DNA of 64,000 bases. Source: Bacteroidetes bacterium 46-16. Lineage in GTDB: Bacteria; Bacteroidota; Bacteroidia; Chitinophagales; Chitinophagaceae. This document shows positions 1-64,000 of this stretch, in pieces. The stretch covers positions 53,009 to 117,008 of the forward strand of contig MKUN01000041.1 in the NCBI GenBank assembly GCA_001897835.1, in the 5' to 3' direction. Position numbers and translations under genes: made by a program. The first letter of the stretch is position 1. Each line of letters starts with the position of its first letter. The notes below the pieces were generated by a model. The model saw only the letters and a program-made list of their open reading frames with translations. It was not told the origin of the DNA and did not search any database.

Positions 1-1271
1 CCACTGTTTATTACCTGCATGTGCGCAGGGATTGCGGAGGTAATAACCTGTCTGCCTGGGTAAGCATACCTTTCACTACCATGAATGCCCCGGCGTCCAT
101 ACTTGTTGGCTGGGATGTCAATGGCCTCAGCGATTACGGCCCTTCACCGCTTGCGCCCACTACCATTCCCGCGCTGCAGGTTGCTTCCGGCGGCCTGCGC
201 AGGGGCGATAACATATCCGTACCAGCACTGCCTGCACAGGCTACCGACAATGCCTGGGGGGGTATGAATTTCTACGGCACACCCGGCCCCTTCCTGCCTA
301 ATACTCAGCAGGACCTTATTGATAACAATGCGTTCCTCTACTTCACGGTCAAATCTCAACCGGGATATACCGTTTCGCTCAATAGTTTCGATATGTTCTT
401 TGGCCGGTACAGCGCAGATGCGCCGGAAACTGTGACTTTGCAATACAGTATTGATAGCACCACCTTCGTGGACCTTGGCACTGCAACACATGCAACAGTT
501 CCATACGGCCCGTATTACTCGTTCCCCACTATCGACCTGAGCGGTATCCCTGCGCTACAGAACGTTACCAGCGGCAGCACTATTTACTTCAGGCTCGTAC
601 CGGTACAGTCTGCCAACGATACTGAAACCGCAGCATGGTATGTATTCGATGGCAATACCGATCCATTATTATACGAAGGTGCCGATATCTTCCTGAGGGG
701 CAGCTGGGATATTTCCCTGCCACTGCAACTGGTATCATTTACAGGCTTTGCCGGCCACAACTCTGGCGATGGCAATATGCTTACATGGGTTACCGCCAAT
801 GAACAGGGCATCAAAGATTTCACGCTGGAGCGTGCCTACGATGGCAAGTCATTTGAAACACTGGCTGCCATCAAAGCCAAAGGCAATACCACGGGAGATG
901 CTACATACCAGTATAATGATAAAGCCGCTACTGCGGCACATACCTTTTACCGGCTGAAGATAACAGATATGAACGGGCTGTATAAATACTCAAATGTTAT
1001 CGACATTTATTCCAAACAAAGCGACGAGATCAGTATTTACCCCAACCCTGTACATACGGTACTGAATGTAAACACACATAACTCAAATGAGCATTACACC
1101 ATCAATGTGACCGATGTGCTTGGCCGTAGCCATAATATGACCGCCAGCGGCAATAGCACGAATGGCATATTAAGCATTGATATGAGCGCCCTGCCCGAAG
1201 GTGTTTATGTATTGCAACTGGTAAACAGCAATTCACTCACTACAAGATCGATACGTTTTGTAAAACAATGA
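1..1271 (+). CDS. T9SS type A sorting-domain protein, 5' end cut by window
   Basis: The reading frame is open from base 3, so the true start lies outside the window; an internal GTG at 21 is not a convincing start. The last ~80 residues are a type A Por secretion tail: a YPNP motif (ISIYPNPV), a central DVLGR turn, and the closing LPEGVYVLQL and RFVKQ strands. Before it is the common cargo module with WVTANEQGIKDFTLER and FYRLKITDMNG motifs. The N-terminal part is beta-rich and not recognised. T9SS moves such cargo across the outer membrane and anchors or releases it, so the protein is probably at the cell surface. The substrate is unknown. Confidence 0.85.
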   Translation, partial: TVYYLHVRRDCGGNNLSAWVSIPFTTMNAPASILVGWDVNGLSDYGPSPLAPTTIPALQVASGGLRRGDNISVPALPAQATDNAWGGMNFYGTPGPFLPNTQQDLIDNNAFLYFTVKSQPGYTVSLNSFDMFFGRYSADAPETVTLQYSIDSTTFVDLGTATHATVPYGPYYSFPTIDLSGIPALQNVTSGSTIYFRLVPVQSANDTETAAWYVFDGNTDPLLYEGADIFLRGSWDISLPLQLVSFTGFAGHNSGDGNMLTWVTANEQGIKDFTLERAYDGKSFETLAAIKAKGNTTGDATYQYNDKAATAAHTFYRLKITDMNGLYKYSNVIDIYSKQSDEISIYPNPVHTVLNVNTHNSNEHYTINVTDVLGRSHNMTASGNSTNGILSIDMSALPEGVYVLQLVNSNSLTTRSIRFVKQ

Positions 1272-1286
1272 TCCCGATTAATTAAC

Positions 1287-1320
1287 TAAAAAGGTGGCCG
1301 CAATGCGGCCACCTTTTTTT
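1287..1320 (+). terminator. Rho-independent terminator after the T9SS gene
   Basis: A perfect 9-bp stem (1293-1301 with 1305-1313, loop AAT) is followed by seven T and preceded by an A run. It ends the upstream T9SS gene; the A run may let it work in both directions. Confidence 0.9.
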
Positions 1321-1389
1321 ATTGAATAAACACTAAAATATGCCTGCCTGCAAAACATATCCGTCCATATTCTGTTATATTGCAGTGCC

Positions 1390-2322
1390 ATGCCAGTGAT
1401 AGCAGAAACAAAAGAATTAACCAAAAGATTTGGCGATACGCTAGCCGTAGATAAGCTCTCCTTTTCTATTGAGGAAGGCGACATTTATGGCTTCCTTGGC
1501 GAGAACGGTGCCGGTAAAAGCACCACCATACGTATGCTGCTGGGGCTAATATACCCCAGCGAGGGCACAGTATATATAAAAGGAACTGCATTCAATAACC
1601 GTAAAAGGCATTTATTGCAACACATAGGCGCTATCATAGAGCGGCCTGATATGTATGGTTACCTCTCCGGCTGGGACAACCTGCGCATGTTTGCCTCCAT
1701 GAGTGATAAACACATCCCCAACGCCCGCCTGCACGAGGTATTGGAAATAGTTGGTTTGAAGGGACGTGAAACAGACAAAGTAAGGGCCTACTCCCAGGGT
1801 ATGAAGCAAAGGCTGGGGATAGCCATAGCCATGGTGCACAACCCCGACCTGCTGATACTTGATGAGCCCACCAACGGGCTGGACCCGCAGGGCATAGCCG
1901 AAATGAGAAAGCTGATCATGCAACTGAGCAAAGAGCACGGCAAGACTATACTCATCTCATCGCACCTGCTGCACGAGATAGAGCAGGTTGCCAGCAAGAT
2001 ACTGGTGATCCATAAAGGGAGAAAAATGGTAGAAGGCAAGGCCGCACAATTATTAAATCCCGGTGAAACACTTATAGAAGCTGAAACATTACCCTGCGAA
2101 GATATTGCAGCTAAAATAGCCCCTACGCAATGGCAGCAGTTTGTCCAAAACATTGACCCGGCCGGTATAACATTTAAAATGCACCCTGGCCAGGTACCTG
2201 CATTAAATAAATGGTTGGTAGAAAACGGCGTACAGGTACTGGAGCTTCGCTCAAAACATTCTTTGGAAGCATATTTTTTATCTCTTACTCATGATACCGC
2301 TACTCCGGATAGAGCTATATAA
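1390..2322 (+). CDS. ABC transporter ATP-binding protein
   Basis: Cytoplasmic ATPase subunit of an ABC-2 type exporter, 310 aa. Walker A is GENGAGKST, the signature is YSQGMKQRLG, and Walker B is LLILDEPTNGLD with the H-loop ISSHLL. The domain after the nucleotide-binding part (~220-310) resembles DUF4162-like tails of the CcmA/drug-export group. The gene overlaps the permease by 32 bp and is followed by a LolA-like and a lipoprotein gene, so all four look like one operon. A weak -7 box (TATATTGC) lies about 6 nt before the ATG. The substrate cannot be told from sequence; GldA-like or bacitracin/Na+ exporter-like roles are possible. Confidence 0.9.
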   Translation: MPVIAETKELTKRFGDTLAVDKLSFSIEEGDIYGFLGENGAGKSTTIRMLLGLIYPSEGTVYIKGTAFNNRKRHLLQHIGAIIERPDMYGYLSGWDNLRMFASMSDKHIPNARLHEVLEIVGLKGRETDKVRAYSQGMKQRLGIAIAMVHNPDLLILDEPTNGLDPQGIAEMRKLIMQLSKEHGKTILISSHLLHEIEQVASKILVIHKGRKMVEGKAAQLLNPGETLIEAETLPCEDIAAKIAPTQWQQFVQNIDPAGITFKMHPGQVPALNKWLVENGVQVLELRSKHSLEAYFLSLTHDTATPDRAI

Positions 2323-3130
2323 GATATTCCACAGGCCACGCACTTACATCAGCTTTGGCATCATCACGGCTATCGCGCTGGTGATACAACTGGCTATGCT
2401 TGCCGATGGCAAAAGTTTTGTCGGCTTTGCTTTGCAGGCGGTAAGTGAGCAATTTGATATAAAAGGCAATGTGCTCAACGGCTACCTCATCACTTACCTG
2501 ATATTACAGACCCTGCTGATTCACATCCCTTTACTTGTAGCGCTCGTAGCCGGTGATGCCCTCGCAGGCGAGGCAAATATAGGCACACTGCGGCTGCTGC
2601 TCACCAAACCCATCAGCAGGCAAGGCCTTGTACTTGTAAAATTCACCGCCAGCGTGATCTATGCTATGCTGTTGCTGCTATGGCTGGCTATTGTAGCGCT
2701 TGGGCTTTCCACCTTATTGTTTGGCACCGGCGACATGATCAACCTTAAGAGCGATGCTTTCGTAATGCTCCTCAAAGATGATATTCTCTGGCGCTATCTT
2801 GCAGCCTTTGCATTTGCGGGGCTGGCTATGATGTGCGTTGCAGCACTCGCATTATTGCTATCCGTCTTTGCGGATAATTCTATAGGTCCCATAATAGGCA
2901 CTATGGGCATCATTATCGTATTGACGATATTTTCCACCCTCCAATTACCCATATTCGATGCCATAAGCCCATACCTCTTTACCACGCATATGATAGGCTG
3001 GAAAGGCTTTTTCGATGCCCCCGTGCCTTACGATGCTATAGGCCGCTCTGCCCTTATACTGCTCATTTATACCTTTGTATTTGTGGCAGCGACCATATTT
3101 GTATTTAATAAAAAAGATATTTTGTCCTGA
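2291..3130 (+). CDS. ABC-2 type transporter permease
   Basis: Integral membrane subunit, 279 aa, with about six hydrophobic segments: near residues 18-38, 60-85, 110-140, 160-190, 198-220 and 250-272. The conserved ABC-2 stretch GEANIGTLRLLLTKPISR precedes the third segment. The ATG at 2291 lies inside the ATPase gene in another frame (32-bp overlap), suggesting translational coupling. The stop overlaps the next start as ATGA-type TGATG. It pairs with the ATPase at 1390-2322. Confidence 0.88.
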   Translation: MIPLLRIELYKIFHRPRTYISFGIITAIALVIQLAMLADGKSFVGFALQAVSEQFDIKGNVLNGYLITYLILQTLLIHIPLLVALVAGDALAGEANIGTLRLLLTKPISRQGLVLVKFTASVIYAMLLLLWLAIVALGLSTLLFGTGDMINLKSDAFVMLLKDDILWRYLAAFAFAGLAMMCVAALALLLSVFADNSIGPIIGTMGIIIVLTIFSTLQLPIFDAISPYLFTTHMIGWKGFFDAPVPYDAIGRSALILLIYTFVFVAATIFVFNKKDILS

Positions 3131-3837
3131 TGAGAAGATATATGCTATCGTGCGTTTTGGTTTTCATTTCTTACTGTGGCAATGCACAGGACGCTTCAGC
3201 ACTTTTCTATAAGCTCCGCGATAAAATACAGTCGGTCAATGATTACATAGCCGATGTGAAAATAAAAATAGACGTGTCGTTCATGAAAGTACCTCCTTTG
3301 AACGGCAAACTCTATTTCAAAAGCCCGGATAAAATGAAGCTGGAACGGAAAGGGGGTATATCTATACTGCCTAAAAACAGTTATAACCTTACGCTGAACA
3401 ACCTGCTGCCACCCGGTAATGTAACGGTGATAGACGGAGGCTATGATACCGTAGCCCACAGAAGGGTGCATGTGGTGAAAGTGGTGCCCGGTAATGATAC
3501 CGGGGATATCGTGCTCACCAAAATATGTATCGATGAAAGTAATATGCTGGCCTTGCATACGGAAACGACCACCCGCGATAACGGCACCATTAATATGGAC
3601 CTGCAATATGGTCGCTATACCGGCAACGCCCTGCCTGACAGGGTAATATTCTATATCAATCTTAAAGATTACAAGCTACCTAAAGGGGTAACTATGGATT
3701 ATACCGGGACGGATGAGGACATGATGCAAAAGGCCAAAAAGGGCAAAACAAAAAAAGGCAGGGTACAAATAGATTATTTAAGCTATAAGATAAATACTGG
3801 CCTTACTGACGACTTTTTTAAAGAAAAAAAGCAATAA
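3130..3837 (+). CDS. LolA-like outer-membrane lipoprotein carrier family protein
   Basis: 235 aa with a signal peptide (residues 1-19, ending CGNAQ). It has the LolA/LolB-like opening: helix ASALFYKLRDKIQSVNDYIADV, then the strand pair GKLYFKSPDKMKLERKGG. The family folds as an incomplete beta barrel that binds lipids or acyl chains in the periplasm. Starting at 3130, it shares one base with the permease stop. In this operon it may bind what the ABC exporter moves; that is inference. The C-terminus is lysine-rich (KAKKGKTKKGR) before a last strand. Confidence 0.7.
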   Translation: MRRYMLSCVLVFISYCGNAQDASALFYKLRDKIQSVNDYIADVKIKIDVSFMKVPPLNGKLYFKSPDKMKLERKGGISILPKNSYNLTLNNLLPPGNVTVIDGGYDTVAHRRVHVVKVVPGNDTGDIVLTKICIDESNMLALHTETTTRDNGTINMDLQYGRYTGNALPDRVIFYINLKDYKLPKGVTMDYTGTDEDMMQKAKKGKTKKGRVQIDYLSYKINTGLTDDFFKEKKQ

Positions 3838-3902
3838 TGGCCATGAATTGTTTTGCAACAAGAAGATATTGTTTAGTTTTATGTGCTAATTGTAAAAACT
3901 CT

Positions 3903-4391
3903 ATGAAGTATATTATACTGTTTTTATCGGTTATTGTGGTATTTGCATCCTGCACAGAGCAAACGGTAGATGTACCGGAATCCAGGCAGGATATGCTCAT
4001 CAAAGCCCAATGGCAACTTATCGGCATAGAAGTGACCGCGAGGGATACTTTTGGTATTGATACAACCTACGCATGGGCCCTGCTCGACTGTAAAAAGGAT
4101 GACAAGCTTGAATTTAAAGCTAATTTCAAGGGCATTCATCATACAGGCGATGCCAGGTGCTATTATAACGAAACCGACCAGTACGCCTTTACATGGGAGC
4201 TTACCAACAATGGCAATAACCTCGGCATGTATAACCTGGACGACTTTTTCTTGGGCAGCGGCGCAGTAACAGGCGACATTTCGGACTTTGACGGTAACAA
4301 GTTTACCTTAAAGACCACCATGGACCTGGGCGCACCTGTACCGGCAACCGATACTTTAAAACTCACGAAATTCTATTTTATAAAATCATAG
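3903..4391 (+). CDS. Lipocalin-like lipoprotein
   Basis: 162 aa from the ATG at 3903. An earlier in-frame ATG at 3837 would add 22 residues before the signal peptide and is unlikely. The signal ends in a lipobox (VVFASC) with Cys at residue 16, so it is a predicted lipoprotein. The mature part has a WQLIGIEV strand and ends with the strand LKLTKFYFIKS, as in Bacteroidota lipocalin-like proteins. It is the last gene of the exporter operon and is followed by a terminator. Function unknown. Confidence 0.7.
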   Translation: MKYIILFLSVIVVFASCTEQTVDVPESRQDMLIKAQWQLIGIEVTARDTFGIDTTYAWALLDCKKDDKLEFKANFKGIHHTGDARCYYNETDQYAFTWELTNNGNNLGMYNLDDFFLGSGAVTGDISDFDGNKFTLKTTMDLGAPVPATDTLKLTKFYFIKS

Positions 4392-4408
4392 ACGGGAATT
4401 TATGCATA

Positions 4409-4440
4409 AGAACCATCCCGCTGTGCGGGATGGTTCTTTC
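4409..4440 (+). terminator. Rho-independent terminator of the ABC exporter operon
   Basis: A 13-bp perfect stem (4409-4421 with 4425-4437), loop TGT, then a short T-rich run. Confidence 0.85.
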
Positions 4441-4470
4441 ATTTATATACATACATCGCAAGTTCTGTCG

Positions 4471-4478
4471 TACCTTTG
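4471..4478 (+). promoter_or_regulatory. Probable -7 box of the thrS promoter
   Basis: TACCTTTG matches the Bacteroidota -7 consensus TAnnTTTG, 31 nt before the thrS ATG. No clear TTG lies at the usual -33 distance. Confidence 0.5.
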
Positions 4479-4509
4479 CACACGCTTTTAAACACAGGAA
4501 AACACATTT

Positions 4510-6468
4510 ATGATACATATTACTTTACCCGATGGAGCAGTGCGTGAATACCAGGAAGGTGTTAGCGCACTGGATATTGCCAAATCGATCAGCGAGGGCC
4601 TGGCCCGTAAAGTATTGGCTGCCGAAATAAACGGTGAAGTTTGGGATGCTACGCGCCCTATTAATAATGATGCCAGCCTCAGGCTGCTTTTATGGGATGA
4701 TAAAGCGGCCAAATCTACCTTCTGGCACTCCTCTGCCCACCTGATGGCTGAGGCGCTGGAGGCCCTGTACCCGGGCGTAAGGCTCGGTATCGGCCCGCCG
4801 ATAGAGAATGGCTTTTATTACGATGTGGACTTAGGCGACCGCACGATAGGTGAAGATGACCTTAAGAACCTGGAGGCCAAGATGAAGGAACTGGCCAAAC
4901 ACAACAGTGTTTACCAGCGCCGTGAAGTGCCTAAAGAAGAAGCCATAGGTTACTTTACCGCCAAAGGCGACCCATATAAAGTAGAACTGTTGCAGGACCT
5001 GCAGGACGGCCAGATCACCTTCTATACACAAGGTAATTTTACCGATCTCTGCCGTGGCCCGCACATACCCAATACGGGCTTCATAAAAGCCATTAAGCTT
5101 ACTAATATAGCCGGCGCATACTGGAGGGGTAATGAGAAGAACAAAATGCTTACCCGCATTTATGGTATTACCTTCCCCAATCAAAAAGAGCTCGATGAGT
5201 ACCTGGCCCTGCTGGAAGAAGCAAAAAAGCGGGACCACCGTAAGTTGGGTAAAGAACTGGAATTGTTCGCCTTCTCCGAAAAGGTAGGCAGCGGCTTGCC
5301 CTTATGGCTACCCAATGGGGCTATGCTGCGCGAACGCCTGCAACAGTTCCTGCAAAAAGCACAGCTGGAAAGTGGTTACCTGCCTGTTATTACCCCCCAT
5401 ATTGGCAGCAAGCAACTATACATCACTTCCGGCCACTGGGAAAAATACGGCAAGGACAGTTTCCGCCCCATAACCACGCCGCAGGAAGGTGAGGAGTTTT
5501 TGCTGAAACCCATGAACTGCCCGCACCATTGCGAGATATATAAATCACAACCACGCTCTTATAAAGAACTGCCCCTGCGCCTTGCGGAGTTTGGCACAGT
5601 ATACCGCTACGAGCAGTCAGGCGAATTGCACGGCCTGACCCGTGTACGCGGCTTTACCCAGGACGATGCACACCTCTTCTGCCGCCCCGACCAGGTAAAA
5701 GAAGAGTTCAAAAAGGTGATAGACCTGGTAATGTACGTGTTCAATTCGCTGGATTTTCATGAATTCACAGCACAGGTATCCCTGCGCGATAAGGATGACC
5801 GCAGCAAATACATTGGCAGCGAAGAGAACTGGGAAATAGCAGAGCGTTCCATTATGGAAGCTGCAGCAGAGAAAGGGCTGAATACCGTAGTGGAATATGG
5901 CGAAGCTGCCTTCTATGGCCCCAAGCTCGACTTTATGGTGCGCGATGCACTGGGCCGCAGCTGGCAGTTGGGCACCATACAGGTGGACTATAACCTCCCC
6001 GAACGTTTTGAACTGGAGTATGTAGATGCAGACAATACCCGTAAACGCCCGGTAATGATACACCGTGCTCCTTTCGGCTCTATGGAACGTTTCATCGCCG
6101 TATTGCTGGAACATTGTGCCGGCAACCTGCCCCTGTGGCTGGCCCCGCTACAGGTTAAAGTATTGCCCATAAGCGATAAATTCAGCGAGTATGCACATAA
6201 AGTATCCGGCGCACTCAAAGCGGCTGGTATACGTAATGAAGTAGATGACCGCAGTGAAAAGATAGGCCGGAAAATACGCGATACCGAACTCATGAAAGTA
6301 CCCTACATGCTCATAGTTGGTGAAAAAGAAATGGAAGAAGGCAAGGTAGCCGTGCGCAAACATGGCGAAGGCGACAAAGGTGCAATACCATTGACCGATT
6401 TTGTTAATGATGTAACTTTGGCAGTAACTGAGCAAATGAAAGGTAAGCAAGCCACAGCAGTGGCATAA
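4510..6468 (+). CDS. thrS: Threonine--tRNA ligase
   Basis: 652 aa, full length for class II ThrRS. It joins threonine to tRNA-Thr in the cytoplasm. Order: TGS domain (~1-62), editing/SAD domain with the HSSAH motif (H73, H77) and [11 protein letters not shown], then the class II core with MNCPHHC (zinc ligand Cys), motif 2 ([22 protein letters not shown], quoted in parts: [20 protein letters not shown]) and motif 3 ([11 protein letters not shown]). The C-terminal anticodon-binding domain has [11 protein letters not shown] and [13 protein letters not shown]. infC follows 71 bp downstream. Confidence 0.98.
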
Positions 6469-6510
6469 AGTTTATATAGCAGTAGTATGTATTTATTATA
6501 ACAAATACGC

Positions 6511-6518
6511 TATTTTTG
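6511..6518 (+). promoter_or_regulatory. Probable -7 box of the infC promoter
   Basis: TATTTTTG matches TAnnTTTG, 21 nt before the infC ATG. infC may thus be transcribed on its own as well as from thrS. Confidence 0.45.
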
Positions 6519-6539
6519 CAATCATTTTAAAAACCATTA

Positions 6540-7097
6540 ATGCAGAAAAGAAGTAAAGGCAGGCCGCCTTTTAGACCAAGATTACCACAGAACGAACATC
6601 GTCTCAACAGGGAAATTACAGCGCCTGAAGTGCGCGTGATAGGTGAAGGAATAGAACCGGGAGTATATCCTTTGGCACAGGCATTGCGAATGGCAGAGGA
6701 ACAGGAGGTAGACCTGGTTGAGATATCCCCTAAGGCAGTACCCCCCGTTTGCCGCATTATCGATTATAAGAAATTCCTCTACGAGAAGAAGAAGAAGGAT
6801 AAAGAACAAAAAGCAAAAGCAAAGCAATCTGAAGTAAAAGAGATTCGCTTTACGCCTAATACCGATGAGCATGATTTTGACTTCAAAGCCAAGCATGCCG
6901 AAAAATTCCTGAAGGAAGGAGATAAGGTAAAATGCTATGTACAGTTCAAGGGTCGCGCCATTATGTTCCAGGAACGTGGTGAGCTTTTACTCCTCAAATT
7001 CGCAGAAAGATTAGCTGAATATGGCTCCCTCGAATCAATGCCAAAAATGGAAGGGAAACGTATGCTGGCCATCTTCACGCCCAAAAAGAAAAAATAA
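6540..7097 (+). CDS. infC: Translation initiation factor IF-3
   Basis: 185 aa. IF-3 binds the 30S subunit, blocks premature 50S joining and checks start-codon pairing. The N-domain (LNREITAPEVRVIGEG, ALRMAEEQEVDLVEISP, PVCRIIDYKKF), the lysine-rich linker (EKKKKDKEQKAKAKQ) and the C-domain (KEIRFTPNTDEHDF, KVKCYVQFKGR) are all present. The start is AUG at 6540; unlike E. coli there is no AUU. The usual rpmI and rplT genes do not follow. Confidence 0.97.
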   Translation: MQKRSKGRPPFRPRLPQNEHRLNREITAPEVRVIGEGIEPGVYPLAQALRMAEEQEVDLVEISPKAVPPVCRIIDYKKFLYEKKKKDKEQKAKAKQSEVKEIRFTPNTDEHDFDFKAKHAEKFLKEGDKVKCYVQFKGRAIMFQERGELLLLKFAERLAEYGSLESMPKMEGKRMLAIFTPKKKK

Positions 7098-7164
7098 CAA
7101 TTATCTTCATTTGTTGTCTATTTGTTAATGACATCGATTTTCATTAACAAACTCAGGATTTTTA

Positions 7165-7244
7165 TACATTTGCATGTTCCCTCTAAAAAAGGGGGCAATT
7201 CAAAGACAATGCTGTAATTATCAATTTTTTACAGCTTTGTTTTT
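7165..7244 (+). ncRNA. Possible small RNA or infC-downstream transcription unit
   Basis: A -7-like box TACATTTG (7165-7172) is followed by a small C/G hairpin (CCCT...AGGG, 7179-7195). A perfect 7-bp stem with an 11-nt loop (7211-7217 with 7229-7235) then runs into a T-rich tract (7236-7244). Transcription from about 7178 would give an RNA near 65 nt. The last hairpin could simply be the infC terminator. No -33 TTG was found. No coding potential seen. Confidence 0.35.
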
Positions 7245-7273
7245 GCAACATATAGCAAATTGCCTTAGCATAA
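7243..7273 (+). promoter_or_regulatory. Promoter of the first 54-nt hairpin unit
   Basis: TTG (7243-7245), 20-nt spacer, TAGCATAA (7266-7273); the -7 box is a weak match. It sits 4 nt before repeat unit 1, and its TTG overlaps the T tract of the preceding hairpin. Confidence 0.35.
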
Positions 7274-7277
7274 AGAA

Positions 7278-7331
7278 GTTTTCATGGTGATAGGGTTTAT
7301 AGGGGCTGGCCTGTTCTCAGGCTGGCTTTTT
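7278..7331 (+). ncRNA. 54-nt hairpin unit, copy 1 (candidate small RNA)
   Basis: 53 of 54 bases equal copy 2 at 7423; the only difference is G versus A at position 9. The second half folds into a 10-bp hairpin (7306-7315 with 7320-7329 region, TTCT loop, some G-U pairs) leading into a T tract, as in an intrinsic terminator. A promoter-like TTG-N20-TAGCATAA lies just upstream. Alternative reading: ATG at 7284 opens a 35-codon frame (to 7391) for a hydrophobic peptide starting MVIGFIGAGLFSGWLF; copy 2 could make a similar peptide only from GTG. Not matched to a named RNA family. Confidence 0.5.
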
Positions 7332-7387
7332 CTTTTTAAACCATCCCTCATAAGAAAAAATTATATACAGTTTTACAAAAAACTATT

Positions 7388-7417
7388 TTGAAAAAAACGA
7401 ATCAACACTTAATTTTG
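7388..7417 (+). promoter_or_regulatory. Promoter of the second 54-nt hairpin unit
   Basis: TTG (7388-7390), 19-nt spacer, TAATTTTG (7410-7417): a full match to the Bacteroidota promoter consensus, 5 nt before repeat unit 2. Confidence 0.65.
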
Positions 7418-7422
7418 CATCA

Positions 7423-7476
7423 GTTTTCATAGTGATAGGGTTTATAGGGGCTGGCCTGTTCTCAGGCTGGCTTTTT
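7423..7476 (+). ncRNA. 54-nt hairpin unit, copy 2 (candidate small RNA)
   Basis: Second copy of the unit at 7278, 145 bp downstream. It has the same hairpin and ends in six T. The strong promoter (7388-7417) predicts a start within a few bases of the repeat's first base, so repeat boundaries and predicted transcript boundaries coincide. That fits a discrete small RNA of about 55 nt. Sequence between the copies (7332-7422) is unrelated AT-rich DNA. Confidence 0.55.
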
Positions 7477-7605
7477 TATTTTATTCCCGGCCACATTTGT
7501 TTACACAAGACCAATAAAGCATATTAAAAATGTATTGCATCCTGTGTATTTTGCCAATGTGGCTATCTCCTATTTTATCATTATTTTACACACAAAATTT
7601 TTCGA

Positions 7606-8685
7606 ATGCTGCGTGGCCCTGTATGCATACTTCTTTGTTTAGTTTCTTCTTTTTGTGCGATAGCCCAACCCCTGGCAGCATATGTAGATATCCAGAACCA
7701 GGTAATGGTATGGGATAAAGGCATGATCAGGAAGATAGACTACCTGCCCCCTGTGTTGATGAAAGTAGGCAGAAGCGCCATCCCCTACCTCGACAATTCA
7801 CGCGCCTTTAAAATATACTATGGCGGAGGCACTAAAGAAATAAATATTGGTTTTACGAATGCTTTTTTTGTGAGCGATAACCTGGTAGCCTACCTCAATG
7901 CAAAAGCCCTCAATGTATTTGACCGCGGCACTGCCAAACGCCTGACCAATATCTGCGATGAATATTATCTCGCCGATAGTGTATTGCTCTACCTCGACGG
8001 GCAACGCAGGGAATACCGCGTCTACTATGAGGGGCAAACTTACCAGATAGAAGGCTTTATACCCGACAGTACGCTACCTTCTATAAAAGTGAGCGACAAT
8101 ATCGTCGCCTTCGACAACTTTGCCGGGCTCTTCAGGATATTTTATCATGGTGCTGTAATTCCGCAGGAAGATTACCCGGTAAGCAGCTTCGATGCTGGGC
8201 GCAATACCGTGGCATATGTGGATGCAAACCGGCAATTCAAAATATTCCACAACGGGCAGAACTTTGTGGTCGAGGACTATCCCCCTCAAAGCTATACCGT
8301 AGGCGATAACCTGGTAGCATATGTCTCAAGTGACGGGTACTTTAAAATATTTTACCAGGATAGTATCCGCAACCTGGGCTTTTTTCAACCCATATACCAG
8401 GTGGGCGATAATGTAGTGGGCTATCGCGACCCCAGTGGCTACTTCAAAGCCTTTTATAAAGGTGACATCACCGACCTCGAGAATTATTACCCCGACAATT
8501 ATGTGATACAATATAACTCGATAGCCTATATCAATAAAGCGGGTACACTACGTATGTTCACCGAGGGCGAGGCTTACGATGTAACCAACGCTACCCTGAG
8601 CAACTGGGAGATGCATTATGACGTGCTGAAGTACCAGATAGGGCAAAACATCTTCCGCGTATTTTATAAAGGCAGGGACTACTAA
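7606..8685 (+). CDS. Secreted beta-repeat protein, function unknown
   Basis: 359 aa with a signal peptide (1-21, ending CAIAQ). The rest is built of about eight degenerate repeats of ~38-40 residues around the pattern V-DN-VAY-D-G-FKIFY-G---LE-Y-P (for example GDNLVAYVSSDGYFKIFYQD and GDNVVGYRDPSGYFKAFYKG), likely a beta-propeller. It has no T9SS tail or lipobox, so periplasmic or outer-membrane location is open. It converges with the NlpC/P60 gene, with stops overlapping by 4 bp. I recognise no named family. Confidence 0.8.
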   Translation: MLRGPVCILLCLVSSFCAIAQPLAAYVDIQNQVMVWDKGMIRKIDYLPPVLMKVGRSAIPYLDNSRAFKIYYGGGTKEINIGFTNAFFVSDNLVAYLNAKALNVFDRGTAKRLTNICDEYYLADSVLLYLDGQRREYRVYYEGQTYQIEGFIPDSTLPSIKVSDNIVAFDNFAGLFRIFYHGAVIPQEDYPVSSFDAGRNTVAYVDANRQFKIFHNGQNFVVEDYPPQSYTVGDNLVAYVSSDGYFKIFYQDSIRNLGFFQPIYQVGDNVVGYRDPSGYFKAFYKGDITDLENYYPDNYVIQYNSIAYINKAGTLRMFTEGEAYDVTNATLSNWEMHYDVLKYQIGQNIFRVFYKGRDY

Positions 8686-9458
8686 AAATACCTTTTCACG
8701 AGGCGCAGCTTATGGGTACGTTTTCTTAGCGATGTGCTGATGATACCGCCCTGGTCGATCCGGTCGATGGTGACCCTCCCCGACATCTCAGTTGCATGTA
8801 TAATGGTATCATGGTCCAGCAATATACCTACATGCACTATTTTGCCTTCATCATTATCAAAGAATGCGAGGTCGCCGCAGCGGCCATGCTGTAAAAAATC
8901 AACGGTCTCACCCTCTTGCGCCTGCAAAGAGGCATCACGTGGCAAAGGTTTATTACACAACTTAAAGACCATTTGCGACAGTCCCGAACAGTCTATGCCT
9001 GCAACACTACGCCCACCCCACAGGTAAGGAGCGTGGAGATATTTGAGTGCGGTAATTTTAATATGGTCGCAATCGGCCAGCAGCTCTTTATAAGCCTGTT
9101 TCTTGCCTTTAAAAACACCCTGTTCAGTTCCCACTGCAAGCTTGCCACCCTTAAGATCACAGCCCATAGGCAACCACATTTCACTATCGGTAAACTGTAT
9201 TTTATCGGCTAGGCCAGTGGAAATATAACGGGGCTCTTTGCGGTATTCCTTCCTGCTGATCATGCATAACTGCGATGCCCTGCACCAGCCTTCATAATCA
9301 TCCCATTCACAGCGCACCTGGGCCCATTCTTTCTCATCTATGGTCAGCACCTGCACCCTTTCGCCAAATAAAAGCTGGCTTACCTGCTCAGAACGGTGTG
9401 CCGGCTCGCTATGCAGTGGTACAACCGCCACATTACAATATGCAAATGATAGAATCAT
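8682..9458 (-). CDS. C40 family (NlpC/P60) peptidase with SH3-like domain
   Basis: 258 aa. An N-terminal SH3b-like domain (~1-70, LLFGERVQVLTIDEKEWAQVRC) is followed by an NlpC/P60 papain-like domain (~130-258). Visible catalytic residues are Cys in GIDCSGLSQ, His in GKIVHVGI, and a third polar His in IIHATEMSGRV. This layout is that of YkfC-like gamma-D-glutamyl-diamino acid endopeptidases that trim peptidoglycan peptides. There is no clear signal peptide, which suits a cytoplasmic muropeptide-recycling role. Confidence 0.88.
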   Translation of the reverse strand: MILSFAYCNVAVVPLHSEPAHRSEQVSQLLFGERVQVLTIDEKEWAQVRCEWDDYEGWCRASQLCMISRKEYRKEPRYISTGLADKIQFTDSEMWLPMGCDLKGGKLAVGTEQGVFKGKKQAYKELLADCDHIKITALKYLHAPYLWGGRSVAGIDCSGLSQMVFKLCNKPLPRDASLQAQEGETVDFLQHGRCGDLAFFDNDEGKIVHVGILLDHDTIIHATEMSGRVTIDRIDQGGIISTSLRKRTHKLRLVKRYF

Positions 9459-9553
9459 CGGCTGTAAAAGTACTTGATACGTACCACTTACAGCATATAA
9501 ATATTAAGCCTGTGGATAGCTCGTTAATTACGCATTTCAATGGCTAACCGGTC

Positions 9554-11524
9554 TTATCTCAACAAGGATACACTGCCCCCCTTCTGCTCTTTGGTCCCGT
9601 CGCTATATGCCACATCTATCATGTACCCATACGCGTCTGCAGGCATTTCAACGCCTTTCCATGTGCCATCCCAGCCCTTCTCTTTTGTCGTTGTTTCAAA
9701 CAACAGCTCCCCAAAACGGTTAAATATCTTCATATGAAAAGATGCGATTCGGAAGCCTCTTACATACAGCACATCATTCATACCATCGCCATTAGGGCTG
9801 AATGCCGACGGCACTGCTATTATCTTATCCGCATCTACCAATACATCCCGGCAGGAGGTATCTGCACAGCCATTGGTATCGCTGGCTACCAGGCACACAT
9901 AATACAGGCCCGAATCATAAAATATCTTCTGCGGGTTTTCCTCCGTACTGGATGTACCATCACCGAAATCCCAATAAAACCGGCTCGCATAATCAAAGGA
10001 AGCATTGTAAAATGTGGTAGGTTTATTCGGATTGGGACCGTCAGGATCGCGGGTGAAAGCGGCATACAGGTCATAATGAATACTTACATTGAGTGAAACG
10101 GTGTCGGTACAACCTACAGAGTCCACTATTACCACCATAGCAGTATTGGGGCTATCCTGCGGGAAGGTATGTACTACCGGGTTGCCTGTTGTCTCCACCA
10201 GGTCACTAAAGTACCATGTATATTGCATACCAAAAAGAGAGCCTTTATCAGGCGTAGCGGTCAGCCGTGCGCTACGGCAACCTACACTGAAACTACTCGC
10301 AGTATAGCTGAACAGGCCCGAAGTATCCACTATCGTAAGCGCCGTATCGCAACTGCAGCCATTCGTGTCTGTCACCGTACAGGTATAGGTTCCGGGGTTC
10401 AGGTTAGGAAAGGTAGTATCGCCCCATGCACCGGGGTTCCACATATAATCATATGGTGGCGTGCCCCCTGTCGCTACGGCATTTACATAGGCATCTATCT
10501 TCCCTGCACAAATGATATTCCTTTTTGAAGCACGCAATATTTTAAGTTTTTCCGGCTCTGTGATCACAAAGGTGTCCCTGGTCATGCAGTTATGTTGGTC
10601 GGTAATAGTGCATATATAAGTACCCGCCTGCAGGTCGGGTGCCGATGACCATGCCGATACTGCCGGCGACCAGCCATAAGCATATGGCGGGGTGCCCCCT
10701 GATACCGTTACTGATGCAAAACCCGTGGCATCCTGGTAACATAGTAAATTGGCCTGCGAATCTGTAAAGGCCAGTTGTGTGATGGATGCTATGCTAACGA
10801 CCTCTGTATGGTGACAGAAATTTGCATCAGTAATGGTGCATGTATAGGTTCCTGCCGGCAAACCGGAAACCGAAGCGGTGGTGTCGTCCGTATTTGGCGC
10901 CCACACATAGTCATAAGGAGCTGTCCCTCCCGTCACAAAAAGGTCTATGGTACCCGTACTGTCACCATAGCATTTTGTAGGCACTACTGCATCAAATACA
11001 TCTATCGGCGGTGGCTCGGTGATCAGAAATGTTACCGCAGTCGTACAGCCATGTCCGTCGCTTACCGTGCAGGTATAGCTGCCCCCCGACAGGCCCGTAG
11101 CGTTAGGTCCATTACCTCCTGATGGCGCCCATGAATAATTATATGGGCCCGACCCACCCCCAACCAGTACTGATGCTATGCCATTATGAGCACCATTACA
11201 AAAGAGATTGCTTTGCGACTGCGCCGTGACCAATGCTGCCGGCTGACTGATGATCACTGTGCCGATAGCGGTATCAGAGGCGGCATCCGACACGATACAG
11301 GTATAGGTACCTGCAGCAAGGCCGCTGATACTGGCAGTGGATTGTAATGAAGGCAGCCACAAATAAGTATAGGGAGGCGTACCGTTGGCTGCCATAGCAC
11401 TGGCTGAGCCATCGGCGCTTTCATAACAATTAAGATCAACATGGGTTATGGATACAGTCAATGGCTGCGCCTGGGCGGAAAGCGTATATAAAAACAAAAG
11501 GGCAAAAAGGTATCTCATAATCAT
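9554..11524 (-). CDS. SprB-repeat protein with PKD and T9SS type B (CHU_C) domains
   Basis: 656 aa with a signal peptide (ending SAQAQ). Five SprB-type repeats of ~75-80 residues follow, each with a Cys after a strand, a GG-xPPY-Y-W-P core and an AGTYTC-V-D end. Next are one or two PKD domains (YWDFGDGTSSTEENP) and the CHU_C gliding-motility-type C-terminus (PSAFSPNGDGMNDVLYV, IFNRFGELLFET, WDGTWKG). Proteins of this build are large surface adhesins or fibres exported by T9SS. Start could be the first or third codon (both Met). Confidence 0.9.
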   Translation of the reverse strand: MIMRYLFALLFLYTLSAQAQPLTVSITHVDLNCYESADGSASAMAANGTPPYTYLWLPSLQSTASISGLAAGTYTCIVSDAASDTAIGTVIISQPAALVTAQSQSNLFCNGAHNGIASVLVGGGSGPYNYSWAPSGGNGPNATGLSGGSYTCTVSDGHGCTTAVTFLITEPPPIDVFDAVVPTKCYGDSTGTIDLFVTGGTAPYDYVWAPNTDDTTASVSGLPAGTYTCTITDANFCHHTEVVSIASITQLAFTDSQANLLCYQDATGFASVTVSGGTPPYAYGWSPAVSAWSSAPDLQAGTYICTITDQHNCMTRDTFVITEPEKLKILRASKRNIICAGKIDAYVNAVATGGTPPYDYMWNPGAWGDTTFPNLNPGTYTCTVTDTNGCSCDTALTIVDTSGLFSYTASSFSVGCRSARLTATPDKGSLFGMQYTWYFSDLVETTGNPVVHTFPQDSPNTAMVVIVDSVGCTDTVSLNVSIHYDLYAAFTRDPDGPNPNKPTTFYNASFDYASRFYWDFGDGTSSTEENPQKIFYDSGLYYVCLVASDTNGCADTSCRDVLVDADKIIAVPSAFSPNGDGMNDVLYVRGFRIASFHMKIFNRFGELLFETTTKEKGWDGTWKGVEMPADAYGYMIDVAYSDGTKEQKGGSVSLLR

Positions 11525-11734
11525 TCAATTATCAGTTCATAAATATACTAATGTTTGGTATGAAAACCTGTTATGAAAAATTTATTTTTCTATTATGCTT
11601 ATTGCAGCCGGACCTCTTTAATTGAAGACGTATTTATTTCATCATTGGTATAATCAAAATGTGATTATTTTTGGTGCAATACCAGCCTGGCGCACAATTT
11701 TCTTTATTTTTAAATTTACCGCTAACCAGCCGAT

Positions 11735-12142
11735 ATGAAGGTCAATGAAGTACCGCAGGACCCCAAAGATTTTAAAGAGGGTGATAAGATAAAAAAGCTC
11801 GTATATGCCGTAGATAAAGACGGGAAATATACGGGTGTGAACAGTGCCGGCTGGGAGGCCGAAAATGCCGCTACCAAACAAGCCTGGGACCTTGTGGAAG
11901 AAGAACTGCAGGAAACGGAGCAATTGGTAAAAGCCGGTAAACTTAGCCCTATAGCCTGGTATATGAAAAAGAACCTCATGGACACAGCCCTGCTGGCCAA
12001 ATATATGGGCAAATGGCAATGGCAGGTGCGCAGGCATTTCAAACCCGAAGTATTCAAAAAATTAACCCCAGCCATGCTTGAAAAATATGCAACTGTATTC
12101 AACATTACAGTTGATGAGCTAAAGCGAACATCCGGGCAATAA
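11735..12142 (+). CDS. Conserved hypothetical protein, HTH-like C-terminus
   Basis: 135 aa, soluble, charged. The last third (KKLTPAMLEKYATVFNIT then VDELKR) looks like the end of an XRE-type helix-turn-helix, and WQWQVRRHFKPEVFKK precedes it. It lies 18 bp before the BtrH-like gene in the same direction, so the two are probably co-transcribed. Function unknown; a DNA-binding or partner role for the next gene is inference. Confidence 0.7.
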   Translation: MKVNEVPQDPKDFKEGDKIKKLVYAVDKDGKYTGVNSAGWEAENAATKQAWDLVEEELQETEQLVKAGKLSPIAWYMKKNLMDTALLAKYMGKWQWQVRRHFKPEVFKKLTPAMLEKYATVFNITVDELKRTSGQ

Positions 12143-12160
12143 AAAGCGTTAAACATCTTA

Positions 12161-13168
12161 ATGAGCAATATCAATTTTACCCATTACCAGCACGCACATT
12201 GCGAAAGCGGGGTTACGACCAATTTATTAAGGAATGAGGGTATTGAAATTTCAGAACCTTTGGCCTTTGGCATAGGGGCAGGGCTGTTTTTCGGGCACAT
12301 CCCTTTTCTTAAGATCAATGGTACCCCTGGCTCTACTTTCCGCACATGGCCAGGCGCTATTTTCAAGCGTGTTGGTCAGCGCTTGGGCATCAAGGTGCAC
12401 ACAGAGCGTTTTCGCAGTCCGCAAAAGGCTATGCTGGCACTCGATAAAGCCCTGGAACATAACAGACCGGTAGGCATGCTCAGTAGTGTTTTTTACCTGC
12501 CGTACCTGCCCGAGGCATTCAGGTTCCATTTCAATGCACACAACCTTGTGGTCTATGGCAAAGAGAATGGCATATATAAGGTAAGCGACCCTGTAATGGA
12601 AGAGGTAACCACCATAGCCCCCGAAGACCTTGTTAAAGCCCGTTTTGCCAAAGGAGCCCCTGAGCCCAGGGGCTTTATGTACTATATTACCGATGTACCT
12701 AAGGCAATAAACTTCGAAGAGGCCATCAAAAAAGGCATCCGGCAAACCTGCTTCTTTATGATATCGCCGCCCGTACCATGGTTTGGTAACAAAGCAGTGT
12801 TCCTGCTGGCAAAAAAGATCAGGCAATATCCCCAAAAGCTGACACCCCGCAAGGCCTCTCTCTACCTGGGCAACATCATACGCATGCAGGAGGAGATAGG
12901 TACAGGTGGTGCGGGCTTCCGCTACCTTTATGCAGCCTTCCTGCAGGAGGCGGCACAAATTTTGCACAGAGATGATCTGTTAGCCTATTCACAGGAGCTT
13001 ACACAGGTGGGTGACGATTGGCGAAATTTTGCATATCATGCTGCAAGACTGGTAAAAGACCGTAAGAGCGATATAGTATCTTATGATGAGCTAAGCGACT
13101 TGCTACGTATATGCGGCGAAAAAGAAAAGGATATTTTCACACGTATGGATAAGCTGAAATGGCAATAA
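12161..13168 (+). CDS. BtrH N-terminal domain / DUF4872 protein
   Basis: 335 aa. The opening (FTHYQHAHCESGVTTNLLRN, then SEPLAFGIGAGLFFGH) is the BtrH N-terminal signature, with Cys14 as the presumed papain-like nucleophile and HNLVVYG / VSDP carrying the later His and Asp. The C-terminal half has the DUF4872 pattern (GTGGAGFRYLYAAFLQEAA, DWRNFAYHAARL). BtrH of butirosin synthesis moves an acyl group from an acyl-carrier protein to an amine; relatives in Bacteroidota have no assigned substrate. No carrier protein or synthase gene is near, so its partner is unknown. Confidence 0.8.
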   Translation: MSNINFTHYQHAHCESGVTTNLLRNEGIEISEPLAFGIGAGLFFGHIPFLKINGTPGSTFRTWPGAIFKRVGQRLGIKVHTERFRSPQKAMLALDKALEHNRPVGMLSSVFYLPYLPEAFRFHFNAHNLVVYGKENGIYKVSDPVMEEVTTIAPEDLVKARFAKGAPEPRGFMYYITDVPKAINFEEAIKKGIRQTCFFMISPPVPWFGNKAVFLLAKKIRQYPQKLTPRKASLYLGNIIRMQEEIGTGGAGFRYLYAAFLQEAAQILHRDDLLAYSQELTQVGDDWRNFAYHAARLVKDRKSDIVSYDELSDLLRICGEKEKDIFTRMDKLKWQ

Positions 13169-13200
13169 TACCTGCGAATGGCCGTTAAAAGAATTTAGTT

Positions 13201-13208
13201 TATTTTTG
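13201..13208 (+). promoter_or_regulatory. Probable -7 box of the gtrA-like gene
   Basis: TATTTTTG, ending 11 nt before the GTG start, so the 5' leader would be only a few bases. Confidence 0.45.
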
Positions 13209-13219
13209 CACCACTTTTT

Positions 13220-13738
13220 GTGTTATCCGCCGCAAGACATATAATAGTAGGGATCATAGATTTTTTTCATAAGCCCTTCCAGCGCTTCATCAAGAAGCAA
13301 ACCTTCCGCTACCTTGCCTGCGGCGGTTCCAATACCATTCTCGATACCGTGATCTATTTCATCAGTTTCCACTATATACTGAAGGAATTACCGGTTCATA
13401 TCGGGCCTTTGACCATACAGCCATATATTATGGCCTTCATCATGTCTTTCAGTGTCAGCTTCCCTTCCGGCTTTGTATTATCCAAGTACATCGTATTCCC
13501 GGAGTCCAACCTGCATGGGCGCATCCAGTTGTTCCGCTATGCAGTACTGGTGGCCACATGTATATTACTCAATTACATATTCCTGAAGATATTTGTGGAG
13601 TGGTGCCATATCTACCCCACTCCTTCCAAGCTGCTCACTACTGCCGTTGTTGCTGTCTTCAGCTATTTTTCGCAGCGCAAATTCACCTTCAAGGTAAAAG
13701 AAGCCGGGCCGGAAGCAGTTCCTGAAAACATCCCCTGA
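13220..13738 (+). CDS. GtrA-like membrane protein
   Basis: 172 aa with four hydrophobic segments (about 45-65, 75-98, 107-128, 136-155) and the family opening FRYLACGGSNTILDTVIYF. GtrA-type proteins are thought to help move polyprenyl-linked sugars across the inner membrane. The start is a GTG at 13220; the next in-frame ATG would remove the first membrane segment. C-terminal KFTFKVKE matches the usual R/K-FTFK end. Confidence 0.85.
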   Translation: MLSAARHIIVGIIDFFHKPFQRFIKKQTFRYLACGGSNTILDTVIYFISFHYILKELPVHIGPLTIQPYIMAFIMSFSVSFPSGFVLSKYIVFPESNLHGRIQLFRYAVLVATCILLNYIFLKIFVEWCHIYPTPSKLLTTAVVAVFSYFSQRKFTFKVKEAGPEAVPENIP

Positions 13739-13812
13739 CTTACATATTATTCACCCAATGGGTTAAATAGCCATATAAGCTATCTGCATATCCACCTATC
13801 AACTAATCAACC

Positions 13813-13820
13813 TAACTTTG
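13813..13820 (+). promoter_or_regulatory. Probable -7 box of prfB, next to the start codon
   Basis: TAACTTTG matches TAnnTTTG and ends 7 nt before the prfB ATG, leaving room for a leader of 0-3 nt. Confidence 0.5.
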
Positions 13821-13827
13821 CAACTTT

Positions 13828-14913
13828 ATGACGCTTGAGAACCTCAAAGAGATGCGCGAAAGGATACAGCACCTGCAGCGCTTCTTGCATATACAAGACC
13901 GTTTAGCCAAAATAGAGAACGATAAACAACTTACCCTCTCACCGGGCTTCTGGGATGATAATGTACGTGCCACCGGTATACTCAAAGAGATCAAGGTCAA
14001 CCAGTTTTGGGTAGACCTGTATAATAAAGTGAACAGTGCAGTAGAGGACTTTGCCGTAATATTCGAATTCTGGAAAGCCGGGGAAGCTGCGGAGGAAGAG
14101 GCGAAGGTCCAGTACGACATAGCTTTAAAGGATATTGACGAACTGGAGTTCAAATCTACGCTCAATGAGCCTGAGGACGAGATGCCCGCAGTTATGGTCA
14201 TCAACTCTGGTGCAGGCGGCACCGAAAGCCAGGACTGGGCCGAGATGCTCCTGCGCATGTACCGTATGTATGGCGAAAAACAGGACTGGAAAGTATCTGA
14301 GCTGGATGTACAGTATGGCGATGGTGCCGGTATCAAACAGGCAACACTCGAGTTTGATGGTGCATTTGCCTATGGCCTGCTCAAGGCCGAGAGTGGTGTG
14401 CACCGGCTGGTACGTATCTCGCCCTTCGATTCCAATGCCCGCAGGCACACCTCGTTCGCATCTGTATTCGTTTACCCCCTTATCGATGACAGTATCGAGA
14501 TCAGCATCAACCCTGCCGACCTTGAGTGGGAGTTTTACCGCTCAGGCGGTAAAGGCGGCCAGAACGTGAATAAGGTGGAGACCGCAGTGCGCCTCAAGCA
14601 TATACCCAGCGGCATTATAGTGGAGTGCCAGCAGGCCCGTACACAGGGCGAGAACAGGGAAAAAGCCCTCACCATGCTGAAAAGCCAGCTCTATGAAGAA
14701 GAGCTGCGCAAGCGTGAGGAACTGAAAAACGCTACCAATTCCACCAAGAAAAAAATAGAATGGGGCTCGCAGATACGCTCGTATGTATTCCACCCGTATA
14801 AGATGATAAAAGATCACCGTACAGATCACGAAGTAGGCAATGTACAGCCCGTGATGGATGGTGAACTGGATGACTTTATAAAGGCCTACCTGATGATGGC
14901 AAAAGAAGATTAA
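13828..14913 (+). CDS. prfB: Peptide chain release factor 2
   Basis: 361 aa. RF2 reads UGA/UAA stop codons and triggers peptide release. The GGQ catalytic loop is at residues 243-245 ([16 protein letters not shown]) and the RF2-type SPF recognition motif at 198-200 ([15 protein letters not shown]). The N-terminal helical domain reads straight through the place (LQRFLHIQD) where many bacteria have the CUU-UGA-C programmed frameshift, so no autoregulatory frameshift is present. The exporter gene starts 3 nt after its stop. Confidence 0.97.
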
Positions 14914-14916
14914 AGA

Positions 14917-16698
14917 TTGGCGACTGATAATTCCATAAAGAAGATATTTGACCTGCAACTGCTGCGGCAGATATTCTCATTTGCAAAGCCATACAGGAAG
15001 ACCCTCTATTTCGCCATGGCACTTTCTGTTGTACTGGCCATACTCGCTCCTCTCAGGCCGTGGCTTATACAATACTCGGTCGATAAGTATATCAACAATA
15101 ACCTCGTAAAGGGTTTGGTGCAGATATCCATTGTACAACTCGGCCTCCTCATCCTCGAGAGCCTTTTGCGCTTCATCTTCTTATATCGCAGCAACTGGCT
15201 TGGGCAAACGGTAGTGAACGATATGCGCAAGGCCGTATTCAAAAAGATACTTTACCAAAACCTGTCCTATTACGACAATACGCCCATTGGCACACTCACC
15301 ACGCGCACGGTCAATGACATTGAGTCTGTCAACGAAATATTTTCCCAGGGGCTCCTTTCTATCGTGGCCGATGTGCTCACTATCATTTCCATCATGGTGG
15401 TCATGTTCGCGGTCGATTGGAAGCTCACGCTTATTTGTTTGTCTACTTTCCCGATACTCATAGTCGCTACCTACTGGTTCAAGGAAACCGTAAATAGATC
15501 CTTCCAGCGCGTACGCAATGCCGTTGCTGCGCTCAATGCCTTTGCGCAGGAGCATATCACAGGCATGTACCTGGTACAGGCATTCGCAGCCGAGGAGCGT
15601 GAAATGAATAAGTTCACACGTATCAACAAAGAGCACCGTAATGCCAATATAAAAGGCATATTCGCCTATTCGGTCTTTTTTCCAATAGTGGAGATAATCC
15701 TTGCCCTTTCCATTGGCCTGCTGGTATGGCGCGGCGCAGTGCAGATACTGCATTACAAAGGCACACCCGGCATGGTCATCGCTTTTGCAATGTATCTCAA
15801 CCTGCTATTCCGCCCGCTCCGCATGCTCGCCGATAAATTTAATGTGCTGCAAATGGGTATGATAGCTGGCGAGCGGGTGCTCAGGGTGCTCAATGATGAT
15901 AACTTCCTGCATCAGAATGGCAGCTATGCCCCCGAAAACATCAGGGGCGAGGTGGTATTTGACAAGGTGCACTTCAGTTACAAAGCCGGGGCACCCGTAT
16001 TGAAGGGGGTATCTTTCCGGCTCGAAGCAGGCAAAACAATGGCGATAGTGGGGCATACCGGGGCGGGTAAAACGTCCATCATCAGTATCCTCAACAGGCT
16101 CTACGAAATACAGGAGGGCAGGATACTCATAGACGGTCACCCCCTCGAAGAATACGACATATACAGCCTGCGTAATCATATTGGTATTGTATTGCAGGAT
16201 GTATTTCTCTTTTCAGGCACCGTGTACGATAATATCACACTGCGGAATGACAGCATCCCTTTAGCCAAAGTGGAAGAGGTTACCAAAATGCTCAACATGC
16301 ACGATTTTATCATGAGGCTTCCCGGTGGATACGATTTCAATGTAATGGAGCGTGGCAATACCCTTTCGCAGGGCCAGAGGCAATTACTGTCCTTTGCCCG
16401 TGCACTACTGTACAACCCATCTATATTGGTGCTTGATGAGGCCACCTCCTCTGTAGATAGTGAAAGCGAACAACTGATACAACACGCTATTGATACCCTA
16501 ACAAATGGCCGCACCTCCATCGTTATAGCACACCGGCTCTCCACTATTCGCAAGGCCGATAAGATCATCGTAATGGATAAAGGCTGCATCACCGAGCAGG
16601 GCGACCACCGTTTCCTCCTTGCAGCAAAGGGTGCTTATTACGATCTTTATACAGCAGTGGAACGAGAAAAAGAAAAAGCAGCAGGCAATACCTATTAA
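14917..16698 (+). CDS. ABC transporter, fused permease and ATPase (MsbA-like)
   Basis: 593 aa. Six membrane segments lie in residues ~25-310 and the nucleotide-binding domain in ~345-580: Walker A GHTGAGKTSI, Q-loop IVLQDVFLFSG, signature LSQGQRQLLSFARALL, Walker B ILVLDEATSSVD, H-loop IAHRLSTI. It is a type IV half-transporter working as a dimer, of the lipid A/multidrug exporter group. The start is TTG at 14917, 3 nt after prfB, as no ATG or GTG precedes the first membrane helix. Confidence 0.93.
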   Translation: MATDNSIKKIFDLQLLRQIFSFAKPYRKTLYFAMALSVVLAILAPLRPWLIQYSVDKYINNNLVKGLVQISIVQLGLLILESLLRFIFLYRSNWLGQTVVNDMRKAVFKKILYQNLSYYDNTPIGTLTTRTVNDIESVNEIFSQGLLSIVADVLTIISIMVVMFAVDWKLTLICLSTFPILIVATYWFKETVNRSFQRVRNAVAALNAFAQEHITGMYLVQAFAAEEREMNKFTRINKEHRNANIKGIFAYSVFFPIVEIILALSIGLLVWRGAVQILHYKGTPGMVIAFAMYLNLLFRPLRMLADKFNVLQMGMIAGERVLRVLNDDNFLHQNGSYAPENIRGEVVFDKVHFSYKAGAPVLKGVSFRLEAGKTMAIVGHTGAGKTSIISILNRLYEIQEGRILIDGHPLEEYDIYSLRNHIGIVLQDVFLFSGTVYDNITLRNDSIPLAKVEEVTKMLNMHDFIMRLPGGYDFNVMERGNTLSQGQRQLLSFARALLYNPSILVLDEATSSVDSESEQLIQHAIDTLTNGRTSIVIAHRLSTIRKADKIIVMDKGCITEQGDHRFLLAAKGAYYDLYTAVEREKEKAAGNTY

Positions 16699-16772
16699 AC
16701 TTCTTAAAAAAACTATAGGTTAAAGTAGCGTTAAACTAAATTTATGCTTATTATTAAAGGTATATACGCATG

Positions 16773-16780
16773 TAAATTTG
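16773..16780 (+). promoter_or_regulatory. Probable -7 box of the histidine kinase gene
   Basis: TAAATTTG ends 7 nt before the ATG at 16788; TTA (not TTG) lies 19 nt upstream. The mRNA would be leaderless or nearly so. Confidence 0.45.
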
Positions 16781-16787
16781 TTCTTGC

Positions 16788-18068
16788 ATGAAGAAGATCT
16801 TCCCGCTTATCATTGTCCTGATCACCCTGTCTGTACTTGGCATCATGGTTATCCAGATGTCCTGGATAAAGAATGCCATCACCCTGAAAAGGGAGCAATT
16901 CAAAAGAGAGGTGGAAAAATCAATGATCGATGCCCGCGAGACCATATACGACCGCTTCCTTACATCCAAAACCACGCAGATATTTATCGGGGAAAACTCA
17001 AGGCAAAATCATCTTAAGGAAGCCTTTACCGTGCAGTTCTTTTCAAAGGACGAGATACAGCAAATATTAGAGACCACGCTGCGAAAAAACAATATTAAAC
17101 AGCCTTTCGAATTTGCGATCTACAACATTTTCAATGTTCCCATTTTATCCTCCGATGGCTTTCCGCAGCAGGAAAGGGACAATACTTTTAATATTCTCGT
17201 CACACCCGACAACTCGTTGCGGGCACAGGAAGTTTTATACCTCTATGTAAAAGAGGATAAGAATTACATCATCAGCCGTATGGCTTGGATGATCACGGCC
17301 TCCATACTCTTTACCTGCATCATTATTTCAGCCTTTGTGCTCACCATACGCACCATGTTCCGTCAAAAGAACCTATCGGAGATAAAGTCCGACTTTATCA
17401 ATAACATGACACATGAACTTAAGACGCCGCTGGCTACCATATCGCTTGCCATCGATGCCCTTACCAATGACAAAGTGATACACGATACCGACAAGATCAG
17501 GTATTACAGCGGCATGATCAAGGAAGAGAACAAGCGCATGAACAAACAGGTGGAAAAGATATTGCAGGCGGCACGTATCGAGCGGCAGGAAATAAAGCTC
17601 AACCTGCAGGTGCTTGATGCACATGAGCTGATTGCGAAAGTGACCGACAACCTGTCACTGCAGATACAGGACAAGAACGGCAGCCTAAATCTGAAGTTGG
17701 GGGCCGCAAAACATATAGTGCAGGCCGATGAGGTGCACTTCTCCAACGTGATATTCAACCTCCTTGATAATGCGATAAAATACTCAAAAGACAACCTGCA
17801 TATCGATGTAGAGACACTTAATAGCGGTGGCATGCTGGCCATAAAGATCAAAGACAATGGCATAGGGATGAACAAAGAGACCCAGTCGCGCATCTTTGAA
17901 AAATTCTATCGCGCACATACCGGCAACCTGCATAATGTTAAAGGCTTCGGCCTGGGCCTGAGCTATGTTAAAGCCATAGTGGAAGCCCATGGCGGCAAGA
18001 TAAAAGTAGAAAGTACTCCCGGCAAAGGAAGTACTTTCACATTCTCTATACCGCTGCAAAGCGCCTAG
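16788..18068 (+). CDS. Sensor histidine kinase
   Basis: 426 aa. Two membrane helices (about 4-24 and 166-188) enclose a ~140-residue periplasmic sensor. There is no HAMP domain; the dimerisation helix starts almost at once, with the phospho-acceptor His209 in NNMTHELKTPLATIS. The ATPase domain shows the N box (VIFNLLDNAIKYS), G1 (KIKDNGIGM) and G2 (GFGLGLSYVKAIVEAHGG). No response regulator gene is adjacent, so the partner must lie elsewhere. The signal is unknown. Confidence 0.93.
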   Translation: MKKIFPLIIVLITLSVLGIMVIQMSWIKNAITLKREQFKREVEKSMIDARETIYDRFLTSKTTQIFIGENSRQNHLKEAFTVQFFSKDEIQQILETTLRKNNIKQPFEFAIYNIFNVPILSSDGFPQQERDNTFNILVTPDNSLRAQEVLYLYVKEDKNYIISRMAWMITASILFTCIIISAFVLTIRTMFRQKNLSEIKSDFINNMTHELKTPLATISLAIDALTNDKVIHDTDKIRYYSGMIKEENKRMNKQVEKILQAARIERQEIKLNLQVLDAHELIAKVTDNLSLQIQDKNGSLNLKLGAAKHIVQADEVHFSNVIFNLLDNAIKYSKDNLHIDVETLNSGGMLAIKIKDNGIGMNKETQSRIFEKFYRAHTGNLHNVKGFGLGLSYVKAIVEAHGGKIKVESTPGKGSTFTFSIPLQSA

Positions 18069-18071
18069 CCG

Positions 18072-18659
18072 CTAAATCATCACGCAGAGGCTTTTAATAA
18101 CTGCGCCAAGGCGTATGGCATCATATATACGTGGCTCTGTTGCGCCTTGCTCTTTCACCGAGTGTTCATGCGAAGTAACACAACGTTCGCAGCCATTCAC
18201 TGCCGATAATACCAGGCTCATCAGCTCAAACAATTCTTTGCCCATAGAAGGATTCATCATAACGCTCATGCGAAGCCCTGCAGGCTGGCTGCTGTAATAA
18301 CTTACCTCGTGCATATAGTGACGAAAACGGTAGAACACATTATTCGTGCTCATTACAGCCACACAGGCGTGCGTCTCGGCAATCTCGGCATCCGTGGCCC
18401 CTTCCTGCTTCGCCATACGCTCAAAAGCAGCACTAAGCACGGCATTCTTTTCATTTACCGCAACAGAGAGTGCCAGCAGCGAGGTTTCCTTGCGGTTCAT
18501 ATGCTTGCTGCCCAGCACTGCATTCATATTCAGTTTCAGGTCTTTGATATACCGGCTGCCGGCATCACCCATACTGTTGATACTGTTGCTTACATGAGTA
18601 TTGGGTATACCTAGCTCATTATACAGGCTAAGCGCCGCTTCATTGGTAATAGCTTCCAT
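18072..18659 (-). CDS. ahpD: AhpD-like alkylhydroperoxidase (carboxymuconolactone decarboxylase family)
   Basis: 195 aa, all-alpha CMD fold. The redox pair is C157-x-x-C160 followed by His164 (NGCERCVTSHEHS), as in AhpD proteins that reduce AhpC or act as weak peroxidases. It lies downstream of a 2-Cys peroxiredoxin gene in the same direction, as in mycobacteria, which supports a reductase role for it. A terminator hairpin stands between the two genes, so its expression may be lower or separately driven. Confidence 0.88.
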   Translation of the reverse strand: MEAITNEAALSLYNELGIPNTHVSNSINSMGDAGSRYIKDLKLNMNAVLGSKHMNRKETSLLALSVAVNEKNAVLSAAFERMAKQEGATDAEIAETHACVAVMSTNNVFYRFRHYMHEVSYYSSQPAGLRMSVMMNPSMGKELFELMSLVLSAVNGCERCVTSHEHSVKEQGATEPRIYDAIRLGAVIKSLCVMI

Positions 18660-18680
18660 ATCTCTTTATATTAAATCGCT

Positions 18681-18716
18681 TAAAAAATCCACTCCGCATT
18701 TTATTACGGAGTGGAT
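18681..18716 (-). terminator. Terminator between ahpC and ahpD
   Basis: A 10-bp perfect stem (18687-18696 with 18707-18716) is followed, on the minus strand, by a six-T run. It should stop part of the transcription from the peroxiredoxin gene. Confidence 0.8.
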
Positions 18717-18737
18717 ACGATCTTTTGTGAATTATAT

Positions 18738-19295
18738 TTATCCCACTTCAGCCACCAGCGTAGCTTCGCCTTTGGTCCAGTTGCAGGGGCACAGCTCATC
18801 TGTTTGCAGGGCATCCAGCACACGCAGTACTTCGTCCACATTACGGCCCACACCCAGGTCATTAACAGACACCCAACGCACGATGCCTTCCGTGTCTATG
18901 ATATAAGTAGCACGGTATGCTACTTTCTCATCTTCAGAAAGTATCCCCAGTTCTTCGGCCAGGCTCTTTGAAGTATCTGCTATCATGGGGAATTTCAGGT
19001 CGCGCAGGTCGTCATGGTGCATGCGCCATGCATGGTGTACATACTCACTGTCGGTAGATGCACCCAGCAATACCGTATCACGGTCTTCGAAGTTTGAAAA
19101 GTTCTTATTGAACTCAGCTATCTCGGTAGGACAGATAAAAGTAAAATCCTTAGGCCACCAGAACAGCACTGCCCACTTACCCTTGATATCCTCGTTGCTG
19201 ATCGTTTTAAACTCTTTCCCCTTTTCAATGGCCACAACGGCTTTCTTACTAAATTCAGGAAATTTGCTTCCCACTGTTACGAAATTGCTCATCAT
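18738..19295 (-). CDS. ahpC: 2-Cys peroxiredoxin (AhpC/Prx1 type)
   Basis: 185 aa from the ATG at 19295 (or 19292). The longer reading frame to 19361 runs through the promoter and is not used. Peroxidatic Cys55 lies in FTFICPTEI, with resolving Cys169/Cys171 in DELCPCNW. The enzyme reduces hydrogen peroxide and organic hydroperoxides in the cytoplasm. Its promoter is a good Bacteroidota type, and ahpD follows. No OxyR-like palindrome was recognised. Confidence 0.93.
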   Translation of the reverse strand: MMSNFVTVGSKFPEFSKKAVVAIEKGKEFKTISNEDIKGKWAVLFWWPKDFTFICPTEIAEFNKNFSNFEDRDTVLLGASTDSEYVHHAWRMHHDDLRDLKFPMIADTSKSLAEELGILSEDEKVAYRATYIIDTEGIVRWVSVNDLGVGRNVDEVLRVLDALQTDELCPCNWTKGEATLVAEVG

Positions 19296-19330
19296 TTTTT
19301 CTGTTTTGTTTTTTTTCAATTTGGTCGCCG

Positions 19331-19361
19331 CAAAGGTCGCGTTTATTACACAAGCAAACAA
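19331..19361 (-). promoter_or_regulatory. Promoter of the peroxiredoxin gene
   Basis: On the minus strand: TTG (19361-19359), 20-nt spacer, GACCTTTG (19338-19331), one base off TAnnTTTG. The leader would be about 30 nt. Confidence 0.6.
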
Positions 19362-19450
19362 AGAATAGGCTATTGGGTTTGCCTATAAAAAAATAAACCT
19401 TATCAATTTCAGTGTATATCCCGGGAACATGAAATACTTATAGCCATGTA

Positions 19451-19485
19451 TAAAAATATATGTCCCGCCAATAGGCGGGACATAT
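19451..19485 (-). terminator. Terminator of the T9SS propeller gene
   Basis: A 12-bp perfect stem (19458-19469 with 19474-19485) followed on the minus strand by an AT-rich run with five T. Confidence 0.8.
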
Positions 19486-19512
19486 TATAGAGATCATTTT
19501 TTTACAGTATTA

Positions 19513-21582
19513 TCACCTGATGAGGGTCACATTCCCGGACCCTGTTACCTTGCGTCCGCTGTCACAGAATCCGTCAGCTTCCCATACATACACACCCTGT
19601 GCTGCTGCCTTACCGGCTATCGTACCATCCCATACTTTTGTCGGGTCGGTAGTTTCAAATACCAGTTTACCCCAACGATCGTAGATACGGAAATAATTCA
19701 GTTTAACAAGCTGCCTGTTCAACAGGCCAAAGCGATTGGTAGAAGGATTACCACTACCGGGTATGAACGCATTAGGCAGATTGATATCAAGACACCTGTT
19801 ACGTATTACAACGGTATCGATATCGCGGCACTTCAATGAATCATTCAATTCAGTAACCGTGAGGTAGTAGGTAAAATCTACAGGCGGGTTAGCCTCTGGG
19901 AACATGATATCGGTACTGCTCAGGTAAGATATCGGTGACCATGAGTAAATATAGTTTGACCCTATCGAAGTATTAGGTCCGCCAAGCAGTGTGGTAGCGC
20001 CATCAGCAAGATATCGGTCCGGGCCGGCATCTGCAGTCACTTTGCTTACCGTCACTGTTATATTGGTATCTACGATACAGCCATTAGGATAGTCGAGCTC
20101 TATATGATATTTAACCGTATAGTCGGGCCATACACGCACTATTTGCTGCGTGCTGTCGTCTATGTGGTAATTAGGCGACCATTTTATGGTATCGGCAGCC
20201 ACAGATACGTCAACAAGTGTTACCGTATCGCGCTGGCATATCAGCGTATCCGGTGTAATGGTCATTGCCGGGATAGGCAATACTCTTATTTGCTTACAAT
20301 CTATTTGCATTGTAGGCAGCCCTTCGTCTACTATATAATATACATTATACAAGCCGGCCGTATCGTATGAATAGGCAGGCGGTGTATGGAACGATGAAGA
20401 TTGTACGGTTGAACTGGTACATTGCTCAAAGGCGAACCTTGAGATAGTTGTATCCAGGTTAGTAGCAAAAGCCAAGAGATTATCGTGATAACGAAGCACA
20501 TGCGAAATTGCCGAAGGATTGTTCAGGTGTGCTGAATCAACGATCGGCACATTACCCATATTGAATGCCGTATAAGGGCCAAGGGCCGAAGGCATACGTA
20601 CACGCACCAGTTCGCTCGTAGCAAGATCGGTAACGAAGGCAAAGATGCCGCCGCATTCTTTGGTGATCGTAATGCTCGATGGTGAGAACAATGTATTGTT
20701 CATGGTACCCAAATTGGTAGCAACCGGCGTTGGGTTTACCAGGGTGGGACCAAGATCGATACGTGTAATAGTATTATTGAAGAAGTTGGTAACGAAGAAA
20801 TACCATTCCCCGTTATCCTTCACAGCAGCCAGGTCGCTGGGCTGTGCCATGGTATTACCTAAAGTACCCAGGTCGGTCATCTTAGGCGTTATGGAAATAT
20901 TCTTACCCCTGAAATCAAAGAACACCAGTGTGTTACTCAATTGGTTGGAGTTAACGGCATAACCATACCAGTTGCTATCGGCATCCTGTGCTATGAACAG
21001 ACCACGCGGAGAATTCAGTACACTGTTGAAATTACCGAAGTTGGCAATATTAGGCACATTGGCCAGTGAATTACGGAAATCGAGGCGGGCCAGTGTAGAA
21101 TTGGTCGCATCACTACCGCCTGCTACAAATACGTGCCAGTTATCGTTAAAAGTATCTTTAACTACATAAAGCGAGGTAGGGCTTGTGGGCAGCACATTGG
21201 TCAGGTCACCGAAGTTGGTCACTGAAGGTACATTGTACAGGCTGTTACCGAAGTTGAACCTCAAAAATTCATTAGTGCTGTTGTTCAGAACAAAAGCATA
21301 GTAGTTGTCTCCATCCTTTGCAATGTCGATATCGCTGGGCACAGTCATCTGGAACTGCATGCTGTCATAATGGTAGCCGATCGGGTAGTTCTGCAGGTAC
21401 CCCGAACAGAAGCCCCAATAATGAGAGCTTGCCGTTAATACTTTACTTCTCAGGTGTATAACCTGCTTGGCGCATACCGTGTCCGGCGCAACAAACAACC
21501 CTGAGGTATCTTCAGTCTGGGCCTTAAGAACATCCAACAGCGATACCATAAATAGCAACGCTAAGAGTAGGCATTTTCTCAT
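19513..21582 (-). CDS. T9SS type B surface protein with beta-propeller repeats
   Basis: 689 aa with a signal peptide (ending VLKAQ). Residues ~70-390 hold five to six repeats of ~58 residues with a NFG/LG-xxN-x-L-xxPxxL pattern, alternating with WYFFVTN-like strands, resembling a six-bladed propeller. Then come two Ig/PKD-like domains and a CHU_C tail (LPNAFIPGSGNPSTNRFG, IYDRWGKLVFETTD, VWDGTIAG). Expected to be exported by T9SS to the surface. Binding partner unknown. Confidence 0.88.
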   Translation of the reverse strand: MRKCLLLALLFMVSLLDVLKAQTEDTSGLFVAPDTVCAKQVIHLRSKVLTASSHYWGFCSGYLQNYPIGYHYDSMQFQMTVPSDIDIAKDGDNYYAFVLNNSTNEFLRFNFGNSLYNVPSVTNFGDLTNVLPTSPTSLYVVKDTFNDNWHVFVAGGSDATNSTLARLDFRNSLANVPNIANFGNFNSVLNSPRGLFIAQDADSNWYGYAVNSNQLSNTLVFFDFRGKNISITPKMTDLGTLGNTMAQPSDLAAVKDNGEWYFFVTNFFNNTITRIDLGPTLVNPTPVATNLGTMNNTLFSPSSITITKECGGIFAFVTDLATSELVRVRMPSALGPYTAFNMGNVPIVDSAHLNNPSAISHVLRYHDNLLAFATNLDTTISRFAFEQCTSSTVQSSSFHTPPAYSYDTAGLYNVYYIVDEGLPTMQIDCKQIRVLPIPAMTITPDTLICQRDTVTLVDVSVAADTIKWSPNYHIDDSTQQIVRVWPDYTVKYHIELDYPNGCIVDTNITVTVSKVTADAGPDRYLADGATTLLGGPNTSIGSNYIYSWSPISYLSSTDIMFPEANPPVDFTYYLTVTELNDSLKCRDIDTVVIRNRCLDINLPNAFIPGSGNPSTNRFGLLNRQLVKLNYFRIYDRWGKLVFETTDPTKVWDGTIAGKAAAQGVYVWEADGFCDSGRKVTGSGNVTLIR

Positions 21583-21683
21583 AATTCTGAACAGAGTTTC
21601 ACTTTATTTGGGCTAATATAATATTTTGGCTACAACTTTTATAGTAAAAGGGTATATTTATTTCTTTAAAATCAAATCAAATA

Positions 21684-23852
21684 ATGTTAATTAAACTCGA
21701 AATTAGGCCTAATTTCCTGAAAAAAGCCATTCTTTCCGCCATTTCCTTACTCATTTTTAGCAGCCCTCGGGCAAAAGAGGGCTTATGGCTGCCACCTAAC
21801 TTAATAGACAGGCAAAATGACCTTGAAGTTAGTGGTTTACGGCTACCCATAGAAAAATTATATAATCCGGATGGCACTGGCCTCAATAATGCCATAGTGC
21901 TCTTTGGCAGTGGCTGCACGGCAGAGGTGATATCCTCAAAAGGCCTGCTGCTTACCAATCACCATTGCGGCTATGGTACCGTTCAGGGCCTCAGCAGCGT
22001 AAAGAATGACTATTTTGCCAATGGCTTCTTTGCCAAAAACAATGCCCAGGAAATACCCTGCCCGGGGCTCACGGTCACCTTTATCCGTAAAATTGAGAAT
22101 GTAACAGATAAAGTGCTTTACTACCTGCCCGATACCATGAAGAATAAGATACGCGACAGCATAATAGCCTTGAGAGTTGCTGCCGTAGAAAAGGACTATG
22201 AAAAAAGCACCGGGCTGGATGCGACCATAAAGCCCTATTATAACGGCAACCAGTATTGGGTGATCGTAACCGAAACCTATAAAGATATACGCCTGGTGGG
22301 CTTCCCGCCCAACGGGATAGGCAAATTTGGCGGCGATACCGACAACTGGATGTGGCCCCGCCACACCGGCGACTTCAGTATGTTCCGCATATATGCAGGC
22401 AAAGACAATAAACCTGCTGCCTATTCAAAAGACAACAGGCCATACCGCGCCAAAGCATACTTTGCCATCAACACCTCGGGCTATAAAGAAGGTGATTTCA
22501 CTATGGTATATGGTTTTCCGGGTTACACGCAGGAATACATTTCTTCCTACCAGTTGAAACAGGTATATGACATTACCGACCCCATACGCATACAGGCACG
22601 CAGCATAAAACTCGACATCTGGAAGAACAACATGGATAATTCACGGGACCTCTTCATCAAATACGCCTCCAAATTTGCCCACATAGCAAATGGCTGGAAA
22701 AAGTGGCAGGGCGAAATGTGGGGCCTTACCACCAACAATGTAATAGATAAGAAAAGGGCCTACGAGAACAAATTCCAGCAGTGGGCCAACGACCAGCCCG
22801 CAAAGCCCTATGCCGGCATTTTACCTGCAATGGACCTGGCCACTCAGGCTGTCAATGATGCCATGCGAAATGACGAGTATATCAAAGAAACTGTTTTAGG
22901 CATTGAACTGGTACAGCAGGGTGCCACCCTGGATAAAATGCTGCAATGCTTCAGGAGTAAAATGCCGGTTGCGCAGCTACAGGACACACTCAAAAAGCTG
23001 TGCAATAAAGGCTTTTATAAGAATTACGATCTGGCTACCGACAAACAGGTGTTCAGGGCCTTAATGCCATTATACTTCAGCAACAGCACAGGTATGCCGG
23101 CTTACTACAGCAGGACCTACAGGGGATATAACAAGAACTTTGCGCACTGGGCCAATGATGTTTACCGCCGCTCGGCCGCAACGGGTATAGATAAAATGGA
23201 GGCCCTTGCCGAAGGGGCACAGGCCGGTGACAGCACAAAAATACTGGCCGATCCTGCCTGGAAATTGTACACTGCGGTCACCGAATACCGCACTAAAAAG
23301 ATAGTACCGCTGATGCAGCGCTACTATAACAAGATGAATACCCTGAACAGGCTATACATGAAAGGCCAGATGGAAGAAAGCCCCCGCCACGATTTCTACC
23401 CCGATGCCAACCTGACGTTGCGCCTTACTTACGGGCATGTAAAAGGCATAGACCCCGATGGCCCTGCTGGTTATTCGTACCAAACCACACTGGACGGTGC
23501 CATAGCCAAAGACAACCCGGACATAGAAGAATTCAAAGTACCGGAGAAACTTAAAGAACTGTACAAGAAGAAAGACTACGGTCGCTGGGGCGTGAACGGG
23601 ACAGTACCCCTCGCTTTTATTGCCGACAATCACACCTCGGGAGGCAATTCGGGCAGCCCTGTGCTCAATGCAAAAGGGCAGCTTATCGGTACCAATTTCG
23701 ACCGGGTATGGGAAGGCACAATGAGCGATTATTATTTCGATCCCTCGGTATGCCGCAATATCAGCATCGATATACGCTATACGCTGTTCATCCTGCAAAA
23801 GTTTGGCGGGGCCGGCTGGTTGCTCAATGAAATGAAACTGGTAAAGAACTAA
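21684..23852 (+). CDS. S46 family dipeptidyl peptidase, DPP11-like
   Basis: 722 aa, full length. A secreted serine peptidase that removes dipeptides from peptide N-termini in the periplasm. The catalytic His94 is in TNHHCGYG, the Asp in GGDTDNWMWPRHTGDFSMF, and the Ser656 in GGNSGSPVLN. Arg674 (TNFDRVWEG) occupies the S1-pocket position where DPP11 has Arg and DPP7 has Gly, which predicts a preference for Asp/Glu at P1. The N-terminal 30 residues include a signal-like hydrophobic stretch (AILSAISLLIF). It is followed by a terminator. Confidence 0.93.
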   Translation: MLIKLEIRPNFLKKAILSAISLLIFSSPRAKEGLWLPPNLIDRQNDLEVSGLRLPIEKLYNPDGTGLNNAIVLFGSGCTAEVISSKGLLLTNHHCGYGTVQGLSSVKNDYFANGFFAKNNAQEIPCPGLTVTFIRKIENVTDKVLYYLPDTMKNKIRDSIIALRVAAVEKDYEKSTGLDATIKPYYNGNQYWVIVTETYKDIRLVGFPPNGIGKFGGDTDNWMWPRHTGDFSMFRIYAGKDNKPAAYSKDNRPYRAKAYFAINTSGYKEGDFTMVYGFPGYTQEYISSYQLKQVYDITDPIRIQARSIKLDIWKNNMDNSRDLFIKYASKFAHIANGWKKWQGEMWGLTTNNVIDKKRAYENKFQQWANDQPAKPYAGILPAMDLATQAVNDAMRNDEYIKETVLGIELVQQGATLDKMLQCFRSKMPVAQLQDTLKKLCNKGFYKNYDLATDKQVFRALMPLYFSNSTGMPAYYSRTYRGYNKNFAHWANDVYRRSAATGIDKMEALAEGAQAGDSTKILADPAWKLYTAVTEYRTKKIVPLMQRYYNKMNTLNRLYMKGQMEESPRHDFYPDANLTLRLTYGHVKGIDPDGPAGYSYQTTLDGAIAKDNPDIEEFKVPEKLKELYKKKDYGRWGVNGTVPLAFIADNHTSGGNSGSPVLNAKGQLIGTNFDRVWEGTMSDYYFDPSVCRNISIDIRYTLFILQKFGGAGWLLNEMKLVKN

Positions 23853-23877
23853 AGTATATATCCTTTATGTTTTTTTG

Positions 23878-23904
23878 AAAAACGCGCGCCGAGCGCGTTT
23901 TTTC
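23878..23904 (+). terminator. Terminator of the S46 peptidase gene
   Basis: A GC stem of 7 bp (23881-23887 with 23893-23899), extended by A-T pairs and followed by a T run. It also shows that the next gene's start must lie beyond it. Confidence 0.8.
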
Positions 23905-23919
23905 ATTACTTTTAATTCT

Positions 23920-24405
23920 ATGAATATGAGGTATTTCGCACTAATAATAGCATCAGTATTTATTTTAAGCAGTGCAACTGCGCAGGAAAAGCAAAAAACA
24001 GCAAAATCAGGCAAATCTTACGCAACCCTGGTATCGGCAACAATGCAGCGTACAATACCCGGCATGAAGGGCGCACAGCCAAGTGTCCGGTATGACTTTA
24101 TATTGAAGTGGAAAAGCAAACAGGTACCGGAAACATTCTTCTGGCGTGGCGATAATGTCTGGATGAACTGCCTGGTAAAAGCATACAAGCCGGGCAAAAA
24201 AGAGCCTGGCGAAGAGATAGGACTTGACAAAGTAAAACGCAATACCTGCTTACAATTGACAGGGATACCGGGAGGTAAATTCCCGATACCAGAAGAGATA
24301 CAGAACACCAAAGGCCAGGCCATATTTTTCAAGACCGCAACAAGCGGCTGGCGCTATCTTCCCGTTACCAGCATTACCAAAAAGAAAGATATTATAGCAC
24401 CGTAA
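23920..24405 (+). CDS. Secreted hypothetical protein
   Basis: 161 aa from the ATG at 23920 (MNMRYF, or the second Met at 23926). A longer frame from 23875 would run through the terminator hairpin. The signal peptide ends SSATAQ. The mature part is a basic, beta-rich domain (SYATLVSATMQRTIPGMKG, VRYDFILKWKS, PETFFWRGD) without recognised family. It lies 5 bp before the BNR-repeat gene, so the two probably form an operon. Confidence 0.75.
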   Translation: MNMRYFALIIASVFILSSATAQEKQKTAKSGKSYATLVSATMQRTIPGMKGAQPSVRYDFILKWKSKQVPETFFWRGDNVWMNCLVKAYKPGKKEPGEEIGLDKVKRNTCLQLTGIPGGKFPIPEEIQNTKGQAIFFKTATSGWRYLPVTSITKKKDIIAP

Positions 24406-24410
24406 TTCTT

Positions 24411-27005
24411 ATGAAAAGAATATCAATACTGCTTTGCTCCTTATTGCTGGCTCACAGCATTGCAGCACAGCCATGGATGCCTGTCAATAAAGGCCCTCAA
24501 AAACTCGATGATATCATTGCAGCCCACAAAGCACAAATAGCATTGGAACAGGGTGATGCGGAAGAGGAAAATGACAAAGATGGTAAAGCCGTTAAAGAAG
24601 CAAAAGACCATCTCTTTCAAAAATGGGCATGGTATCAAAGGCAGCACCTCGACAGGGATGGCTATATAGTACCTACGGCCCGGACATGGCAGGAATGTCA
24701 GAAATACATGGAAGCGCGTAAAGGCACTGCTGCAAAAGCAACCGCCAACCAGTCGCAGTGGGAATTTACCGGGCCCGAAACATCCAATGGCGGTGGCTAT
24801 TATGGCATAGGCCGCATCAATGTTGTTGCCTTTCACCCGAGCGACCCTAATACCTACTGGATAGGAAGTGCCGGCGGTGGCGCATGGAAAACTACCGACG
24901 ACGGGCAATCATGGACCCCGATGTATCACGACCTCATGGCCCTTGGTGTTGCAGATATAGATTACAATCCCCTTAACCCCAATACCATTTATCTCTGTAC
25001 CGGCGATCGCGATGCGGGCGACACCTACAGTATCGGTGTGATGAAATCGACCGATGGTGGGGCATCCTGGCAAAGTACAGGCTTGTCCTTTAACCTCTAT
25101 GATTATTTCCTCGCCAATACCCTCATCATCAATCCCGCTGATACCAATACTTTGCTGCTCGCCTCCGACTATGGTATATATCGCTCAACCGATGCAGGCG
25201 GCAACTGGACCAATGTCAAAAACGGTGATTTTAAAGAGATCGTTTACTGTCCCTCCAACCCCAGCGTGGCATATGCCGCAGGATCACAGGTATTCCGTAC
25301 GGCCGATGGCGGGCAGACATGGCAGCAGGTGACCAACGTATCGGGAGTGAACAGGGTGAGCATAGCTGTGACCGCAGTGGATCCTTCGATAGTGAAAGCC
25401 ATATTTTCAAGGGACGATAACAGTGGACTGAGAGGCATCTACAGTTCAAGCGATACCGGTCACAATTTCACCGAAGTATTCCATGTTTCCAACTGTTCCG
25501 ACAACCTGCTCAGCGGTGCCAAGATACCCGATGCAAGCACCTGTGGCGGCCAAGGATGGTATGATCTCTGTATCGCTATCGACCCCGCTGATGCGAACAA
25601 AGTAGTGATCGGCGGCATCAATACATGGTATTCTGCTGATGGCGGGGCGCACTGGCAATTATCCACGGAGTGGTATGATGATTTCACCCCACCCTTCGTA
25701 AGAACCGTCCATGCTGACAAACATTATTTGAAATATCATCCGCTGGTACCCGGCAAATTATTCGAGTGCTGCGACGGCGGCATTTATTCTACCAGCAATC
25801 CCATAAGCCTGTTCTGGAACGACCTCACCAATGGCCTTGGCATCACAGAGTTTTACCGCAATGCCGTAGCCGATAACAGCGCTTACGTGCTTGGCGGCTC
25901 GCAGGACAATGGCACCAAGAGGGTGCGTCCCGATGGCACTACCCAGGAACTCACAGGTGGCGATGGGATGAACTGCGAGATCGACTATACCGACTCCCTT
26001 ACATTTTATACATCATACCAGTTGGGCAGCGTTGTGCGCACCAACGATGGCGGGCAGGTATTTTTGAGCATTTCCGACAATATACCCGGCCAGCCCGGGG
26101 GCAGTTGGATCACCCCTTTTTGTATCAGTCCGCAGGATCATAATGTGATCATAGCTGGTTATGATATGGTCTATTACTCCAATGATATGGGCGGGAGCTG
26201 GCTGACCATCTCGAACGAATTCCAACCTGGCCACACTATTGACAGGCTCGCACTGGCCAATACCGATGCTAACTATATTTACGCACTGGTGAACAACAAA
26301 CTGTACTATACCAATAACCTCGCCACTTCATGGGATTCGATACCCGTACCCTACCCGGGCTGGATATCCGATATACTTGTGGATCCGCTCGATGCTGCAC
26401 ACTTATGGGTAACCTTCAGCGGTTATGATACGGTAAAGGTGGCCGACTACTGGCCTTCGCATGGTGGCTGGGCCAATCATAGCGAACTGCTGCCTAACGT
26501 ACCTGCATCATGTATCATCATCGACACCTCGAGCCAGACAAAATATATCGGTACCGACCTCGGCGTCTTCTACCGTGATGTGAACATGAACCAATGGGGG
26601 CCTTATAATACCAATCTTCCCTTTGTACACGTTTCCGACCTGGGTATTAATTACAGCACATATGAGATATGGGCCGCCACTTATGGCAGGGGCATGTGGC
26701 ATTCGCCGAAGAATGAGCACCCTACCGGCATCTCCATAGTGCCTTTACAGGCCGATGTGCTGACAGTGAGCCCCAACCCCAATAAAGGCAGCTTCACAGT
26801 AAGTACGGGTAAGAGCACATTCAGGAACAAAAAAGCTGCTGCAAGGCTGCTTGACGCTAACGGCAGGACCGTGTGGCACGACGATGTGCAGTTTGATGCA
26901 AATGGACACATCAATGTGCAGGTGGGCAACCTTGCTAAAGGCAGGTATATATTTGAAGTATCGGGTAAAGACGTGCTGGCAAGGGCTAATGTAGTGATAT
27001 ACTAA
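24411..27005 (+). CDS. T9SS type A protein with sortilin/BNR-like propeller
   Basis: 864 aa with a signal peptide (ending HSIAAQ). Many Asp-box motifs (S-x-D-x-G-x-x-W: STDGGASWQS, STDAGGNWTNV, TADGGQTWQQV, SADGGAHWQL) mark a VPS10/sialidase-like beta-propeller of ten or more blades over ~100-760. The C-terminus is a type A sorting tail (TVSPNPNKGSFTVSTG ... GNLAKGRYIFEVSG). Such proteins include glycan- or protein-binding surface factors; catalytic activity is not evident. Confidence 0.9.
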   Translation: MKRISILLCSLLLAHSIAAQPWMPVNKGPQKLDDIIAAHKAQIALEQGDAEEENDKDGKAVKEAKDHLFQKWAWYQRQHLDRDGYIVPTARTWQECQKYMEARKGTAAKATANQSQWEFTGPETSNGGGYYGIGRINVVAFHPSDPNTYWIGSAGGGAWKTTDDGQSWTPMYHDLMALGVADIDYNPLNPNTIYLCTGDRDAGDTYSIGVMKSTDGGASWQSTGLSFNLYDYFLANTLIINPADTNTLLLASDYGIYRSTDAGGNWTNVKNGDFKEIVYCPSNPSVAYAAGSQVFRTADGGQTWQQVTNVSGVNRVSIAVTAVDPSIVKAIFSRDDNSGLRGIYSSSDTGHNFTEVFHVSNCSDNLLSGAKIPDASTCGGQGWYDLCIAIDPADANKVVIGGINTWYSADGGAHWQLSTEWYDDFTPPFVRTVHADKHYLKYHPLVPGKLFECCDGGIYSTSNPISLFWNDLTNGLGITEFYRNAVADNSAYVLGGSQDNGTKRVRPDGTTQELTGGDGMNCEIDYTDSLTFYTSYQLGSVVRTNDGGQVFLSISDNIPGQPGGSWITPFCISPQDHNVIIAGYDMVYYSNDMGGSWLTISNEFQPGHTIDRLALANTDANYIYALVNNKLYYTNNLATSWDSIPVPYPGWISDILVDPLDAAHLWVTFSGYDTVKVADYWPSHGGWANHSELLPNVPASCIIIDTSSQTKYIGTDLGVFYRDVNMNQWGPYNTNLPFVHVSDLGINYSTYEIWAATYGRGMWHSPKNEHPTGISIVPLQADVLTVSPNPNKGSFTVSTGKSTFRNKKAAARLLDANGRTVWHDDVQFDANGHINVQVGNLAKGRYIFEVSGKDVLARANVVIY

Positions 27006-27006
27006 T

Positions 27007-28668
27007 TTAGGCCTCCACAAGTTCCTTTGCATTCTGTAGCGCAGCATCACTGGGCTGCTCACCGCCTATCATGCGGGCTATGGCCAGCACGCGTTCATCT
27101 TGTTTTAGCACACGTACTTTTGTAGTGATGCGCGCTTTGCTGTCCTCGTCTTTATATACATAAAAGTGCCGGGAGCCTTTTGCCGCTACTTGCGGCTGGT
27201 GGGTGATGCAGATCACCTGGTGGTATTCTGAAAGATCGCGCAACAATATAGCCACCTGCCGGGCGGCCTCGCCCGATATGCCGGTATCCACCTCGTCGAA
27301 AATAAGGGTAGGCATATGCATGGCCTTTGCGGTCAATGATTTGATGCAAAGCATGATACGGCTCATCTCACCGCCCGATGCCGCTTTATATACTGGCTGG
27401 AACACGCCACTCTTATTCGCATCCAGCAGGAACGATACTTCATCCAGGCCTTTAGCATTAGGTTCAGCCACATCTTTTAATGCAATATCAAATCTTGCAT
27501 TGGGCATACCCACAAGGGCCAGTAGTTCGGTCACCCTGGCAGCTATCTCGGGCGCAGTTTTCCTTCTTGCTTTAGCGATATGCTTCGCTATCGATAATAC
27601 TTCAGCATATACTGAGGCTTGTTCCTGCTCCAGTTTATTGATATGGTCATTCAGGTCCCGGCTGGCCTTCAGTTCTTCTTCCAGTTGCTGTTGCAGTACA
27701 AGCAGTTCATCGGTGTTTTGCAGCGCATGTTTTTTCAGGAGTTTATAACCGGCATCCATACGTTCCTGCAACTGCTGCATCAGTCCTGCATCAAGGTTTA
27801 TTTTCCCTTCCAGTATTTCCAGTTCGCCCGCTATATCCTTCAACTCGGCATAGGCCGATAAAATGCGTTCCTGCAGGGGCTCCGCATCCTGCATCACATC
27901 AGTGATGCCCTGCAGCTGCTGCGCAATACGTTTCAGTTCATTAGCCAGTGGTTGCTCGCCTTCATCCAGCACTTGCCTGCTCATTTGCAGTACGCTCATG
28001 ATGCGCTCTGCATGAGTCATCTGTTTCAGTTGCTGTTCTGCTTCCTCAATTTCACCCGTTTTAAAATTCAGTTGCAACAATTCATCCAGCAGGTATTGCT
28101 TATAGTCTGCCTCTTTCTGCCATTGGGTTTGTTGCGCTTTATATTCGATTATCTGCTGGCTTATCTTTTTATACGCTGTGTACCCTGCTGTATATTCCTT
28201 CAGCATATCAGCATTGCCTGCCACCGCATCCAGCACATTCATCTGGAAATGATCGTCCTCCAGGGCCAGGTGGCCGAACTGCTGGTGCAGGTCTATCAGT
28301 AAAGAGCTCAGCCTGTTCAGCACACTGAGCGTAACAGGTGTATCATTCACAAAAGCCCTTGATTTACCGCTGGTACTGATCTCCCTGCGGATGATACATT
28401 GCGCCTCTTCATCCAGTTCTTCTTCTTTAAGCGCCCTGTTGAAAGCTTCATTATGTTTTACGTCAAAATAGCCCTCAACCACACACTTTTCCTCTTTATT
28501 GATCAGCACTGAGCTATCGGCACGTTCGCCAAGAATGAGGGACAAAGCGCCGAGTATAATGCTCTTGCCCGCACCGGTTTCCCCGGTAACAGTATTCAAA
28601 TGACCATCAGGCTCTATTACGAGATGGTCTATTATCGCATAGTTCTTTATGGACAGTTTCTGCAACAT
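27007..28668 (-). CDS. recN: DNA repair protein RecN
   Basis: 553 aa from the ATG at 28668; a TTG 9 nt upstream is in frame but poor. RecN is an SMC-like ATPase that tethers DNA ends in double-strand-break repair. Walker A is GETGAGKSIILGALSLILGERAD (the GETGAGKS core), two long coiled-coil stretches fill ~150-370, and the signature ASGGEMSRIMLCIKSL and Walker B LIFDEVDTGISG follow, then ITHQPQVAAKG. It converges on the BNR gene with 1 bp between stops. Confidence 0.95.
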   Translation of the reverse strand: MLQKLSIKNYAIIDHLVIEPDGHLNTVTGETGAGKSIILGALSLILGERADSSVLINKEEKCVVEGYFDVKHNEAFNRALKEEELDEEAQCIIRREISTSGKSRAFVNDTPVTLSVLNRLSSLLIDLHQQFGHLALEDDHFQMNVLDAVAGNADMLKEYTAGYTAYKKISQQIIEYKAQQTQWQKEADYKQYLLDELLQLNFKTGEIEEAEQQLKQMTHAERIMSVLQMSRQVLDEGEQPLANELKRIAQQLQGITDVMQDAEPLQERILSAYAELKDIAGELEILEGKINLDAGLMQQLQERMDAGYKLLKKHALQNTDELLVLQQQLEEELKASRDLNDHINKLEQEQASVYAEVLSIAKHIAKARRKTAPEIAARVTELLALVGMPNARFDIALKDVAEPNAKGLDEVSFLLDANKSGVFQPVYKAASGGEMSRIMLCIKSLTAKAMHMPTLIFDEVDTGISGEAARQVAILLRDLSEYHQVICITHQPQVAAKGSRHFYVYKDEDSKARITTKVRVLKQDERVLAIARMIGGEQPSDAALQNAKELVEA

Positions 28669-28731
28669 GCACGACAAAAATAGCTAACAGATAACAACTT
28701 AGCACAAACCACGGGATTATGTGGATTAAAT

Positions 28732-28739
28732 TACCTTTG
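28732..28739 (+). promoter_or_regulatory. Probable -7 box directly before the rlmI-like start
   Basis: TACCTTTG ends 5 nt before the ATG at 28745, predicting a leaderless mRNA. Confidence 0.5.
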
Positions 28740-28744
28740 CGCCC

Positions 28745-29917
28745 ATGGCTAAATTCTTTCTGCGAAAAAAAGTGGGGGATCGTGTAGTGAACGGGCACCC
28801 ATGGATATTTGGTAACGAACTGGGCGATACGGAAGGCGAAGCAAATGCCGGCGATATCGTAGAAGTATATTCTTATAATGGCTCTTTCATAGGTAAGGGC
28901 TATTATAACCCCGCCTCACAGATACGCATCAGGTTGCTGAGCCGCGACAAGAATGAGGTCGTAGACGATACCTTCTTTTATAACCGTATCAAAGAAGCAT
29001 GGGAATACAGGCAACAGATAGGCTATGTGGAAAATTGCCGCCTGGTATTTGGCGAGGCCGATCAATTACCTGCTCTTATTATAGATAAATTCAATGACTA
29101 TTTTGTCATACAGACCCTTGCTTTAGGCATTGATACCTGGAAAGATGCCATTGTGGCTGCCCTGCAAAAAATATTTTCACCTAAGGGTATTTATGAACGG
29201 AATGATGTGCCGGTACGCGAACTGGAAGGGCTGCAGCAACAAAAAGGCTTCCTGTCCACACCATTTGATACCAATATCATACTGAATGAAAATGGCCTCA
29301 AATTCCATGTGGATATAGAGAACGGGCAAAAAACCGGTTATTTCCTCGATCAGCAGGACAATCGCCGGGCCATTCAGCATATCGTTAAAGGTGCCGATGT
29401 GCTCGAAGGTTTTTGCTATACAGGCACCTTTTCTCTGCATGCTGCACACTATGGCGCTAAAAAAGTATTGGGACTCGACATTTCGGAAACAGCAGTAGCT
29501 ACCGCCCGCCGCAATGCGGTACTGAACGGCTACCAGGATATTTGCAGTTTTGAAGCGGTCAATGCCTTCGATGTGCTGAAACAATGGGTGAAAGAAGGCA
29601 AACGATATGACGTAGTGATGCTGGATCCTCCTGCATTTACAAAGAGCAGGGAAAACATACAGAAAGCGATCACAGGCTATAAAGAGATCAATTTAAGGGG
29701 CATGAAACTCACTAAACCCGGGGGCTTTCTCGTTACCGCCTCATGCACCAACCTCGTACCGCCCGATCTGTTCCTCAAGACCATCGATATGGCCGCTAAA
29801 GATGCCCGGCGCAAATTACGACAGGTTACCTGGCAGACACAAGCCTCCGACCATCCTATACTCTGGCATGTGCCCACCACGCAGTATCTCAAATTCCTGA
29901 TCGTGCAGGTGATGTAA
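28745..29917 (+). CDS. Class I SAM-dependent rRNA methyltransferase, RlmI-like
   Basis: 390 aa. A PUA RNA-binding domain (~1-80, GDRVVNGHPWIFGNE) is followed by an RlmI-like middle domain (ERNDVPVRELEGL) and a Rossmann methyltransferase (VLEGFCYTGTFSLHAAHYGA, VLGLDISETAV). The catalytic-type motifs are DPPAFTKS and a Cys in TASCTNLV, as in 23S rRNA (cytosine-5) methyltransferases. E. coli RlmI acts on C1962; the exact target here is inferred. It is divergent from recN. Confidence 0.9.
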   Translation: MAKFFLRKKVGDRVVNGHPWIFGNELGDTEGEANAGDIVEVYSYNGSFIGKGYYNPASQIRIRLLSRDKNEVVDDTFFYNRIKEAWEYRQQIGYVENCRLVFGEADQLPALIIDKFNDYFVIQTLALGIDTWKDAIVAALQKIFSPKGIYERNDVPVRELEGLQQQKGFLSTPFDTNIILNENGLKFHVDIENGQKTGYFLDQQDNRRAIQHIVKGADVLEGFCYTGTFSLHAAHYGAKKVLGLDISETAVATARRNAVLNGYQDICSFEAVNAFDVLKQWVKEGKRYDVVMLDPPAFTKSRENIQKAITGYKEINLRGMKLTKPGGFLVTASCTNLVPPDLFLKTIDMAAKDARRKLRQVTWQTQASDHPILWHVPTTQYLKFLIVQVM

Positions 29918-29978
29918 AAAATATCCCGCAACGTTAAGCTGCAGGACAAGTTGATACAATACTATATAATAACAAAAA

Positions 29979-30008
29979 GATAAAGGCCGCTTGCAAGCGG
30001 CCTTTATC
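29979..30008. terminator. Bidirectional terminator between convergent genes
   Basis: A perfect 30-nt palindrome with 14-bp arms around a 2-nt centre. Its arms supply A and T runs on both strands, so it can end both the methyltransferase gene and the gene at 30029. Confidence 0.85.
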
Positions 30009-30028
30009 ATGTATATAAGATAGATTTC

Positions 30029-30568
30029 TTACAGTTGGTTGTAGATCTTCACATCCGGGCTGCGGAGTATTCCGTAGAACTGGAATGTTTTGTGACGGAA
30101 ACCTTTTTTCAGGTACACGTCTGTATCAGAGTCGTCTGCTATAGACACCCAATCAGCATGTTTGGTACCACGCCAGCGGTAAACCGGAACATTGTTCGGG
30201 CCACGACGTGTAAGACCATAAAACTGCAGATGCTTACCTGTATAGCCTTGTTTGATCATCTGGTCATCAGTGTACTCATCTTCACAAATGCTTGCGTGAT
30301 CTTTTGTTACCGGGTTATACCAGGCATACACTGCTACGCGGCCGGGGCCTGCATTACGATAAGCTACAAACACATGGGTCTTGTCTTTCCATTTCCAGTT
30401 GAGCATTTGACCATCCTGGTATTCTCCCTCTGCAACTATAACGTATTCATTATCCTCAGCATTATACCAACGAAAAACTCTTACCAGTTCATCGTCTTGT
30501 GCAAAACTCTTATTAGCAAGTAATACCGAAGCCAATACAGTTGTAATGAGGACGAAGGTTTTTTTCAT
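30029..30568 (-). CDS. Secreted DUF5648-like repeat protein
   Basis: 179 aa with a signal peptide (ending NKSFAQ). Three repeats of ~45 residues follow, each starting V-x-V-[FY]-R/A-W-[YR] (VFRWYNAEDNEYV, VYAWYNPVTKDHASI, VYRWRGTKHADWVSI) and ending in an F/Y-x-x-Y-strand. This resembles DUF5648, a beta-trefoil-like domain often in secreted proteins. There is no T9SS tail. Ligand and function unknown. Confidence 0.75.
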   Translation of the reverse strand: MKKTFVLITTVLASVLLANKSFAQDDELVRVFRWYNAEDNEYVIVAEGEYQDGQMLNWKWKDKTHVFVAYRNAGPGRVAVYAWYNPVTKDHASICEDEYTDDQMIKQGYTGKHLQFYGLTRRGPNNVPVYRWRGTKHADWVSIADDSDTDVYLKKGFRHKTFQFYGILRSPDVKIYNQL

Positions 30569-30679
30569 AATCGAGCGCTTTTTTCTTTAATTGTGTTCCA
30601 AAATACATAAAAATTTTCTTGCCTTGCAAGTGATTGGAATAAAATTTTTTTTCTTACATTAATTCTAAGCCTTTTATCC

Positions 30680-30710
30680 TTGCTGAAATGCACCATTTGG
30701 CGTAGCTTTG
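30680..30710 (+). promoter_or_regulatory. Promoter of secA
   Basis: TTG (30680-30682), exactly 20 nt, TAGCTTTG (30703-30710): a full consensus match. The start would be near 30716, giving a leader of about 125 nt before secA. Confidence 0.65.
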
Positions 30711-30763
30711 AACCCCTTTACGTGTCAGGCTGTCAGTTTATTTAATTTGCACGCCTTTTGATA

Positions 30764-30811
30764 CCTAAAAATAGCCAAATAGTTGGTTTTTACCACTTTT
30801 AGGCCCTTTTT
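30764..30811 (+). other. Structured segment in the secA leader
   Basis: An outer stem (30764-30770 with 30797-30803) encloses a small hairpin (30775-30778 with 30783-30786) followed by five T; a GGCC and T run comes next. It could be an attenuator or a translation control element, or chance folding of AT-rich DNA. Confidence 0.3.
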
Positions 30812-30842
30812 AAACAGAATATAAGCAATATAAAACTTTAAA

Positions 30843-34169
<3,327 letters not shown>

Positions 34170-34189
34170 TAAATAAACCATTCAATTGA

Positions 34190-34222
34190 AACATCCCGGA
34201 CGGCCAACCGGGATGTTTTGTT
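34190..34222 (+). terminator. Terminator of secA
   Basis: A 10-bp perfect stem (34190-34199 with 34208-34217) with an 8-nt loop, followed by TTTTGTTTT-like sequence. Confidence 0.85.
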
Positions 34223-34247
34223 TTGATATTTACACTAACTTTACATT

Positions 34248-34487
34248 ATGATCACAACTTATCATTTGAATGTAAACGAGTTATCTTTAGAGTTGATCAA
34301 CTCTATCAAAGCCGCATTCAAGGATAAAGACATAGAGATAACCGTGACGGAAGCATTAGACGAGACCGGCTACCTCCTCTCGTCCGAGGCTAACAGAACA
34401 CATCTCACGCAGTCAATGAACGAGGTAAAGAACGATAATACCGTCGTGCTTACCGTAGAAGAAATGCAGCAGAAATACGGTAAGTAA
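34248..34487 (+). CDS. Antitoxin of a YoeB-type toxin-antitoxin pair
   Basis: 79 aa, acidic at the C-terminus. The N-terminal half (ELINSIKAAFKDKDIEITV) and the DETGYLLSSEANRTHL segment match small Bacteroidota antitoxins found with Txe/YoeB toxins. The stop shares one base with the toxin start (TAATG). The toxin frame behind it is interrupted, so this antitoxin may now be without a partner. Confidence 0.7.
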   Translation: MITTYHLNVNELSLELINSIKAAFKDKDIEITVTEALDETGYLLSSEANRTHLTQSMNEVKNDNTVVLTVEEMQQKYGK

Positions 34488-34744
34488 TGAAGACAATAAC
34501 CTTTAGTCTTGCCGCTATAAAAGACCTGGAAGATTGGAAGAATGCTGACCCAAAAACACTTTCCAAGATCATTAGTTTGATCACAGAGATAGCGGCTACT
34601 CCCTTTGCAGGTACCTGAAAGCCTGAGCCGCTCAAACACCAGTTGAAAGGCAAATGGTCACGACGTATTACGCAGGAACACAGACTGGTCTATGAAGTTA
34701 CAGAGGCAACCGTCATTATCATCTCCTGTCGATACCATTACTAA
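34487..34744 (+). pseudogene. YoeB/Txe mRNA interferase gene broken by an in-frame TGA
   Basis: An 85-codon frame that aligns with YoeB end to end: PFAGT, then TGA at 34616-34618 (codon 44), then KPEPLKHQLKG, WSRRITQEHRLVYEV and the terminal CRYHY. In E. coli YoeB the equivalent stretch is GKGKPEPLK, so the stop replaces a conserved Gly, one base change from GGA. The predicted product ends after 43 residues and loses the catalytic Glu47, Arg66 and His84 equivalents. No other damage is visible, so the lesion looks recent. A sequencing error or stop readthrough cannot be excluded from one sequence. Confidence 0.88.
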
Positions 34745-34827
34745 CATAGGCTCAGCGTCAACCTACGTCTTTGCCCCCACTTCATTGTTTACCGCATTCC
34801 ATCACATTCCATTGAGCCATTGCGCGG

Positions 34828-36177
34828 CTATAACCTCAGCGACAATATATTCTTCTGCAAAGGCTGGTTCTTATAATAGATGAGCACCAGGGCTATGCCA
34901 TAGAAGGGCAGGCAAGGTATGCGGTAGCGCGACAGCGCCCCGAAGTTGCCCGATGATATACCCACCGCAAACGCGAAGATCAGCGTAAAGATGAGGCAGA
35001 ACTGTATCGTAGGGTCGGCACTGATGGTGCGCCATACCCTTTTGAGGCCTACCGATAGCAATATCTTGATGGTCACCCAGAGGAACAGGGTGGCCTCTAT
35101 CGCATTCAGCAGTTGCATGATCTTCCGCGTTTCCCATATATAAGGGCGGAACAGGGTCACATTCACCGCCGGCAGAAATTTCTTCAGCATGCCCCCTATC
35201 GAGGGGCTTATGGGGCCCAGGTCGTAACCCGAGCCGGCATCGCCCGATACCGAGCGAATATAAGTACTGGTCACATACGAGGTCTGCGCCACATTCTCCA
35301 GCGAGTACTTACCCAGCGAGGCCGCAAATTTCGTAGAGAAAAAGAGAAAGCCCCCTACCGATACGCCGATCACCATGATCTTCAGCATCGTGCGCCCGGC
35401 CGAGCTGCGTATGCGGTGCGAATAGGTGAACAGCACCCACAACGCAAGGGCGGGTATAAAGGCCAGTAATATATACACCTTGATGACCGATACCAGGTAG
35501 AAGCTCACTATGGTCATGATGATCAGTCCCGGTCGCCGGTCTTTCGTCATCAGCAGCCTGAAGGCCCCGTAAACCAGCCAGCCCAGGCCAAACATACAGA
35601 TGGTGTCTTTAAAGATGCCTGAGCCCCACATGATGGTACTGGGTATGAACAGCACGCACCAGGCTATGTACTTGGTGTATTTGGGATACAGCGTGGCAAA
35701 GGTCTTGAACATAGACCATATGCCCGTATAGGCCAGCGTACCGAACAATACCGACGTGGGCAGGTAAGTAGTAAAGGTCAGCAGGCCAAAGAGTGATGCA
35801 ATACGGCATACCGCATACTCGGAGGGCGCATCATACCACCAGAGAAAATCGAGGTATTTCTGGTAAGAGCCGTCATACCACTTGGGTATATGAAAGAAGA
35901 GATCGAACCAGGTGCCCATCGAGTCGCCCATGGCATTGTTCATTACCTGGGCATGGTAAAAGTAGTTGAAGGTATCGCCGCCGCCGTAGTAGTACTGGTA
36001 AATAAGCCCTATGCCTATGGCCCCCACTATCCTTGCCGTGAGGCCCGGTATGAAATAGGGCCTCCAGGGATGCCCCGGCGGGTAGCGGCCGTTGCGGATG
36101 AAGATAGCGATAGCGTAAATGATGACTAAGTAAAAGGGTAACAGCAGGTAATCCAGTATCGTTATAAAATAATACAT
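34828..36177 (-). CDS. Polytopic membrane protein, function unknown
   Basis: 449 aa with about ten to eleven hydrophobic segments. Notable polar loops: YYYGGGDTFNYFYHA, DAPSEYAVCR, and a glycine-rich loop (SGDAGSGYDLGP). The layout with a first long loop after helix two, and a SRYRIP motif near the end, recalls membrane glycosyltransferases or O-antigen polymerase-like proteins of Bacteroidota. It is divergent from asnB, an arrangement seen in polysaccharide regions, but the role is unproven. Confidence 0.75.
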   Translation of the reverse strand: MYYFITILDYLLLPFYLVIIYAIAIFIRNGRYPPGHPWRPYFIPGLTARIVGAIGIGLIYQYYYGGGDTFNYFYHAQVMNNAMGDSMGTWFDLFFHIPKWYDGSYQKYLDFLWWYDAPSEYAVCRIASLFGLLTFTTYLPTSVLFGTLAYTGIWSMFKTFATLYPKYTKYIAWCVLFIPSTIMWGSGIFKDTICMFGLGWLVYGAFRLLMTKDRRPGLIIMTIVSFYLVSVIKVYILLAFIPALALWVLFTYSHRIRSSAGRTMLKIMVIGVSVGGFLFFSTKFAASLGKYSLENVAQTSYVTSTYIRSVSGDAGSGYDLGPISPSIGGMLKKFLPAVNVTLFRPYIWETRKIMQLLNAIEATLFLWVTIKILLSVGLKRVWRTISADPTIQFCLIFTLIFAFAVGISSGNFGALSRYRIPCLPFYGIALVLIYYKNQPLQKNILSLRL

Positions 36178-36233
36178 TTACTTTGCATTTACGTGCGCTA
36201 ATAATTCTGTTTCATCATTCCCTTTATCCGTAC

Positions 36234-38144
36234 ATGTGTGGTATAACCGGCTACTATGCCTTGAATAACAACACGGCTGCCAACTTAACAAATGTAACAC
36301 AATCGGCCCAAAAACTTTTTAAGCGGGGGCCTGATGTGGGAAACGTGTTCACCGACCACAAAGTAGCCCTTGGCCACCGCCGCCTCTCCATCATCGATAC
36401 CTCGCATGGGGCCGATCAGCCCATGAGCGATGCCTCGGGAAGATATATCATCATCTTCAACGGGGAGATCTTTAATTTCCAAAGCCTCTCCGATAAATAC
36501 CTAAGCGCCACATGGCAGCGCATTGGCGGCGCCAAAACAAGCAGCGATACCGAAGTGCTGCTCTACCTGCTCATCGAATACGGCGCCGGTTGCCTGCCCT
36601 GGCTCGATGGCTTCTTTGCCTTTGCCTTTTACGATAAAGAGAGCGGCAGGATGATACTGGGCCGCGACCGCTATGGCAAAAAGCCCCTGCTCTACTATAT
36701 GGGCCGCGACTTCCTGGCCTTTGCCTCCGAGATGAAGGCCCTGCTGGAATGGGGCATACCCAAAGAGCTCGACTACTCGGTACTGCACCAGTACCTGCAG
36801 CTCAACTATGTGCCCCAGCCCCAGAGCATGCTGAAAGGCGTGGCCAAACTGCGCCCTGCCCACTACATGATCTACGACCAAAATGGCATGCAGGACCATG
36901 CCCCCTATTACGAACTGAAGATAAACAGGGAAGGCTACAATAAATACAGCTACGAAGAGGCGCAGCAGGAACTGGTGAAGCGCATGGACCATGCCGTGCA
37001 GGAGCGCCTTATAGCCGATGTACCACTCGGCGCATTCCTCAGCGGGGGTATCGACAGCTCCGTTATCGTGGCGCTGGCCAGCAGGCATACGCAGCAGCTC
37101 AATACCTTCTCCATAGGCTATAAGGACAATGCCTTCTTCGATGAAACGAAGTATGCCCGGCTGGTGGCCGATCAATACAAGACCAACCATACCGTCTTCT
37201 CCCTCAGCAACAACGATTTCCTGGAGCATGTGTACGATGTGCTCGACTATATCGACGAACCTTTTGCCGACTCATCGGCCATACCCGAGTACATACTCTG
37301 TATGCAGACGCGCAAGCACGTTACCGTGGCACTCAGCGGCGATGGCGGCGACGAGGTATTTGCCGGCTACAACAAGCATGGCGCCGAGTGGAAGATGCGG
37401 CAGCGCTCCACGGCCAATGCGCTGGTAAAGGCCGGCCTGCCGCTCTGGAAGGCCCTGCCCCGCAGCCGCAATGGCAAGTTCTCCAACCTCTTCCGCCAGT
37501 TGCACCGCTTTGCCGAAGGGGCCAACCTGTCCGTGCGCGACCGCTACTGGCGCTGGGCCACTTTTATAAAGCCCGCAGAGGCCTCTACGCTCATCAGCAA
37601 GGATCTGCGGCCCTATACCGACCTCAAGCTTATTGAAGCCGAAAGGCAGAACCTGCTGGCCGCACTGGGCCATGGCGATATGAACGAAGTGCTGCTTACC
37701 GATATGAACCTGGTGCTGCTGAGCGATATGCTGGTGAAGGTGGACCTGATGAGCATGGCCAATAGCCTCGAAGTGCGCAGCCCTTTCCTCGACCATAAGG
37801 TGGTCGATTTCGCCTTCTCGCTGCCGGAGCAATATAAAGTGGACGGCAGGATGAAGAAGCGCATCGTGCAGGACGCCTTCCGCAACATGCTGCCGCCTGA
37901 GATATACAACCGCCCCAAGCATGGCTTCGAGATACCCCTGCTGGGCTGGTTCCGCAAAGAGCTCTGGCCGCTGATAGACGATGACCTGCTCAGCAAAAAA
38001 TTTGTGCAGGAGCAGGGCATCTTCAATGTGAACGTGACCGAGGCCCTGAAGCGCAAGCTGCACAGCAATAACCCCGAGGATACCCACGCTACCATCTGGG
38101 CGCTTATTGTGTTCCAATATTGGTGGAAGAAGTATTATTGTTAA
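36234..38144 (+). CDS. asnB: Asparagine synthase (glutamine-hydrolysing)
   Basis: 636 aa. The start is the ATG at 36234, because Cys2 of MCGITGYY must become the N-terminal nucleophile of the class II glutaminase domain (~1-200); an upstream in-frame ATG at 36183 would bury it. The synthetase domain has the ATP-binding loop LSGGIDSSVIV, GDGGDEVFAGY and EVRSPFLDHKVVDFA. It makes asparagine from aspartate, or may act on cell-surface sugars or peptides, as paralogs in polysaccharide regions do. The island begins right after its stop. Confidence 0.92.
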   Translation: MCGITGYYALNNNTAANLTNVTQSAQKLFKRGPDVGNVFTDHKVALGHRRLSIIDTSHGADQPMSDASGRYIIIFNGEIFNFQSLSDKYLSATWQRIGGAKTSSDTEVLLYLLIEYGAGCLPWLDGFFAFAFYDKESGRMILGRDRYGKKPLLYYMGRDFLAFASEMKALLEWGIPKELDYSVLHQYLQLNYVPQPQSMLKGVAKLRPAHYMIYDQNGMQDHAPYYELKINREGYNKYSYEEAQQELVKRMDHAVQERLIADVPLGAFLSGGIDSSVIVALASRHTQQLNTFSIGYKDNAFFDETKYARLVADQYKTNHTVFSLSNNDFLEHVYDVLDYIDEPFADSSAIPEYILCMQTRKHVTVALSGDGGDEVFAGYNKHGAEWKMRQRSTANALVKAGLPLWKALPRSRNGKFSNLFRQLHRFAEGANLSVRDRYWRWATFIKPAEASTLISKDLRPYTDLKLIEAERQNLLAALGHGDMNEVLLTDMNLVLLSDMLVKVDLMSMANSLEVRSPFLDHKVVDFAFSLPEQYKVDGRMKKRIVQDAFRNMLPPEIYNRPKHGFEIPLLGWFRKELWPLIDDDLLSKKFVQEQGIFNVNVTEALKRKLHSNNPEDTHATIWALIVFQYWWKKYYC

Positions 38145-38173
38145 ACTCCCGAAAGAATCGGGACAGGCACGAT
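38144..38173 (+). repeat. Bacteroidota-type intergenic repeat, left copy
   Basis: Starts in the asnB stop codon. It contains a short inverted repeat (CCCGA...TCGGG) and then GACAGGCACGATT. It matches the copy at 38517 at about 25 of 29 bases. Confidence 0.6.
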
Positions 38174-39258
38174 TAACAAGATTTAGAAGATTACCGGGTT
38201 TATAGGTTGTTATAGTACTTCCGATTACAGCTTTTTAAAAAACCGGAAGTGGTTTATTTACATTTTTTTATCGTTAGCCGTTATCCATCAATGTTTTAGG
38301 CTCATTAGCTGATGTGGACAGCACTTCCGATTTACTTCATACCGCTTCCGGTTTGCTTCTTATCCGGTTTCGGGCATCATATAAAAAATATGAGTTATTT
38401 CCTGTTAAAAAGTACGGTGAGTTATTTCCTACCCGGACAGGCTATTCATGCTGAAAGGCTTGCCTGTGGCTGCACAGAGAAAAAATAATTATTTCCTGTC
38501 GTTACCTGTTTGTCTGAACTCTCGAAATAATCGGGACAGGCAGGATTCAAGGATTAATGGATTTGCAGGATAGGTGATTTTTATATCGTCCTGAAAAACG
38601 TTTATGTAGGATCCATAGATGTCAAAGAACTAAGCTCCTCCGTTGCATTATAAAAAAGGGCTTCAGAGGCTGATAAAGGTACACTCCTTAACAAGGCGAA
38701 TCCAAATTTTTATATCCACATTTTTAGGATGGCAGATAGTTAATTTCTATTCTGGCAAGAAGTGGCACAAGAACACATGCGCACAAATCTACGCGGCGTT
38801 CTTGCGCCAACTGGGGCTATCATTTTCAGGAAAGCATATTATTCTAACGTCATCTGACGTCGACTGGATGGCCAATCAGAAAATAAACTTTAACCATGGG
38901 TTTATATCGTCCTTTTTGCGCGACACGAAAAGATATTACCGAGAGAATAATTGATAATACGGTTGCCTTTATAAGTTTAGTTCAGGCTGAAAGGCTGAAT
39001 TGATGTATCATCTAAACGCTCCCAACTAAATTTGCGCTCTTTTGAACTTGTATAAAATCCATATTGATGTTGTATGGTGCGAATTGATAAGATCTATTTA
39101 CAAGCTTGTATGCTACCTACAGGATGCGCCATTAAATACGATCGTACCGTGCGAAGGCATTCCTGCCTTTAAAAGCCATTTTAGATAATCTGGGCAGAGT
39201 TCATAAAAAAACATATATAACAATAAGGCTAAACATCAGATATTCCTTTGTTGATTAT
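38145..39258. other. AT-rich gene-free left flank of the defence island
   Basis: More than 1.1 kb without a convincing gene. It holds the two copies of a 29-base repeat, direct repeats of GAGTTATTTCCT (near 38390 and 38420), and several TTCCG/CCGGAA short inverted motifs (38218-38370). One 103-codon frame (38643-38954) starts only with TTG and shows no recognisable family. Stops are dense in all frames. It looks like decayed or inserted DNA. Confidence 0.5.
38517..38546 (+). repeat. Bacteroidota-type intergenic repeat, right copy
   Basis: Second copy of the 38144 repeat in direct orientation, followed by an imperfect series of GGATT units (CAAGGATTAATGGATTTGCAGGAT region, 38541-38571). Confidence 0.6.
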
Positions 39259-39290
39259 ACAAATTAATCTACCATATAGATTATATTTGT
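39259..39290 (+). promoter_or_regulatory. Promoter/operator candidate of the ABC-3C operon
   Basis: An inverted repeat (39259-39270 with 39278-39290, one extra base in the right arm, 7-nt centre) whose right arm contains the -7 box TATATTTG (39282-39289). The ATG of the first gene lies 21 nt beyond the box. A protein bound to the palindrome would block the promoter. No TTG lies at the proper -33 position. Confidence 0.45.
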
Positions 39291-39310
39291 AATTACTGCA
39301 TGATTTAATA

Positions 39311-40483
39311 ATGCCCGTAATGTCACTAAACTTTTGTGCCAATGAGCCGACTCTTGGATATCTGTATCAAATAAGATATGGAATGAAGCTTTTGCTGGAT
39401 CAAGAAAACGACAATGCTGTATTATTAATAGAGAATATTGATGACATCAGCATACAGAGTGGATCAAATCTGGATTTGTATCAAACAAAATTCCATTTAA
39501 ATAATCCACCTAATATAGCGAATGCGAGTTCTGATTTTTGGAAGACGATTAGGGTCTGGAGCGAGAAAATCAAATCCAACCAACTATCCGCAGGAGATTG
39601 CGTTTTTACAATAATGACCACAGCCGCAGCTTCACCCGGCAGCATTCTCGAAAATCTACGATACGATAAAATTAAGGGACGCGATATTGATGGTATTATA
39701 GCGTCAATGATTAATGTTATTAATAATTCTACTAGCACGACAAATAAAGCTAGCTATGACGCATTTGTAGCTTTAGATGTAGATCAAAAAAAACAACTTG
39801 TTGAAAGAATTGTTCTAGCTGATTCATCAGAGGATATTAACAAAGCAAAAGATGGAATAATACGTCACTTGCGCATAGTAAGCCAAAACTTCAATCCTCT
39901 ATTTGATAGATTAGAGGGATGGTTCCTGGGTCAAGTAATCCTTCAGCTACAAAATTTGCGGGGAGGCATTACCTACAAAGAGATGCAGCAAACTATCTGG
40001 GACATTGCGGACAGCTTAAAATCGGATAACCTTCCAGCAGATTTTCTTTCTTCTATTGCTGGGGATGAAAATCAACTTCTTCCTTACAGAGATAGAATGT
40101 TTGTTAAGCAATTAGAATTGGTCAAAGTTAATCCTGCGGTAATCAACAACGCGATTAGTGATTATCACCGTGCATTTAGTCAATCTTCAAGATGGATAAG
40201 GGATGGGCTAATTTCTGCTGCGGACCAAATGGTCTATCAAGAAAAGCTGATTGATGACTGGTCAAGGAAGTTTGCAGCAGTATGTTCGCCTGTACCGGGA
40301 GAGGACTCATCAAAAGCCGAAGAACGTGGTAGAAGTTTTTATCAAAATTTTTATGTTCTGCAATATCCAACAATACACATCAAAGATCGCTTTAAAGAAG
40401 CCTATATGGTTACTGGAAGTTGCCAGATGCTTTCAAATGACAAAAAGATAGGATGGCATCCTGAATACGGAACTTTAGTATGA
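39311..40483 (+). CDS. ABC-3C system effector, predicted PD-(D/E)xK nuclease
   Basis: 390 aa. The N-terminal ~80 residues (GYLYQIRYGMKLLL, LLIENIDDISI, LDLYQTKFHL) have the order of a DUF4297/Cap4-like restriction-endonuclease fold: Glu41, Asp44/Asp45, then Gln58-x-Lys60. The C-terminal end (GSCQMLSNDKKIGWHPEYG) matches the tail shared by effector components of ABC-three-component systems. A helical middle (~90-330) links them. Predicted to cut DNA when the ATPase senses invasion. Its stop overlaps the next start by ATGA. An alternative start is the second Met at 39320. Base use is AT-rich, unlike flanking genes. Confidence 0.75.
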   Translation: MPVMSLNFCANEPTLGYLYQIRYGMKLLLDQENDNAVLLIENIDDISIQSGSNLDLYQTKFHLNNPPNIANASSDFWKTIRVWSEKIKSNQLSAGDCVFTIMTTAAASPGSILENLRYDKIKGRDIDGIIASMINVINNSTSTTNKASYDAFVALDVDQKKQLVERIVLADSSEDINKAKDGIIRHLRIVSQNFNPLFDRLEGWFLGQVILQLQNLRGGITYKEMQQTIWDIADSLKSDNLPADFLSSIAGDENQLLPYRDRMFVKQLELVKVNPAVINNAISDYHRAFSQSSRWIRDGLISAADQMVYQEKLIDDWSRKFAAVCSPVPGEDSSKAEERGRSFYQNFYVLQYPTIHIKDRFKEAYMVTGSCQMLSNDKKIGWHPEYGTLV

Positions 40484-40971
40484 AATTAAAAACATGGACA
40501 GAGCGCCCCATTGTGGCAGCCAATCTTACCAATCCCGCATTTTGTTGCGAGATCATAAAAGAATGCGCTAAAGCGTTTAAAGCTGAAAGCAATAATAACC
40601 TGCCATTTTCTTATGCCATGCTTGTCTTGCCGTTTATCTTGCCTGCAAATTTCAGAAGCAGAATGCCAAGATCAAAAGCAACCTCTATGCATGCTTGGCT
40701 AAACGACAATGAAAGCCTCAAAATTGATTTATCAAACCATATTAAGAGTTTCAATGCTTTTTCCAAAGAGTCTATAATGTTTGGGATTGTCTATAACTCA
40801 ATCAGAATTGATGAGAGCGGGCATATAGAAGCACTAGGGAAAAAAGCTAAATCATCTTTGCCAAACGAAGAAACGAACGAGTGCTTAACCAAGGCGGGGC
40901 TATTTGGAAGGATATTAGCTAATGCTGGAGACCAATACACCATTTTCTCAATGCTAGGTATAAAACCATAA
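40480..40971 (+). CDS. ABC-3C system middle component
   Basis: 163 aa. It has the pattern of the small middle component of ABC-three-component systems: W-x-ER-P-VAANLTNPAF near the N-terminus, then PFSYAMLVLPFILP, FRSRMPRS, and HAWLNDNE. These proteins are mostly helical and are thought to bridge the ATPase and effector. It overlaps the effector gene by 4 bp and ends 11 bp before the ATPase gene, which places it firmly in the operon. Confidence 0.78.
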   Translation: MKLKTWTERPIVAANLTNPAFCCEIIKECAKAFKAESNNNLPFSYAMLVLPFILPANFRSRMPRSKATSMHAWLNDNESLKIDLSNHIKSFNAFSKESIMFGIVYNSIRIDESGHIEALGKKAKSSLPNEETNECLTKAGLFGRILANAGDQYTIFSMLGIKP

Positions 40972-40982
40972 AGAGATTCACT

Positions 40983-42920
40983 ATGCAAATCAAAAAAATA
41001 ATACTGTATAACAATGATGGTAGAACACGCGAACTAGAATTTGAAATTGGCAAAGTCAACATCATAACCGGTGAATCAAAAACCGGGAAAACGGCCATTA
41101 TTGATATTGTCAACTACTGCCTAAGCAGTGATGAATGTAAGATTTCTGATGGCGTTATCCGTGATACGGTTGAATGGTTTGGTGTTCTATATCAATTAGA
41201 AACAGAACAGCTATTTGTCGCAAGACAAAACCCCAATAAGCTAGGTCAATCATCTACAAATAATTTGTATTTTTCAAATGCTGATGTCATTCAGATACCA
41301 TCGCTGGATCAACTTCAAACGAATTCTGATATTAACACCTTAAAGGATTTCCTGACAAGAAAGATGGGAATATCAGAGCATACAAATAAACCAGATTCAG
41401 GAACTCGCGATCCATTGGCTGTTAATTTTAAACACAGTCGGTTTTATTGTTTTCAGCCGCAAGATTTGATAGATCAGCGAGATTTTCTTTTCTACAATCA
41501 AGCCGATAACTACACAGCTCAATCTATGAAAGATACATTGCCCTATTTCTTGGGGGCAATTCATGAAGACGCAGTACGAGTCGAGCGAGAAATAAGCACA
41601 TTAAAACGTGAGCAAAATCGCTTGATTAAGACATTAAAGGAAAATGTGCGTCTAAAAGATGAGGGAAGTTCCAAAATAATGAACCTTGTTGACGAAGCCA
41701 AGGAGTTGAATCTTATCTCCGTGGATCGAGTTGTAGAAAATGTCAATCAGGCGCTGGATGTGTTGAATGAGGTGATTAAGTTAGATTTTGAAGCAGACGT
41801 GCAAGAGGGAGAAAATGAGAACCTGAAAAAACTGATCGAAGAAAAAAATGTTTTATCAAAAGATCTCGCTAAAGTTAAAGATGAAATCCGTGCAGTAGAA
41901 TCATTTATAAATGAAACAGACAATTATTCTGAAGAAGCGAATCAACAAAAGGCTAGACTTGAAAGCATAGGTCTATACGAAGAAACAGAAGCTGCGCACA
42001 ATGCTTGCCCTCTTTGCAATAGCGCGTTAGATACTAGTATTCCAGCAATATCCGCAATTAATAATTCTCTAAACGAACTGACCGAAAATCTAAGGACAAC
42101 AACGATAGAAAGCCCAAGGCTCAATCAATATACAACGGCTCTAGAGGAACAACGCGATAAGATCAAAGAATTCATGGACGTAAAGCAAGCGAGCATTAAA
42201 GCTATCTACAAAGAGCAAGAAGAGGCGTCAAGACTAAGAAACGTGAACCTAAGACGAGGAAAAGCTATAGGGCGAATTTCATTATTTTTAGAAAGCTTCG
42301 AGGTTGTTGAAGAAGATAACGACCTTTCTACGCGAATTGAATATTTAGAAAGCCAGATCAATCAACTTGAAGCACAGATTGGGGTTGAAGATCGTGAAGA
42401 AAGAATGAAATCTATTTTGAATACCATTAATACTCAAATGACATCTTGGGGGGGTAAACTTGACTTGGAATATGCAGATGCACCGTTGCGTTTTGATCCA
42501 AAAAAATTGACAATCTTTATAGACCGCCATACCCGCACGGTACCATTGTCTCAAGCTGGAAGCGGTGCAAATTGGGTAGCGTTTCACCTTTTGGTACATT
42601 TTGCACTACACAAGCATTTCGTTAAGGCGAATCGCCCCGTTCCAAGATTCTTAATTTTAGATCAGCCATCCCAGGCATATTACCCTCCTTCTAAAGATGC
42701 TGAACTTCAAGGCATACTAGTTAGTGAAAGTACGGATGAGACGGCAGTACGTCAGATGTATGAATTCATATTTGAAGTTACCAATAGCCTTGCACCTCAT
42801 TTTCAGGTTATTGTAACAGATCATGCTAAACTTAATAATCCTGAATTTAAGGAGGCTATTAGAGAAGAATGGAGAAATCAGATCAAATTGATCCCATTAG
42901 ACTGGATTACGCAACAGTAG
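40983..42920 (+). CDS. ABC-3C system ATPase (DUF3732, Rad50/SMC-like)
   Basis: 645 aa. Walker A GESKTGKTA (residues 30-38), two coiled-coil arms (~195-335 and ~370-470) joined by a zinc-hook-like C342-P-L-C345, an ABC signature SQAGSGANW (from 523) and Walker B RFLILDQPSQAY with Asp560. LDQPSQ instead of LDEPT is typical of DUF3732 proteins. Like Rad50 it probably clamps DNA or other nucleic acid and signals to the effector. It is followed 4 bp later by the HEPN-like gene. Confidence 0.88.
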   Translation: MQIKKIILYNNDGRTRELEFEIGKVNIITGESKTGKTAIIDIVNYCLSSDECKISDGVIRDTVEWFGVLYQLETEQLFVARQNPNKLGQSSTNNLYFSNADVIQIPSLDQLQTNSDINTLKDFLTRKMGISEHTNKPDSGTRDPLAVNFKHSRFYCFQPQDLIDQRDFLFYNQADNYTAQSMKDTLPYFLGAIHEDAVRVEREISTLKREQNRLIKTLKENVRLKDEGSSKIMNLVDEAKELNLISVDRVVENVNQALDVLNEVIKLDFEADVQEGENENLKKLIEEKNVLSKDLAKVKDEIRAVESFINETDNYSEEANQQKARLESIGLYEETEAAHNACPLCNSALDTSIPAISAINNSLNELTENLRTTTIESPRLNQYTTALEEQRDKIKEFMDVKQASIKAIYKEQEEASRLRNVNLRRGKAIGRISLFLESFEVVEEDNDLSTRIEYLESQINQLEAQIGVEDREERMKSILNTINTQMTSWGGKLDLEYADAPLRFDPKKLTIFIDRHTRTVPLSQAGSGANWVAFHLLVHFALHKHFVKANRPVPRFLILDQPSQAYYPPSKDAELQGILVSESTDETAVRQMYEFIFEVTNSLAPHFQVIVTDHAKLNNPEFKEAIREEWRNQIKLIPLDWITQQ

Positions 42921-42924
42921 CTAT

Positions 42925-43437
42925 ATGACCGAGAAATACGCCAAGGCATCCGAAGAAACGAAAGAGTTCTATTTTTATTTAGGTCTTCTGTCTACAAAAT
43001 TCGCCATTGTCGAATATAAAATGCTGGAATTCCTGGGATTGCTGATAGCTGATGATTTCGTGTTGACTAACACCATACTTGAAAGAAATAGTTTAAGCCA
43101 GAATATCGAGTTGCTTAAAAAGATAAATAAATATCGACAGTTTAAAGAAGATAAAGTCAGTATTTTAATACAACAAGTTTCGGCCATTCGTGTTAATCGG
43201 AATTTATTCATTCATGGAATTTGGAGTAGTCCGAGTAAACATCAAAATGATTTAATTATCACATGTTCCGAACCAAAAATTCTTTACGAGGAAAGTAAAA
43301 TGGGAAGAACGTGGAAGAGCAAGAGACATCACACTTTCCAGCTTTCATATATAAAAAAGCAGGTTCAACAACTTGATGATATTATCATAGGTCAAAATTA
43401 TTTAACCGAAAAGCTAAAAGAAACGGTTATAGATTGA
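42925..43437 (+). CDS. HEPN-like protein, putative fourth component of the ABC-3C operon
   Basis: 170 aa. Helices fill residues ~1-95 and end in an Rx4H motif with Asn after the Arg (R92-N93-LFI-H97, in VNRNLFIHGIW). That is the active-site pattern of HEPN ribonucleases. A short beta-rich part (~98-135) and a last helix follow. The ATG lies 4 bp after the ATPase stop and base use is equally AT-rich, so it belongs to the operon. A role as RNase effector, toxin or regulator is inference; many RN-x-x-x-H proteins are also non-catalytic. The three-component systems I know of do not list it as a core part. Confidence 0.65.
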   Translation: MTEKYAKASEETKEFYFYLGLLSTKFAIVEYKMLEFLGLLIADDFVLTNTILERNSLSQNIELLKKINKYRQFKEDKVSILIQQVSAIRVNRNLFIHGIWSSPSKHQNDLIITCSEPKILYEESKMGRTWKSKRHHTFQLSYIKKQVQQLDDIIIGQNYLTEKLKETVID

Positions 43438-43460
43438 GATTCTAGATGAATTCCCCCGCT

Positions 43461-43511
43461 ACCGCAAGTTTGTGACTTGTGGTAAAAAATAATGGCAGTT
43501 TATAACTGCCA
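43461..43511. repeat. REP-like double palindrome at the right edge of the island
   Basis: Two neighbouring inverted repeats: 43461-43469 with 43475-43483 (9 bp, one G-U) and 43493-43500 with 43504-43511 (8 bp perfect). Paired short palindromes of this kind occur as dispersed REP-like elements in Bacteroidota. No adjacent RAYT transposase gene. It may also act as a terminator for the operon, though the T tract is poor. Confidence 0.5.
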
Positions 43512-43554
43512 ACCTTAAATGCATTAAAGTTGCGCTCACACCCCAACAATGTCA

Positions 43555-44142
43555 TCATTTACAATACATCAAAGGCAGTATCTTACGGAAATGAACAGGC
43601 TTTTTAAAATAATGGGGATCGTTGAGGTGCTCTTTTATTCTTGCACGCACGGCGGCACGGTCGGGCAGGTCTTTGAGGGTAGTATCGGCCACAAGCGCCA
43701 GGGTCATCTCAAAGCCGTTTGGGGTTCTCTCTATCACTTTTAAAAAAAAGAAGCCATGGTCCTCGTTCCACCAATTGGAATAGCCTACATTAATAAACTC
43801 GGTATTGCCGATCTTTGAAAAAAAAGCCGGGTCGTTTTCAAAGGTGCGGTTAGCGCCTTCGTGGTTCATATAGGTAAATACATAACCATTCTGATTTTCC
43901 CGCTCAAGAACAAAGTAGTTGTGTGAGTCCTCATCCTCTTTCATCTTCCATATACCTATAAGGTCAGTATCTGCCGTAATGGACGGCTGTGCATCGAGGG
44001 CATATTTCGCATACACCTTACTTATGGTGGCTACATCGCGCTCATCCTCCCGGGCCTCCTTGCTTTTTTGCGCTATACATACAGTTGTTGTACTACCCAT
44101 AAGAAGGGCTGTGAACAGCAGGCTTGGGAAAAGGGCTCTCAT
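43555..44142 (-). CDS. Secreted hypothetical protein
   Basis: 195 aa from the ATG at 44142. An upstream in-frame start at 44265 would put 41 charged residues before the signal peptide. The signal ends TVCIAQ. The mature part has a lipocalin-like order of strands (DLIGIWKMKEDEDSHNYFVLE, NGYVFTYMNHEG, FFFLKVIERTPNGFEMTLAL) and a C-terminal helix. No family named. Base use is like the main chromosome again. Confidence 0.7.
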   Translation of the reverse strand: MRALFPSLLFTALLMGSTTTVCIAQKSKEAREDERDVATISKVYAKYALDAQPSITADTDLIGIWKMKEDEDSHNYFVLERENQNGYVFTYMNHEGANRTFENDPAFFSKIGNTEFINVGYSNWWNEDHGFFFLKVIERTPNGFEMTLALVADTTLKDLPDRAAVRARIKEHLNDPHYFKKPVHFRKILPLMYCK

Positions 44143-44305
44143 ATTTTCCGGTTTTGATCTAAGCGAAAAATAAGAAAAAGGGAGTATATTTCTATGTGAT
44201 ACATGTTGCCCCATTTTTAAAGAAGCCCGGCAGGCTTTGCTCTTTTCATCCAAGGCAGGCAACAAATGAACTGTAATCCTATTGTAAAATTGACAGATGG
44301 TCTGC

Positions 44306-44323
44306 GTAGAGGCATACCTCTAC
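44306..44323. repeat. Short inverted repeat before the NHL gene
   Basis: Perfect 7-bp arms (44306-44312, 44317-44323) with a CATA loop, no T tract. It could be an operator or mRNA hairpin about 90 bp upstream of the NHL gene. Confidence 0.3.
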
Positions 44324-44414
44324 AGGATATTTATTATAAATTTGTTATGACCTGTTCACAGAACCCAGCAGATGTACCCGTTAAACTATCGTTAACCCAA
44401 TAAATACAAAAGCT

Positions 44415-45779
44415 ATGAACTCCAGGCGCATATTATCCCTACTGCTTACAGCCACTATACTTGGCTTTCATTGTGCATCTGCACAAAATATTGATCTTTT
44501 TGCCGGCACACCGCTAAATCCGGGCAACACAGGTGACGGAGGCCCTGCAGTATCGGCCCGGCTTTCTGCTCCACAGGCCATATGCTTCGATAAATTTGGG
44601 AATGCCTACATTAGCGACCAAAACAATCACAGGGTAAGGAAAATAAGCGCGTCAGGCGATATTACCGCTTTTGCCGGAACGGGGGCACCAGGCTATTCCG
44701 GTGATGGCGGTGCGGCCTTATCAGCTACATTCTGTTGGCCAACCGGCATTGCTGTTGACACGACAGGCAATGTATATATCACAGATGTTTACTGCCATGT
44801 AGTGCGCAAAGTAAATACGTCGGGCATCATCAGCACCATTGCGGGAACCGGATCTATAGGTTATTCAGGAGACGGTGGCCCGGCGGTTTCTGCGGCATTA
44901 AACACACCGGTAGCAGTAGATGCAGATATTGCAGGAAACGTCTACATCGTGGACCGTGGGAATGCCCGTATTCGTATGATCGATATGAGCGGAAATATTA
45001 ACACTATTGCCGGTACAGGCACACACGGCTTTAGTGGCGATAATGCGGCGGCAACATCGGCTGAGTTAAATTATCCTGCTAATATTGCCTTTGATAATAC
45101 GGGCAACATTTATATAGCCGACCAGCTAAACGAACGGATACGTAAAATTGATGCCGGTGGTATTATTACCACAATAGCAGGCAATGGCATACATAGCTTT
45201 AGTGGCGATGGCAGCGCAGCCACAAGTGCCTCACTGGAGTATCCTATGAGCGTGGCACTTGATTCATCGGGCAACATGTTCATTGCAGACGGATCGGGCA
45301 ATAGGGTACGCATGGTAGATGGCTCAGGTATTATCTATACCTATGCAGGCACCGGGGTTCATGACTATGGCGGTGATGGCGGACTGGCTATTAATGCTTA
45401 CTTAACGCCTCTTGATCTCGCAGTGGGTATAGATAACCGGCTATACGTAGATGACATGATCCATGCCAATATCAGGGTCATCACACCGGCCGCAGTGAGT
45501 ACAGGAGCATTGAGCAGGCAAAACGATGGGCTGGAATTATATCCCAATGCCAATAATGGCATATTTACACTGGCCGGCAATATAGGCAGTAAAGACCCCA
45601 ATGTTCAAATCGAGGTTTTGGACCTTAACGGTAAAACAGTTTTGAAAGACAATTTCCAGGCTCAAAACGGCAGGATAAAAAAGCAAATTGCTTTAGCCGG
45701 CGACCTGCCGGCAGGCCATTATATGATCAAGATTACAACAGACCTGGAAACCAAGTCTATTAAATTTGATAAGAGGTAA
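44415..45779 (+). CDS. NHL-repeat protein with T9SS type A tail
   Basis: 454 aa with a signal peptide (ending HCASAQ). Six NHL repeats of ~54 residues (AGTGAPGYSGDGGAA, PTGIAVDTTGNVYITD, VRKVNTSG) form a predicted six-bladed propeller over ~25-365. The C-terminus is a type A tail (ELYPNANNGIFTLAG ... GDLPAGHYMIKI). An extracellular binding protein exported by T9SS; the ligand is unknown. Confidence 0.9.
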   Translation: MNSRRILSLLLTATILGFHCASAQNIDLFAGTPLNPGNTGDGGPAVSARLSAPQAICFDKFGNAYISDQNNHRVRKISASGDITAFAGTGAPGYSGDGGAALSATFCWPTGIAVDTTGNVYITDVYCHVVRKVNTSGIISTIAGTGSIGYSGDGGPAVSAALNTPVAVDADIAGNVYIVDRGNARIRMIDMSGNINTIAGTGTHGFSGDNAAATSAELNYPANIAFDNTGNIYIADQLNERIRKIDAGGIITTIAGNGIHSFSGDGSAATSASLEYPMSVALDSSGNMFIADGSGNRVRMVDGSGIIYTYAGTGVHDYGGDGGLAINAYLTPLDLAVGIDNRLYVDDMIHANIRVITPAAVSTGALSRQNDGLELYPNANNGIFTLAGNIGSKDPNVQIEVLDLNGKTVLKDNFQAQNGRIKKQIALAGDLPAGHYMIKITTDLETKSIKFDKR

Positions 45780-45848
45780 AAGTATAGGGCCTGGACCGGG
45801 GCACAGTACATGCCAGATGAAATAATTAAAAAATTTCCACTACATATT

Positions 45849-45856
45849 TACCTTTG
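45849..45856 (+). promoter_or_regulatory. Probable -7 box directly before the S1/P1 nuclease start
   Basis: TACCTTTG ends 5 nt before the ATG at 45862, predicting a leaderless mRNA. Confidence 0.5.
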
Positions 45857-45861
45857 CGATA

Positions 45862-46623
45862 ATGAAAAAAGTCGCTTTGCTGCTCATGCTCTTTGCAGGG
45901 CTATCACTGCAGGCCCGTGCCTGGGGCTGGCAGGGGCACGAGATCGTTGCCACCATGGCCTACCGCCTGCTGGACCGCGAAACGCGGCAGAAGCTGATGG
46001 ACTATATGGGGCCTACCACGGTGCCGCAAACGGGTACCTGGATGGACGAAGTGAATGGCAAACGCGGCTACGACTACATGAAGACCTGGCATTACATACA
46101 TATGGAAAAGTGGGCATCGTGGAAGCCCACGAAGGAGGCCGACATCATCAATGCCCTGAGCCAGGTGACCACCGAGCTAAAGTACCGGAAAACGATGGAC
46201 CCGGAAGCGGTAAAGACCGACCTGCTGGTGCTGATACACCTTATGGGCGACCTCTCGCAGCCGCTGCATTGCGGCTATGGCAGCGACAAAGGCGGCGAAG
46301 CAGTACAGGTGACCGTGGACGGGCGCGCCTATAACCTGCACAGCCTGTGGGACGAAGGGCTGGTAAGGGAGGCCCCGGTGAACATAAACGACTGCAGCGA
46401 ATATTACAACACGATAAGCCCCTTCGAGATCATGCTGATACAGAAAGGCAATTACGTGGACTGGATGAATGAATCGCGTGCGCTGCTGCCTAAGGTATAT
46501 GATACAGGCGGCGGCGAGATAAGCCCGGAATACATCATGCGAAGCAAAAAGATAATCGTGGTGCAACTCGTGAACAGCGCCGTAAGGCTGGCCAATATAT
46601 TGCAGGGCTTGCTAAGCAACTGA
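45862..46623 (+). CDS. S1/P1-family zinc nuclease
   Basis: 253 aa with a signal peptide (ending LQARA). The mature N-terminus is Trp (WGWQGHEIVA), whose backbone is a zinc ligand in this family. Other ligands are visible in THE-like WHYIHMEK, HLMGDLSQPLHCG and NLHSLWDEGL. Three zinc ions let these secreted enzymes cleave single-stranded DNA and RNA and remove 3'-phosphates, usually for phosphate or nucleotide scavenging. A 525-bp overlapping frame at 45810 is a shadow. Confidence 0.93.
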   Translation: MKKVALLLMLFAGLSLQARAWGWQGHEIVATMAYRLLDRETRQKLMDYMGPTTVPQTGTWMDEVNGKRGYDYMKTWHYIHMEKWASWKPTKEADIINALSQVTTELKYRKTMDPEAVKTDLLVLIHLMGDLSQPLHCGYGSDKGGEAVQVTVDGRAYNLHSLWDEGLVREAPVNINDCSEYYNTISPFEIMLIQKGNYVDWMNESRALLPKVYDTGGGEISPEYIMRSKKIIVVQLVNSAVRLANILQGLLSN

Positions 46624-46639
46624 TACCCCCCAGCCTTGC

Positions 46640-47746
46640 TTACTCCCACTTAAACGATCTTATGGACAAAGGAAGTATGAGCAGGGTCCATACCAGCAGG
46701 CCTGCCAGTTGCCGGGATAGCTCCCATATATGCCTGCCATCGAAGGCGATCTTGCGCAGGCCATCGACAAAGAAGGTGAGCGGTAACAGGTTGCAGAAAT
46801 GCTGCAGCCAGAGCGGATAATTCTCTACCGGGAAGAAGAGACCACACAGCAATATCTGGGGCAGCACTACGGTATTGGCTATGGGCGATATGGCATTCTC
46901 GTTCTGCACCATGCCGCTGATGATGAAGCCAATGCCCATAAATATGAACAGGCCCAGCAGCGAGAAGAGCAGCATCTCTATAAAGGTATCGAGGCCATTG
47001 ACCAGGGTGAACCGGAATGCATAATAACCCAGCAGCACCATGATGATGAAACTGATGATGTGGAAGAAGAGACGGCTCAGCATCTCGCCGGCTATGATGC
47101 TGCGCCTGCGCAGCGGGGCCACACGCAGCCTGCGCAACACGAGGTTTTGCCGCAGGCTGAACAAGAGGTAGGATGAGCCATAGACGCCTGCCATCAATAG
47201 CGAGAAGCCCAGCTGACCGGGCAATATGAAATCGATGGAATGATAGGCACGCCCGGGAAGCTCCTCAGCCGACAGCGTAGCGATAGCGGGGTTATTGGGG
47301 AATGCTTTGCTGTTGAGCTGGTTAAGGGCCTCGTTCACCAGTGTCTTCAGCAAGCGGGCATTAGCAGCCGATGCCGCTGATGTTTGGATATGCACAAGGT
47401 AATGCGGCAAGGCAGTGCCTGCATTAAGGGCCTCAATGTTCATGATGGCGCTGATACGGCCACGCTCCAGGTCTTCCTTCATTTGTGCCGGGCTGCCGGG
47501 CTGCTGCAAAGTGAGGAGCGGCACCGAACTTATGGCTTTATACACAGCCCCGCTTGTGTCGCTGCCGGGGGCAATGGCTATCTTCATAGCGGGCAGCTTA
47601 TCGCCCACCATAGCGCCGAAGACCACGATAAAAATAATGGGGAACAAAAGCGAAAAGACCACGGATGTAGGGCTCTTCAAAGTGGCCAGCAGGCTGTACT
47701 TAGATATGGTAAAAGCGGCCTTTACCTGGCTGACCTTATTGCTCAT
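46640..47746 (-). CDS. ABC-2 type transporter permease
   Basis: 368 aa from the ATG at 47746; a promoter box lies just upstream, so the longer frame to 47764 is not used. One N-terminal membrane helix (~25-45), a ~120-residue extracytoplasmic domain, then five helices (~175-365) with the ABC2 core GMVQNENAISPIANTVVLPQ. It resembles YhgE/YbhR-type permeases. No ATPase gene is next to it, so it may use a subunit encoded elsewhere. Confidence 0.88.
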   Translation of the reverse strand: MSNKVSQVKAAFTISKYSLLATLKSPTSVVFSLLFPIIFIVVFGAMVGDKLPAMKIAIAPGSDTSGAVYKAISSVPLLTLQQPGSPAQMKEDLERGRISAIMNIEALNAGTALPHYLVHIQTSAASAANARLLKTLVNEALNQLNSKAFPNNPAIATLSAEELPGRAYHSIDFILPGQLGFSLLMAGVYGSSYLLFSLRQNLVLRRLRVAPLRRRSIIAGEMLSRLFFHIISFIIMVLLGYYAFRFTLVNGLDTFIEMLLFSLLGLFIFMGIGFIISGMVQNENAISPIANTVVLPQILLCGLFFPVENYPLWLQHFCNLLPLTFFVDGLRKIAFDGRHIWELSRQLAGLLVWTLLILPLSIRSFKWE

Positions 47747-47751
47747 GGATG

Positions 47752-47759
47752 CAAAGGTA
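47752..47759 (-). promoter_or_regulatory. Probable -7 box directly before the permease start
   Basis: Minus-strand TACCTTTG ends 5 nt before the ATG at 47746, another likely leaderless start. Confidence 0.5.
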
Positions 47760-47779
47760 ATCAAGCGTGCGATGGCACC

Positions 47780-47811
47780 ATAACAAAAGCGGGCAGCTGG
47801 ATGCTGCCCGC
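47780..47811 (-). terminator. Terminator after the T9SS-tail remnant
   Basis: A 9-bp perfect GC stem (47789-47797 with 47803-47811), followed on the minus strand by TTTTGTTAT. Confidence 0.8.
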
Positions 47812-47840
47812 ATGTTTGGTTTGAAACAGGGGTAAACGTA

Positions 47841-48317
47841 CTAGTATTTATTCACACGTATGGTTTGGGTATGGGCATTATCCTTGTAGCGCAACATATA
47901 TACGCCTGCAGCCAGCGACCTGATATCGATACGCACTTCGTTATACAACACCTTAACACGATAAATTGTTTTACCGGTCATATCAGCAAGGGTCACATAA
48001 GCATCTCCCCCAGGGGTACCGTTAACCTGTATCTTCACTTCGTCGCTAGCCGGGTTGGGATAAGCGGCCAGGGAGAAACCGCCCCCGCTCACTGTTGCAG
48101 ATACCACTTTGGTATAATTTGCCCGGCCTGAAGCCCCGGTAAGTTTTACGCGATAGTAATTGATCCCATCAACAGGCTGCTCATCAAAGTAAGTGTAGGT
48201 GGCTGCCTGGCCCTTAGCAGATACCAACGCTATGGCAGCGAAATCACGTCCATCGGCACTACGCTCAAGCGTGAACTTATCGCCGGGGTATTCCTTTCGG
48301 GTGTACCAGTCACACAA
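47841..48317 (-). pseudogene. Remnant of a T9SS type A cargo gene
   Basis: Encodes only the end of a cargo protein: the FN3-like module (FTLERSADGRDF, INYYRVKLTGASGRANY) and the sorting tail (LAAYPNPASDEVKIQV ... LAAGVYMLRYKDN). There is no ATG, only TTG, and an in-frame TAA lies 30 bp upstream, so there is no signal peptide or functional domain. Cargo cannot reach T9SS without a signal peptide. Most likely a deletion or rearrangement removed the front part; 48318-48596 shows no trace of it. Confidence 0.75.
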
Positions 48318-48596
48318 CAGGCATAGACTAATAAAGCTTTTTTATACCTGTCATGAAACCCTACATAAGTGTTATGTCATCAATAAGCTTATGCACTATA
48401 ATTATATGGTCCGCATAAATAAAAATAAAATTCAATACTTATACAAAAACAAAACAATGCAACAATACGTTAATATGGTATTTAACCAGCGTATAACTCC
48501 AAAAACGACCTATTCTTCCTAATATCGCAGCAGAAAAGCAGGAGCTTACATAAGTGTCAAAATAGTGTTAATTTTATAATTCCTTACTTACACTGA

Positions 48597-49841
48597 ATGC
48601 CACGCGTATTGCGCATATTGAACCGTTTGATCATTGGGGGGCCGGCGCTCAACGCTACCTACCTGACGCGCTATATGGCACCCGAATTTGAGACCATGCT
48701 GGTGATAGGCGGTAAGGACGATCACGAACAGGATGCTGACCATATAACCGACTACCTGGGCATAGATGCTACGGTGATACCGGAAATGAAACGCTCGATA
48801 CAGCCTATCAATGACAGCATAGCCTACCAGAAAGTAAAAGCACTGATACAGAAATTCAAGCCTGATATTGTGCATACTCATGCAGCAAAATCGGGGCTTA
48901 TAGGCCGACTGGCGGCCGATGCCTGCAAAGTACCCGTGATCGTACACACTTTTCACGGCCATGTATTCCACAGCTATTTCAATAAAGTGGCCACCGGTGC
49001 ATTTATACAGATAGAGCGCTACCTGGCCAAACGCTCCAGCGGCATCATAGCTATCAGTAAAACACAGAAAGAAGAACTGGCCAACAAGTATAAGATATGC
49101 CCTGCCGATAAGATACAAACCATTCCCCTGGGCCTTGACCTTGACAAGTTCATGATATGGCAGGAACGGAAACGCGACATCTTTCGTGATAAATATGGCA
49201 TACAGCCCGATGAACTGGCGATAGGCATCATAGGCAGGATAGTGCCCGTGAAGAACCATAGCCTTTTTGTGGAAATAGCCGCAAAGCTACAGGCACAGAC
49301 CCAAAAGAAACTTCGCTTCCTGGTAATCGGCGATGGCGACATGCGCGCGCAGATGGAAGGCGAATTCAGGAATGCGGGTGTGGACTATGCCTACTACCCG
49401 GAAGACCAGAGGCCCGCAACCGCTATATGCACCTCATGGCAAACCGATATGGACCTGGTACTGGCCGGACTTGATATCGTGGCCCTGACCTCGCATAACG
49501 AAGGCACGCCGGTATCCTTAATAGAAGCACAGGCCGCTGCAAAGCCGGTGGTATCAACCAATGTTGGGGGCGTATCGGACGTAGTGGTGGATAACCAATG
49601 CGGTTTCACCGTAGAAGCCGGGCATGCGGATTACTTTACAGATGCTATGCTGCGCCTTATTGAAAGCGCTGATCTCAGGAATTACTTTGGTGCACAGGGG
49701 CGAAAGTTCGTGGAAGATAAATTCTCGTACCAGCGTTTGGTCAATGATATGTCGGCATATTATTACTCACTTCTTGAGAATAATATCAGCAAACACAAAG
49801 TTTGGGCCCCCTTGCCCAGCCATATGGAGGAACATGTATAA
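48597..49841 (+). CDS. Glycosyltransferase family 4
   Basis: 414 aa, GT-B fold. The N-domain has DIVHTHAAKSGLIGRLAA and HTFHGHVFHSYF. The C-domain has IGIIGRIVPVKNHSLFVE and the acceptor/nucleotide motif LTSHNEGTPVSLIEAQAAAKPVVSTNVGG (the EGTPVSLIEA core with both Glu). Retaining transferase for a cell-surface polysaccharide or glycan. It converges on the epimerase gene with no base between the stops. Confidence 0.9.
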   Translation: MPRVLRILNRLIIGGPALNATYLTRYMAPEFETMLVIGGKDDHEQDADHITDYLGIDATVIPEMKRSIQPINDSIAYQKVKALIQKFKPDIVHTHAAKSGLIGRLAADACKVPVIVHTFHGHVFHSYFNKVATGAFIQIERYLAKRSSGIIAISKTQKEELANKYKICPADKIQTIPLGLDLDKFMIWQERKRDIFRDKYGIQPDELAIGIIGRIVPVKNHSLFVEIAAKLQAQTQKKLRFLVIGDGDMRAQMEGEFRNAGVDYAYYPEDQRPATAICTSWQTDMDLVLAGLDIVALTSHNEGTPVSLIEAQAAAKPVVSTNVGGVSDVVVDNQCGFTVEAGHADYFTDAMLRLIESADLRNYFGAQGRKFVEDKFSYQRLVNDMSAYYYSLLENNISKHKVWAPLPSHMEEHV

Positions 49842-50825
49842 TCAGGAATACATTTCCCTGAAGAAATCCACCGTTTTTTTAAGGCCATCAAGAAAGCGCT
49901 GCGTAGGCTGGTAGCCCAGCAATTCTTTAGCTCTCGATATATCGGCCAGCGAGTTGCGAATATCGCCCTCACGTGGCTCACGGTAAACAGGTGTATGCTC
50001 CATACCCAGCATTTCACGTATGGATCCGTATAAGAAGTTAACAGAAAATTTTTCGCCAACAGCCACATTATACACTTTACCAAATGCATCCGGGTTATCG
50101 GTAAGCATACCTTTCACATTGGCCTGTACCGCATTTTCCACGAAAGTGAAGTCGCGTGTCTGTTCACCATCGCCATTGATATACACCGGTGTTTGTTTCA
50201 GTATGCCGCTCACGAACAGGGGTATCACTGCTGCATAGGGCCCATCAGGATCCTGCCGCGGGCCAAATACGTTAAAATACCTGAGGCCGATCACCTTCAT
50301 ACCATATAGCCGTGTAAATACATCGGCATACAGCTCATTGGTCTTTTTGGTGACGGCATATGGCGAAAGGGGGTTACCTACCCTGTCTTCGTACTTGGGG
50401 AGGTTAGGCTCATCGCCATACACTGATGATGAGGATGCGTACACAAATGTTTTTACACCAGCATCCTTTGCAGCGGTTATCATGTTCACAAAGCCACCTG
50501 CATTAACATCGTTACTGGTTATAGGGTCCTTCACTGAGCGTGGTACTGAGCCAAGCGCGGCCTGGTGGGTTACATAATCTATACCTTCGCAGGCACGTTT
50601 GCATATCCCAGCATCCCGTATATCACCCTCTATGAACCTGAGTTGAGGATATTTTGCAAAAAGGTCCAGGTTCTTTTTAAAACCCGTGGCCAGGTTATCA
50701 AGTACAGTAACGCTGCCAGCACCATTGCTGAGCAGGTACTCCACTATATGCGATCCGATAAAGCCCGCCCCTCCTGTTACCAGGAAATTGCTGTTACTGA
50801 TGTCTTTAGTGTGAAATGTTGCCAT
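49842..50825 (-). CDS. NAD-dependent UDP-sugar epimerase (WbpP/TviC-like)
   Basis: 327 aa, extended SDR fold. NAD-binding TGGAGFIGSHI, catalytic Tyr-Lys in SPYAVTKKTNE, Ser in YASSSSVYGD. The stretch LGSVPRSVKDPITSNDVNAGG is close to UDP-GlcNAc C4-epimerases of the WbpP type, which prefer N-acetylated substrates. It probably provides UDP-GalNAc or its uronate for surface glycans, together with the glycosyltransferase opposite. A palindrome lies in its leader. Confidence 0.9.
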   Translation of the reverse strand: MATFHTKDISNSNFLVTGGAGFIGSHIVEYLLSNGAGSVTVLDNLATGFKKNLDLFAKYPQLRFIEGDIRDAGICKRACEGIDYVTHQAALGSVPRSVKDPITSNDVNAGGFVNMITAAKDAGVKTFVYASSSSVYGDEPNLPKYEDRVGNPLSPYAVTKKTNELYADVFTRLYGMKVIGLRYFNVFGPRQDPDGPYAAVIPLFVSGILKQTPVYINGDGEQTRDFTFVENAVQANVKGMLTDNPDAFGKVYNVAVGEKFSVNFLYGSIREMLGMEHTPVYREPREGDIRNSLADISRAKELLGYQPTQRFLDGLKKTVDFFREMYS

Positions 50826-50840
50826 GGTGTGTGATCCCTG

Positions 50841-50857
50841 TTAATGATATTCATTAA
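50841..50857. repeat. Palindrome in the leader of the epimerase gene
   Basis: Perfect 7-bp arms TTAATGA/TCATTAA with a 3-nt centre, 16 nt upstream of the start. A -7-like box CACCTTTG on the minus strand lies a little further up, so the palindrome would be in the mRNA leader. Confidence 0.35.
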
Positions 50858-50948
50858 AATAATAAATTACCAAAGGTGTAAAATGCAGCGTAAACAGGGG
50901 TAATAAAGGGGAAACCGTTCATTAAGAACGGCTTCCGCTAATAAAGTA

Positions 50949-51062
50949 CTATGCTTTCTTTTCCGTTTTCTTTGCGGTCTTCCTGGTACGTGCCGGGCGT
51001 ACTTTCCCGAAACTGCCAATATTTATTTTACCGCGCTTTGTACGTTTGTCGCCTCTGCCCAT
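50949..51062 (-). CDS. 30S ribosomal protein bTHX
   Basis: 37 aa, too short for most ORF filters. It begins MGRGDKRTKRGKINIGSFGK, which matches the THX peptide (MGKGDKKTRRGKI-type) that sits in a cavity at the top of the 30S head. The C-terminus is a basic lysine/arginine tail. A -7 box (TATTTTTG, 51094-51087 on the minus strand) lies 24 nt upstream, and a terminator of the hup gene separates it from HU. Confidence 0.9.
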   Translation of the reverse strand: MGRGDKRTKRGKINIGSFGKVRPARTRKTAKKTEKKA

Positions 51063-51089
51063 GATTGATTTGTTTTATTTAAGATGCAA

Positions 51090-51126
51090 AAATAAACAAA
51101 AGCGGGAAACAAACCTTGTTTCCCGC
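51090..51126 (-). terminator. Terminator of the HU gene
   Basis: An 11-bp perfect stem (51102-51112 with 51116-51126), followed on the minus strand by TTTTGTTTATTTTT. The T tract also contains the -7 box of the bTHX gene. Confidence 0.85.
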
Positions 51127-51150
51127 TTTTCCAACAAGATATGAGTAAAA

Positions 51151-51435
51151 TTATTTTTTACCACCGCTGATCTTGCCGGAAAATTCTTTGCCTGCTTTGA
51201 ACTTGGGCACTTTGCGTGCTTTGATCTTTATCACTTCACCTGTTTGCGGATTGCGGCCATTACGTGCTGAGCGCTCGGATACCGAAAAAGTACCGAAGCC
51301 AACCAGTGTAACACGGTCGCCTTTTTTCAAAGATGCAACTACTGCATTAGTAAACGAATCCAATGCTTCATTAGCTTGTGTCTTTGTGATGCCAGAATCT
51401 TTGGCCATTTTGTCAATAAGTTCGGCTTTGTTCAT
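51151..51435 (-). CDS. hup: DNA-binding protein HU
   Basis: 94 aa, full length. Histone-like dimer that bends DNA. Typical motifs: MNKAELIDKMAKDSGITKTQ (start), GDRVTLVGFGTFSVSER, and the DNA-binding arm ARNGRNPQTGEVIKI with the Pro. It has the strongest promoter of the window, with a palindrome in its spacer. Confidence 0.97.
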   Translation of the reverse strand: MNKAELIDKMAKDSGITKTQANEALDSFTNAVVASLKKGDRVTLVGFGTFSVSERSARNGRNPQTGEVIKIKARKVPKFKAGKEFSGKISGGKK

Positions 51436-51481
51436 AGCTCTTTGTGTGTTTTTGTGAAGAAAAATTTTTTAGCGAATAGAA

Positions 51482-51511
51482 CAAATATACTGCGCTTTAG
51501 CGCAGTTCCAA
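51482..51511 (-). promoter_or_regulatory. Promoter of hup with palindromic spacer
   Basis: Minus strand: TTG (51511-51509), exactly 19 nt, TATATTTG (51489-51482). The spacer holds a perfect 6-bp inverted repeat with a 4-nt centre (CTGCGC...GCGCAG, 51490-51505), placed where a bound repressor would cover the promoter. Confidence 0.7.
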
Positions 51512-51708
51512 ATATCCGGGATATATTTTTTGCCCCAAAAGCCTTGCCTGTAGCCGCTTTCCCAAGTTTCACAATGTTCCACGACATTGCGCTGCATGCT
51601 ACAGTTAATGCTAAAACCTTTACTGTTAAGCCTTTGAGGATATTGGCAGGAATTTTGCTTTAGATGTATCTCAGCCAAAAATCACCCTGCGGCTAATTTT
51701 CATCTTAG

Positions 51709-52014
51709 CTAAAATTCTTCCTCCATCACCGTCCTGAAAGCGGTGAATTTGCCACCGAAACGGGCAAAACCTTTGTCGCGCATATGCTGTGCATGCTCAG
51801 CAATGTAGGTATTATAATGCTCCATCGTGTCGCAAAAATATTGTGCAACATAGGTAACACCTTCTGTCTCATCCTGCTCGAGCAGGCGGCAAAGACGCGA
51901 ATCTACAAACAGGCCTGTCCGCATCAGTTCAGGCATATGCTCTTCCTTCATCCACTTTACCCAATCCCCGGCAGCACCTGCTTCTACCTTTATGGTTACA
52001 TTGTATATGATCAT
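51709..52014 (-). CDS. DUF4286 family protein
   Basis: 101 aa, ferredoxin-like alpha-beta fold. It begins MIIYNVTIKVEAGAAGDWVK, and HMPELMRTGLFVDSRLCRLL matches DUF4286. Small soluble protein widespread in Bacteroidota; function unknown. It is 36 bp downstream of rsgA's stop-side flank in the same direction and may be co-transcribed with it. Confidence 0.85.
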   Translation of the reverse strand: MIIYNVTIKVEAGAAGDWVKWMKEEHMPELMRTGLFVDSRLCRLLEQDETEGVTYVAQYFCDTMEHYNTYIAEHAQHMRDKGFARFGGKFTAFRTVMEEEF

Positions 52015-52050
52015 AAAAAACCAGTTAATGATTTAAACAACATGGTATCG

Positions 52051-52977
52051 TTACCATTTCTTCCCTATTGTATCGAGTATGGTTACATAGCTAATATAAC
52101 GATCTTCGGCAATTGTACCCTCCATCACGGCACGCTTCACTGCACAGCCCGGCTCATTTATATGCAGGCAGTTATTGAACCTGCATTCGGTCAGTAGCTT
52201 TCTCATCTCAGGGAAGTAATGCGATAACTCTTCTTTTTCCACATCAATGATACCGAACTCTTTTACACCGGGTGTATCGATTATCCTGCCACCTGCAGGT
52301 GTATCAAACATCTCAGCAAAGGTGGTGGTATGCTGCCCTTTGCCGCTCCAGCCCGATACTTCTTTGGTACGCAGGTCAAGATCAGGTATCAATTGATTGA
52401 TGAGCGTGCTTTTACCTACACCAGAATGGCCACTGAACAGGGTTGTTTTCCCCGCAAGCCTTTGCTCCAGCGCAAGAACACTGTCATGCTCCAATGCAAT
52501 AATAGGATATACTTCATATCCTATGCTTTCATACATTTCCTGCCAATGCTCCAACTGTTCCTTATGTTTTGGTTTCAGCAGGTCTATCTTATTTATCACT
52601 ACTACGGCCGGTATATGATATACCTCAGCGGTAAGTAAAAAGCGGTCTATGAAACCATTGGATGTACGCGGCTCGGCAATGGTAGCCATAACCAGTGCCA
52701 GGTCAAGGTTGGCCGCTACAATATGTTTCTGGTTCCTGTTGTGGGGCGATACGCGCACGATATAATTATGCCTGTCGTTCACATTGGTGACCATTGCTGT
52801 TTTTGTGGTGTCATCTTCCACATCGAACTGCACTACATCGCCTACAGCAATAGGATTGGTAGATGAGATATCTTCATCGATCTTCAGCTTACCTTTCACC
52901 CGTGCATTCCAGTAAAGGCCCTGCTCATCGCGCACAGAATACCAACTGCCTGTGGACCTGTAAACTAATCCTTGCAC
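52051..52977 (-). CDS. rsgA: Ribosome small-subunit-dependent GTPase A
   Basis: 308 aa, from GTG. It matures the 30S subunit late in assembly. An OB-fold (~1-70) precedes a circularly permuted GTPase with motif order G4 NKID (129-132), G1 GHSGVGKS (183-190), G3 DTPG (234-237). A C-terminal zinc site follows: C265, C270, H272, C278. Confidence 0.95.
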   Translation of the reverse strand: MQGLVYRSTGSWYSVRDEQGLYWNARVKGKLKIDEDISSTNPIAVGDVVQFDVEDDTTKTAMVTNVNDRHNYIVRVSPHNRNQKHIVAANLDLALVMATIAEPRTSNGFIDRFLLTAEVYHIPAVVVINKIDLLKPKHKEQLEHWQEMYESIGYEVYPIIALEHDSVLALEQRLAGKTTLFSGHSGVGKSTLINQLIPDLDLRTKEVSGWSGKGQHTTTFAEMFDTPAGGRIIDTPGVKEFGIIDVEKEELSHYFPEMRKLLTECRFNNCLHINEPGCAVKRAVMEGTIAEDRYISYVTILDTIGKKW

Positions 52978-53019
52978 GAGCGCGTGTTTAAGTTTGTTCC
53001 GGAAAATAAAATGATTGTC

Positions 53020-54264
53020 CTATTCATAACGTAATGCGACGATGGGATCGAGTTTTGAAGCTTTTATTGCGGGGTAAATGCCTGACACTACGCCCACTAT
53101 AGCACAGAGGGTGAAGCCCATGCATACCCAAAGCCAGGGCATGATAAAACCTGTCTTGAATGCTATACCCACCAAATTGCCAGCAGCCACGCCTAGTGCT
53201 ATGCCTATGGTGCCCCCTAAAAGACTAATGATAACCGACTCACTGAGAAACTGCTGCTTAATGGTAGATGATCGTGCCCCAAGTGCTTTACTCACACCGA
53301 TCTCCCGGGTACGCTCCGCTACGGAAACGAGCATGATATTCATTAAACCAATAACAGAACCCAGCAAGGTAACAATAGCGATAACGAGGGCGGCAGCACG
53401 TATATAGCCAATAAGATCGAGCACATTATTGACCAGGCTATCATTTTGATTGATCCCGAAATCATTCTCCACGCCCAGCGGCAGCTTCCTGATGACACGA
53501 AAGAGACCCTCGGCCTCTTCGGATGCCGTTGTCTTGAGCGAGATGTCTTTAACCATTACATTGATGAGGTAAGAATGTTCGCCGCCATATACAGCGCGTA
53601 CAGTGGACAAAGGTGTATAGACGAGGTTATCGCTGTTCATGATCATGCTGCCCCCTTTTGATTCAGCAACACCTATCACCCTGTATTTCACATCACCCAC
53701 CGATACCATTTTGTCTATGGCCTTAGCCGGTTTGCCAAACAGCTTGTGCGCTATACTATTGCCGAGCACGCATACATAACTGCCATTGTACAGCTCGCTG
53801 TTCGAGAAGATCCTGCCTGCTTCCATCTTAGTATCGGCTATCTGCAGGTATTCATTGTCGATCCCCATCACACGTATGTTGGGGTTGGTCTTTTCCGACC
53901 CGTATTTTACGGTAGCGATCTGTGTACCTGCAACGGAAATACTGATAACGGATGGAAAATCGAAACGCTCTTTAAAGGCCTTTGCTTCATCATAGCTTAT
54001 GTTCTTGCCATCGGAAGTGCTGCGACGCATGCCCCCCCCACTCTTCTGTTTGATCACATTGTTGGAAATACGGAATGAGTTGGAACCCATGCTGCTAAAG
54101 TTGGAATAAACAGCAGCCTTCAATACTTCTATCGAAGTGAGTATGGCAATGAGCGCCATGAGCCCAAGGCCGATGATAGCTATGGTAAGCGAGGAGCGCA
54201 GACGATTATTGCGTATTGCGCGGAAAGCCAGTGTAAGATTGAAAAGCAGTTGCTTCATAGCCAC
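53020..54264 (-). CDS. MacB/FtsX-like ABC transporter permease
   Basis: 414 aa with four membrane helices: one near the N-terminus (~25-48) and three at ~285-310, 335-365 and 375-398. A large periplasmic domain lies between. The FtsX core has AERTREIGVSKALGA, the coupling motif of MacB-like permeases (type VII ABC, mechanotransmission). No ATPase gene is adjacent, unlike the usual macAB order. Start could be Met1 or Met3. Confidence 0.9.
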   Translation of the reverse strand: MAMKQLLFNLTLAFRAIRNNRLRSSLTIAIIGLGLMALIAILTSIEVLKAAVYSNFSSMGSNSFRISNNVIKQKSGGGMRRSTSDGKNISYDEAKAFKERFDFPSVISISVAGTQIATVKYGSEKTNPNIRVMGIDNEYLQIADTKMEAGRIFSNSELYNGSYVCVLGNSIAHKLFGKPAKAIDKMVSVGDVKYRVIGVAESKGGSMIMNSDNLVYTPLSTVRAVYGGEHSYLINVMVKDISLKTTASEEAEGLFRVIRKLPLGVENDFGINQNDSLVNNVLDLIGYIRAAALVIAIVTLLGSVIGLMNIMLVSVAERTREIGVSKALGARSSTIKQQFLSESVIISLLGGTIGIALGVAAGNLVGIAFKTGFIMPWLWVCMGFTLCAIVGVVSGIYPAIKASKLDPIVALRYE

Positions 54265-54297
54265 ATCAAAGGTAACACACTAATGCATAAAAGCATT

Positions 54298-56160
54298 TTA
54301 TTGCCTGATGAACCTGCTGGTGAGCAATACTTCGCCTTTAGCACTTATACCTTTTACGAAATAAGCGCCCGGGGCAAGCGGACCAATGTTGAACTGTACC
54401 ACATTGCGGCCCTCTTTACACCATGTACTTAAGAGGTTATCCACCACACGGCCCTGCATATCATATATTGAGAAATTCACAGACTGCTCATGCGGTACCG
54501 AGAACTCAGCACTTATGAACTGCCATGCGGGATTGGGATATACCAATGCTGTCGCTTTGGTTTGCTGTGGCTGCGTTACCGATGTTATAAAGGGAGCAGC
54601 GAGCTTAGCCATATAATTACCGTAACGTGTATTGCTTCGTCCATAAATACCTTCTACCCAAACAACACCCGGCATATTCCAATCGGGCTGCGAGCCCGTA
54701 TAATCGCCCCAGCGTTCCGGCCCGGCCAGCACACTTATCACGCTGTCGCCGCTCTTTACATTAAGCATGGGTGAATACTGGTTGCCATCATAATATATAG
54801 CCCCCATGCCCGCAAAGGTGGATGGGCCACTGTAATCGAAAGAGATGATGGAGTTATTCATCCCCCCTGTGTTACTGGCATAAGAGATATTCGGATAGCC
54901 AAAATCGAGCGTATCGACCGTGAACATCTCAGCATGAACGGTTGGGCTGGTGGTGACATTACTAATCTTACCATGATACACTGCCGATGCCCCATTTGCA
55001 GGATAAAGCGAAGCACTCACAAACTGTATCTCATCCCCTTCAATATAGGAGCCTAATATGCGGCCATCATTAGTAGCAAGTGAATCATAAGGCGGTTTTT
55101 GCCTTCCACTTGGCGGCACACCATATGCAAGGTCTGACTGCAGGCGGGTAACCGTTAAGATGCTATCAGGAGCGCCTATCGTGTCGGGCACCTTTATTAA
55201 GAAAATAGTATCGTTCTGCACATCAAAATTCCTGTTGGAGAGGAAATATTGCTCCGGCCCGTGGATCGAAGCACCGCCCTTAACGGGAAACAGGTTGCGG
55301 ATGAATTTACCATTATAGGTAACACTATCCCATATTCTGTATGTGATGGCCGTATCACCATTATAGCCCTGCTGTTTGTTCACCTGGTATATGAGCGACC
55401 TGTGGAAGCCTTCCTGCCATGACTGGTCATAACCTATTTTATTGCCGGTAAAGAATAACTCATTATGGGTTATAGCAATTGCCGGGTAATCGAACCAGGT
55501 AGTATCGCCGGCATAATTACCATAGAACTTGTAGAAATTCCAGGTACTGTCGGGCCTGTTGGTCTGAGAGAAACCTACAACGATCCAGTTGTGCTCATTG
55601 ATACCATTGAGCATGACACATATGTACCTGTCAGCCTCAGGATCATAAATAACTTTGGGATCGAAACGGTAATTATTCTGGTTGGTGACCGTATTGATCA
55701 GTCCTGTTGCCAGCGAAAAGCTATAAAGGCTTTTCCGGTATAGCATCTGCCCATAGTCATCCAGCACGGCAATATTGCTGTTTACAACCGATACTGCTCT
55801 TTGACCGGCAGATATCGCCATATTATTATCTGGTGGGATGCCGGGCAATGTATCAGCCACAAAACTCCTAACCACAAATGGGGGTTGTATGGCAGTACCC
55901 TTGGCGGCAAGGTGACGGTTTTTGTGCGGGTAATGCGCTGCGATGTATTGTTTTACTTCCCTAAGATTTTCCTGTTCTGCATCAGCATCGGGTTCCGGCA
56001 TCTCCAGGTTATACACCTGTGCATTGTACTTATCTTCCACATCTTTGAGCACAACCTTGCCTGCCAGTGGCGCAGTAAAGCGCTGTACATGAGCTTGTTG
56101 GGCTGCCGCACCTTTAGCCAGCATCAATAAAGCCCCAAGCAAGATAAATGACCTACGCAT
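54298..56160 (-). CDS. Secreted T9SS type A protein
   Basis: 620 aa with a signal peptide (ending GAAAQ). After an acidic segment (EPDADAEQENLREV) comes a ~450-residue beta-rich region. It has motifs IPPDNNMAISAGQRAVSVVNS and RYICVMLNGINEHNWIVVGFSQ and is perhaps a propeller. It ends in a type A tail (ALVYPNPAWQFISAEFSV ... GPLAPGAYFVKG). Proteins with this N-terminal pattern are common in Bacteroidota but uncharacterised. Confidence 0.87.
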   Translation of the reverse strand: MRRSFILLGALLMLAKGAAAQQAHVQRFTAPLAGKVVLKDVEDKYNAQVYNLEMPEPDADAEQENLREVKQYIAAHYPHKNRHLAAKGTAIQPPFVVRSFVADTLPGIPPDNNMAISAGQRAVSVVNSNIAVLDDYGQMLYRKSLYSFSLATGLINTVTNQNNYRFDPKVIYDPEADRYICVMLNGINEHNWIVVGFSQTNRPDSTWNFYKFYGNYAGDTTWFDYPAIAITHNELFFTGNKIGYDQSWQEGFHRSLIYQVNKQQGYNGDTAITYRIWDSVTYNGKFIRNLFPVKGGASIHGPEQYFLSNRNFDVQNDTIFLIKVPDTIGAPDSILTVTRLQSDLAYGVPPSGRQKPPYDSLATNDGRILGSYIEGDEIQFVSASLYPANGASAVYHGKISNVTTSPTVHAEMFTVDTLDFGYPNISYASNTGGMNNSIISFDYSGPSTFAGMGAIYYDGNQYSPMLNVKSGDSVISVLAGPERWGDYTGSQPDWNMPGVVWVEGIYGRSNTRYGNYMAKLAAPFITSVTQPQQTKATALVYPNPAWQFISAEFSVPHEQSVNFSIYDMQGRVVDNLLSTWCKEGRNVVQFNIGPLAPGAYFVKGISAKGEVLLTSRFIRQ

Positions 56161-56176
56161 ATTCCAATTATTTGTA

Positions 56177-56217
56177 TAAAAATAAGAAAACCGCTGCAGT
56201 ATACGTGCAGCGGTTTT
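56177..56217 (-). terminator. Terminator of atpG
   Basis: A 12-bp perfect stem (56187-56198 with 56206-56217) with a 7-nt loop, T-rich on its minus-strand exit. Confidence 0.85.
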
Positions 56218-56234
56218 TACAATAGTAAAATATA

Positions 56235-57113
56235 TTATCCCTGCAGTGCTGCCGCGCCGCTTACTATTTCAGTAAGCTCGGTGGTGATAGCCGCCTGGCG
56301 CGCACGGTTGTAGCTGATCTTCAGCGACCTGAGCAGTTCATTCGCATTTTCCGTTGCCTTATCCATCGCTGTCATACGAGCACCTTCTTCCGAAGCATTA
56401 GCGTCAAGTACAGCTTTATATACCTGCGTGTTCAATATTTTAGGCATCAGGTCGAGTAAAAGCACTTCCTTCGATGGTTCGAAGATAAAATCCATGCTTT
56501 TGCCTTTTACTTTTTCCGATTTAGGGATAGGCAGGTATGGCTCTACTACAAACTCCTGCGTAGCAGCATTTTTGAACTTACTGTACACAATATATACCCG
56601 GTCAAACTCTTTATTAAGAAATGCCTTCTGCGCATATACCGCCGCCTCCCGCACATTGTCGAAATTAAGATCGGCAAAGAGGTTCCAATAATTGTCTATC
56701 ACTTTGTAGCCATGACGAAGGAAATATTCGTAACCTTTTTTGCCAATAGGCAGTATAGATACATTCCCTTTGGCTTGCTGGGCCGCATATTTCTCGTTGA
56801 TGAGGTTACGGGCCATTTTAATAACATTGGTATTATAAGCGCCGCAAAGGCCCCGATTACTCGTGATCGGTATCAGCAATATACGATCGGCACTACGTTC
56901 TTCAGCCAGGGGCAAGCCCGTATCCGATGATGAACCGCTGGCTATATTGCTGAGCATTTCCTGCAACTTTTGCGCGTAGGGCCTCATTTGTATAATGGCA
57001 TCCTGTGCGCGGCGCAGTTTTGCCGCACTCACCATTTTCATGGCTTTGGTGATCTGCTGCGTTAACGTAATGGATTTGATACGATTACGAACCTCTTTAA
57101 GCTGTCCCGACAT
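56235..57113 (-). CDS. atpG: F1 ATP synthase gamma subunit
   Basis: 292 aa. Central rotor shaft of F1. N-terminal helix IKSITLTQQITKAMKMVSAAKLRRAQ and C-terminal helix ASEEGARMTAMDKATENANE ... NRARQAAITTELTEIVSGAAAL are the family signature. It stands alone here with its own promoter and terminator, without atpA or other F1 genes next to it. Confidence 0.97.
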   Translation of the reverse strand: MSGQLKEVRNRIKSITLTQQITKAMKMVSAAKLRRAQDAIIQMRPYAQKLQEMLSNIASGSSSDTGLPLAEERSADRILLIPITSNRGLCGAYNTNVIKMARNLINEKYAAQQAKGNVSILPIGKKGYEYFLRHGYKVIDNYWNLFADLNFDNVREAAVYAQKAFLNKEFDRVYIVYSKFKNAATQEFVVEPYLPIPKSEKVKGKSMDFIFEPSKEVLLLDLMPKILNTQVYKAVLDANASEEGARMTAMDKATENANELLRSLKISYNRARQAAITTELTEIVSGAAALQG

Positions 57114-57144
57114 ATTATTAAAAGGTCAATGATAAAACCGGGTG

Positions 57145-57174
57145 CAAAAGTACGGACATAAAGCCAAAATACAA
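57145..57174 (-). promoter_or_regulatory. Promoter of atpG
   Basis: Minus strand: TTG (57174-57172), exactly 19 nt, TACTTTTG (57152-57145). The leader would be about 25 nt. Confidence 0.7.
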
Positions 57175-57342
57175 AAGTAAACAGTCAAAAAATGAGCTAA
57201 CAGATGTGGATAACAGCCGTTAATATCCATTCAACTGCAACTTTATACTTATTAAACAAAAAACAATAGCATTCGCTTAACAGGAAGTATGCTGATATAC
57301 GGCAATAAGTATAGAACTTTGCGCAGCGAAAGGAATAAAGAC

Positions 57343-58764
57343 ATGTTACATAAAACCAAGATAATAGCGACAGTAGGACCGGCATGCAACACATATGAAA
57401 AATTACTGGCACTGGTGCAGGAAGGTGTGAATGTGTTCCGCCTCAATTTTTCGCATGGCACACATGAGCAACACAAAGATGTGATCACGCACATACGCCG
57501 CATCAATGATAGTTTCCCCTTTAATATTGCTATACTGGCCGACCTGCAGGGACCCAAACTGCGGGTAGGTGAAATAAAAGACAATGCCCTGCAACTGAAT
57601 GTGGGCGATGAATTCTACTTCACCAACGAAAAAGTGACCGGTACAAAAGATGGGGTATATATCTCTTATCCCGATTTTTATAAAGACGTAAGGATAGATG
57701 AAAAGATACTGATAGATGACGGAAAGATAGAAGTGATGGTGACGGAGATAACCAGCGATAACAGGGTGAAAGTACAGGTGCTTACCGCTGGTGTACTATC
57801 ATCGAGAAAAGGCGTGAACCTGCCCGACACCAAAATATCGCTGCCCTGCCTTACCGAAAAAGACATGACCGACCTTGATTTTATCATCGGGCAGGATATA
57901 GACTGGGTAGCCTTATCCTTTGTGCGCAAACCGGACGATGTAATGGAGCTGAAGGAAATACTGCAGCAGAAGAACAGTAATGCCAAGATCATAGCCAAGA
58001 TAGAAAAACCCGAGGCAATGAACCAGATACGGGAGATCATACTGGCATCGGATGCCGTGATGGTGGCCCGTGGCGACCTGGGCGTGGAACTACCCCTGCA
58101 GCAGATACCAATGATACAAAAAAGCATCATCCGCAAATGCATACACAGGGCCAAACCTGTGATCATTGCCACGCAGATGATGGAAAGTATGCTGGACCGC
58201 ACCCGCCCCAACCGCAGCGAGATAACCGATGTGGCCAATGCCGTGCTGGAAGGCGCTGATGCAGTGATGCTGAGCGCTGAGACCGCTACCGGCATGTACC
58301 CCGAACTGGTGATAAAAACGATGGTGAGTATTATAAATGAAGTGGAAAAAGAGGCCATCGTTTACAACAGGAACCTGGACCCAAAACCGCACTCTCCGTC
58401 ATTCCTCAGCGATGCACTCTGTTATAATGCCTGCGAGATAGCCAAAGACGTGCATGCCAATGCACTGATTGGCATGACCCAATCGGGTTACACAGGTTTT
58501 ATGCTGGCCAGCTACCGGCCCCGCTCGCCGCTGTACGTATTCACCAAGACCCATACGCTGGTCAACCAGTTAAGTCTTAGCTGGGGTGTGCAGGCCTTCT
58601 ATTACGATAAAGAGGAAAGCCTGGACCAGATCATCGATGACCAGATCAGTTTCCTGAAAGAAAAGGGACTGGTAAAAAGCGGCGATATAGTAGTGAATAC
58701 CGGTAGCACACCGATACATGAGCACCTGCCCACTAATACGCTGAAAATTACCAAAGTGGCTTAG
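57343..58764 (+). CDS. pyk: Pyruvate kinase
   Basis: 473 aa from the ATG at 57343 (MLHKTKIIATVGPACNT). A longer frame from 57289 would add 18 non-homologous residues. Converts phosphoenolpyruvate and ADP to pyruvate and ATP. Motifs: RLNFSHGTHEQH, LADLQGPKLRVG, KIEKPEAMNQI, VMVARGDLGVELPLQQIP, and the ATATQ-like IIATQMMESM. C-terminal domain is present. Confidence 0.97.
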   Translation: MLHKTKIIATVGPACNTYEKLLALVQEGVNVFRLNFSHGTHEQHKDVITHIRRINDSFPFNIAILADLQGPKLRVGEIKDNALQLNVGDEFYFTNEKVTGTKDGVYISYPDFYKDVRIDEKILIDDGKIEVMVTEITSDNRVKVQVLTAGVLSSRKGVNLPDTKISLPCLTEKDMTDLDFIIGQDIDWVALSFVRKPDDVMELKEILQQKNSNAKIIAKIEKPEAMNQIREIILASDAVMVARGDLGVELPLQQIPMIQKSIIRKCIHRAKPVIIATQMMESMLDRTRPNRSEITDVANAVLEGADAVMLSAETATGMYPELVIKTMVSIINEVEKEAIVYNRNLDPKPHSPSFLSDALCYNACEIAKDVHANALIGMTQSGYTGFMLASYRPRSPLYVFTKTHTLVNQLSLSWGVQAFYYDKEESLDQIIDDQISFLKEKGLVKSGDIVVNTGSTPIHEHLPTNTLKITKVA

Positions 58765-58831
58765 ATCTGTACCAACAAACAGCTATAAGGCTGGCAGATA
58801 AGCCATCCTTATCATTAGCTCAGCATTTAGT

Positions 58832-59071
58832 TCAATTACGGATACCCGGAGCGATATTCCGACCCTCGCTTCGCGAAGTGGCAGCACTGGCTGTCTTGCT
58901 GTGATACTGGCCGCACAACCTGTCGGTTTCGGCTACAAACTCCTCATCTTCCCAATCGCTGTCGTTACCTGCATTGGGGGCCAAGGCTTTTACAACATTG
59001 AGCACTGTTTCTTTTTGCTCTTCACTGAGGATGGCCACATAATCCTGCAATTCCCTGTCGATCGTTTTCAT
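58832..59071 (-). CDS. Small protein resembling a solitary antitoxin
   Basis: 79 aa. The N-terminal half (MKTIDRELQDYVAILSEEQK, then VLNVVKAL) is like the helical antitoxins that pair with RelE/ParE-type toxins in Bacteroidota. The last ~30 residues (SKTASAATSRSEGRNIAPG) do not look like that family's usual end, so a frameshift is possible. No toxin gene lies within several hundred bases on either side. Confidence 0.5.
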   Translation of the reverse strand: MKTIDRELQDYVAILSEEQKETVLNVVKALAPNAGNDSDWEDEEFVAETDRLCGQYHSKTASAATSRSEGRNIAPGIRN

Positions 59072-59163
59072 GGCGAATGTCTTTATACAAATTTACCTAT
59101 TTATATAATTCCATTCACCCACTCAAAAGAGTTTATCAATTCGCTAACTTTTCAGCAAAAAAC

Positions 59164-60024
59164 TCAGGAATCTGCCTCTACCAGCATGTTATCTATGAGG
59201 CGCACATTACCCAGCTTTGCTGCGATCAATGCTACCATTTGTGTTGTTGCGCTGTAGTTATCAAGCAGTTGTAGTGTGGCCGCATCGGCAAGGGCAATAT
59301 ATTCCGGCACAAAACCTTTATCGGCAAGCAGGTCAGCACATTCTTTTTGCACTACGGTAAAGTTACCTGAGGGGGCCTTGCTTAATATGGAGATAAGACA
59401 CTGGTATATAGTGCCTGCTACGGCCCTTTGTGGGTCGGTAAGCCTGCGATTGCGCGAGCTCATAGCCAGGCCATCAGCCTCACGGATGATCGGACAGATG
59501 ATCATTTCTATATCATTGCCCCCCGCCACCTGGCCCAGTAAGTTTTTAACTACCAGGCACTGCTGGTAATCTTTTTGCCCCATATACAGGCTATCGGGCT
59601 TTACTATGTCAAGTAAACGGGCTACCACCTGCCCTACGCCCCTGAAATGCCCCGGCCGGTGTGCGCCTTCCAGCACCGTTTCCAGGTAGCCGAAATCAAA
59701 TACAGGCATATTTTCGGTTCCCTGCGGATACATTTCATCCACTGAGGGTAAAAAAAGTACATTACAACCAGCCTCGATAAGCATGGCTACATCCGTATCG
59801 GTAGTTATGGGGTATTTTTCAAAGTCTTCTTTATCGTTGAATTGGGTAGGATTTACGAAAATACTGGTCACAACAAGCTTATTATCTGCCTTTGCCAGCT
59901 TTATTAATGAAAGATGTCCGGCATGCAATGCACCCATGGTAGGAACAAAGCCAATGCCGCGCCCGGCGGGCTTTTGCTGAGACAGATAGGCCTGTATATC
60001 TGCTACCTTTTTAAAGATAAGCAT
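59164..60024 (-). CDS. panC: Pantothenate synthetase
   Basis: 286 aa from the ATG at 60024; a TTG at 60051 is in frame but overlaps a -7-like box. Joins pantoate and beta-alanine using ATP, for coenzyme A. Motifs: FVPTMGALHAGHLSLI (with HIGH-like HAGH), SIFVNPTQFN, and SSRNRRL. Divergent from the GT5-like gene, an order conserved in many Bacteroidota. Confidence 0.96.
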   Translation of the reverse strand: MLIFKKVADIQAYLSQQKPAGRGIGFVPTMGALHAGHLSLIKLAKADNKLVVTSIFVNPTQFNDKEDFEKYPITTDTDVAMLIEAGCNVLFLPSVDEMYPQGTENMPVFDFGYLETVLEGAHRPGHFRGVGQVVARLLDIVKPDSLYMGQKDYQQCLVVKNLLGQVAGGNDIEMIICPIIREADGLAMSSRNRRLTDPQRAVAGTIYQCLISILSKAPSGNFTVVQKECADLLADKGFVPEYIALADAATLQLLDNYSATTQMVALIAAKLGNVRLIDNMLVEADS

Positions 60025-60078
60025 GAATGAAATTTGAAGCTTTGTGCGCAAAGTAAGGGTTGGAATTTAATATTTTCG

Positions 60079-60086
60079 TAATTTTG
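60079..60086 (+). promoter_or_regulatory. Probable -7 box of the GT5-like gene
   Basis: TAATTTTG; a TTG lies 16 nt upstream, shorter than the usual 19-20. The leader would be about 50 nt. Confidence 0.45.
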
Positions 60087-60142
60087 CAGACAATTTTAAG
60101 TCACCCTGTTACATTTTTCCTGTTTTAATCTAACACATAAGC

Positions 60143-60970
60143 ATGTCTGCAGACACTAAAAAACGTGTTTTAATTGTTGCGAATGAATTATCTCCCTACA
60201 TGGAATTTACCGATTTCGCGCAAATACTCAACAAACTGGCTATCAAAACATTTGACGCGGGCATAGAAGTTCGCGTGATCATGCCACGTTTCGGCGTTAT
60301 CAACGAGCGCCGTCACAGGCTGCACGAAGTGGTGCGCCTTTCGGGTATCAATGTGATCATAGACAAGGACGATTACCCGCTTATCATAAAAGTAGCATCC
60401 CTGCCCAGCGCCAGGCTGCAAGTATATTTCATGGACAACGATGATTACTTTAAACGTAAAGCCGTTTTCCGTGACGACCAGGATAACTTCTACGATGACA
60501 ATGCCGAGCGTATGATATTCTTCTGCCGCAGTGCACTGGAAACCGTGAAAAAATTCGGCTGGCCTCCGCATGTCATTCACTGTCATGGCTGGATGACCTC
60601 GCTGCTGCCGCTATATCTCAAAACCGCTTATAAGAAAGAGCCGGTATTCGGCTATTCAAAAGTTATCTATACCGCGCAGAACAGCCAGTTCAAAGAAAAG
60701 CTGAACCCCAATTTTGCCAAAAAAGCGCTGATCAACGCAGATATTAAAGAAAAAGATTTCGATGCTTTCAAAGACGGCACGAACCTTGCGCTGACGTTGG
60801 GCGGCAGCAAAAGTGCCGATGTAGTGGTATTTGGCTCAGACCATATGGACAAGAAGATAACAGACGAGATAAAGCCAAGCCGCTATAAGAAAGTAGTGAA
60901 ATATGACGAGGGCTGGAAGGAGGATGTAACGCCCCTGCTGGACCTGTATAAAAGCTTAACAGAGTCTTAG
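60143..60970 (+). CDS. Glycogen/starch synthase-like protein, GT5 N-domain only
   Basis: 275 aa. It has only the N-terminal (acceptor-side) half of GT5 glycogen synthases: RVLIVANELSPYMEFTD, EVRVIMPRFGVIN, HVIHCHGWMTSLLPLYLK. The C-terminal ADP-glucose-binding half, with its KTGGL-like and ExxxxGL parts, is missing. Even the N-terminal ADP-glucose lysine motif (K-x-GGL) is changed. It is therefore probably not a working synthase. The same short form sits next to panC in other Bacteroidota, so it is a conserved family, not a truncation. Confidence 0.82.
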   Translation: MSADTKKRVLIVANELSPYMEFTDFAQILNKLAIKTFDAGIEVRVIMPRFGVINERRHRLHEVVRLSGINVIIDKDDYPLIIKVASLPSARLQVYFMDNDDYFKRKAVFRDDQDNFYDDNAERMIFFCRSALETVKKFGWPPHVIHCHGWMTSLLPLYLKTAYKKEPVFGYSKVIYTAQNSQFKEKLNPNFAKKALINADIKEKDFDAFKDGTNLALTLGGSKSADVVVFGSDHMDKKITDEIKPSRYKKVVKYDEGWKEDVTPLLDLYKSLTES

Positions 60971-61013
60971 TATTTCTTTTCGCACATTCGCTGTAAATTT
61001 TTAAAACAACCTG

Positions 61014-62408
61014 ATGCAAAACGCGCGCAGTTTAGCTTTATATACACTGGCATTGGCCATAACCTTATTCGCAGAAACGGGATGTAAGGAAAATACGATA
61101 CTGAATGCCAATGTGGCCCCCGCCATTGATAACATCAACGCGGTGGACACAAGCCTGGAAGTAAGCTGCCATACAATCTTCTTCGATTCGCTGGTCACCA
61201 GCAATAGTTTCTCGGGCATATCCATCATACATGGCCTGGGCACCGTGACCGACCCCTATTTCGGTAAAACGAATGCAGGTATCTACTTCCAGGTGGTGCC
61301 GCCTTCAACCAACTTTGGCTTTCCTACAAACATTGACAGGATCGATTCAGCAGTACTTATCCTGCCTTACTCTGGTTATACCTGGGGCGATACTGCACTG
61401 AACATAAAACAAAAATTCACTGCTTACAGGGTCACTGAAGACATGTCGAAAGACAGCTCATATTATGCTTTTAGCACCAAAGCCTACGACAAGAATAATC
61501 CCCTGGGTAGTGTGAATGTGACTATTGACAACCTGTCGGACAGTGTATATGTTGGCCGCACATATAACGATAGCATATCGGGCAAATATCCCCACCTGCG
61601 CATACCGCTTAGCAAGACAGCTTTTATCGACCAGATACAATCAAAATCAGGATCGGACGAATTGAGTGGCCCGACCCAATTCATTGATTATTTCAAAGGC
61701 TTTTATCTTGAGGCTGACCCGCGCAGCAATGGTGCTGCCATACCTTATTTTTACCTTGACGGCTCAACCGACTATACCCGTGCAGGGGTAATATTCTATT
61801 ATCACCTTACCGATGATACAGCTACCTATACGGTTTCCTTCCCATATACCTCAACCAACTGTGCACACTTCAACCATATTACACGCAGCTACCGTGGCAG
61901 CATGGCCGAAGGCAAAATAGGAACTAATATCAGCGATCCCGTATTACTGCAAAACCTGCCGGGCTGCGAGATAGATGTGATCATAAGCGGCATACAAAAA
62001 ATACCCGCTTACTCTCTGGTCAACAAAGCACAGCTTGTAGTAACCAGGACAAGCACTGCTTCCGAAGATATTTATGCCCCGCCATACAGGCTATACCCTA
62101 TAGGCATAGACAGTACCGGGGCTACCTATACCATAGCCGATGGCTACCCCATCACCAGTACAGCCCCACTTGCATTCATAGATGGCACAATAAAAGAATC
62201 TGACGCAAACATCAGCCAGACCCACTATCTTTTGAACATGCCACGGGAGATACAGGCAGCTATGAAAGCAGGGAAAGATACTGTACATTTACACTTAACG
62301 GGCACTACCGATTTTCCCGGTGCATTCAGGCTTGTTGCGGAGGGTAATAACGGTGGCAATAACCGGATGCGTTTCAACGTTGTTTATACCAAGCTTAAGC
62401 AAAATTAA
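61014..62408 (+). CDS. DUF4270 lipoprotein
   Basis: 464 aa. The signal ends in a lipobox-like FAETGC with Cys24, so it is a predicted lipoprotein. The mature protein has the DUF4270 pattern: FFDSLVTSNSF, LGTVTDPYFGKTNAGIYFQ, IDRIDSAVLILPYSGYTWGD. Surface or periplasmic beta protein of unknown function. It lies between the GT5-like gene and glmS. Confidence 0.9.
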   Translation: MQNARSLALYTLALAITLFAETGCKENTILNANVAPAIDNINAVDTSLEVSCHTIFFDSLVTSNSFSGISIIHGLGTVTDPYFGKTNAGIYFQVVPPSTNFGFPTNIDRIDSAVLILPYSGYTWGDTALNIKQKFTAYRVTEDMSKDSSYYAFSTKAYDKNNPLGSVNVTIDNLSDSVYVGRTYNDSISGKYPHLRIPLSKTAFIDQIQSKSGSDELSGPTQFIDYFKGFYLEADPRSNGAAIPYFYLDGSTDYTRAGVIFYYHLTDDTATYTVSFPYTSTNCAHFNHITRSYRGSMAEGKIGTNISDPVLLQNLPGCEIDVIISGIQKIPAYSLVNKAQLVVTRTSTASEDIYAPPYRLYPIGIDSTGATYTIADGYPITSTAPLAFIDGTIKESDANISQTHYLLNMPREIQAAMKAGKDTVHLHLTGTTDFPGAFRLVAEGNNGGNNRMRFNVVYTKLKQN

Positions 62409-62419
62409 ACTTCATCATC

Positions 62420-64000
62420 ATGTGCGGCATTGTTGGTTATATAGGGAATAAGGACGCCTTCCCGATACTGGTAAAGGGCCTCAAACGACTTGAATATCGC
62501 GGATACGACAGTGCAGGCATCGCACTGCTCAACGGCGATCTTAGTGTTTACAAAAAGGCAGGGAAAGTAAGCGAACTGGAAAAGTTCACCGATGGTCATC
62601 CCCTTGGGGCTACCATCGGCATAGGCCACACGCGCTGGGCTACGCACGGCGTACCCAACGACCTGAATGCCCACCCGCACATCTCCCAATCGGGCAACCT
62701 GGCCATAATACACAATGGTATTATAGAGAACTATGCCGCCATTAAAGAAGAGTTGCAGAAACGCGGCTATACCTTTCAATCGGACACTGATACTGAGGTA
62801 TTGGTAAACCTTATAGAAGAAGTAAGAAAAACAGAATCGACCAGCCTCGATGAGGCAGTACGTATAGCACTTAATGAAGTAGTGGGCGCATATGCCATAG
62901 TGATCATTGACCGCAACAACCCCAACCAGCTTATAGCGGCCCGGAAGGGCAGCCCGATGGTGATCGGTATAGGTGAAGATGAATTCTATATTGCTTCGGA
63001 CGCATCGCCCATCATAGAATATACCAACAACGTGGTGTATATGGACGACCAGGAGTATGTGGTTGTGAACCGGGATGGCACGTTTACCATACGCACACTG
63101 GGCAATGTGGAAAAATCACCGGCCATCCAGAAGCTGGAAATGTCGCTGGAGGCAATAGAAAAGGGTGGTTTTGAGCACTTCATGCTCAAAGAGATATACG
63201 AACAGCCCCGCGCTATAGAAGACTCTCTGCGTGGCCGTATGAATGCCCTGCAGGGGTGGATAAAAATGGGCGGCCTCAGTGAATATGAAAACAAGATAGA
63301 CAAGGCTAAGCGCTTCGTGATAACGGCCTGCGGCACATCATGGCACTCAGCCCTTATAGGCGAATACCTTATAGAAGACCTGGCACGTGTGCCGGTAGAG
63401 GTGGAATATGCATCGGAATTCCGTTACCGCAACCCCATCATCAATGAAGGCGATGTTGTGATCGCCATCTCGCAATCGGGCGAAACGGCTGATACGCATG
63501 CAGCTATAGAACTTGCTAAAGAAAGGCAGGCGCTTATATACGGCATATGCAACGTGATCGGCTCTTCGATAGCCCGCACTGCACATGCAGGCTCTTACAC
63601 CCACGCAGGCCCCGAAATAGGTGTGGCCTCTACCAAAGCGTTCTCTACACAGATATCCATACTTACGCTCATTGCACTGCAGATAGCCATGCAAAAAGGC
63701 ACAATGGCCACATCGCACCTGCGCACTTATCTCTACGAACTGGAAAGCATACCCCGTAAAATAGAGGAAGCACTGAAGCTGGATGCACAAATAAAGGAAC
63801 TGGCTGCCATATACAAGGATGCCAAAAATTTCCTGTACCTGGGTCGTGGCTACAACTTCCCCGTGGCGCTGGAAGGCGCTTTGAAGCTGAAAGAAATATC
63901 CTATATACATGCAGAGGGCTACCCTGCTGCCGAAATGAAGCATGGCCCCATAGCACTGATAGACGAAGAAATGCCCGTAGTTTTTCTGGCTACCAACCAA
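62420..64000 (+). CDS. glmS: Glutamine--fructose-6-phosphate aminotransferase, 3' end cut by window
   Basis: 527 codons visible, of about 610. Makes glucosamine-6-phosphate for peptidoglycan and other amino sugars. The start is the ATG at 62420, since Cys2 (MCGIVGYIGN) is the glutaminase nucleophile; RYRGYDSAGI-like EYRGYDSAGIAL and HTRWATHG follow. The SIS domains have TACGTSWHSALIGEYL, AISQSGETADTHAA and VASTKAFSTQ. It begins 11 bp after the DUF4270 gene. Confidence 0.97.
   Translation, partial: MCGIVGYIGNKDAFPILVKGLKRLEYRGYDSAGIALLNGDLSVYKKAGKVSELEKFTDGHPLGATIGIGHTRWATHGVPNDLNAHPHISQSGNLAIIHNGIIENYAAIKEELQKRGYTFQSDTDTEVLVNLIEEVRKTESTSLDEAVRIALNEVVGAYAIVIIDRNNPNQLIAARKGSPMVIGIGEDEFYIASDASPIIEYTNNVVYMDDQEYVVVNRDGTFTIRTLGNVEKSPAIQKLEMSLEAIEKGGFEHFMLKEIYEQPRAIEDSLRGRMNALQGWIKMGGLSEYENKIDKAKRFVITACGTSWHSALIGEYLIEDLARVPVEVEYASEFRYRNPIINEGDVVIAISQSGETADTHAAIELAKERQALIYGICNVIGSSIARTAHAGSYTHAGPEIGVASTKAFSTQISILTLIALQIAMQKGTMATSHLRTYLYELESIPRKIEEALKLDAQIKELAAIYKDAKNFLYLGRGYNFPVALEGALKLKEISYIHAEGYPAAEMKHGPIALIDEEMPVVFLATNQ

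Follow-up and report, generated by a model that had tools for sequence, protein, structure and literature searches.

The window analysed here is a 64,000-nt stretch of a contig from Bacteroidetes bacterium 46-16 (Chitinophagaceae). Its interval 7097-7606, on the 3′ side of infC, holds two tandem copies of a 54-nt unit (Table 1), in a place that rpmI and rplT usually occupy; the second unit lies ~130 nt upstream of a gene for a beta-propeller protein. The two copies had been described in the initial annotation as nearly identical, and indeed they agree at 53 of 54 positions, the sole difference being a G at 7286 in unit 1 and an A at 7431 in unit 2; extending the comparison to 75 nt lowers the identity to 88%. 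The hairpin and T tract attributed to each copy were likewise recovered, as 13-pair hairpins at 7301-7330 and 7446-7475, and the folds of the units have z-scores of -2.4 to -3.2. The core pattern occurs twice in the window when up to 3 mismatches are allowed, and never in 100 shuffles. An Rfam scan of the window at the gathering threshold returned no match.

Table 1. Features of the two units and of their locus (positions in the window).
Feature	Position	Strand	Basis
infC (initiation factor IF-3), upstream neighbour in conserved locus	6540..7097	+	Pfam IF3_N and IF3_C; synteny
Unit 1, weak and tentative -7 candidate CAGCTTTG, 5/6 match, 43 nt before CAT	7232..7239	+	motif match; position in family
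Unit 1, second -7 candidate TGTTTTTG, 5/6 match, 37 nt before CAT	7238..7245	+	motif match
Copy-1 leader motif TTAGCATAAAGAAG, TA(A)AGAWG directly before TTTTCAT	7265..7278	+	occurrence in family
Unit 1 (CATGG type), small-RNA body, 54 nt	7278..7331	+	repeat comparison and family members
Unit 1, conserved single-stranded 5′ region GTTTTCATGGTGATAGGGTTTATA, putative seed	7278..7301	+	conservation; unpaired in centroid fold
Unit 1, intrinsic terminator: stem 7305-7313/7318-7326 with G-U/A-U extension, T tract	7301..7337	+	fold, covariation
Unit 2, promoter -33 element TTTG	7387..7390	+	sequence reading
Unit 2, promoter -7 element TAATTTTG	7410..7417	+	motif match; spacing common to CATA units
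Unit 2 (CATAG type), small-RNA body, 54 nt	7423..7476	+	repeat comparison
Unit 2, conserved 5′ region GTTTTCATAGTGATAGGGTTTATA, putative seed	7423..7446	+	fold and conservation
Unit 2, intrinsic terminator	7446..7482	+	fold, covariation
10-bladed beta-propeller protein, downstream neighbour in conserved locus	7606..8685	+	Pfam PF21734; synteny

The pair is part of a dispersed family, a point that the initial annotation had missed. A covariance model of 21 units (alignment A1, which holds 21 of the 28 units of the genus after exclusion of identical rows and of the divergent L047 and L048) gave 11 matches in the genome carrying the window (4.36 Mb, 53 contigs), where further copies were also found by DNA search. 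All five genomes of the genus had matches, 3 to 11 apiece, including a few partial ones. Within the Chitinophagaceae, matches at E ≤ 0.01 occurred in 82 of 147 genomes, many of them weak (~24-30 bits, often covering model positions 22/27-56) and set aside for their resemblance to generic terminators; the genome count was therefore restricted to matches of at least 45 bits, which by our own count from the listed places occur in 28 of the 147. Two loci returned by the covariance search (L079 and L080) contained no unit on reading. A 21-nt pattern was found in at least 116 stretches of genome contigs, and the 80 matches listed came from Taibaiella, Flavipsychrobacter, Edaphocola, many Bacteroidetes and Chitinophagaceae MAGs and one Mucilaginibacter, Taibaiella and Flavipsychrobacter being assigned by NCBI to the Chitinophagaceae. 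A few listed MAGs are titled as Azovibrio, Phycisphaerales or Bacteroides sp., which we take for binning or naming errors; the family looks scattered across a single group whose members are mostly environmental. In Mucilaginibacter pineti (L159), outside the Chitinophagaceae, there is one unit with a different hairpin, a possible transfer. Phage records gave no match, plasmid records gave 5 chance-like matches at E ~4, and a viral contig (L197) carrying the 19-nt core without a hairpin was treated as a chance occurrence.

The 11 copies of the window's genome lie in varied gene contexts and in either orientation relative to their neighbours. ArdC or SSB genes are found within ~3.5 kb of three of them and an AIPR gene next to one, which suggests that the unit spread with mobile elements. 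Among 85 non-redundant loci 25 are tandem, infC being adjacent in all 25, and 43 of the 85 are no more than 1.5 kb away from infC, thrS or the propeller gene. The arrangement infC - unit - unit - propeller is, as we read it, the old locus, with paralogues elsewhere. Regions on three contigs of the window's genome (C28, C10 and C7; loci L022, L023 and L028) look mobile and contain ArdC genes and a unit each, with an SSB gene alongside ArdC in L022 and L028; the C7 copy of the unit is diverged.

The two copies differ in how they are likely to be transcribed. A promoter ending 4-5 nt before each unit had been proposed at the outset. For copy 2 this holds, since TTTG-N19-TAATTTTG, the textbook Bacteroidota form, ends 5 nt upstream of the unit; for copy 1 it does not, as no TAnnTTTG match of at least 5/6 is present there and the best matches further upstream, CAGCTTTG and TGTTTTTG, reach only 5/6 each. 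The same division runs through the family. In 42 of 67 CATA units a TAnnTTTG match (≥5/6) ends exactly 10 nt before CAT, compared with a mean of 1.5 over all positions. The leader motif TA(A)AGAWG is found in 48 of 102 CATG units and in one of the 67 CATA units, and these 49 units show 34 perfect TAnnTTTG motifs in the interval 41-60 nt upstream of CAT, as against none in the interval 6-12 nt; the remaining 54 CATG units have 10 perfect motifs at 6-12 nt. Given these distant motifs in units of its type, copy 1 probably gives rise to an RNA extended by a leader of some 30-50 nt, from a promoter that is probably located ~43 nt before its CAT, and the tandem loci would thus probably produce one short RNA and one leadered RNA. 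A leader hairpin in copy-1-type units was also considered and dropped as too weak (mean z of -0.84 over the 49 units, compared with -0.43 for a control stretch); small, sequence-divergent leader hairpins are visible in L065, L067, L068, L069, L118, L154 and others, and are statistically weak over the 49.

Within the units, the unpaired 5′ core UGAUAGGGUUUAUA is constant and the hairpin is variable, with compensatory changes. The set of 169 units was chosen by an exact 19-nt core, so that constancy of the core within it is by construction; similarity searches show the constancy independently. In an alignment of 51 distinct in-register hairpins (A4; 51 of 62, the other 11 being out of register, truncated (one, lacking the T tract) or viral), 98.5% of the stem cells pair, as against 86.2% in shuffles, and pairings slid out of register are only 17-51% paired. 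Substitutions of compensatory rather than codon type had been named as the test between an RNA and a peptide, and the outcome was for RNA: 54 cells are changed on both sides of the stem, compared with a shuffle mean of 10.6, with none of 500 shuffles as high and slid controls at 1-14. The number of pairs showing a double change, 6 of 9, was equalled by 150 of the 500 shuffles. At one locus (L078 = L108) the hairpin is wholly replaced behind an unchanged 5′ end. The proposal that the repeats are duplicated small-RNA genes is thus supported by compensatory stem changes, by a terminator with a conserved 5′ end, and by the lack of a conserved peptide.

The peptide in question was a 35-aa membrane peptide (MVIGFIGAGLFSGW...) with copy 1 as its coding copy. 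The TA(A)AGAWG motif directly before UUUUCAUG, with its strong bias to CATG units, could be a ribosome-binding context, and the first codons are invariant in the unit set, a constancy that exact-core selection imposes. This proposal did not stand, however: in the 102 CATG units the frame is stopped after residue 10, 11 or 13 in 10 and frameshifted in 3, there is no common stop, the variation tracks the stem with no concentration at third codon positions, and the terminator falls within the frame. Neither a conserved frame with a stop nor codon-type substitutions, as a short peptide gene would have, were found, and we consider a coding function very improbable. The units could instead be leaders whose terminators control the next gene in cis, be it the propeller gene or others. 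The position of unit 2 before the propeller gene, the conserved order of infC, units and propeller, and a copy (L005) directly upstream of an ORF whose ribosome site looks good would suit such an attenuator, but the L024 unit is antisense between two genes and the L022 unit faces a convergent gene, so that we rate this as unlikely. Even less credible, and the most improbable reading considered, is a mobile or repetitive DNA element of the REP kind with no RNA gene. It would account for the dispersed copies, for the vicinity of ArdC or SSB genes in three of them and for contigs that terminate at units, but not for promoters at fixed spacing, a one-sided T tract, stems with compensatory changes and an ancestral locus that is conserved, all of which would be unexpected. 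By contrast, what characterizes small-RNA genes in general (an own promoter, which for copy 1 is weak in the window, a terminator, conserved structure and no conserved peptide) was found, and we are highly confident that the units form a small-RNA family, the term small-RNA gene being used here because of their anatomy and conservation.

The 5′ end of the units is more variable than the window pair would indicate. TTTTCAT is present in 150 of the 169 exact-core units, part of which were fetched with a pattern that requires TTCAT. In the genome carrying the window the full TTTTCAT is found in just 3 of the 11 copies, namely the window pair and the copy on C38; four are shortened to TTCAT (C6, C10, C23 and C28) and one to TCAT (C4:672), and three have no matching CAT (C16, C4:1169 and C7). 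Where a promoter motif can be seen in the shortened units, it stops 5-6 nt short of CAT, and in the C16 copy it stops 4 nt short of TGATAGGG. This closer promoter makes it probable that the RNAs of the shortened copies start later, maybe after the UUUU.

The closest likeness among described RNAs is to FopS, reported as a Bacteroidaceae family of paralogous sRNAs (Rfam RF04319; PMC11697453). According to that source, FopS has 14 members in B. thetaiotaomicron, its 5′ seed pairs with the translation starts of susC mRNAs and blocks initiation, and the RRM protein RbpB is an antagonist in the system, FopS being an RRM ligand that nonetheless acts by base pairing (PMC11697453). At relaxed thresholds the RF04319 model aligned end to end with both units, at 20.3 and 19.0 bits against a gathering threshold of 56, and what FopS and the units have in common is UUUUCAUGGUnnUAG (UUUUCAURGUnnUAG) at the 5′ end plus the terminator. 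The consensus alignment score of units and FopS exceeded all 2000 shuffles (z 4.1), FopS having been picked after the search. With strict filters the FopS model gave no match at E ≤ 0.01 in the window's genome, and across the phylum 5 of 395 genomes had a match over its cut-off, each of them belonging to family f11 or f12. FopS-model matches in genomes G239 and G513 were rejected; on reading, they lie antisense to gene starts (G513 by eye). Like FopS, the units are multicopy, begin in the window pair with a single-stranded (G)UUUUCAURGU showing the same A/G variation, have the intrinsic terminator as their only hairpin and, in CATA copies, a TAnnTTTG promoter a few nucleotides upstream; an RRM protein is also encoded in the genome, RbpB-type binding being putative here. 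Unlike FopS, the window units continue after UUUUCAURGU, the stretch common to them and to the FopS R1′ seed, with GAUAGGGUUUAUAGGGG instead of AUUAGAUUUAAGGUUAA, the remainder having diverged, and 8 of the 11 copies of their genome lack the full UUUUCAU. Further differences are the sub-threshold score, the tandem arrangement at infC with probably a long-leader and a short isoform, and the many dispersed copies with a shortened 5′ end. On sequence grounds the units are therefore best called FopS-like, not FopS. No SusC-type transporter scored over the cut-off in the window's genome, where the FopS target class thus seems to be absent, and the targets would therefore differ from those of FopS.

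GibS (Rfam RF04182) is another Bacteroidota sRNA whose seed targets translation starts, and, being longer than FopS, it loosely resembles copy 1 (PMC7366714). The units score only 14.7-16.7 bits with its model, against a threshold of 115, and GibS is described as a single sRNA, with a second seed, R2 (PMC7366714).

Other Chitinophagaceae contain FopS-like types, named here B, B′ and C, that consist of UUUUCAUAGGAUA... and a terminator, stand in tandem arrays and have canonical promoters in many copies. Type B starts UUUUCAUAGGAUAAGGUUUAAUGGUUAAUGG..., and its 21-nt core is exact in at least 16 of the 147 genomes (reversed cores occurred 0-4 times per genome at up to 3 mismatches). Beyond the first ~12 nt the sequence of these types differs from that of the window units. 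A profile of types B, B′ and C plus FopS gave no match to the window units at E ≤ 10; in another run they were the top match of the window, at E 4.6. With no significant match by profile, homology between the units and the FopS-like types is suggested by the common 5′ end and is not proven, and the related types hint at a wider class. One Chitinophagaceae genome has four C-type units in tandem at a spacing of exactly 194 bp (L318, G109:C1:4553500-4558500), and in L330 and L327 there are tandem rows of mixed types, B′ then B. A 21-mer, TTTTCATAGGGTACGGATTAA, recurs in many of the listed genomes of the family, usually once, and is probably part of a conserved gene rather than a unit.

How might such RNAs act? 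Each unit would be a gene of its own, encoding a small regulatory RNA of ~55-60 nt, or probably ~90 nt with its leader in the case of copy 1, in which a conserved unpaired 5′ end (predicted start at GUUUUCAUAG) precedes the intrinsic terminator. The 5′ end of the window units, GUUUUCAURG, is antisense to a translation start CYAUGAAAAC, and the reverse complement of the unit 1 5′ region GTTTTCATGGTGATAGGGTTTATA includes CCATGAAAAC. The RNA may thus act in trans: by pairing around the start codon of mRNAs that open with AUG-AAA-A, it would block the ribosome at initiation, a mode of action demonstrated for FopS in B. thetaiotaomicron. Bacteroidota reportedly have no Shine-Dalgarno sites, which would make the start codon a natural target. 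In sequence sampled from the window's genome, ATGAAAA stands at 17 of 186 ORF starts (9.1%), a sample enriched for TonB-type genes, as compared with 1.05% of all ATGs. Across the phylum, near-matches to the window seed were antisense to gene starts at 14 of 28 loci, as against 5 of 30 in a control with a shuffled tail (p 0.007 by Fisher's test, 0.026 with only CAT-bearing matches; a single shuffle control, with 30 loci fetched per search from 143 and 93 matching genomes and 2 true units removed from the first). Weak matches to the B/FopS profile in distant genomes were antisense to gene starts at 13 of 18 loci (L365-L383 minus one true unit; own count, without control). Duplex energies at the 186 starts surpassed those of shuffles when the CATG form was used (z -3.5); the CATA form showed no such advantage (z 0.1). 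A search for an extended target gave 17 near-complements of AACCCTATCACYATGAAAA in the 5 genus genomes, compared with 19 for the reversed control (sRNA copies excluded); of these 17, no more than 4 or 5 were plausible starts. The genome carrying the window encodes one RRM_1 protein, of 124 aa and with a Gly-rich tail. We infer transcription, start-codon targeting, repression and any role of this single RRM protein. The full statement, a trans-acting sRNA family that pairs with AUGAAAA starts through its 5′ UUUUCAU and blocks initiation, is one that we lean towards by a little; our confidence in it was lowered slightly because most copies in the window's genome lack the full UUUUCAU. In L384 (G000:C46, ~26523-26546) the start region of a 55-aa ORF with a Cys/Gly tail, resembling a RiPP precursor, is complementary to the FopS-like profile. 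Three profile matches in L403 (G333:C1:1618413, 1618645 and 1618877) are 232 bp apart, and the one that was read overlaps, in antisense, the start of a small lipoprotein-like ORF.

In another reading, the part of the small RNA that does the work would be the constant core UGAUAGGGUUUAUAGGGG and not UUUUCAU: the RNA could be a protein sponge, its two AUAGGG motifs being possibly suited to an RRM protein, or its core could pair with other targets. That the core (UGAUAGGG) is kept even in copies that lack UUUUCAU (C16 and the relatives L044 and L050), that conservation extends well past a seed of 7-10 nt, that no long start-region target was found in the 5 genus genomes and that one RRM protein is present would all fit such a function. 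However, the related types B, B′ and C have lost the AUAGGG doublet and retained UUUUCAU, and FopS, although an RRM ligand, acts by base pairing (PMC11697453). We therefore regard action through the core as possible but rather doubtful.

Start-codon blocking remains the likeliest mechanism for what we interpret as a new FopS-like variant in the Chitinophagaceae. Searches of open-licence literature turned up no description of such a multicopy sRNA family outside Bacteroides. We tentatively raise the idea, itself somewhat improbable, that FopS belongs, as a single branch, to a class of multicopy sRNAs found throughout the Bacteroidota, in which the first 20-40 nt would be antisense to a generic start without a Shine-Dalgarno site (AACC-UUAUCCUAUGAAAA-like), with a variant in each lineage, as a kind of 'anti-start' dial. 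If true, the class would tune the translation of many secreted and envelope proteins beginning with AUG-AAA. A FopS-like family in the Chitinophagaceae, having an old tandem locus at infC and dispersed paralogues of which some lie near mobile genes, would point to control by start-codon-directed sRNAs as a general feature of Bacteroidota, and it gives a defined, testable prediction in cultivable bacteria, namely which starts are blocked.
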